This document shows, piece by piece, positions 1 to 27,031 of a stretch of 27,031 bases of DNA. Every line of letters begins with the position of its first letter. The first letter of the stretch is position 1. The notes below the pieces were generated by a model. The model searched no databases. It saw nothing but the letters and a program-made list of their open reading frames with translations, and was not told where the DNA came from. Source of the DNA: a virus; IMG/VR virus record IMGVR_UViG_3300021090_000093, positions 1 to 27,031 of that record; one strand, given 5' to 3'. A program made the position numbers and the translations under genes.

Positions 1-1
1 T

Positions 2-106
2 AGTGAGCGCAAAACTTCAGTGAATACAAAAGTCTCTTCAAAGAAGTCATTTGAAAAAATGACACTAGATGAAAAAGAGAAATCCTTAGATGGTAAAACA
101 TTTTAA
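2..106 (+). CDS. 3' end of an upstream gene (partial)
   Basis: An open frame enters from the left edge and stops at TAA 104-106, giving 34 C-terminal residues that are rich in Lys, Ser and Glu and end in KSLDGKTF. The gene lies directly upstream of the capsid gene with an 11-base gap. In phages this position is usually occupied by the scaffold or capsid assembly protein, and a charged, helical tail would suit that, but this is inference from position only. The fragment is too short to identify. Confidence 0.6.
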   Translation, partial: SERKTSVNTKVSSKKSFEKMTLDEKEKSLDGKTF

Positions 107-117
107 CTAGAAAGTAG

Positions 118-1443
118 TTGATTGATTTGGCAGACACAACTTTTAGTACATTAACAAGCGATGCGATGACTTATATCGCAGAGAAGACTCTCAAAGTAGC
201 AAAGAAGATTGTTCGGTTTTACGAATTAGCAGATAAAGCCAAGCTTCCTTCTGCAAATTCAAAAACATTCCAATATACTCGGTATGAGAGACTTGCTCTC
301 CCTATCGCAACATTAACTGAGGCTACAACCCCCACTTCAGTTGCTCTTAGCATTACTACTGTAACGGCAATTGCAGAGCAGTGGGGTAGTGTCGTAACAT
401 TAAGTGATGTAGCAGAACTTACTATTCGTCATAAACCACTACAGAAGGCTATTGAGTTACTCGGTAAGCAGAGTGCAGAGACTATCGAAAGAGAAATCTT
501 TGAAACTCTACTTGCTGGTACCACGATCTATTACCCTGGAAGTGTGACCTCACGCTATGGTCTAGCAAGCACTGACGTTCCAACCTCAGACACCATCCGT
601 AAGATTGTTGCTAATCTACGAAATAACGGCGCTGTGGGACTAGAACCTTCTAAAGATGGCTCAGATGCAGAACTTGGGGAGCACTATGTAGGAGTTGTGG
701 ACACATTTGTCGAACAGGATATTTCTACAGACCCAGATTTTATTGATTCTGTGAAGTATGCTGCTGCAAAAAGACTCTGGAATGGTGAAATTGGAACCTT
801 CTTGGGTGTTCGGTTTGTTCGGAGTAATATGCTACCTACACTTACTGGTAGAGCTGCTGCTGCTGGGACGGCTACTGACGGTGGAGGAACTCTCACTACA
901 GACTATTACTACACCACAATGGTAACGGGTCTTGATGATACCTTTGGATATGAGAAACTTCTCTTTGTTTCTTCAGAAGATCAAGTTGTGGGTGCTGGTA
1001 ATGACAATCATATTAGTTTGGTTGTTCCTACCGTCAGTGGGTATGCTCGGTTTAATATCTATATGAGTGTAGGTAGTTCCACGACTCAGGCTATCAATAC
1101 CACAACCAAATATCTCCAGAATACAAGTCCCGTTGCTGCTGGAACCTATCTATTAGGTTATGCAACAGAATCAGGCAATAACTATACACAGAAGATCACT
1201 GGTACGACTGCTCCGGCAGAAGTGCTTTCTACTTCTAAAGTTCACACATCATTCTTCATTGGTAAAGAAGCTTATACCTGTGTGGATCTACAGAATCTTC
1301 AGTCAACCCTCACTCCTAACGCACCAAGCGATAGTGATCCTTTGAATCAACGTCGCAAGGCTGGTTGGAAGGTTATGTTCAAAGCTGTTATCAATAACGA
1401 GAACTTCTTTGCTCGTTTGGAAAGCGAGAGCGCTTTTGATTGA
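118..1443 (+). CDS. Major capsid protein, N4-gp56 family, with inserted beta domain
   Basis: This is the main shell protein of the virion, with the HK97-type fold expected for the N4-gp56 family. Family-like features are the N-terminal helical stretch (MTYIAEKTLKVAKK), the segment RYERLALPIATLTEATTP, and VTLSDVAELT near residues 100-108. The C-terminal GWKVMFKAVINNENFFARLES resembles the closing strand of this family. Residues of about 245-370 (DYYYTTMVTGLDD through GYARFNIYMSVG to GTYLLGYATESG) read like an Ig/FnIII-type beta-sandwich inserted between the core and the C-terminus. The frame opens at TTG 118, but TTG 127 (giving MADTTFSTL, closer to family N-termini) or ATG 163 are alternatives; no strong ribosome site settles this. 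The protein has 441 residues from TTG 118. Confidence 0.88.
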   Translation: MIDLADTTFSTLTSDAMTYIAEKTLKVAKKIVRFYELADKAKLPSANSKTFQYTRYERLALPIATLTEATTPTSVALSITTVTAIAEQWGSVVTLSDVAELTIRHKPLQKAIELLGKQSAETIEREIFETLLAGTTIYYPGSVTSRYGLASTDVPTSDTIRKIVANLRNNGAVGLEPSKDGSDAELGEHYVGVVDTFVEQDISTDPDFIDSVKYAAAKRLWNGEIGTFLGVRFVRSNMLPTLTGRAAAAGTATDGGGTLTTDYYYTTMVTGLDDTFGYEKLLFVSSEDQVVGAGNDNHISLVVPTVSGYARFNIYMSVGSSTTQAINTTTKYLQNTSPVAAGTYLLGYATESGNNYTQKITGTTAPAEVLSTSKVHTSFFIGKEAYTCVDLQNLQSTLTPNAPSDSDPLNQRRKAGWKVMFKAVINNENFFARLESESAFD

Positions 1444-1462
1444 TTTAATTAACTAAATCAAT
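1439..1462 (+). other. Stem-loop spanning the capsid stop codon
   Basis: A perfect 9-bp stem (attgattta, 1439-1447, with taaatcaat, 1454-1462) closes a 6-base loop and includes the capsid TGA at 1441-1443. The stem is almost all A/T and is not followed by a T run, so it does not look like an intrinsic terminator. It could be an RNA processing or stability element between the highly expressed capsid gene and the HNH gene. The role is inferred. Confidence 0.35.
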
Positions 1463-1479
1463 AGTTTAGGAGACTAAGG

Positions 1480-1848
1480 ATGAAAAGATGTCCTACTTGT
1501 AAAGAAGAAAAAGATGATAGGGATTTTTATTTCTTTAAAGGAAAGCCTCATGGACATTGTAAAAAATGCCATAGAATTCATTCACGAAAATCTTCTCTTA
1601 AACGAGAATATGGTTTAACTTTAGAAGCTTATGACGATTTATTAAAAGGTCAAGGGTATGTGTGTGCAATTTGTAAACAGCCAGGCCATACAAATAACCG
1701 TCAAAAGTATCCTCTGTATGTAGACCATAATCATGAAACAAATGAAGTTCGAGCATTGCTATGCTCAATGTGTAATACATTAGTAGGGTGGTTAGAAAAT
1801 AATCCACAACTGGTTGCTCAATGTGAACAGTATATTTCTGACCATTAA
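1480..1848 (+). CDS. HNH endonuclease, endonuclease VII type (free-standing)
   Basis: This 122-residue protein carries the zinc and HNH pattern of the recombination endonuclease VII family. It has an N-terminal CPTC with a later CKKC, then CAIC at about residues 62-65, and the catalytic-type segment VDHNHETNEVRALLC followed by MCN at about 85-102. A ribosome site, AGGAG, lies at 1468-1472 ahead of the ATG. Such genes are usually homing nucleases that nick DNA near intergenic insertion sites. Here it sits between the capsid gene and a non-coding folded region, which supports a mobile origin. A second member of the same family lies at 19534-19947. Because T4 endonuclease VII resolves branched DNA, a packaging role is possible but less likely for such a short protein. 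Confidence 0.85.
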   Translation: MKRCPTCKEEKDDRDFYFFKGKPHGHCKKCHRIHSRKSSLKREYGLTLEAYDDLLKGQGYVCAICKQPGHTNNRQKYPLYVDHNHETNEVRALLCSMCNTLVGWLENNPQLVAQCEQYISDH

Positions 1849-2057
1849 ACATCATCTTAGTGTCTCTGTCTAACCAGAGAATGTTGAGCACTAAGATATA
1901 ACCAAAAGTCCTAATTGAAATCCGGCAGTAAAAACAGGTAATGCTGTTCTCAAGCCGTCAGTAAAATTAGGTGAGGTAACTAGCACAGTAACTCGTAAAT
2001 GCTCTCTGAGAGAGCTTGAGTGAGGTTGAGGGTTCAGGGTGGGTGCTAGGATAGGTT
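1849..2057 (+). ncRNA. Candidate structured RNA region, three compound hairpins
   Basis: No convincing gene is present here. Three consecutive nested stem-loops are visible. (1) 1854-1862 pairs with 1889-1897 (9 bp), enclosing 1863-1868 with 1875-1880 (6 bp). (2) 1910-1916 pairs with 1965-1971 (7 bp), enclosing 1923-1926 with 1954-1957 and 1933-1937 with 1944-1948. (3) 1980-1986 pairs with 2043-2049 (7 bp), enclosing 1991-1994 with 2018-2021 and 2001-2006 with 2010-2015. None is followed by a T run, so these are not simple terminators. All pairings were read by eye on the plus strand; RNA function is inferred. The region may be a non-coding or cis-acting RNA behind the capsid gene, or the remains of a mobile element together with the adjacent HNH gene. 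Confidence 0.45.
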
Positions 2058-2405
2058 ATGGAGAATATTATGAATAGAATTGAATTGCTGTATCATGTAG
2101 AGAAATTAACCAAACTTGAGTTAGAAAAGCGAACAGACGAACAACTCTTGCAAATTTATAATGTGCTGAGTATTAAAAACACAGACGCACCATTAGTATT
2201 AAAAGAACTACCTACTACACCACAATTAGAGAAACTCCACGTTTCTCCAGTCTTTCAAATTGGTGATATGAAGTATTGTGGAATAGTAGAAGTTCCTGGA
2301 GCTATTGCAGCCCAACTTCGGTATATGATGCACCAACATCAAGTACGACGTTTAAGAGACACAACCTTTGTGGACCATGGTACCGTACATCTTGGTACAG
2401 TTTAA
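2058..2405 (+). CDS. Unknown phage protein, 115 residues
   Basis: I do not recognise this protein. The N-terminal half is helical and charged (YHVEKLTKLELEKRTDEQLL); the C-terminal half has a possible beta segment (VFQIGDMKYCGIVEVPG) and a His-rich patch (YMMHQHQVRRLRD). Two starts are possible. ATG 2058 has AGGA six bases upstream, whereas ATG 2070 (MNRIELL, 111 residues) has GGAG at 2060-2063 with six-base spacing. The gene sits within the virion block, directly after the folded non-coding region, so it may be a minor virion or assembly protein; that is position only. Confidence 0.7.
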   Translation: MENIMNRIELLYHVEKLTKLELEKRTDEQLLQIYNVLSIKNTDAPLVLKELPTTPQLEKLHVSPVFQIGDMKYCGIVEVPGAIAAQLRYMMHQHQVRRLRDTTFVDHGTVHLGTV

Positions 2406-2423
2406 TCAAATAGGAGAACTACG

Positions 2424-2654
2424 ATGTCTGAAGAGAAGCCAAAAGCCCTCGTTACAGTGAGTCGCCCAACAGCACAAGAAGAGACATGCCAAGTCACAAT
2501 GTATATTGACGAACTGAGTCAAGAAGCTATCTACAACGCTGTTACACTCGCGGGAGAAGCATTATGTCAAAGAATTCTTGATTGTAATAAGAAATTTGCT
2601 CATATTAAAGATCCGATCCCTGCTTTTATGTCCCCTAAAGGTGGCTCAGCTTAA
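2424..2654 (+). CDS. Unknown small phage protein, 76 residues
   Basis: I do not recognise this small, mildly acidic protein. It begins MSEEKPKALVTVSRP and has a predicted helical centre (ELSQEAIYNAVTLAGEALCQRIL) and two Cys residues that form no obvious metal site. A clear ribosome site (AGGAGAAC) precedes the ATG. Its TAA shares one base with the ATG of the next gene (TAATG), so the two are probably translated together and may act together in the virion. Confidence 0.72.
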   Translation: MSEEKPKALVTVSRPTAQEETCQVTMYIDELSQEAIYNAVTLAGEALCQRILDCNKKFAHIKDPIPAFMSPKGGSA

Positions 2655-3025
2655 TGTCTTTTACGCAGTTTCAGATTAAGAAGGGAAGCAGGGGACTCAA
2701 TGTAGGTCCACTCATGGGTATTACTCAGACCCCTGTGAACCTTACTGCAAGCGGGGATTCGACGCTAGTCGCTGCGGTGGCGGGGCGTATTATTCGTGTA
2801 CACAAGCTCATGTTAGTGGGAGCCGCTGCGAGCAATGTGCGTCTCTGGTCTGGACCTTCTTCAGAAGCAGATTCAATTACAGGACAAATGAATTTTCCTG
2901 CTGGTTGGGTTATGGCGCTGGACTTAGATGATTTTACAATGGTAACGGGACCTGGTAAAGCGTTAGTCTGGGCGTCTTCCGAAGCTATTCAAACTGGTGG
3001 ATTGCTTGTCTATTCTGTGGAGTAG
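2654..3025 (+). CDS. Virion-associated beta-sandwich protein (decoration-like)
   Basis: This 123-residue protein is predicted to be nearly all beta. The segments STLVAAVAGRIIRVHKLML, NVRLWSGPSSEADSITG, GWVMALDLDDF and GKALVWASSEAIQTGGLLVY follow the order seen in a widespread phage family with the pattern V.A..G..I.V..L.L, then a sugar-binding-like turn, then L....A...GG.L.Y. Such proteins are usually minor structural or decoration proteins and lack a precise assigned role. Base composition is somewhat more GC-rich than its neighbours (runs such as gctgcggtggcggggcg), hinting at separate acquisition. The ATG overlaps the stop of the upstream gene. Confidence 0.65.
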   Translation: MSFTQFQIKKGSRGLNVGPLMGITQTPVNLTASGDSTLVAAVAGRIIRVHKLMLVGAAASNVRLWSGPSSEADSITGQMNFPAGWVMALDLDDFTMVTGPGKALVWASSEAIQTGGLLVYSVE

Positions 3026-3028
3026 TGT

Positions 3029-3184
3029 ATGAAAAGCTTTATTCAGCACCTTGTTAATTATAAACATCCCAAAGTCTATTCCCCACAGGTTCCTAAAGTA
3101 ATTATCAAATATCGCAACTCTAAACCTTCGTGGAAACGAGTGGTCAACGATGTCAAATTTCTTCTTTTCAGTCGGTTCGCTTAG
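3029..3184 (+). CDS. Small basic protein, 51 residues
   Basis: A short frame begins at ATG 3029, four bases after the previous stop, with GGAG at 3020-3023 as a well-placed ribosome site. It encodes a basic peptide (MKSFIQHLVNYKHPKV...SKPSWKRVV) of pI clearly above 9, and its last 35 bases overlap the start of the fibre-like gene in another frame. I cannot assign a function. The good ribosome site and fit between genes favour it being translated, possibly to couple translation into the next gene, which has a weak site of its own. Confidence 0.5.
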   Translation: MKSFIQHLVNYKHPKVYSPQVPKVIIKYRNSKPSWKRVVNDVKFLLFSRFA

Positions 3185-3626
3185 TCAGATTCCAACAAGA
3201 GACCATGATTTATTAACTGGTCTGACAGACGATGACCATACACAATATGCGTTGCTTGCTGCCTCGCGTGGGTTACAAACTTTCTTAGGGAATGTATCGT
3301 TTAATGAGGAGGTTGTTTTCAAAAAAATAGGAAATAATTTCCGAATGACGGGAGGAGGAACAACCGCTCTCGATGGTGGGTTTTTTACATCATCAAATGG
3401 TGATATTTATCTAGCTAACTATGATGCCGATAGAGGATGGCTTCTTCTTGCAAATGGGGACATTAAATTCTTAAAAACGACCGGAAAAATCGACCTATCA
3501 AACATTTCTGCTGGAACCCCAAATTTCAAAATCACTGAAACCTCGGATACCCCAGCAGGAACACCAGCAGGATATCTTGAAGTTCTTTCAGGGTCCACAC
3601 CAAAATATATTCAACTGTATACATAA
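3150..3626 (+). CDS. Tail fibre-like structural protein
   Basis: This 158-residue protein contains DHDLLTGLTDDDHTQYALL (residues of about 18-36), a sequence found in trimeric phage fibres and hinge segments. A beta-rich centre follows (GGGTTALDGGFFTSSNGDIYLANYDADRGWLLLANGDIKF), and it ends PAGYLEVLSGSTPKYIQLY, another ending typical of fibre or appendage proteins. I infer a short trimeric fibre or appendage on the capsid or tail. It is far shorter than the usual adhesin, so it may be an attachment stub rather than the complete receptor-binding protein. No chaperone domain is visible. ATG 3150 lies within the preceding small frame and lacks a strong ribosome site. Confidence 0.68.
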   Translation: MSNFFFSVGSLSQIPTRDHDLLTGLTDDDHTQYALLAASRGLQTFLGNVSFNEEVVFKKIGNNFRMTGGGTTALDGGFFTSSNGDIYLANYDADRGWLLLANGDIKFLKTTGKIDLSNISAGTPNFKITETSDTPAGTPAGYLEVLSGSTPKYIQLYT

Positions 3627-3634
3627 GGGGCACT

Positions 3635-3799
3635 ATGACTCTTGATGATCTCGTTTACTTAATTGGTTTAAAACAAATTCGAATTGAAACTTTAGTAAAA
3701 GAGACCCAAGCAGACAAAATGCTGATTCGTAACCTAGAACAAGAATGTCAAAATGCAGGTTTAAGAGAAGCACATCCAAAGAAAGAAGTTGAAGAATAA
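3635..3799 (+). CDS. Small charged helical protein, 54 residues
   Basis: A short frame begins at ATG 3635 after AAGGGG and ends at TAA 3797-3799, whose last base is the A of the next ATG (TAATG). The product (MTLDDLVYLIGLKQIRIETL...) is strongly helical with a likely coiled coil (QIRIETLVKETQADKMLIRN) and an acidic-basic tail. This exact overlap with the adaptor gene supports a real gene. The function is unknown; a small assembly chaperone or virion cofactor is possible. Confidence 0.6.
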   Translation: MTLDDLVYLIGLKQIRIETLVKETQADKMLIRNLEQECQNAGLREAHPKKEVEE

Positions 3800-4518
3800 T
3801 GGGACTCGATAAAGCAGACATTATCCTTGCTGCTGAGCAAAATGTCTCTCGTGGATCAGAATTAGATACGATTGCTGGAGCAAGACTGGATATGATTCTC
3901 GACGAACTCTATGAGAATTATACCTCAGAAATGTTGAGTAAGAATCCTCCAGCTACGATTACTTTTGCTGCAGCTTCTCAAACATGGACCCTTCCGACAG
4001 ATTACATGAAGTTTATGGTTTTAACACTTGTTCGGAGTGATCTCAATGCTTCAGACCCCTCTAATATTGTGCTCCCTAAAATTGATTTTTCTGACTATCA
4101 ACAACTCTCCAATCCTCTTACTCAAGGGATTCCCCAATTAGTCAGTATTAATCGAATTTTTACTGATGTAGGAGGAAGTGGTTGTGTTGCGTATGTGTGG
4201 CCTGTCCCTAATATTACATATACAGGAAGACTCTCTTATTATTACAAACCAGACTATTCAGTCAGCACATCTACTCAACCTACATTTCCAGACACGATGT
4301 TGCTTGTTGAATTGCTGACTAATGCTCTTCTTGGCATGGGATATAAATCTAGTTCTCGGCAATACGACCCAAGTCTCATAGATAAATTGATGACTCGACA
4401 TCGAAGAAACCAAGCAGATCATGGAATCTATCCCCAACGAGCAAAGTTAGATGGTCGAAAGTTTACTGGAACATCCTACGCAAGAACTGGGCGGTTTTCA
4501 AATTGGAGTCGTGACTAA
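3799..4518 (+). CDS. Head-tail adaptor protein (T7 gp11-like tail tubular protein A)
   Basis: This 239-residue protein is likely the adaptor ring that sits below the portal and joins the head to the short tail. Family-like features are a helical N-terminus (ELDTIAGARLDMILDELYENYTSEML), a central beta segment (ITFAAASQTWTLPTDYMKFMVLTL), YVWPVPNITYTGRLSYYYKP, and a C-terminal helix with a basic tail ending at the nozzle side. The pattern of aromatic strands between helices matches the gp11/P22 gp4-like adaptor group, though individual catalytic residues are not expected. Position directly before the nozzle-type gene supports this. The gene overlaps both neighbours by TAATG. Confidence 0.7.
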   Translation: MGLDKADIILAAEQNVSRGSELDTIAGARLDMILDELYENYTSEMLSKNPPATITFAAASQTWTLPTDYMKFMVLTLVRSDLNASDPSNIVLPKIDFSDYQQLSNPLTQGIPQLVSINRIFTDVGGSGCVAYVWPVPNITYTGRLSYYYKPDYSVSTSTQPTFPDTMLLVELLTNALLGMGYKSSSRQYDPSLIDKLMTRHRRNQADHGIYPQRAKLDGRKFTGTSYARTGRFSNWSRD

Positions 4519-4748
4519 TGACACTTACGCTTTCTACTATTCTTTCAGGACTCGCTTTAATTATTGCATACGCAGGCTTTCATTTCGGTCTTTTTAAATG
4601 GTTAATTGGGCGCATTGACTTAGTAGGGGTAAATTTTAAGGATGAGCTAGTTCGACATGCACAAATAGATAATGAAGCGTTAAAAGAGATTAGAATTGAA
4701 CTCCAAGCAATTCGCAGACCTAAAGTGCTTCGGAAAAGAGCAAAGTAA
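4518..4748 (+). CDS. Small membrane protein with coiled-coil tail (holin candidate)
   Basis: The 76-residue product has one hydrophobic N-terminal helix (about residues 3-24, TLSTILSGLALIIAYAGFHF), possibly continuing to residue 30, followed by a charged helix (DELVRHAQIDNEALKEIRIELQAIRR) and a very basic end (KVLRKRAK). This layout is compatible with a small holin or a membrane-anchored virion factor. It lies between the adaptor and nozzle genes, an unusual site for a holin, so I do not assign that role firmly. Both ends use TAATG overlaps. Confidence 0.6.
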   Translation: MTLTLSTILSGLALIIAYAGFHFGLFKWLIGRIDLVGVNFKDELVRHAQIDNEALKEIRIELQAIRRPKVLRKRAK

Positions 4749-6223
4749 TGGCTACTGAGACGATAGAGCACTTTCTAGATGGTTTGAATCTTCTGGTTCA
4801 CCCAACCAAACTCAAGAATACAGAACTTCAGACTCTTGAGAATATGGAAGTACGTCCCACATCAGTTTCAGACACTCTAACCTATTTAGCACTAACCGCT
4901 CGTAATTCATATAAAAGATTGCATACAGACAACTTAGATTTCATTGCTAAAAATCTTATTGAGTTTGTCCAACGAGTCGCTGGGGGGAGTGGGACAGGCT
5001 CAAAGTTTTTAGTGACTGGCGGATACTATAGTTCTAATCTGGTCGTCAAAGCACTTTTAGATGCTGCTACCACATTAACGGCTGTGTCAACTACTGCTAG
5101 CACAGACACAGGTATCCTCAGTTTTCTGGTGTTTGACCAATACCTGTATTATACAGATGGAAATATTGCCTGGCGGAAGTGGGATGGTGTGACAGACGCA
5201 GCTTCGAGTTTTGTCACCAAAACCAAATATGGGATTAAACACAAATCTCGTGCCTTTTATGCTAACGACGTGACCAACTCTCTCCCGAACTATCTGTGGG
5301 TGTCAGATGTCGGTTTACCCGAAACAGTCAGTGCGAGTAATTTCTTTGTGGTTGGTTCTCAAAGCGATCCTATTATTGGGTTAGAAGATCAGATTGAGCG
5401 GATTCTTATTTTTAAAGAGCGTAGCACATGGGCTTTCTATCTTGCTCCTTCTTTAGCAAATTCTACCCTTCTTCGCGCAGACGAGTTTAAGGGAATTATA
5501 GCTCCACTCGGACATCTCTGGGCTAACCAAGAGACCTATGTACAGACTTCAGATGCCGGACTTCAGAAGGTAAAAGGACTTCAATACAGCCCTGCGGTTC
5601 CTCAACTCTGGAACTTTACAAAAGGGTTTCAGAATACGCTCGCTGCACTAGGTTATCGTGAAGACCAATTGCTCATTAGCACATTTTCTACTTCTGCACA
5701 GACTCGAAATAATAGAGTCTTTGCTTTTGATTTGATTACAGACAAACTCTACCAACATAATTTGTCCATGTCTTGTTTCTGCTCGAATCGTGGCATATCC
5801 ACCTTTGGCAAACGAGCAAAGGCTGTAGAAGACGACGGAACGAATAGACGGATTGTGGAATTTGACATTCTGACAAGTGTTGTCGAAGCCACAGTCACCT
5901 GTAAGGCGAGAACAAAAGACTTTACTTTTGGAGGATTAGAACATCGAGCTTCCCTTGATGGGTTTGCTGCTGAGTTTTCCGTTCCTGTCACGGCAACTGT
6001 GCTCACACTAAAGGTGTATGCAGACGGGACACTTGTTGAAACAAAAACATTTGCTCCGACAGCAACAGGAATTCAGCGACATTATTTTGATTTGATGCTT
6101 TCTTTAACTTCAGGGTACTACCATTCATTTCAATTAGAATATGTGCAGGATGCTACTCTAGCAGCAAAATTTGCTCTTCACTCAGCCGTTGTCTCGTATA
6201 CAGTCGAAGAGAGGGCTGAGTAA
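4748..6223 (+). CDS. Tail nozzle / tail tubular protein B-like
   Basis: This 491-residue protein is mostly beta, with repeated Tyr/Trp strands suggestive of a beta-propeller (FLVFDQYLYYTDGNIAWRKWDG, NYLWVSDVGLPETVSASNFF, IERILIFKERSTWAFYLAP, GHLWANQETYVQTSDAGLQ, NNRVFAFDLITDKLYQH). The C-terminal part (TLKVYADGTLVETKTF, YYHSFQLEYVQDATLAAKFAL) looks like a separate beta-sandwich. P22 gp10-like and T7 gp12-like nozzle proteins share this design and form the tube through which DNA leaves. Position after the adaptor gene fits. Sequence identity to T7 gp12 itself is not evident, and the protein is shorter than gp12 (about 790 residues). Confidence 0.66.
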   Translation: MATETIEHFLDGLNLLVHPTKLKNTELQTLENMEVRPTSVSDTLTYLALTARNSYKRLHTDNLDFIAKNLIEFVQRVAGGSGTGSKFLVTGGYYSSNLVVKALLDAATTLTAVSTTASTDTGILSFLVFDQYLYYTDGNIAWRKWDGVTDAASSFVTKTKYGIKHKSRAFYANDVTNSLPNYLWVSDVGLPETVSASNFFVVGSQSDPIIGLEDQIERILIFKERSTWAFYLAPSLANSTLLRADEFKGIIAPLGHLWANQETYVQTSDAGLQKVKGLQYSPAVPQLWNFTKGFQNTLAALGYREDQLLISTFSTSAQTRNNRVFAFDLITDKLYQHNLSMSCFCSNRGISTFGKRAKAVEDDGTNRRIVEFDILTSVVEATVTCKARTKDFTFGGLEHRASLDGFAAEFSVPVTATVLTLKVYADGTLVETKTFAPTATGIQRHYFDLMLSLTSGYYHSFQLEYVQDATLAAKFALHSAVVSYTVEERAE

Positions 6224-7104
6224 TGGCCTTTAAACTCTATGATTTTAAAGATCCAGAACTGGACGAGCAAGTTCGACTAATCTGTGATTTGCTGTATAAT
6301 AAGAGGGAAGACTATCCGGGGCAAATGAGCCCTCCCGTTGATGCTTCCGCTCTTCGCGAGCATTTATGGTGGGCGAAGCCTACTGGAAGCAAACCCACAG
6401 GGCAATTGATCACAAGTTCTGGGGTGGTTATTACCGGAACCAGTCCGAGCACACGAACAGATCAATCTACGGCGAGTGAGACTACCGCCGAAGTCGCTTC
6501 GGCACTTATTGGGACGCGGGCAGGATGGACACCTGGAAGTGCTCACGATATCTATGATGCGGGCGGTGGCACAAACGCACCTTTTAATTATGGACCGTAT
6601 CTCTTTCAACGAATTAAATTACAATATGTTGCTGATCTTCGATTCCGTATTGTAATGGGAAATGCCTCAAGTCCTGCAAATAATGACAACCCGTGGGGTG
6701 CCGCTTCGACAACGACAGGAGGACTTGCATTTAATTTTCTTCCCGCCGTCTCTCCGAATTGGTTTGCTGTTGGGAAGTTATTTGGCACAACCACACTACA
6801 ATTTAATGTAGATCTCACAGTTCCCGTTATAGCAAATCAAATTTATAACTTAGAAATTGTGGTCAAAGGTCAAGACACAGCACGCGCTGCGTCTTTTTGG
6901 ATCGACGGGATCAACTATTATACAGTAATAGGAAACACCAGCTATTCAGCAAATACCGGAGTCCTGACAAGCTGGTCTATTGATTTATACCCGCTTGTTG
7001 CGACCACTAAACAAACAAGCCTTTTTCGTGCTGTTTGGGGGGCTCGAACATCGATCGCTTACCCAGCCCCTCATGGCTACCGGAACTGGACAGGACAAGA
7101 ATAG
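6223..7104 (+). CDS. Virion beta-sandwich protein, possible tail appendage
   Basis: This 293-residue protein is unrecognised. After a helical, acidic N-terminus (LYDFKDPELDEQVRLICDLLY) it becomes Gly/Ser/Thr-rich. A second half is built of alternating beta strands (FRIVMGNAS, LAFNFLPAVSPNWFAVGKLF, IYNLEIVVKGQDTARAASFWIDG, SWSIDLYPLV), reminiscent of jelly-roll or lectin-like folds. The N-terminus could anchor to the tail and the C-terminus could bind a surface, so an appendage or receptor-binding role is possible. It overlaps the nozzle gene by TAATG. No cleavage or glycosidase motif was seen. Confidence 0.55.
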   Translation: MAFKLYDFKDPELDEQVRLICDLLYNKREDYPGQMSPPVDASALREHLWWAKPTGSKPTGQLITSSGVVITGTSPSTRTDQSTASETTAEVASALIGTRAGWTPGSAHDIYDAGGGTNAPFNYGPYLFQRIKLQYVADLRFRIVMGNASSPANNDNPWGAASTTTGGLAFNFLPAVSPNWFAVGKLFGTTTLQFNVDLTVPVIANQIYNLEIVVKGQDTARAASFWIDGINYYTVIGNTSYSANTGVLTSWSIDLYPLVATTKQTSLFRAVWGARTSIAYPAPHGYRNWTGQE

Positions 7105-7132
7105 TCGAAGATCTCACCTCATAAGGAGCACT

Positions 7133-7525
7133 ATGCTTATTCGTATTCCTACATTGCTTGATATGATTAAAGTCTCTGAACTCTTATTTCCTGGAGAAGG
7201 GGGTTCTGAGAAGGGCTCAGAACAGGCCGAATTTGCCACAGAATGGGCTTCTAAGGCCAGGGAAAACAACTTCTGGTCATTTGTCGCCTTAGATAAAAAG
7301 AAGATTGTCGGCTGGATAACAGGAAGTGTAGATGAAGAACAGTCAATCGATATAGGGTTCTTCAGGGGAGAAACTCCTAACGTATTGGAATTGTTATGGA
7401 AAAGGGTGCAAACTGTGCTAGAGCCTAGCCAAGCAAGACTTACGACAAACTCACCAGAAGTCTTTACAGCACTTCAATTTAAACCAGTGCTCACTATTAT
7501 GCAATTTGAAAAGGATGTGAAGTAA
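7133..7525 (+). CDS. GNAT-like protein at the T7 gp13 position
   Basis: I choose ATG 7133 because AAGGAG (7122-7127) precedes it and because earlier in-frame starts lie inside the upstream gene. The 130-residue product resembles a small GNAT-fold protein: an N-terminal helix (TLLDMIKVSELLF), a strand pair FWSFVALDKKKIVGWITG, and a C-terminal half ending FTALQFKPVLTIMQFEKD, as in the closing strands of acetyltransferases. The acetyl-CoA P-loop (Q/R-x-x-G-x-G/A) is not evident, so it may be inactive. Its place between nozzle and ejection protein genes corresponds to T7 gene 13, a virion assembly factor. I infer a virion role, not an acetylating one. Confidence 0.6.
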   Translation: MLIRIPTLLDMIKVSELLFPGEGGSEKGSEQAEFATEWASKARENNFWSFVALDKKKIVGWITGSVDEEQSIDIGFFRGETPNVLELLWKRVQTVLEPSQARLTTNSPEVFTALQFKPVLTIMQFEKDVK

Positions 7526-8662
7526 TTGGGATTATTTGGTAAATTGAAAAAGGGTATAAGTAGAGTTGTTAAAAAAGTAGGAAAAACAGCAAGCAAAGTA
7601 GCTAAAGTTGCTGGCAAACCTCTTCTATTAGCTGCTGGGGGTCTTCCTGCTATTACGACAGCGTTGAATGTGCTTCAACCTAAACAAGCATTAGGGAACG
7701 TGTTGGGGGGAAAAAGTGGAGTAGCAAATATCTGGGATAAAGCACAACAGGCTACTCGAATTGGAACTGCTCTTGCTGTTGGTGGCGCTGCTGGTGTCGG
7801 ACCTTTAGCTGGGGGTGGAACAACTGCTGGTGTAGGTGGTCTAACTGGACTTGCTGGAAAAATGCTTCCAGGAATGTCCGGCGGGAGTGGTGGTGGGACT
7901 AGTCTAGGTGATCTCGCTGGAATATATGGAGCCTATCAAGGCTACAAAGGTTCTGAAGCTGCTCAAGAAGATATTAGTCGTTATGAAGGCTCTGTGGAAT
8001 CCAATATTAAACGCCAAGAAGAATTGGCTGGTCTAGACCCTGCGGTAGCTGCCCGAATGAAACACGAAGCCTCACAAGAACTACGTGGTGCTCAAGCTGA
8101 ACGAGGGATTTTTGAAAGTGGCGTAGCAGCAAAGCAGGAAGCTGAACTGATGCCGCAGATTGAACAGCAACAGAAGGCGTGGCAACTTCAGCAATTGGCT
8201 GGAATCTCTGGACAATATTCTCCGTTGATGGAATCTGCTGGACGAAGGGCTGGTACCTATCAAGACATGGCTGGAGGATTTGGGCAAGCCTTAGCGGGTT
8301 CTGGTGGGGGAGGTGGGGGTGGCGGATTTGATCTTGCTGGCCTTGCTGGACAAGCATGGGGTGGAATTAAAGGCTTGTTTGGTGGAGGAGATCAGGGCTA
8401 TGATCTTGGTGATGTGAGTGGCGGAACAACCATGACTGGCGGGCTAAGCGGCATTGATTATTCCAACTTACTCCCAAAAGCTAAACCCACCATGAAAGGT
8501 GGGAACCTTGCTGGTAGACAATATCAAACAAGTTTATGGGATACAGCCTACGGTTCTCAATCTGGAGAAGAAGGACAAACAAAGTATGCTCAAAGTGTTG
8601 CTGAATCTGGAGCACCAGGAAGTATGGACTGGCTCAAACAACAAGGATATGAGGTAGATTAA
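7526..8662 (+). CDS. Internal virion (DNA ejection) protein, T7 gp14-like
   Basis: This 378-residue protein starts with TTG 7526 directly after the previous TAA; AAGGA lies 11 bases upstream. The N-terminus is a strongly basic amphipathic helix (LKKGISRVVKKVGKTASKV), followed by Gly-rich hydrophobic segments (about residues 30-130) able to enter a membrane. Next is an acidic helical region (VESNIKRQEELAGLDPAVAA, AAKQEAELMPQIEQQQKAW), then a Gly-rich loop (SGGGGGGGGFDLAGLAG) and a polar tail. This fits ejection proteins that leave the capsid with DNA and line a channel through the outer membrane. Gene order (gp13-like, this, two large helical proteins) supports gp14 equivalence; sequence homology cannot be confirmed by eye. 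Confidence 0.68.
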   Translation: MGLFGKLKKGISRVVKKVGKTASKVAKVAGKPLLLAAGGLPAITTALNVLQPKQALGNVLGGKSGVANIWDKAQQATRIGTALAVGGAAGVGPLAGGGTTAGVGGLTGLAGKMLPGMSGGSGGGTSLGDLAGIYGAYQGYKGSEAAQEDISRYEGSVESNIKRQEELAGLDPAVAARMKHEASQELRGAQAERGIFESGVAAKQEAELMPQIEQQQKAWQLQQLAGISGQYSPLMESAGRRAGTYQDMAGGFGQALAGSGGGGGGGGFDLAGLAGQAWGGIKGLFGGGDQGYDLGDVSGGTTMTGGLSGIDYSNLLPKAKPTMKGGNLAGRQYQTSLWDTAYGSQSGEEGQTKYAQSVAESGAPGSMDWLKQQGYEVD

Positions 8663-8663
8663 T

Positions 8664-9725
8664 ATGGCATCACCCTTCTTAGCACAACTCGCTCTTGGCT
8701 ATGCTCAACAGACTAATGCTAACCGAACCAGGGAATCTGACAGGCTTCGAGAAGAAGCTGCATCTCGAAAGAAAATGGATATGGATTTAGAGTATCAATC
8801 TAAACTCCAAGATCTTGCATTTGAAAAACTCCATCAACAGCAACAAGAGACAGTAGGAAGACAAGTTCAAGAAGCAGAAATTCGCCATCGCTTTTATCAA
8901 ACTACTGCGGATACTTCAACAGATCCTCGTGAAAAGGCACTCGCACAGAAACGTGCTGATCTCTATAAAAATGCTGGTGGAGTTGATCCTGCTATTATTG
9001 AGCAATATGCGATGGCAGTCTCGCCTATAAAACCAGAAAAGGAAACAGTTGCAGAGAAAGAATTTGCTCGTAAACAACGAAATGAAGAAGTGCTCAGTCA
9101 AAACTATGCAAAATTAAATGCAGCAATTTCTGATCCCAAAGTGCTGGAACAACTTCAAACAAAACCTCAAGCGAAAGCCTCTCTTCTTCTTGCCTTGAAG
9201 TCTGGTGTTGATAAAGATTTTCACAAGGATATTGAAGACACTTTGAATGCTTTTCTTCCTTCTCCAGATGAGAAGAAACTTCCTGCTCTCTTTCAAACAA
9301 CGGCTGAAAGTTACCGAAGAAAAACAAAAGAATATCTTGACAGAACCACAGGAAAGAAAGCAGTTGCACCAGAAGAACTTGAATCGCTCCAATTAGAAAT
9401 TAATGGTATGGCTCAAGGTTTGAATCAGCTTGCAGAGAATATTGGTTCACCACTTCGGTATGCGTTCTTTGAAGACACAGACAATGATCCAACAACTCCC
9501 GCTGTAGCAATTAGCGCAGAGAAGAAAGATCTCTTGGAACAAACTCGCTATGTAGGAACAGAAACAGGAGCACGAGGAAGAGGCGAAACACAAGAAACTG
9601 CTCCATCTTCTATGACCTATCGTGAACGAAAAGCGCAGTTAACTCAAATACCAGGGATTACCCCCCAACAAATTGCTACTCAATTGACTAAAGACATCGC
9701 TGACGGAAAGGTACAAAGACCCTAA
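8664..9725 (+). CDS. Internal virion protein, T7 gp15-like by position
   Basis: The 353-residue product is almost wholly helical and charged. Examples are RESDRLREEAASRKKMDMDL, the Gln-rich LHQQQQETVGRQVQEAEIRH, and a middle region KPEKETVAEKEFARKQRNEE. There is no signal peptide, membrane span or enzymatic motif. Long helical proteins between the gp14-like and the largest ejection protein occupy the place of T7 gp15. I infer an ejection or internal core role from position and composition only. The length is about half of T7 gp15 (747 residues). It starts one base after the upstream stop. Confidence 0.6.
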   Translation: MASPFLAQLALGYAQQTNANRTRESDRLREEAASRKKMDMDLEYQSKLQDLAFEKLHQQQQETVGRQVQEAEIRHRFYQTTADTSTDPREKALAQKRADLYKNAGGVDPAIIEQYAMAVSPIKPEKETVAEKEFARKQRNEEVLSQNYAKLNAAISDPKVLEQLQTKPQAKASLLLALKSGVDKDFHKDIEDTLNAFLPSPDEKKLPALFQTTAESYRRKTKEYLDRTTGKKAVAPEELESLQLEINGMAQGLNQLAENIGSPLRYAFFEDTDNDPTTPAVAISAEKKDLLEQTRYVGTETGARGRGETQETAPSSMTYRERKAQLTQIPGITPQQIATQLTKDIADGKVQRP

Positions 9726-12649
9726 TGCCTTTAGATCTTAATGATCCAATTGACAAACTTGTTGCTCAACAAACTGAAGTAGATGAAGTAGATCGTCTTG
9801 TGCAAGCACAGCTGGCTCATGCCTCGCAAACAGATAGTGTTGATGCTCTCGTTCAAGAAAAACTCAAAGAACAAGACACAGCCACTCTTTCGACTCAAAA
9901 AGGTCTCCCTATTCCCCTCTCTCAAGAATTAGCAACTCGACAATTCTTTAAAGACTATGACAAGGCGATGGACCCTATCGAGTTTGCGAAGGCTGCTTAT
10001 GTGTGGGGAAAAGATGTTATCCAACATGATGTAGAGACGCTAAAAAATATGGGCGAAACTGGTATGTGGGACCCTTCTTCTATTCTTGGTAAACCATTAC
10101 CTGAAGATCCCAAGATTCAAGCAGCCATCAGAACGGGCAATGTTTCGATGGCTCTTGCTGACTTTGCTCTTGTCGGATCTCTCTCAACGCTTCTCAAACA
10201 AGCAGGGCCTCTTCTTGGAAAGAAAGCAGCCTCCTTATTTAAGCGAACAGTGCCTTCTCCAAGGGTTCCCGACCCAGGTATTGTGGCTAAAGAAGCCACC
10301 ACAGCCGGAGCTATTTCTGAAGTTGGCAAGACCGATCCCATCGAAGCACATATTGAACAGCTTCAATTTGAATTTCAACGCTACCATGATTTAGATTCTA
10401 CTGCGACAGCAAAGTACCGTGCTAGTCAGAAAGCCGCCATTGCTCAACAGGCACAACGTCAAGCTGCTGGAGAACCTCCTGTCTATCCTGGAGAATCGTA
10501 CAACCAAGCCTATACCCAGTTTCAACCGACGGCAATGGAAACAGATCTCTTTGGAGCTTTTGAATCAAAGATCCCAACAACCTCATCTCCTTCTCCAGCC
10601 ATTCAGATTGCTACAGAATTAGAAACTGATTTGGCATTGTCAAAGAGTATGAGTGAAATTCGCAAAGCCAATATTGGTGCTATGCGCGGAATTGAACGGA
10701 AGAGTATGACCACAGTTATTACTGCGCTATCTGATGCTTCTAATCCTGTAGGGAGACAAATTGCTACGGCCTTCGTGAAGTATTCTGATCTTCCTGCCAT
10801 ACGTGCTGCTGGCCAAGTGCGGAATATTGAACCAAGTTGGAATGCTCTCAATCGAAAAGAACGAGATCATGTGATTGATTGGCTCAACGACCAGTGGTTT
10901 AAAGGAGAGTCTGGGGCAGTTTCTTTTGTGAGAAATGTTGCTCATCTCTCACCAAAGACTCAAGCAGTTGCAGAACTTATTGCCAAAGAAACAGCAATTA
11001 CAACTGAAGCAGGACGAGTAAGCGGCGCTCATGTGTCAACTAATCCAAGACCGTTCTGGTCTCAGCATCTCATTGATCCTACAAAGGCTGCCAGCAATCC
11101 AAAAATGCTCTCCTATCTTGTGAAGACAGGACAAGCCCCAGACATGGTGACAGCACAGAAGTTTATTGATCAATGGGCACGTAAGTATGCAGACAGAGAA
11201 TTTGCTGGATTTGAACGAGCCAGAACCTTCTATGTGGGTTCAGCGAAAGATCTCCGGGAGTTGGGTTTTGACACAGACCTCTCAGCACTCCAACAATACT
11301 TTGAAGGCAGTCATCGTCGTATAGAAGGTCTTGTTCAGTTTGGGAAGAACGAAGTCCAAGGCTTTGTGAAGATGCATGATGAGTTAGCAAAGACACATCC
11401 TCACGAAGCATCTATCGCAAACATGGCTTTTAATCGCATTACCAATAGAGAACCCGTTGATGAGACAGCACGGAAAGTCATTCAAGGTTTAACCACGTAT
11501 GGAGTCCTTCGATTCTTAGGTCTAGCACAAATTGCTCAGTTTCTTTCTATTCCTTCTGTTGTCGCACGAGTGGGGTTTCGTAAGGGACTCATGGGAATCA
11601 CTGAGGGGTTTCAAGCACTCATCAACAAGTCTGGATCGCAGTATGATTTAGCAGCAAGAAGTGCTAGTCTTATTCATAGTGTCCAAAAAGATCTTCATGC
11701 GGCCTATCAAGCGAATAAGACAACTGAGTGGTATTTGAAGGTCGGAGGGATTAATGTTGCGGATGGCATTACTCGGTTAATGGCTACTCATGCTGGAAAA
11801 TATTATGTCTCAGAAGTCACTACGGGTTTACTTGCCAATCCTGGAAATAAGAAACTTCTACGGGCAGCAAAAGAATTATTTATTGACGTGGAGCAATTAG
11901 CAAAAAACAAAGGACTCACCAATGAGCAATATCTTCATGCGATTAAGAGATATAGTGATGGGTCAGTGGGTAGAACCAGGACCATTGATATGCCAATTAT
12001 GTGGAGTCATCCATTATTGGGAACCCAAACCCTCTTTAGAAAATTTGCTATATTTCAGACAAGCTTTATGTACAAGCACATCTACAAAGAAGCGGCGTTA
12101 GGCAACTTTAGACCTATTGCAACCTACACAGCGTTTGGCCTTCCTTTAGGCGAGGCTTATTTGAACGCTCGCGCAAAATTAAAGGGTAAACAACGGCCGG
12201 GCGGTTCATGGGAAGATATTGCAAAACAGGTAGGAAAAGGAAGGGTCCCAGAAGAAATTGGAACAAGACTTGTCGACGATCTTTCAGCGATTTCAGCCTT
12301 TGCAATCTTTGGTGATATTATTCTCAGTATGTCGTATGGAGAACAGAGGACAGAAGAAACAATTCTTGGTGCTCCATTAACTGCTATTTCTAAAGCAACC
12401 TCTGCATTAATAGATAGTTTAACAACAATTAAAACAGGGGTGATTGAAGGATTACAAGAAAAAACAGGAAAGAGAATGAAGAAAACTATTGGACAAAGTG
12501 TGGCTTTAGACAATCACAAACGCCTCATCAAGACAGTTATCAAACACCTTGAAGGAGTTCCTTATATTGGGCAACCATTAACAGCTTGGGTCCTGAAAGG
12601 TACATACCCTGAAGATGTGAAAGAAGGACAAAAGATATGGCGAAGATAA
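9725..12649 (+). CDS. Large internal virion protein, T7 gp16-like by position
   Basis: At 974 residues this is the largest gene. The N-terminus carries Asp/Gln-rich repeats (DKLVAQQTEVDEVDRLVQAQ, then DSVDALVQEKLKEQ). The middle is helical, and the C-terminal third contains hydrophobic stretches, such as GVLRFLGLAQIAQFLSIPSVV and LSAISAFAIFGDIILSMSYG, and the segment HPLLGTQTLFRKFAIFQTSF. That last segment resembles the C-terminal region of large phage ejection or polyvalent proteins. T7 gp16 has an N-terminal lytic transglycosylase; I see no such catalytic motif here, so peptidoglycan cutting must come from another protein or not occur. It overlaps the previous gene by TAATG. The role in genome ejection across the inner membrane is inferred. 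Confidence 0.65.
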   Translation: MPLDLNDPIDKLVAQQTEVDEVDRLVQAQLAHASQTDSVDALVQEKLKEQDTATLSTQKGLPIPLSQELATRQFFKDYDKAMDPIEFAKAAYVWGKDVIQHDVETLKNMGETGMWDPSSILGKPLPEDPKIQAAIRTGNVSMALADFALVGSLSTLLKQAGPLLGKKAASLFKRTVPSPRVPDPGIVAKEATTAGAISEVGKTDPIEAHIEQLQFEFQRYHDLDSTATAKYRASQKAAIAQQAQRQAAGEPPVYPGESYNQAYTQFQPTAMETDLFGAFESKIPTTSSPSPAIQIATELETDLALSKSMSEIRKANIGAMRGIERKSMTTVITALSDASNPVGRQIATAFVKYSDLPAIRAAGQVRNIEPSWNALNRKERDHVIDWLNDQWFKGESGAVSFVRNVAHLSPKTQAVAELIAKETAITTEAGRVSGAHVSTNPRPFWSQHLIDPTKAASNPKMLSYLVKTGQAPDMVTAQKFIDQWARKYADREFAGFERARTFYVGSAKDLRELGFDTDLSALQQYFEGSHRRIEGLVQFGKNEVQGFVKMHDELAKTHPHEASIANMAFNRITNREPVDETARKVIQGLTTYGVLRFLGLAQIAQFLSIPSVVARVGFRKGLMGITEGFQALINKSGSQYDLAARSASLIHSVQKDLHAAYQANKTTEWYLKVGGINVADGITRLMATHAGKYYVSEVTTGLLANPGNKKLLRAAKELFIDVEQLAKNKGLTNEQYLHAIKRYSDGSVGRTRTIDMPIMWSHPLLGTQTLFRKFAIFQTSFMYKHIYKEAALGNFRPIATYTAFGLPLGEAYLNARAKLKGKQRPGGSWEDIAKQVGKGRVPEEIGTRLVDDLSAISAFAIFGDIILSMSYGEQRTEETILGAPLTAISKATSALIDSLTTIKTGVIEGLQEKTGKRMKKTIGQSVALDNHKRLIKTVIKHLEGVPYIGQPLTAWVLKGTYPEDVKEGQKIWRR

Positions 12650-12822
12650 ATTGGGTAGGAAGAATGCTATTTCGAGTAGCCGTCCTTGGCTTTTTAGGAT
12701 GGATATCTTGGTTTCAACTTGTAGAATCAAAGAAAAATAATTGGGAACATATCTCGATGGACAATGAAAGAGTCCAAGATCATAATGCAATTTATGGAGA
12801 GTGCAAAAAACCTATTCTTTAA
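12637..12822 (+). CDS. Small single-span membrane protein
   Basis: The 61-residue product has a basic N-terminus (MAKINWVGR), one hydrophobic helix (about residues 10-26, MLFRVAVLGFLGWISWFQL) and a polar C-terminus (KKNNWEHISMDNERVQDHN). The topology could suit an inner-membrane spanin or a lysis accessory, but it is short and has no long coiled coil. It overlaps the ejection protein gene by 13 bases and is the last gene of the plus-strand block. GAAGGA lies about eight bases upstream of the ATG. Confidence 0.55.
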   Translation: MAKINWVGRMLFRVAVLGFLGWISWFQLVESKKNNWEHISMDNERVQDHNAIYGECKKPIL

Positions 12823-12982
12823 TGTGCTGATTAGGGCAGACCCAGCCTGATGCCAGGAGCTTCCAAGACCATCCATACACCGAAGGGTTTTCTCCAGGCA
12901 AATTAAAAGCCCTTGCTGTACAATACTTACAAACAGTGTAAGGTTTCCGTCCTACAACCCAATTCCAGAATGTTTTCAACAT
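12812..12982 (-). CDS. Small zinc-binding protein, 56 residues
   Basis: I start at ATG 12982, which has a perfect AAGGAGG site eight bases upstream; a longer frame would run into the neighbouring gene. The protein has a CKYC pair near residue 18 and a CPNQH near its end, a CxxC...CxxH layout fit for one zinc ion. Trp and Tyr residues between them (YGWSWKLLASGWVC) suggest a compact fold. It is the last gene of the minus-strand block and overlaps the last plus-strand gene tail-to-tail by 11 bases. Function unknown. Confidence 0.65.
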   Translation of the reverse strand: MLKTFWNWVVGRKPYTVCKYCTARAFNLPGENPSVYGWSWKLLASGWVCPNQHIKE

Positions 12983-12983
12983 G

Positions 12984-13154
12984 TTAAGCCTCCTTCGGAT
13001 CAACACAAGGGCCTGCAATCAAGGGAACTAGCCGACAAGGTGCTGTAGGAGTCGGTGTTTGTTGAAGTGGAGCAATAAAATGACAGCCCACAACCCCCAC
13101 AAAACCTATCGTAAAACCCACACAAAGCCATTTTAAGACACTTTGTTGTGACAT
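12984..13154 (-). CDS. Small proline-rich lipoprotein or membrane protein (o-spanin candidate)
   Basis: This 56-residue frame begins at ATG 13154 and stops next to the ATG of the zinc protein. It has a short polar start with Lys8, a hydrophobic run (about residues 9-23, WLCVGFTIGFVGVVG), then Cys24 in VVGC, a plausible though imperfect lipobox. The downstream part is Pro/Thr-rich (QQTPTPTAPC). Small Pro-rich lipoproteins of this size occur as outer-membrane spanins (Rz1-like). No clear inner-membrane partner is adjacent, so the role is uncertain. Its tail encodes the ribosome site of the next gene (GATCCGAAGGAGGC), which supports coupling. Confidence 0.5.
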   Translation of the reverse strand: MSQQSVLKWLCVGFTIGFVGVVGCHFIAPLQQTPTPTAPCRLVPLIAGPCVDPKEA

Positions 13155-13360
13155 CTGCCCTTTTCCCTACCCTTTCTACAAATTGAAGAGCAATACTTCT
13201 GGACTGGGATTCCTTTGGTCCACGGAAACACAATATACTGCTTAATCCACTTCTTTCCACAAGTCAAACAACCCCTCAAATAAGGCACAACACGAGACTT
13301 CTGTGCTAGTTGAGTGGCTACTTCTACAAACTTCTCTTGATCTTGTGTATCGTAGCTCAT
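13133..13360 (-). CDS. Small zinc-finger-like protein, 75 residues
   Basis: The protein begins MSYDTQDQEKFVEVATQLAQ, a helical segment, and then has CLTC at about residues 31-34 and CSSIC at about 57-61. These can form a four-Cys zinc site separated by a basic strand region (KKWIKQYIVFPWTKG). The end is basic (RKGREKGRCHNK). It may bind nucleic acid, which is inferred only from the zinc site and charge. Its ATG lies one base after the stop of the coiled-coil gene upstream (TAAGATG). Confidence 0.62.
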   Translation of the reverse strand: MSYDTQDQEKFVEVATQLAQKSRVVPYLRGCLTCGKKWIKQYIVFPWTKGIPVQKYCSSICRKGREKGRCHNKVS

Positions 13361-13361
13361 C

Positions 13362-13637
13362 TTATTCTGCCTGTCCTGAGAAGTCTGTGAGTGGGATTAT
13401 TTGTCCTGGTCCTATTAATTGCAATACTTCAGATGTAATTCGTGGAGTCGCTGTGTCGGAAACAACACTAGCTCTCAACTGCTCCTTTTGTCTTTGCACC
13501 ACAGTTTCTAACTGTGCTATCTCTTGTTTTAATTTTTCATTCTCTCGTTCTGCAATATTTAACAACCCTTGCTGTGTGTACACCTCTCGTTGTAGAGCTT
13601 CAATACACAACGCCGGTGTTCCGTATTCTTGCCACAT
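13362..13637 (-). CDS. Coiled-coil protein, 91 residues
   Basis: The central part (ERENEKLKQEIAQLETVVQRQ, about residues 30-50) is a clear heptad coiled coil; the two ends are less regular (MWQEYGTPALCIEALQREVY, QLIGPGQIIPLTDFSGQAE). There is no membrane span or signal, so it is not a standard inner-membrane spanin. It may act as a dimeric regulator or assembly factor. The start overlaps the deaminase-like gene stop by one base (TAATG), so the two are coupled. Confidence 0.62.
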   Translation of the reverse strand: MWQEYGTPALCIEALQREVYTQQGLLNIAERENEKLKQEIAQLETVVQRQKEQLRASVVSDTATPRITSEVLQLIGPGQIIPLTDFSGQAE

Positions 13638-14035
13638 TAGAACACAACCTCCTTATATTCTGAACTAAGAACTCTTCCGCGTTCTTTAATTAGCACAGTA
13701 AGATCATAAGACCCAGTTGTATAGCACACGCTTCGCACTCCCAACTCCCTTAAAACCCTAACACATGTAGGACATGGGTTGCAATTTCCGACCTGACCAA
13801 GAGAGTTAACCCGAAATAGATAAATGGTAGCAGAAGACAAATCCCTGTCACCAATTCCAAGACAACAATCCAACTCCGCATGGAGGAACCATTTGTACTT
13901 GGGATGGGTTTTTCCAACTTTGTTATGTCCAACATTGAGTACCTGTCCTTTACTCACTAAGACCGAACCAATCTTAATTCGATGATCTGACTTCCAAGCC
14001 ATCTTTTCTGCTAGGCGAAAATATTTAGTCTGCAT
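13637..14035 (-). CDS. dCMP deaminase-like zinc deaminase
   Basis: This 132-residue protein carries the zinc deaminase signature: His52-Ala-Glu54 (HAELD) and Pro87-Cys88-Pro-Thr-Cys91 (PCPTC). His and both Cys would bind zinc and Glu54 would act as proton shuttle. The lead-in KIGSVLVSKGQVLNVGHNKVG is typical of the family. Phage members usually convert dCMP to dUMP, the substrate for thymidylate synthase, and a ThyX gene lies about 0.5 kb upstream in the same operon, so I favour that role. A substrate other than dCMP (a free base, or an RNA or DNA cytosine) is not excluded. The length fits small phage deaminases. Confidence 0.82.
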   Translation of the reverse strand: MQTKYFRLAEKMAWKSDHRIKIGSVLVSKGQVLNVGHNKVGKTHPKYKWFLHAELDCCLGIGDRDLSSATIYLFRVNSLGQVGNCNPCPTCVRVLRELGVRSVCYTTGSYDLTVLIKERGRVLSSEYKEVVF

Positions 14036-14159
14036 TGTATGTCCATGTAAGGATACTTATAAATTCTTCTGTTTGTATATTATGTCGTTGTTGAAATGCT
14101 CGGACTTCTTCATCACTATTCCAGAAGACTAAAAGAAATTCAACATAAGAAGTTTTCAT
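14025..14159 (-). CDS. Small acidic protein, 44 residues
   Basis: I choose ATG 14159, which shares ATGA with the stop of the tiny gene upstream; the product is MKTSYVEFLLVFWNSDEEVR through FISILTWTYNAD. The alternative ATG 14204 would add 15 residues (MDSGTHSCNSCLVLG) and has GGAA as a weak ribosome site. The protein seems to have a short beta-alpha-beta pattern (YVEFLLVFW; DEEVRAFQQRH; FISILTWTY). It is unrecognised. It overlaps the deaminase-like gene by 11 bases. Confidence 0.45.
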   Translation of the reverse strand: MKTSYVEFLLVFWNSDEEVRAFQQRHNIQTEEFISILTWTYNAD

Positions 14160-14215
14160 ACCCAGCACCAAGCAAGAATTACAAGAATGAGTGCCAGAAT
14201 CCATAGAGTTTCCAT
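14156..14215 (-). CDS. Tiny hydrophobic peptide, 19 residues
   Basis: A 20-codon frame starts at ATG 14215, whose A is the last base of the preceding TAA (TAATG), and ends in a TGA that shares ATGA with the next gene. The peptide METLWILALILVILAWCWV is a single hydrophobic helix long enough to span a membrane. The precise fit of both overlaps matches the coupling style of the operon and is the main evidence. It could be a membrane micro-protein or a coupling leader; chance cannot be excluded. Confidence 0.35.
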   Translation of the reverse strand: METLWILALILVILAWCWV

Positions 14216-14580
14216 TAGAAAGGCAACTCCTCACCGTGACCTTGTTTAGCAGCGAGTACCGTATGAAGATACCCTTGAACATTAAATAACATAGCACAGA
14301 GATCTTCTTCAATATTCGCACAGGCTTGAGGATCTCTTACTACCCAACCGCGATGGCGCATCCAGACATGATGAAAATGTCTCCACAACCCTTTGAGATA
14401 GACTGTTAATGGAATTCCTTTTTGCCAATTATCTGAACTTCGCAGATTCCCATCTGCTTGCTTCCGATGACTGTGCATATATTCACCAAAGCGTTCAATG
14501 ACTAACGGACTCAAAAATCCTTCATAGTCTGGCCTGTCTTCATCATTATTCCGAGTTGCGCCTGTCTCAAATGTCCTCAT
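14215..14580 (-). CDS. dATP/dGTP diphosphohydrolase N-terminal-domain protein
   Basis: The segment DYEGFLSPLVIERFGEYMHS near residues 18-37, then DGNLRSSDNWQKGIPLTVYL and GLWRHFHHVW, matches a phage family annotated as dATP/dGTP diphosphohydrolase N-terminal domain, which I associate with PF18909; the name comes from memory. His/Glu/Asp residues in the helices could hold metal. Such proteins are linked to MazG-like nucleotide diphosphohydrolases, including MazZ of 2-aminoadenine phages. Here only the one domain (121 residues) is present, so whether it is active is unclear. It overlaps ThyX by ATGA and belongs to the nucleotide block. Confidence 0.7.
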   Translation of the reverse strand: MRTFETGATRNNDEDRPDYEGFLSPLVIERFGEYMHSHRKQADGNLRSSDNWQKGIPLTVYLKGLWRHFHHVWMRHRGWVVRDPQACANIEEDLCAMLFNVQGYLHTVLAAKQGHGEELPF

Positions 14581-15230
14581 CGTGGTAGCCTCATGTTGTC
14601 TATCTGTCTTGATTCTGGCACAATATCATCATAAAGTAAAGGGATTTTTTCTTGAAATTCTTTCAACAAAGGAATCGTCACTTGTTTCATTTGTGGATGA
14701 GCTTCAATCGAAGTTCTCATCAAGAAAAAGTGTCTCCAGTTTCTTAAATTGTAGGTCACAATCAAACGAGAAGCAAGAGCATTTGGCAGCACAGAGCGTG
14801 CGATTTGTGGACTACAACCTCCAGCTAGCATAGCACGATATTGTGACTCTGCTTCACCGACCGCAGCTTTCCAACATAACACATTAGATGTATCAAGAAC
14901 AGGCTGAATAAATTCTGCTGGTCGTTTCTTTTCATAATTGACAAACCGAGTGCTCTCTTGTGTGTATGCTCCAATGCGATGCCGTACCCATTCGTGAGTC
15001 ACTCCTCGATCTACGACAGCATCAACAGTTATAGAGCAATGCTCGGTAATACTCCAATCACCGTGCAACAAAACGATTGCTTGAATAAACCGTTCCCAAG
15101 AAGTGTCAGTTTGTGAATCTTCTGAACGATGAGATACTCGGCCTATCCATTCAACCTTTTGTAATAGAGCAATTCCCTGTTCTCTCGTTTGAAGTTGGAG
15201 CATTTTTGCATACGGATCTACAATCTTCAT
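14577..15230 (-). CDS. thyX: FAD-dependent thymidylate synthase ThyX
   Basis: This 217-residue protein makes dTMP from dUMP using FAD and methylene-tetrahydrofolate. The ThyX motif RHR-x7-S is intact: RHRIGAYTQESTR, with Arg83-His-Arg85 and Ser93. Upstream, LHGDWSITEHCSITVDAVVD fits the dUMP and FAD-binding lead-in, and LIVTYNLRNWRHFFLMRTS fits the C-terminal part. A slightly unusual feature is IEAHPQMKQ in place of the common DPHAQWEIR-like end. The gene overlaps neighbours on both sides by ATGA. It works with the dCMP deaminase-like gene downstream to convert dCMP to dTMP. Confidence 0.93.
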   Translation of the reverse strand: MKIVDPYAKMLQLQTREQGIALLQKVEWIGRVSHRSEDSQTDTSWERFIQAIVLLHGDWSITEHCSITVDAVVDRGVTHEWVRHRIGAYTQESTRFVNYEKKRPAEFIQPVLDTSNVLCWKAAVGEAESQYRAMLAGGCSPQIARSVLPNALASRLIVTYNLRNWRHFFLMRTSIEAHPQMKQVTIPLLKEFQEKIPLLYDDIVPESRQIDNMRLPR

Positions 15231-15655
15231 TGCCCTCCTCTCAAATGCGTGACTAAACCTTCTAAGTCAGAGTACACCGCTGTAGCAAAATTCAACATAA
15301 CGTCCCAGCGATCTTTATGCTCATCAAGTAGCACATATCCAGGCTTACATTGACCAAGCACATACCCAAGCTCAAGATGTGCAGATTTACCGGCAGGGTA
15401 GACTAAAATGGCTCCGTCACAGCGATCTAAGTGCTTCTTATCAAAAGAGAAAACGTGTTGGGCTGCGTAATCTTTCAGTGCATCAATATAAGTCAAGTTC
15501 CTACCCTGTTCATACTCTTTCCAAGAGTCGTCTGCCGTAGGTCCTGCTGCATACCAGGAATCAAAAACATTAATACCCACATCACGTAATGCTGCGCTTA
15601 CTTGAGGAATTTGTGAATTTCGGAGACTTCCAATAAGATAGTAGGTTTTACCCAT
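15227..15655 (-). CDS. Nucleoside 2-deoxyribosyltransferase-like protein, second copy
   Basis: I start at ATG 15655, two bases after the preceding stop, rather than at a TTG 18 bases upstream that lies inside the neighbouring gene. The 142-residue product opens with a beta strand and loop (TYYLIGSLRN), has Asp77 and Asp80 in KKHLDRCDGAILVYP, and a GKSAHLELGY segment (residues 89-98) whose Glu95 could be the nucleophile of deoxyribosyltransferases. It may move deoxyribose between bases or hydrolyse nucleotides. It is a diverged neighbour of the next gene. The substrate is unknown. Confidence 0.68.
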   Translation of the reverse strand: MGKTYYLIGSLRNSQIPQVSAALRDVGINVFDSWYAAGPTADDSWKEYEQGRNLTYIDALKDYAAQHVFSFDKKHLDRCDGAILVYPAGKSAHLELGYVLGQCKPGYVLLDEHKDRWDVMLNFATAVYSDLEGLVTHLRGGQ

Positions 15656-15657
15656 AA

Positions 15658-16074
15658 TCACGCTCTTCCCCAAAATGTGACAATATACTCTAAGGCTTCT
15701 TCTAGTGTTGGAAAAATCCGTACTGCCATCGCAAGCACCCAGGGATGGTTTTGAATACGAGAATCTTCAGCCACAACCACAACAGGCTTTTTTCGATCCC
15801 ACGCATAGACCATTTCACAAGGAGAACCAATAGGCAAGTGTCCTGGTAGGAGGCGGTAATTCAATAAAATCAAATCAGCTTCTTCGACATCCCTCAAATC
15901 GCGGATGACAATCTCATTCGGAGTAAATTTCTGAGGATTATAATACACCTTCCTTCGACAAGGATCTATGGTGTCAATACCTTCTTTATGGAGAAATTGA
16001 GACGCTTGTGCTCTCCACTGATCTGTTCCCTCACGGTCATGCTCCGAGATAGGTCCACTTAGATAGACTTTCAT
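15658..16074 (-). CDS. Nucleoside 2-deoxyribosyltransferase-like protein, first copy
   Basis: The 138-residue product has a Rossmann-like start MKVYLSGPIS, a DPCRR segment (residues 38-42), acidic residues in IRDLRDVEEADLILLNY, and GSPCEMVYAWDRKKPVVVV, where Glu87 is placed like the catalytic Glu of nucleoside deoxyribosyltransferases. The end (NHPWV...IFPTLEEALEYI) is also family-like. The reaction would exchange or release bases from deoxynucleosides or their phosphates. Because it sits with ThyX and the deaminase-like gene, a role in pool salvage or unusual-base supply is plausible. Neighbours overlap by ATGA. Confidence 0.78.
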   Translation of the reverse strand: MKVYLSGPISEHDREGTDQWRAQASQFLHKEGIDTIDPCRRKVYYNPQKFTPNEIVIRDLRDVEEADLILLNYRLLPGHLPIGSPCEMVYAWDRKKPVVVVAEDSRIQNHPWVLAMAVRIFPTLEEALEYIVTFWGRA

Positions 16075-16340
16075 TCTGTCTCCATTTGAAACCCAGCTTT
16101 AATAACTTTTTGTCCAATAATAGGAATCTCTCGTGTTTGTTTTTCCAGGAGTTCCCAATATTTATCTCGTAATTTGTCCATATACATACTACATTCTTTA
16201 GCTAAATTGCCTGGGGTAAGAGGAATGCTTTTATTACCATCCCACCGCACAATCTCTACCCCATCTCCTAAGACTGTGCGTTCAAACTGTATACAGTTCG
16301 GACACAGTGGATTTTTAAACACAGAGCGTTGTGTAATCAT
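16071..16340 (-). CDS. Unknown protein with N-terminal CxxC, 89 residues
   Basis: I do not recognise the protein. It has CPNC at about residues 13-16, an all-beta-looking front half (TVLGDGVEIVRWDGNKSIPL) and a helical region (LAKECSMYMDKLRDKYWELLEK). Another Cys (KECSM) might complete a metal site only partly. Its ATG is shared with the stop of the tiny gene upstream as ATGA, and the same holds for its downstream partner. It may bind a nucleotide or metal, but nothing visible proves it. Confidence 0.62.
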   Translation of the reverse strand: MITQRSVFKNPLCPNCIQFERTVLGDGVEIVRWDGNKSIPLTPGNLAKECSMYMDKLRDKYWELLEKQTREIPIIGQKVIKAGFQMETE

Positions 16341-16474
16341 GGAATAAACGCAGCCCCTAAATTACCTAAACCCCACCCAAACCAAGCACACATCTTAGGA
16401 TAATTCCCTTGATACCCCTCAAAACTAGCAGCGCTCCAATACATGAGAACCGTCCCAAAAACAAACCAGTTCAT
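16337..16474 (-). CDS. Tiny membrane-like protein, 45 residues
   Basis: A short frame starts at ATG 16474 inside the preceding gene's stop (ATGA) and ends in a TGA sharing ATGA with the next gene. The product is hydrophobic and aromatic (MNWFVFGTVLMYWSAA, then CAWFGWGLGNLGAAFIP), with two short segments that could insert into a membrane. It is probably real because the overlaps match on both sides and otherwise 290 bases would be empty. Function unknown; a micro-holin or membrane factor is possible. Confidence 0.5.
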   Translation of the reverse strand: MNWFVFGTVLMYWSAASFEGYQGNYPKMCAWFGWGLGNLGAAFIP

Positions 16475-16632
16475 AATGGTTTCCAGACAAGGATAGAAAC
16501 AAAGCCTAAATTTAAACAGGCATAAGAAATATTAATAGCGGGGCTGTGCCAACTCCCCCCGATCAAAAACCTACTCCATTCCCACGTAAAATCTACACTC
16601 CATTTTTGGGAAACTTTCAAACAAACTCTCAT
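16471..16632 (-). CDS. Small protein, 53 residues
   Basis: This frame starts at ATG 16632 sharing ATGA with the stop of the gene upstream, and ends in an ATGA overlap with the tiny gene downstream. The product (MRVCLKVSQKWSVDFTWEWS, then a hydrophobic end ISYACLNLGFVSILVWKPL) could have one membrane-associated helix near its C-terminus. Not recognised. The precise overlaps at both ends are the main evidence that it is a gene. Confidence 0.5.
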   Translation of the reverse strand: MRVCLKVSQKWSVDFTWEWSRFLIGGSWHSPAINISYACLNLGFVSILVWKPL

Positions 16633-16931
16633 TCAGTATACCTCACATGGAACCATTCCCAGACTGAGGGGTGGTCTTTGTAGCCAATTTCCCATTTCTC
16701 GTCTATAGCAAAGAGTGCTCGACGGCAATCAACAATGACCTGATTGGCTTGGTTCGGTGTCACATGAGGTACTCGAAAGACAAAACCAGCACCATCCCCG
16801 TCCCATTCTGTAATCCCAAGTTCCAACTGTTTACCAGCAAGAATCGAAGATACGATCAATAAACCATCTAAGGTCTTTTCAAACATCTTAACAGGACTGG
16901 TACGCGAAGTCCAAAGAATTTCAGAATCCAT
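16629..16931 (-). CDS. Unknown acidic protein, 100 residues
   Basis: The product shows a mixed alpha/beta pattern: FEKTLDGLLIVSSILAGK, LELGITEWDGDGAGFVFRVP, QANQVIVDCRRALFAIDEKW. There is no catalytic motif that I know. The acidic turn EWDGDGAG could bind metal. Its start shares a base with the HNH stop (TAATG). It may be an accessory to the nearby nuclease or a small DNA mimic, but this is only a guess from charge and context. Confidence 0.62.
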   Translation of the reverse strand: MDSEILWTSRTSPVKMFEKTLDGLLIVSSILAGKQLELGITEWDGDGAGFVFRVPHVTPNQANQVIVDCRRALFAIDEKWEIGYKDHPSVWEWFHVRYTE

Positions 16932-17371
16932 TATCGCCTTCTTCCATACACCATTGTAGCCATCTTCATGCGCTTGCGGAAAATTGCTAGTGCTTCTGGG
17001 GCTTCCGCATCAAGGACTTCTAAGAGTCTGGTAAACTCGTTATGCGTAAACTCTCCTTTGACTTGATTACACTCTCTACACACACACTGTAAGTTTGACA
17101 GCACATTCTGCTCAGACTTTCTTGCAACCCTTGCTTTGGGTACAGCATGGTCCAAAGAGACATTTTCTACAGTTAAAACGACAGGACAATAAGGACAAGC
17201 CGTTCCAAGAGAAGCCTCAGTCAATGCTAGAATCTCAAGCCGTTCTGGTACCTCTTCTCCCGTCTTCTTCAGTGTAGACATGAAGTTCTGCACTCTATAT
17301 TTCAGAGGATTCTCTTTACGCCACTCTGAAAGGGTGCGAAGCTTCTTGATGACTTTTTTCTTAGACCTCAT
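16931..17371 (-). CDS. HNH endonuclease (McrA-like)
   Basis: I use ATG 17371, which shares ATGA with the stop of the Cas4-like gene; an in-frame TTG at 17380 is less likely. The 146-residue protein has a basic N-terminus (KKKVIKKLR) and then the HNH core: CPYC (about residues 59-62), SLDHAVPKA, NLQCVCRECN. The Cys pairs likely hold a structural zinc, and His in LDH is the expected catalytic residue. It is a different HNH group from the endonuclease-VII-type genes here. Because it is tightly coupled to the Cas4-like nuclease, it may serve in DNA processing rather than homing; I infer this from the overlap. Confidence 0.85.
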   Translation of the reverse strand: MRSKKKVIKKLRTLSEWRKENPLKYRVQNFMSTLKKTGEEVPERLEILALTEASLGTACPYCPVVLTVENVSLDHAVPKARVARKSEQNVLSNLQCVCRECNQVKGEFTHNEFTRLLEVLDAEAPEALAIFRKRMKMATMVYGRRR

Positions 17372-18132
17372 ACATCCCAATCTAATTGAACAAGGTTATC
17401 TTCGAGCACTTCTGGATCACCCTCACAATAATGCTGTCGGAAAGTGCAATATTTACACCAGCCCTTATATTCTACTGTATCAGGTAAAAAAGGTTCTGGC
17501 AAGTGCTTATTTTTATATTGTTGCCTTAAATCCTCCCACCAGGCCGTAACTTCTGCACGAAGTTCTTCTGTCACTTCAATCCGATAAGACTTCATGGCAG
17601 CATCATCTTTTGAGAAGTAGACCAGCCGCAGTTCATCTACCCTATACTTCTTATTCTTCTCCCAATAGGTGATGGCTTGGTAAATATTGTGTTTACTGGC
17701 TTGTTTGGTCTTCAAAATCATCGTCCAAAAAGCGCCAGTATTCTTACTCTTCAGTTCGTATAGGATGTTCTTAGTCCCATCCTTACTTTTGAGGATAAAG
17801 TCAAACGCCCCGACCACATCATCTGGGTTATCTCCGAATCCAGAGGATACAAATTGCTCTGCTGCAATAAGTCGTCCAGACTTCTCAACAACCGCTCGTA
17901 TAGCATTGTGGATAAGATCCCCTATCCAAAACTTCCGCATCGTCTTGGCATCATGTTCATCTTCTTTAGCATTAAGACGATTCAGAATAGTTGCTCGACC
18001 ACAATATCCTGCATTAGAAATAGAGAACCAACCACGCTTCTTACGTCTCGCACGACGAGGTGCTGCGGCTTTCTCAATTTCTATGTCAAGCAATTCCTCT
18101 AACTCGTCCCAATACTTTTCGGCAAGAGCCAT
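17368..18132 (-). CDS. Cas4-like PD-(D/E)XK nuclease with Fe-S cysteines
   Basis: The 254-residue protein carries the RecB/Cas4 nuclease core: a His in IGDLIHNAI (about residue 75), Asp111 in GAFDFIL, Glu126-x-Lys128 in YELKSK, and a Gln in NIYQAITYW (about residue 152). One Cys lies near the start (GYCGRA, residue 44) and three near the end (CKYCTFRQHYC, residues 226, 229 and 236), the usual iron-sulphur cluster set. It probably trims or degrades DNA ends during replication, recombination or host DNA breakdown. No CRISPR genes lie nearby. The upstream stop (TAA) is directly followed by its ATG. Confidence 0.88.
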   Translation of the reverse strand: MALAEKYWDELEELLDIEIEKAAAPRRARRKKRGWFSISNAGYCGRATILNRLNAKEDEHDAKTMRKFWIGDLIHNAIRAVVEKSGRLIAAEQFVSSGFGDNPDDVVGAFDFILKSKDGTKNILYELKSKNTGAFWTMILKTKQASKHNIYQAITYWEKNKKYRVDELRLVYFSKDDAAMKSYRIEVTEELRAEVTAWWEDLRQQYKNKHLPEPFLPDTVEYKGWCKYCTFRQHYCEGDPEVLEDNLVQLDWDV

Positions 18133-18303
18133 TTAAGCCTCGTACCCCTCAAGGACTAAGATTTTTGCATCAACATCATAATTTGTTTCCTGAATCTCTG
18201 CAAATATTGAGCCTACATCACCAGTTAATGGTTTAGCTAAAAGATTTACGGTTGCAATTTCCGGGAATCCTGAAAGGATGGTACGAAGTTCACCGACTGT
18301 CAT
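18133..18303 (-). CDS. Small paralog of the neighbouring gene, 56 residues
   Basis: I start at ATG 18303, with AGGTG upstream; nine further codons would be possible from an earlier start. The product begins MTVGELRTILSGFPEIATVNL and continues with a beta-rich, acidic part (DVGSIFAEIQETNYDVDAK). Its front half resembles the next gene upstream (MTAGELYDILK), so the two are tandem copies of a small family. Such TxGEL proteins occur in phages, but I cannot state a function. Overlap with the sibling is 14 bases. Confidence 0.62.
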   Translation of the reverse strand: MTVGELRTILSGFPEIATVNLLAKPLTGDVGSIFAEIQETNYDVDAKILVLEGYEA

Positions 18304-18469
18304 AGGACACCTGATCCTCGCCACCACCATGAATATGAAGTTCTTTATCCGCTACTCGAATTTCTACATTCTCAACATGGAAATGCTCCCCATCCTCGTC
18401 TGAACAAACACTCACTTCAAAACTTGGATCAACAATTTTTAAGATGTCGTATAATTCTCCTGCTGTCAT
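18290..18469 (-). CDS. Small paralog of the neighbouring gene, 59 residues
   Basis: ATG 18469 has a good ribosome site (AGGAGA, six bases upstream), so I prefer it over an earlier in-frame start. The product is MTAGELYDILKIVDPSFEVS, then acidic and His-rich (CSDEDGEHFHVENVEIRVAD, ELHIHGGGED). The N-terminus is a sibling of the 18133-18303 product. The His/Asp cluster might bind metal. Unknown function; tandem placement suggests a recent duplication. Confidence 0.62.
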   Translation of the reverse strand: MTAGELYDILKIVDPSFEVSVCSDEDGEHFHVENVEIRVADKELHIHGGGEDQVSYDSR

Positions 18470-18479
18470 ATGCAATCTC

Positions 18480-18707
18480 CTAAATTTCAAAATCAGTGTA
18501 TAAATCGTGAACTGTCGCACCAGGAATAAAAATAACCACGCCATCCGTACCTTCATGGACATACCCAAAACATCCATCGAGACCGTTTACAAACACACCA
18601 AGCTCCTCAACTTTAACACCAGATTTTAATTTGGATACAGGAACAGAGAATGTTTTCTTTGTGATTAATTTCTTAGGGTCTGGCAATTTAACTGCTCTAA
18701 AATCCAC
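18480..18707 (-). CDS. Unknown beta-rich protein, 75 residues
   Basis: The gene uses GTG 18707 as its start, with an ideal AGGAGG eight bases upstream. The product has alternating hydrophobic and polar residues (TFSVPVSKLKSGVKVEELGV, GYVHEGTDGVVIFIPGATVH), which suggests a small beta barrel, perhaps a nucleic acid or protein binding module. I do not recognise it. It precedes the paralog pair by ten bases and shares their operon. Confidence 0.62.
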   Translation of the reverse strand: MDFRAVKLPDPKKLITKKTFSVPVSKLKSGVKVEELGVFVNGLDGCFGYVHEGTDGVVIFIPGATVHDLYTDFEI

Positions 18708-18722
18708 AAGTAATCCTCCTAT

Positions 18723-19010
18723 TTAAATATAGACATCACCATTTTCTTTGATTTTCTCATCTTCATATGCTACGACAGCACGACGATAAAACTCTAATTT
18801 GCAGCACTCTAACACACCAACTAAAGCATTGTAATCTGAGTAACTCTGAGGCCCAGTAACTAGTATTATTCTTGTAATAACATAATTTAATGTGCCAGAT
18901 ATGCTGCTCCCATAAAATGGACTCATATTATTTTCTTTTTTTAAATATTTAAGCAACTCTATTAGGAGAGGTTCAATATCATCCTTCCCATGATGGTGAA
19001 TGTAAGGCAT
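18723..19010 (-). CDS. DUF6899-like phage protein
   Basis: The 95-residue product follows a known phage family pattern, which I associate with the name DUF6899: an MPYI start, a helical segment, GTLNYVITRIIL, then SYSDYNALVGVLECCKLEFYRR, and the end YEDEKIKENGDVYI. No function has been assigned to the family as far as I know. The start ATG 19010 uses GGAG in the end of the SSB-like gene. Its place between SSB-like and small unknown genes suggests a link to replication or nucleotide metabolism, which is only context. Confidence 0.78.
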   Translation of the reverse strand: MPYIHHHGKDDIEPLLIELLKYLKKENNMSPFYGSSISGTLNYVITRIILVTGPQSYSDYNALVGVLECCKLEFYRRAVVAYEDEKIKENGDVYI

Positions 19011-19013
19011 GTC

Positions 19014-19541
19014 TTACTCCACAGGTTCAACAACCGCGTCAGCCAACTTCTTGACATCTTCTAGATTAAGCGGTTCAGAAGATCCTGTTTGAATATAATT
19101 AAAGAAATGGTCTGCATAAGCCACAACCTGGTTTACTCGTTCCAGAAGACTTGGATTCTTCTTTGAGTTGGGGTTGTTGAATGCTGCGTTCACAACTTCC
19201 CCAGCCACCTGAAGGGCCACGCGCCTATCAATTTGCTGATAGTCATTCTTCTGTGTGCCTGAAGGTACCACAGAAGACTCGACTACAGTTCCAGCCACAG
19301 GCGGGATTGCGGCAGACACTTCAATGGATTGAAGATCGAAGTATCGTAGATCTCTCGGTGATTGAGATGCTTCAAACTCAACGTAAGAACCAACTTTCAA
19401 CCCCTCAACGAGTTTATTTGAGAATCCCAACCCATACTTCTTACCAGCAATCTTTGCAGAAAACATTGTCCAAGGTTTGCCAGCCTTGGACGTTCCAGAC
19501 TTTGCTTCTAATCCTTCATACGTTCCTAACTGTTTACTCAC
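19014..19541 (-). CDS. Single-stranded DNA-binding protein candidate (OB-fold)
   Basis: The front half of this 175-residue protein has the strand pattern of an OB-fold: LGTYEGLEAKSGTSKAGKPW, MFSAKIAGKKYGLGF, GLKVGSYVEFEASQSPRDLR, YFDLQSIEV. After a Pro/Val/Ser-rich linker, the back half is helical (VALQVAGEVVNAAFN, LLERVNQVVAYADHFFNYIQ) and could form oligomers. It lies just after the polymerase gene, where many phages have their SSB. The start GTG 19541 has AAAGGGG upstream, located in the end of the HNH gene. It lacks the short acidic tip of many SSBs. Alternative: recombination mediator or another OB-fold protein. Confidence 0.6.
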   Translation of the reverse strand: MSKQLGTYEGLEAKSGTSKAGKPWTMFSAKIAGKKYGLGFSNKLVEGLKVGSYVEFEASQSPRDLRYFDLQSIEVSAAIPPVAGTVVESSVVPSGTQKNDYQQIDRRVALQVAGEVVNAAFNNPNSKKNPSLLERVNQVVAYADHFFNYIQTGSSEPLNLEDVKKLADAVVEPVE

Positions 19542-19947
19542 TAGAACCCCTTTCGATTAAATATTTTACTGCTCGTTTTAAGATTTGAATAGAATCTCCT
19601 AACAATCCTATTCCCCCGTTACATTTATTACAAAGCAACCCTCGAACGTTTCCTGATTTATGATTGTGGTCTATGTGTAAAGTATAATGCTGCCCCTTCA
19701 ATAATTGTCCTGAAGTTTGGCAAATTACGCAAGGCCCCTTTTGCTTTTTTACTAAACTTTCATAAGTTTCCGAAGTTATGCCGTAATTAACAGTAAGATG
19801 TCGATCTCTGCGCTTTTTGAGAATTCTTTTTTTATTCTTTTTATACCAAAGCACAGAATATGCGGCATGACATGGTTTACAACGACCACCCTTACTTTTA
19901 GTTTTAATAAAAAGAACCCCACACTTAACGCAAATTCGCTTCTCCAT
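19534..19947 (-). CDS. HNH endonuclease, endonuclease VII type (second copy)
   Basis: From ATG 19947 the 137-residue product has CVKCG near its start, CKPCH, CVIC, and the signature HIDHNHKSGNVRGLLCNKCN. It is clearly related to the 1480-1848 product (VDHNHETNEVRALLC). A longer start, GTG 19962, overlaps the polymerase stop (GTGA) and cannot be excluded. It lies between the DNA polymerase and the SSB-like gene, a common place for homing nucleases, and its 3' end carries the ribosome site of the SSB-like gene, so it is well fitted into the operon. A free-standing homing enzyme is the likeliest role. Confidence 0.82.
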   Translation of the reverse strand: MEKRICVKCGVLFIKTKSKGGRCKPCHAAYSVLWYKKNKKRILKKRRDRHLTVNYGITSETYESLVKKQKGPCVICQTSGQLLKGQHYTLHIDHNHKSGNVRGLLCNKCNGGIGLLGDSIQILKRAVKYLIERGSSE

Positions 19948-19958
19948 AAGTGAGTATC

Positions 19959-21617
19959 TCACACAACCTTTTCCATGTCAAACAAATTCTTTCCTATTTT
20001 CATTTCAAAACCATAATTCATTTTTAATTCGACACCAAAGTATTCATGAAACCACAGAGGCAAATTCTCATAGACACCATAAACAACACGCCTAACTTGT
20101 TCCAAGTCACCTGGATACACATCAAAAACCACCTCATCATGAATTTCGGCAACCACGTGAGACTTTAATCTCAATTGGTGGCAAACGTGATTACTTTTAA
20201 TCAGAATAATTTTATTAAAATCAGTACCTAAACCTTGAATAGGAGAATTATAGCTTTGGTTGTAATTATTTGTATGCCTTCTCCTTTTTGTATAAGGGTT
20301 GGTCACATAGCCTTTATTCCAACAGCTTTCTTCCATAATTTTAAAGTATTCTTGGAATTCTGGGTACCGTGTGACAGTCAAATCCTTTAAAAACTCATCA
20401 GCTTGCTCTTTCGTAAATCCATAATCATTGACTAATGTGTATCCTTTTCCTCCGAAGATCACAGAGAAATTAGCATTTTTTGATCGTACTCTTTCTTTCA
20501 GAAATGGAAACCTCGCCAAGGTTTCAGCATGAATATCCTTCCCACTCTCTAAATCATCCGCAAACTGATGTTTTCCTGTAAGAAACCAACACATTTCAGC
20601 CATTAATCTGGCCTCAAGTTGAGACCAATCGACACCCAGAAGAATTCCACCAGGAAACTTGCTCACGACACACCTTTTAAAATCCGAAGTCTCCTTTCGT
20701 GGCATGACTTGAATAAACTTCTCAGAAAGTCTCCCCGTGACTGTACTAGTCAGTTTATAATCAGGATAATATTTCCCATCAATAAGGGTCGCAAGAAACC
20801 CTTCCACATAGGTTCCTAATTGCTTATTCACTTCTCGAAGTTCTACGACAAGCTTCGCTACGGGGTGTTCGATCTTTTCTAACACTCCTGTAGTTGTCTG
20901 GTATTGCCCTGAAGCCGTCTTAGGCAATTTTACTTTTTGTTTATGAAGCCATTCCCCAACCTGCACTGGAGAGTCCCAATTAAAGTCCTCTGTAAGGTCT
21001 GGTAATTGTTGAAGAATTTGTGCTTTTTGTTCTCTTAATTGCTCTCCTTTTTCCTCCAAAAACTCTGTGTCAATTTGTAGCCCTTTTGTTTCGACATCCG
21101 CTAGCTCCTTGATGAAGTCCCCCATGAGATTAACGAGAGGTTGAAGCCCTCGCTGTGCTATTTGGGGAACTTGTTTGTCGAATATATGGCGAGTAGCACG
21201 TAAATCGTGACAATTGTAAAGAGTAAGAGTAGGAATATCCTCATAATAATAAGGTTCCTTTTTAGCTTTAAAATTTACCAGCTTCTTATAATTAGGATGA
21301 GAATACCCATACAACTTTGCTAAATCTTCTAAGTGATAGGACGACAGCTCTTCGTGGAGCAAATGTGCTTGGACTTGAACATCACGTATAGGCCCTTCCC
21401 AACTACAATTTCGTTGCTGTTTAAGACAACGTAAGTCGTATTTGGCATTAGCTCCGACAAGTATATCTTCACTTCCCCAACAGAATAGTGGCTCAATATC
21501 ATACAAAAAATCCCTTCCGTCCCACCATCCTATAAAGAGATTCTTCCAGTCTGGGTGCTTTTGCTGGAATTCAAACCCCGGAGATCCGTAAGTTTCTGCG
21601 TCGAAGGTAACTATCAT
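19959..21617 (-). CDS. Family A DNA polymerase with 3'-5' exonuclease
   Basis: From ATG 21617, which shares ATGA with the upstream micro-gene, the product has 552 residues. The N-terminal proofreading exonuclease has FDAET (Asp6, Glu8), NAKYDL (Asp61) and YNCHD (Tyr134, Asp138). The polymerase part has motif A DWSQLEAR (Asp330), motif B K380-NANFSVIFGG, and motif C HDE (493-495). The residue aligned with E. coli Pol I Phe762 is Phe384, not the Tyr found in T7. There is no 5'-3' exonuclease domain. It is shorter than T7 gp5 (704 residues), as if lacking the thioredoxin loop, so processivity may depend on other factors. It is the replicative polymerase by context. Confidence 0.95.
   Translation of the reverse strand: MIVTFDAETYGSPGFEFQQKHPDWKNLFIGWWDGRDFLYDIEPLFCWGSEDILVGANAKYDLRCLKQQRNCSWEGPIRDVQVQAHLLHEELSSYHLEDLAKLYGYSHPNYKKLVNFKAKKEPYYYEDIPTLTLYNCHDLRATRHIFDKQVPQIAQRGLQPLVNLMGDFIKELADVETKGLQIDTEFLEEKGEQLREQKAQILQQLPDLTEDFNWDSPVQVGEWLHKQKVKLPKTASGQYQTTTGVLEKIEHPVAKLVVELREVNKQLGTYVEGFLATLIDGKYYPDYKLTSTVTGRLSEKFIQVMPRKETSDFKRCVVSKFPGGILLGVDWSQLEARLMAEMCWFLTGKHQFADDLESGKDIHAETLARFPFLKERVRSKNANFSVIFGGKGYTLVNDYGFTKEQADEFLKDLTVTRYPEFQEYFKIMEESCWNKGYVTNPYTKRRRHTNNYNQSYNSPIQGLGTDFNKIILIKSNHVCHQLRLKSHVVAEIHDEVVFDVYPGDLEQVRRVVYGVYENLPLWFHEYFGVELKMNYGFEMKIGKNLFDMEKVV
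19971..19992 (+). repeat. 22-base exact repeat, copy 1 (in polymerase 3' end)
   Basis: These 22 bases (starting ttccatgtcaaacaaa on the plus strand) recur exactly at 25946-25967. This copy encodes KNLFDME near the polymerase C-terminus, immediately before the second HNH gene. See the second copy for context. Confidence 0.85.
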
Positions 21618-21760
21618 AAGACCTGCTCCCACACCACATTCGGGTACTTCTCCCACCACACAGGACGTACACAGTAGTAATGGATAAAGTGGGGGTTCGG
21701 AGTGCTTTCCGTCGCTCTGTATGCCCAGACAGCTTTCTTTTCACAGAAATCGCAAATCAT
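21614..21760 (-). CDS. Small Cys-containing protein, 48 residues
   Basis: A short frame begins at ATG 21760 and ends in TGA within the ATG of the polymerase gene (ATGA). The product starts MICDFCEKKAVWAYRATEST, with a CxxC pair, a later Cys (HYYCVRPVW) and many aromatic residues. A partial zinc site (C-C-C plus a His) is likely. The ribosome site is weak (GTGGA). The exact overlap with the polymerase start and the CxxC support translation. Function unknown. Confidence 0.6.
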   Translation of the reverse strand: MICDFCEKKAVWAYRATESTPNPHFIHYYCVRPVWWEKYPNVVWEQVL

Positions 21761-21765
21761 AGCAA

Positions 21766-21903
21766 TTATTTTCCACACTCAGGATAATGCCAATTCCAAC
21801 ATTGAGGACATCGTGTTCTTAATTTATTATAATAGTGGCACTTCCAACCCTTGATAAGACCTAACAACCAGCACAATCTGTTAAACATCCACAAATTAAA
21901 CAT
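21766..21903 (-). CDS. Small zinc-finger protein, 45 residues
   Basis: ATG 21903 has a ribosome site (GGAGA, four bases upstream); ATG 21888 is a later alternative. The product is basic with CPQCWNWHYPECG near its end and an extra Cys at KGWKCHYY, a layout like a single zinc ribbon or knuckle. It is the first gene after the folded non-coding gap, followed by another Cys micro-gene and the polymerase. It might bind nucleic acid; this is inferred from charge and the zinc motif. Confidence 0.58.
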   Translation of the reverse strand: MFNLWMFNRLCWLLGLIKGWKCHYYNKLRTRCPQCWNWHYPECGK

Positions 21904-22083
21904 TTAATCTCCAAAATGGTCGGGAAGTGTGCTATGCTCTAGGGATTTCACAATGTTCCTTTGTGTTAACTCTTCCCGCGCGCATTGAATGGGCGGCGAG
22001 TGTCTATCCTAGTTAGCATCACAATGTCTGGGGGCTACCCAACAGTCCTTTCTTAGACGACTTCCCGAATTCCTATATCCAAT
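21904..22083 (-). promoter_or_regulatory. Non-coding gap with inverted repeats between helicase and polymerase genes
   Basis: No credible gene is present. An exact 9-bp inverted repeat (tcgggaagt, 21920-21928, with acttcccga, 22060-22068) encloses the gap. Inside are CTAGG (21939-21943) against CCTAG (22008-22012), a hairpin 21949-21953 with 21961-21965, and a hairpin between 22028 and 22045. The 9-mer tcacaatgt occurs twice (21948-21956 and 22019-22027). No T run or consensus sigma-70 promoter is clear. It could be an RNA control element, a phage-specific promoter region or a replication origin; the sequence alone does not separate these. Confidence 0.35.
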
Positions 22084-23109
22084 TCATATAAACTTTCCAG
22101 TGTTCCAATCCACCGCAATTGAAGTGAACATGCGACTTGCTTTTCTTTTTTGTTTTAAACCCGTTATCCACAGCTTATTCATATCCACTCGATCTTTCAT
22201 CATACCAACCACAACGGCTGTCACCATGAGTTTATACATCTTCGCTTCGCTCACTCGATGAAACTCCATGCGATAGCTAGGATTTTTTCCCTCATCTTCA
22301 ATCGTAATGTGGTCTGCAATCAGAATATGCGTATTATATTTCCTTGCCAAATTACAGATATACATCAACGTGTCTTTAATCTCAAAACGCCCTTCTTTTG
22401 ATCCCTTCATGGGGGGTATTCGCGCAAAGTAATCTATAATCACCATTCCTGGCTTAAGACTTTGAATCTGTGACTCAATATCACGAAGGGTGGCGGGGTA
22501 CTCAGTAGCATCCAAGAGATAGGCTTCTGCTGTCCACCCTTGTCCTTGTAAGTGCGAATCATAACGATTTTTGACTGAAGACAGCTCATCTTCGTAAAAT
22601 AAATGTAGTGTATTGTAACCTTGTCTAACAGCTTGCGCTCCAATGAAAGAGGCAATAGTGCTCTTTCCTGTCTCTTGAGCAGCAATAAATAAGGAGACTT
22701 CTTTGAGGGCTAATCCGCCATTCAGATACCCATCCAACGCTTTAATCCCCGTCTGAATCAATTCAGGTTCAGGAAACTCTACATCTTTTAATTCTGAATA
22801 AGAATAGAGCCGTGGAGAAAGAGTGGTAGAGAATGAAGGACTTGCACCTTCCCCACTAAGAGACACTATGCTAGGAGCTGCTATGCTATGCTCTCCACTC
22901 TTCTCCACAGCTTTTCCTATCGTTCGTTGCAAGTATTTCTCTTTCAGAACTTTTCCTTTATTGTAGTCTGCTTCTCTTAATACTACAGCAATCGCGCCAG
23001 GAGTCAAGCCTTTTCGTGCCAAAAACATGGCAAAAGACATATCTTTCGCAGAACGAGAATTATCATTTGTTATTATATCTCCAGAAAAATAGTCTTCATA
23101 GGTTGCCAT
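22084..23109 (-). CDS. DnaB-like replicative helicase (RecA-fold ATPase)
   Basis: This 341-residue protein has an N-terminal helical domain (MSFAMFLARKGLTPGAIAVV, KYLQRTIGKAVEKSG), similar to the helical module seen at the C-termini of some phage primases. An ATPase domain follows. Walker A is AAQETGKST (residues 143-151; the leading Ala is normal for DnaB-type proteins), Walker B is MVIIDYFAR (Asp226), and HILIADHITIED carries a downstream His (sensor-like). It probably moves on the lagging strand as a ring and unwinds DNA for the polymerase. The primase gene overlaps its start by 14 bases, so the two act as separated halves of a T7 gp4-like unit. Confidence 0.82.
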   Translation of the reverse strand: MATYEDYFSGDIITNDNSRSAKDMSFAMFLARKGLTPGAIAVVLREADYNKGKVLKEKYLQRTIGKAVEKSGEHSIAAPSIVSLSGEGASPSFSTTLSPRLYSYSELKDVEFPEPELIQTGIKALDGYLNGGLALKEVSLFIAAQETGKSTIASFIGAQAVRQGYNTLHLFYEDELSSVKNRYDSHLQGQGWTAEAYLLDATEYPATLRDIESQIQSLKPGMVIIDYFARIPPMKGSKEGRFEIKDTLMYICNLARKYNTHILIADHITIEDEGKNPSYRMEFHRVSEAKMYKLMVTAVVVGMMKDRVDMNKLWITGLKQKRKASRMFTSIAVDWNTGKFI

Positions 23110-23854
23110 TTCTTAGCCTGTATTTTTCTTCGATTTCCGCAAGGCTAGCATCGCAGCGGAGGCTGCTTTCCACATGTTGATTCGTGCTTGTCTGCGGTCT
23201 AAGAGTTCTGATAAAGTCAACGAATGCGGTTGACTCTCTTCGTTCAACTCGCGGAAAAGTTGCAATTCGAGATCCTTCAATTGGTTTGCGTGTTCCATAC
23301 AATTTCACCTGACGTGAGGGTGAGAGGGTGAAATCAATCCGCACATCTAACTCTGCTCGTATATCTCTAGTCTGGTGTTGTAACCAGTAATGAAAGGCTT
23401 TCATATATGGCGCAATCTCTTGGGCTGGTAGAGAAGGGATTGCTTGCCACAAATGAAACCCATTTCCACTATCTGCAATGATCGGTAGGTCTAAACCATG
23501 CTCATTAAAAATTCTACACAATAGATACACAAGATCACTCGCTCGTTCTTTATCTTCTTCTGAAACATTCGTTCTTGCTGAATGAATAGGCTCAATATCC
23601 AAATACAGATTCTTCCAAACTTGGATGTCTGAATCCTTGGCCGACTTTGTGAGGCCGTTTGGCCTGGGATTTGCACCAACACACCATAATGCTTGCTCAG
23701 GCTCATACTCCGAAATATGAGCAAGAATCTCTTCTGGAATGTCTGTGTGAATGGTGTAGTTACCTACTGTATTTCCCACACAATTCAACTCAATATTTCC
23801 ATCTTCCTCAATCTCAGCCCATCGAAAGAAGTTTTGTGCTGATTCAGGTTCCAC
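23096..23854 (-). CDS. Primase, archaeo-eukaryotic type (AEP/PrimPol)
   Basis: I prefer GTG 23854 as start: GGGAG lies 10 bases upstream and it reduces overlap with the preceding gene to 11 bases. A TTG at 23899 would add 15 residues and has no ribosome site. The 252-residue product has the metal motif LYLDIEP (Asp86, Glu88), the SGNGFHLW motif (129-136) and a third element SRQVKLYGTRKP (about 181-192), the typical order of AEP-type primases. It would make primers for the family A polymerase. Ending in VEEKYRLRN-like helices, it lacks an obvious zinc finger. Confidence 0.8.
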   Translation of the reverse strand: MEPESAQNFFRWAEIEEDGNIELNCVGNTVGNYTIHTDIPEEILAHISEYEPEQALWCVGANPRPNGLTKSAKDSDIQVWKNLYLDIEPIHSARTNVSEEDKERASDLVYLLCRIFNEHGLDLPIIADSGNGFHLWQAIPSLPAQEIAPYMKAFHYWLQHQTRDIRAELDVRIDFTLSPSRQVKLYGTRKPIEGSRIATFPRVERRESTAFVDFIRTLRPQTSTNQHVESSLRCDASLAEIEEKYRLRNGNL

Positions 23855-24050
23855 TTTGTCTACGCTCCCAAAGTCCTTTTCTTCGTTCAGGACATCCAAA
23901 ATCTATCATACACTCTGTTGTAGCATTCCATCCAAGCATAGGGTTTTGAGTAATCAGTGTCATAAATAGCAACGCTTCTTCACGAGTAAATTTCACACTC
24001 ACTACACCGCCGTAAGTATCGTCTTTAGGAAGTTTCGTTACACAAGGCAT
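23844..24050 (-). CDS. Unknown protein, 68 residues
   Basis: A perfect-looking ribosome site (GGAGG, seven bases from ATG 24050) and a start one base after the upstream stop (TAAATG) support this gene. The product has a beta-like front (DDTYGGVVSVKFTREEALLFM) and a basic C-terminus (CPERRKGLWERRQSGT), with two Cys in ECMIDFGCPE. I do not recognise it. Its end overlaps the primase start. It may be an accessory to priming, which is context only. Confidence 0.6.
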   Translation of the reverse strand: MPCVTKLPKDDTYGGVVSVKFTREEALLFMTLITQNPMLGWNATTECMIDFGCPERRKGLWERRQSGT

Positions 24051-24392
24051 TTATTGAACCTCCAATCCATGTTTAATTCGTTTTGCTTTTGAACCAAACA
24101 GCAACTTCACTCTTCGAGCAATCTTATCATAGGTTTGTCGTGCTTTGCTAAAACGCCTCTCTCCAACTTCATTAGCAAAATTATACCCCCACAGCTCTAG
24201 TTTAGCATCTTGATCTATTAAATTATAAGGAGTGACATGCAATTTTTCCGCAGCTTCACCGACCGCACAAGTGTCCCAAGCGTCTGCACGGATCTGTAGT
24301 TGCCTAGCCGCAGCATAATTCGTTTTCGCTTGTGACAACAATGTTAGACAATGGTATTTATGAGCATTCCTCTGAGTGATTTTGATGGTCAT
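24051..24392 (-). CDS. Unknown helical, basic protein, 113 residues
   Basis: ATG 24392 has AAGGAGA eight bases upstream and shares ATGA with the endolysin stop, so I use it over an earlier in-frame start. The protein is helical and basic (AARQLQIRADAWDTCAVG, RRFSKARQTYDKIARRVKLL, GSKAKRIKHGLEVQ). It has no motif I can name. It follows the endolysin and precedes the primase, so it could act in lysis control or DNA binding, without stronger evidence. Confidence 0.62.
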   Translation of the reverse strand: MTIKITQRNAHKYHCLTLLSQAKTNYAAARQLQIRADAWDTCAVGEAAEKLHVTPYNLIDQDAKLELWGYNFANEVGERRFSKARQTYDKIARRVKLLFGSKAKRIKHGLEVQ

Positions 24393-24838
24393 TTTGCAAT
24401 CTCCTTTTCTAAGTCCATGACTCTGTTCATCCACCCCTTATAAAACCTCGCCCAGTTCTGCTTTCCTTCCTTCGTTTTATGATCCCTCAATTTCTGATAG
24501 TGAAGTTTACGCAACCCAAGAAAGGTCTGGACTCGTGAGTCTCCATCAAGATGTGCTGTAATTCCAAGCCAATCCTGCGCCTTGCGTACCCCACAATTCA
24601 CCGCAGAATCAAAGACAACCAGGTCCAGAGGTTCTGACAATCCGTGACAGGGTACTTTTCCCCAGTATTGTAAGTGATAGATAGATGCTGCTTGCTCTTG
24701 CGTTAAATTTGTAATATCAAGATCTGGCCAACTTCGTTTGGAAATCCCATATTTTGTCTCTCCGCCAGGATCTTTGGGGTCATTCACATAACCGCCTTCC
24801 CACTTTAAGACAAATGCTAGTGCTTTTTCAAAAGACAT
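24389..24838 (-). CDS. Endolysin, glycosyl hydrolase 108 family
   Basis: I use ATG 24838, which has AAGGAG six bases upstream; ATG 24844 would touch that site. The 149-residue protein has the GH108 signature WEGGYVNDPKDPGGETKYGI, with Glu14 as the proton donor. Downstream is VVFDSAVNCGVRKAQDWLG, also family-like. The C-terminal NWARFYKGWMNRVMDLEK resembles the peptidoglycan-binding_3 type domain. It would cut the glycan strand of peptidoglycan. No signal peptide is visible, so export by a holin or a pinholin-independent route is required; no clear holin lies next to it. Typical length for the family. Confidence 0.9.
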   Translation of the reverse strand: MSFEKALAFVLKWEGGYVNDPKDPGGETKYGISKRSWPDLDITNLTQEQAASIYHLQYWGKVPCHGLSEPLDLVVFDSAVNCGVRKAQDWLGITAHLDGDSRVQTFLGLRKLHYQKLRDHKTKEGKQNWARFYKGWMNRVMDLEKEIAK

Positions 24839-24941
24839 ATTCATCTCCTTCTATATGATGGTCACAAACAGGCAGTAAATAGGTGGAATTGCTCCCAGGC
24901 AATTCAGACCAGTAATTATTGTGATGGCATTGGCACATCAT
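24828..24941 (-). CDS. Tiny Cys/His protein, 37 residues
   Basis: A short frame starts at ATG 24941, within the end of the zinc-finger gene upstream, and ends 11 bases into the endolysin gene. The product starts MMCQCHHNNYWSELPG and has CDHHIEGDE near its end, a Cys/His set that can bind zinc. GGAGG lies 11 bases upstream of the ATG, somewhat far. I keep it because it fills the gap and its Cys/His pattern is unlikely to be random, but the call is modest. Function unknown. Confidence 0.42.
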   Translation of the reverse strand: MMCQCHHNNYWSELPGSNSTYLLPVCDHHIEGDEYVF

Positions 24942-25092
24942 CGTCGATAAATCCTCCATCACACCAACTGCATTGTTGCTGTGTTTGAAGCGGAATTGGG
25001 CATCCTATTGAGCACGTTCCATTACACTGAGGATCATGTCCAAATTCTAGCACTTCTATCCAACCTTGTCCATCACAATAATGACACATCAT
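24916..25092 (-). CDS. DnaJ-type CxxCxGxG zinc-finger protein, 58 residues
   Basis: The frame starts at ATG 25092 sharing ATGA with the stop of the HNH-ligase fusion. The product begins MMCHYCDGQGWIEV and contains CNGTCSIGC and CSWCDGGF. The two CxxCDG(Q/G)G repeats match the zinc-finger repeats of DnaJ (CxxCxGxG), here without a J domain. Such short free-standing copies occur in phages. A chaperone or nucleic acid role is possible. The overlap with the fusion gene suggests that the two are expressed together. Confidence 0.68.
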   Translation of the reverse strand: MMCHYCDGQGWIEVLEFGHDPQCNGTCSIGCPIPLQTQQQCSWCDGGFIDDDVPMPSQ

Positions 25093-25901
25093 ACTTGACT
25101 CTTTGGTTTTTCATCGTCTTTAATTGTTTTCTTAAATCCAATCTTCGCAGCCGTATGCCATACCACAATTCCTTCGGGGTCCATAAAACCTGGTGCAGCG
25201 CGGCTGCCAGACTCTTTCAATTCTCCCAAGATATTTTGGATAACTTTTGAATCAAAATCCCCTCGGTACAACGTGGGAACAACCCCCACACAGCTTGGTC
25301 GCTCAGCAAATGTCCAACGCTCGACATTAAACAAAGAGAAGTGTTTCTCTACTAATCCATACCGACGCTGAATCCCCTCTCCCCACCATTCCCCTTTATG
25401 AATCCCTGGTCCTAAATGTTGTAATTCTCTGAAATGCTCATTCGCCCATTTTGCAAAGCCAAAATTATCTTCTTCAATACTTAACCACCTATTTTTACTC
25501 CCAGCCCATACGTCATGATCTTCATCAACCCAAACAAGTGCGTTTGTCCCATCAATTTTTTCAGTAATAATAACTTCTCTAGACAAACGGGCAATCTTAG
25601 GGTGCGGGAAAAAGGGTGGACATTTTGCTTCTTGTTCTTTCAATCTTCCAACTGTGCGTTTAGCATGGCAGTTATGGCAAACTACGTCGCATTTTTTTAC
25701 TTCTTCTTCCAATCTCTGTAGGCTCACATCCCAACGGGACCCTATGCAGAACAACTTTTCTCCTTTAACGTGATCGAAAGACAACACGATATCAGGACCC
25801 CATAATTTGCAATCCATGCAACCAGACGCAATTTTTATAGAAGCTAGAAAATGCTTTCTTTTCTCGTACATTTCCTGTTTCCATTGTAAAGAAAATCCCA
25901 T
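25089..25901 (-). CDS. HNH endonuclease domain fused to RNA ligase
   Basis: One 270-residue open frame joins two domains. Residues 1-90 form an HNH nuclease: basic helix KRKHFLASIKIASGC, CMDC (28-31), SFDHVKGEK (Asp43-His44), and CDVVCHNCHAKRT (75-79). Residues of about 95-265 form an RNA ligase: motif I EKIDGTN (Lys115), HKGEWWGEGIQRRYG (168-182), motif IV PEGIVVWH (242-249), motif V FKKTIK. All ligase nucleotide-binding motifs appear intact. Both families are common in phages, but each is normally a separate protein, so the fusion is unusual. It could cut and rejoin nucleic acid in one protein, or be a homing HNH merged with a ligase gene. GGGAGG precedes ATG 25901. Confidence 0.85.
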   Translation of the reverse strand: MGFSLQWKQEMYEKRKHFLASIKIASGCMDCKLWGPDIVLSFDHVKGEKLFCIGSRWDVSLQRLEEEVKKCDVVCHNCHAKRTVGRLKEQEAKCPPFFPHPKIARLSREVIITEKIDGTNALVWVDEDHDVWAGSKNRWLSIEEDNFGFAKWANEHFRELQHLGPGIHKGEWWGEGIQRRYGLVEKHFSLFNVERWTFAERPSCVGVVPTLYRGDFDSKVIQNILGELKESGSRAAPGFMDPEGIVVWHTAAKIGFKKTIKDDEKPKSQV

Positions 25902-25945
25902 TAGAGCCGCCTCCCACTTGTTAGACTATTCTCCCACCACTTTTA

Positions 25946-25967
25946 TTCCATGTCAAACAAATTCTTT
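25946..25967 (+). repeat. 22-base exact repeat, copy 2 (upstream of the HNH-ligase gene)
   Basis: An exact match to 19971-19992. In this place it overlaps the stop of a 50-residue gene. In the third minus-strand frame it reads EIISKNLFDME between two stops, close to the polymerase C-terminus EMKIGKNLFDMEKVV, so it looks like a fossil of the polymerase 3' end. The next gene on the same strand encodes an HNH domain, as does the gene after copy 1. Confidence 0.85.
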
Positions 25968-26105
25968 GAAATGATTTCTTACATAGCGGACTCCTTCCGC
26001 AAATCTCTCTTCTGTAACACACCTCTTTAAGGGAGCAACCAAAATAAAGATTTGTGTTTCTGAAAACTCTTTCATCACAAGCACGCTATCTTCTTTTTCG
26101 CTCAT
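25953..26105 (-). CDS. Unknown small protein, 50 residues
   Basis: The gene starts at ATG 26105 with AGGAG about ten bases upstream. The product is MSEKEDSVLVMKEFSETQIF, then a hydrophobic segment (ILVAPLKRC) and a basic end (YVRNHFKEFV). Not recognised. The last six codons overlap the 22-base repeat, so its C-terminus may have been remodelled when that segment arrived. It lies between the AT-rich non-coding stretch and the HNH-ligase gene. Confidence 0.5.
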   Translation of the reverse strand: MSEKEDSVLVMKEFSETQIFILVAPLKRCVTEERFAEGVRYVRNHFKEFV

Positions 26106-26231
26106 TTTTGTACACTCCTCCCCTGCTTCAGTAAGCGTTCACATATATAGTATATAGTATTATATATATCTACTGTTACTACTAATAGTACTACTAAGAA
26201 CAGTTCTATATATATCTTTATTCTATACATA
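26106..26231 (-). promoter_or_regulatory. AT-rich inverted-repeat stretch between genes
   Basis: This stretch is extremely AT-rich. It contains an imperfect inverted repeat: tatatatat (26161-26169) and actgtt (26172-26177) face aacagt (26199-26204) and atatatat (26208-26215). On the minus strand a TATAAT-like box is present near 26157-26166, but no clear -35 box was found. It may hold a promoter for the following genes, a terminator of the preceding ones, or an easily melted origin-like site; I cannot decide between these. Confidence 0.4.
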
Positions 26232-26477
26232 TTAGTCTAAGAACACATATTTAGTTAGATCTACTACTTTGCTAATACTGTTATTTCTTTTATTATACAC
26301 TACTGCTTTGTTGTTACTGATTAAGACTTTATTAGTTGTTTCACTATAGTCTATATAGCTAGTCGGGTGAAATGCTCTGAATCCACAATTCACGCAACGG
26401 ACTTGTAAAACCTTCCCTTGTGGGGTGGGGTCCCAGTCTGGCCCCTCCAAACATCCTGAACATTTTGGACAATTCAT
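26232..26477 (-). CDS. Zinc-ribbon protein, 81 residues
   Basis: I use ATG 26477, one base after the upstream stop (TAAGATG), with GAGGG as ribosome site. The product starts MNCPKCSGCLEGPDWDPTPQ and has VRCVNCGFRAFHP, i.e. CPKC and CVNCG pairs forming one zinc ribbon. The back half is polar with Asn/Lys-rich strands (KVLISNNKAVVYNKRNNSIS). It may bind nucleic acid or protein, as many phage zinc ribbons do. Function not known. Confidence 0.65.
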   Translation of the reverse strand: MNCPKCSGCLEGPDWDPTPQGKVLQVRCVNCGFRAFHPTSYIDYSETTNKVLISNNKAVVYNKRNNSISKVVDLTKYVFLD

Positions 26478-26478
26478 C

Positions 26479-26649
26479 TTAGCCCTCGCTTCGTGGCAAT
26501 TTTTCCCGGAGATACACAACATAGTCTGGGTCCGTATCTTTGAATTTCTTATTATTTTTATAAACAAGCAGGACTCCAGACCCAAAACTACCAGATAGAA
26601 ATTCTTCTTCTCCTTCTTTGTGATTCCACAACCCTGTTAAACGAATCAT
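26479..26649 (-). CDS. Small conserved-looking phage protein, 56 residues
   Basis: An ideal ribosome site (AAGGAGG, six bases from ATG 26649) supports this gene. The product is MIRLTGLWNHKEGEEEFLSG, then SFGSGVLLVYKNNKKFKDTD and PDYVVYLREKLPRSEG. The pattern LTGLW...LSG...L.VY.N...K....PDY.VYL is common in small phage and plasmid proteins of unknown function. I cannot name its role. It is coupled to the zinc-ribbon gene downstream. Confidence 0.68.
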   Translation of the reverse strand: MIRLTGLWNHKEGEEEFLSGSFGSGVLLVYKNNKKFKDTDPDYVVYLREKLPRSEG

Positions 26650-26661
26650 ATACAACCTCCT

Positions 26662-27031
26662 TTATGCTAGGATTTTTAAAAGCTGTTTTAGAGTGGGATA
26701 AAACTGGATTGCCCCGGTTGCCATTGCACTGATTTCGCGTCTAGTAAACTTAAACCACTGTTCTTTTGGATGATTTTGACAACCTACCGCAACATAATTA
26801 TCTGAAATGGTTATATGCCAGGGTAAATTAGATATACAAATAACTGGTTTTGTAGCGATAGCCTCGCCAAACACCTGCGCCTTGCCAGACACCTGCGCCT
26901 CGCCAGACACCTGCGCCTCGCCAGACACCTGCGCCTTGCCAGACACCTGCGCCTCGCCAGACACCTGCGCCTCGCCAGACACCTGCGCCTTGCCACACAC
27001 CTGCGCCTTGCCAGACACCTGCGCCTCGCCA
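26662..27031 (-). CDS. Hexapeptide-repeat (left-handed beta-helix) protein, partial
   Basis: The frame is open to the right edge, so the true start lies outside. At least nine hexapeptides of the form (S/C)G(K/E)AQV are followed by FGEAIATKPV and a C-terminal domain (WHITISDNYVAVGCQNHPKE through FTRREISAM). Hexapeptide repeats fold as a left-handed beta-helix. The C-terminal part, with ITI.DN...VGC..H....W..F...EI, recurs in phage proteins with such helices, whose function is unclear. Repeat units are nearly identical at the DNA level, so copy number probably varies between relatives. Confidence 0.75.
   Translation of the reverse strand, partial: GEAQVSGKAQVCGKAQVSGEAQVSGEAQVSGKAQVSGEAQVSGEAQVSGKAQVFGEAIATKPVICISNLPWHITISDNYVAVGCQNHPKEQWFKFTRREISAMATGAIQFYPTLKQLLKILA
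26861..27031 (+). repeat. 18-base tandem repeat array
   Basis: About nine and a half copies of an 18-base unit (gcctcgccagacacctgc on the plus strand, with T replacing C at one position in the Lys-coding copies) run off the right edge. Lys (K) and Glu (E) copies alternate as K-E-E over three units, so there is also a 54-base higher-order period. The array encodes the hexapeptides of the beta-helix protein and is clearly more GC-rich than the flanks. Confidence 0.88.

Follow-up and report, generated by a model that had tools for sequence, protein, structure and literature searches.

Fusions of an N-terminal HNH domain to an Rnl2 RNA ligase are mentioned by Iyer et al. (2021; PMC7824862), in the part of that paper that cites Burroughs and Aravind (2016), and HNH-RNA ligase fusions have been interpreted as a weapon linked to a repair tool. 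Endonuclease genes of this kind are also known from insertions into phage genes. Mobile DNA in T4-like phages has been reviewed (PMC2988022), including free-standing homing endonucleases, some of whose insertions split critical gene regions, as with mobE in nrdA of Aeh1 and mobA in gene 60, and a phage methylase gene into which an HNH was inserted out of frame has been reported (Arsenault et al. 2025; PMC11855218).

Here, we propose, with a probability of roughly three in four, that a fused HNH-ligase frame in a viral record is a two-gene merger, in which a homing-type HNH gene would have been inserted at the 5' end of an RNA ligase gene and an indel would have set the two frames in register. 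The window that we analysed is an entire IMG/VR viral record of 27,031 bases. Its fused frame encodes an N-terminal HNH domain and a C-terminal Rnl2-family ligase in one polypeptide, matching in domain types and in their order the fusions mentioned by Iyer et al. (2021), and it is a further member of this already reported domain pair. The initial annotation of the locus, which knew the two families as separate phage proteins and not as a pair, was mistaken on this point. No model in Pfam, NCBIfam or PADLOC covers the HNH-ligase fusion.

The sequence as it stands does contain the fusion (Table 1). An intact HNH domain leads into an RNA ligase in one frame of 270 amino acids, as first described, and alignments of 28 HNH proteins and 26 ligases bear out the two domains, their order and the catalytic residues assigned to them (His44 and Lys115). 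From the ATGA overlap between the ligase stop and the next gene, the 3' end of the ligase gene appears intact. A clear ribosome-binding site, as read from the sequence, precedes the HNH part only. We also considered an intein or an intron-borne endonuclease and rejected it, since the protein begins with the HNH domain, which has a start and a ribosome-binding site of its own, and no ligase sequence lies before it.

Table 1. Features of the fused gene and its surroundings in the 27,031-base window.
Feature	Position	Strand	Basis or remark
Fused frame of 270 codons, HNH endonuclease domain followed by RNA ligase domain	25089..25901	-	ORF reading; ATG at 25901, TGA at 25091-25089, no internal stops
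HNH domain, residues 1-88 (Cys28, Cys31, His44, Cys75, Asn77, Cys78, His79)	25638..25901	-	phrog_2255 match, invariant residues, predicted fold
Short linker, residues 89-94	25620..25637	-	low-confidence model stretch covers residues 86-92
Small Rnl2-like RNA ligase (nucleotidyltransferase) domain, residues 95-270	25092..25619	-	PF09414, phrog_548, T4 Rnl2 profile and fold
Off-frame ATG where solo ligases start	25621..25623	-	possible vestige of the ligase's own start
Shine-Dalgarno-like GGGAGG before the fused frame	25910..25915	-	read from sequence
Promoter-like TTGACA-17-GAGAAT, TG ahead of the second hexamer	25928..25956	-	consensus match, alone not significant
22-nt exact direct repeat AAAGAATTTGTTTGACATGGAA, upstream of the fused gene	25946..25967	-	copy of the DNA polymerase gene 3' end
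Other copy of the 22-nt repeat	19971-19992		polymerase gene 3' end, just before another HNH gene
Small zinc-finger-like ORF, 58 aa, next gene	24916..25092	-	overlaps the ligase stop as ATGA
Further HNH/endonuclease VII type gene	1480-1848	+	
Further HNH/endonuclease VII type gene	16931-17380	-	
Further HNH/endonuclease VII type gene	19534-19962	-	

Residues 8-91 of the fused protein match phage HNH families (phrog_2255, 1.6e-16; phrog_3106, 1.3e-14; phrog_4234, 5e-8), the HNH part having no match with Pfam alone. All 15 residues that are invariant in the 28-sequence HNH alignment are kept, including His44, Asn77, His79 and the four zinc cysteines, giving both the zinc-binding CxxC/CxxC frame and the catalytic His, Asn and His of the beta-beta-alpha-metal motif. 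With its own alignment supplied, the HNH fold was predicted at a pLDDT of 91.5, and its matches in the PDB are weak. The relatives of the domain are short free-standing genes, several of them within tRNA clusters, and the domain match, which is far above chance, points to a short free-standing phage-type HNH. Relatives of the window HNH at L016, L018, L021, L022, L023 and L024 commonly lie in or beside phage tRNA gene clusters. Within the window, no tRNA genes that could link the ligase to tRNA repair were found.

The ligase part is likewise complete. Residues 97-270 match PF09414 RNA_ligase (2.4e-10) and phrog_548 RNA ligase (1.8e-25), a profile search of PDB sequences matches T4 Rnl2 (6e-5), and every residue invariant among the 26 ligases is kept, including the catalytic lysine Lys115. 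Nucleotidyltransferase motifs I, III, IIIa, IV and V are all present (KIDGTN, which holds Lys115, GEWWG, FSLFNV, PEGIVV and FKKT). The ligase model is confident, most blocks lying at 85-96 pLDDT, and its fold matches Naegleria RNA ligase (NgrRnl) and T4 Rnl2. Structure prediction, which the initial annotation had recommended, thus returned two confidently folded domains; the interdomain stretch, residues 86-92, was modelled with low confidence. In the ligase tree the placement of the window is weak. Both the fused and the solo ligases are without the C-terminal domain of T4 Rnl2, and therefore we call the window enzyme Rnl2-like rather than a full Rnl2.

Might the HNH domain simply help so small a ligase to hold its RNA? 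The window ligase aligns with the Rnl2 nucleotidyltransferase domain only and ends about 13 residues after motif V, which would suit an HNH recruited as a nucleic-acid-binding module rather than as a homing enzyme. We consider such a recruitment very improbable, given that solo relatives of the same size do without an HNH part and that the nuclease residues are intact rather than decayed.

We next consider whether the pair is conserved. Our ligase collection began with six close loci and was then extended to 238 loci, comprising 208 distinct ligases. The six closest relatives in the first search are 49-58% identical and all are solo ligases, and in the full collection the window is the only locus (1 of 238) with HNH and ligase in one frame. 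A search for the same domain order among relatives, as the initial annotation had advised, hence yielded no second one-frame example. No match to the fused protein was found among 50,697 phage records at 80% cover. A DNA pattern scan for an HNH end beside ligase motifs gave two viral contigs, neither an open fusion, and the same scan of genome contigs gave no match; these scans require exact motif matches and can overlook cases, as happened with L336. In one side case, L236 of Herpetosiphon geysericola (2471-3026), the ligase gene lies in two overlapping frames, apparently as a frameshifted copy.

This distribution bears directly on the idea of a selected bifunctional enzyme, in which nucleic acid of a rival or of the host is cut by the HNH part and RNA is mended by the ligase, or in which both act jointly to cut and seal one substrate. 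Both domains are complete with all invariant residues kept, a single ribosome-binding site serves the front of the frame, and Iyer et al. (2021; PMC7824862) read the HNH-Rnl2 fusions that they report in this way. The one-frame pair is nevertheless seen in one ligase locus only, is missing from the phage records and from both contig scans, and is joined by a linker predicted with low confidence, and the insertion of an HNH gene into a ligase gene already accounts for the proximity of the two parts. We therefore regard a selected bifunctional enzyme as quite unlikely. The initial annotation had favoured a coordinated break-and-join enzyme, and that preference is not sustained, since no relative keeps the pair in one frame, the linker is poorly modelled and the junction frames (see below) look random. 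Its second suggestion, a homing gene merged with a ligase gene, is the one that the relatives support; they lend no positive support to break-and-join.

What the relatives offer is a series of HNH insertions in ligase genes of other phages. In L026 (IMGVR_UViG_3300048777_000064, 1928-2557), an HNH element interrupts the ligase gene immediately past the motif-I lysine codon. What remains of the old ligase 5' end, the relic MEFLEFPKIARLSRECVITEK, stops after that codon and is followed by the HNH gene and then by a complete ligase, whose ATG overlaps the HNH gene 3' end. Identity to L027, a relative with the empty gene, is 85.7% for the relic, 63.5% for the new 5' end and 87.1% for the remainder; despite its divergence, the new 5' end encodes nearly the same residues as L027. 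L336 (IMGVR_UViG_3300012667_000745, 1458-2060) has the same architecture and the same break after the motif-I lysine. Against its empty relative L320, the relic is 86.0% identical over the shared 57 nt and 87.9% over its whole length, as compared with 68.4% for the new ligase end, 86.7% for the sequence after it and 87-96% for the flanking blocks. In both pairs (L026/L027 and L336/L320) the site is empty in the close relative, as in homing. Together, the L026 and L336 patterns indicate that an HNH element with a recoded ligase start enters between the motif-I lysine codon and the next codon. These two loci are clear cases, from phages, of a homing gene bringing with it a recoded substitute for the start of its target. 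In the literature, our coverage of which is incomplete, we found no account of HNH genes entering RNA ligase genes and supplying a recoded end in place of the old one.

Within the collection, the HNH protein of L026 is closest to that of L336 and the reverse also holds (57-64%), and the next closest (41-55%) are not beside ligases. In a test for duplicated gene ends flanking HNH genes of the window's HNH family, only these two loci stand out. The window HNH is not close to theirs, and because the HNH tree has few columns and a long window branch, it is too poorly determined to decide whether all three descend from one shared insertion. HNH sequences are also found at the ends of ligase genes. 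In L260 (IMGVR_UViG_3300042005_000011, 2434-3060), an HNH gene lies at the ligase 3' end, its tail being a relic of the ligase C-terminus (ENDEIHKWEV), and the ligase has a diverged replacement 3' end. In the near-identical phages L186 (5926-6051, minus strand) and L247 (2373-2519), a decayed HNH remnant, the 30-residue C-terminal end, sits between terminase and ligase and abuts the latter; a one-base difference in an A-run places it in frame in L186, with TAA between, and out of frame in L247. The initial annotation had looked to relatives for loss of the fusion with a stop between separate genes: the fusion is indeed absent from all of them, and a stop stands in frame between the two parts in L186. 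Selfish HNH genes thus appear to land repeatedly at the ends of, or inside, the ligase gene.

The element in L026 and L336 invites a more elaborate idea, namely that the fused frame is a self-rescuing homing cassette, whose nuclease attacks the catalytic-motif codons of competing phages' RNA ligase genes and is made as one protein, and travels, with a recoded, cut-resistant ligase. If this were true, the gain of the nuclease and the repair of its target would be inseparable. We think it unlikely. For fusions that have been read as a weapon with a repair tool, the relatives offer a simpler origin, in which an HNH gene homes at the most conserved codons of the ligase and rebuilds its target with a replacement end.

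How, then, did the two frames come into register? The junction as given reads CCCTTTTTCCC. The aligned solo ligases start at about window residue 95, mostly with M-x-x-F-x-x-F-P-K-x-x-R-L-S-R or similar, and the off-frame ATG of the window stands at this place, 22 nt from the PK codons, which is one above a multiple of three. An ATG persisting one base out of register is suggestive of a single inserted base, which would explain the merger, and by our own estimate an off-frame ATG would be expected there by chance at about 0.16. The HNH-ligase merger can follow from a one-base slip.

The same ATG, standing at the solo-ligase start position, could instead mean that the C3T5 run contains a one-base error, or has recently undergone a frameshift, and that the true genes overlap out of frame, with the ligase starting at the 25623 ATG. 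Taking one base from the run yields the frame MST(F/L)FPHPKIARLSRE, which resembles the solo start of Caulobacter phage CcrSC, MTTFVAFPKIARLNRE, and the single-base difference between L186 and L247 occurs at a similar junction. However, the shortened run would leave the HNH frame to continue about 40 codons through the ligase before a stop, no clear ribosome-binding site precedes the 25623 ATG, and the chance of finding such an ATG is the appreciable one just given. In addition, short runs are rarely miscalled in short-read assemblies, which counts against an error if this record comes from one. An error or fresh frameshift is, in our view, decidedly unlikely.

Across the window and its relatives, the junction frame offsets are 0 (the window), 1, 1, 0 with a stop, and 2, and the frames in the relatives look random. 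In this sequence, a stop-free, in-frame junction has a probability of about 0.12 per insertion, and at least one is expected in four independent cases with a probability of about 0.4. One fused case in four is unsurprising because of this chance of about 0.12 per insertion. The fusion calls for no functional reason.

In light of these findings, the merger that we favour may be set out as follows. A short free-standing HNH gene of a mobile, homing-type family would have inserted before or into the ligase 5' end, the window HNH arriving by the same process as in the relatives, and a small indel at the overlap would have brought the HNH and ligase frames into register. Both activities would persist in the fused protein: most likely, DNA is still cut or nicked by the HNH part, at a recognition site of its own and in the service of its own spread, and the ligase part still performs ligase-type adenylyl transfer and seals RNA, for instance to repair cleaved tRNA. 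One polypeptide would hold both on account of where the HNH gene landed and not by one reaction feeding the other. Most likely, then, the joint protein arose incidentally from HNH invasion and was not built for cutting and sealing. In support of insertion, an HNH is absent before nearly all other ligases, relics and empty relatives occur elsewhere, and the window holds three further HNH/endonuclease VII genes. Counting against it are the catalytic residues of both domains, all kept, as a functional fusion also predicts, and the other HNH-Rnl2 fusions in the literature. Also against it, a ligase relic was sought upstream of the window HNH and none was found, no empty close relative of the window phage was found among the collected ligase loci, and the window HNH is a distant member of its family.

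The window also encodes a family A polymerase, a DnaB-like helicase, a Cas4-like exonuclease and a thymidylate synthase. Both copies of the 22-nt repeat hold a promoter-like TTGACA-17-GA(T/G)A(C/A)T and precede HNH genes. At the record end (about 26850-27031) lies a tandem array of 18-nt units encoding SGEAQV/SGKAQV, which is probably the reason that the contig breaks there.

If our homing reading is right, empty ligase alleles should be cut at their motif-I codons; the reading also advises caution against inferring a joint function from HNH-ligase fusions.

Among known systems, the solo phrog_548/PF09414 ligases of Caulobacter phage CcrSC and Rhizobium phage RHph_Y1_10 have a 52-62% identical domain of the same length and with the same motifs as that of the window, but are without the HNH domain. 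T4 RNA ligase 2 shares the nucleotidyltransferase fold and motifs, but has an extra C-terminal domain and no HNH. The T4 mob genes (PMC2988022) are likewise short HNH genes between or inside phage genes that overlap their neighbours, from which the L026/L336 element differs in restoring its target with a recoded copy of the 5' end, and the window HNH in having a frame continuous with that of the target gene. The ShiLan methylase gene (Arsenault et al. 2025) is likewise a phage enzyme gene that took in an HNH gene and whose frame stays open across it; there the HNH is out of frame inside the methylase, whereas in the window it is N-terminal and shares the ligase frame. Lastly, as compared with the fusions of Iyer et al. 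(2021), to which we liken it by description only, the window ligase is a minimal form of about 175 amino acids (phrog_548), and the window data favour insertion over a designed pair.
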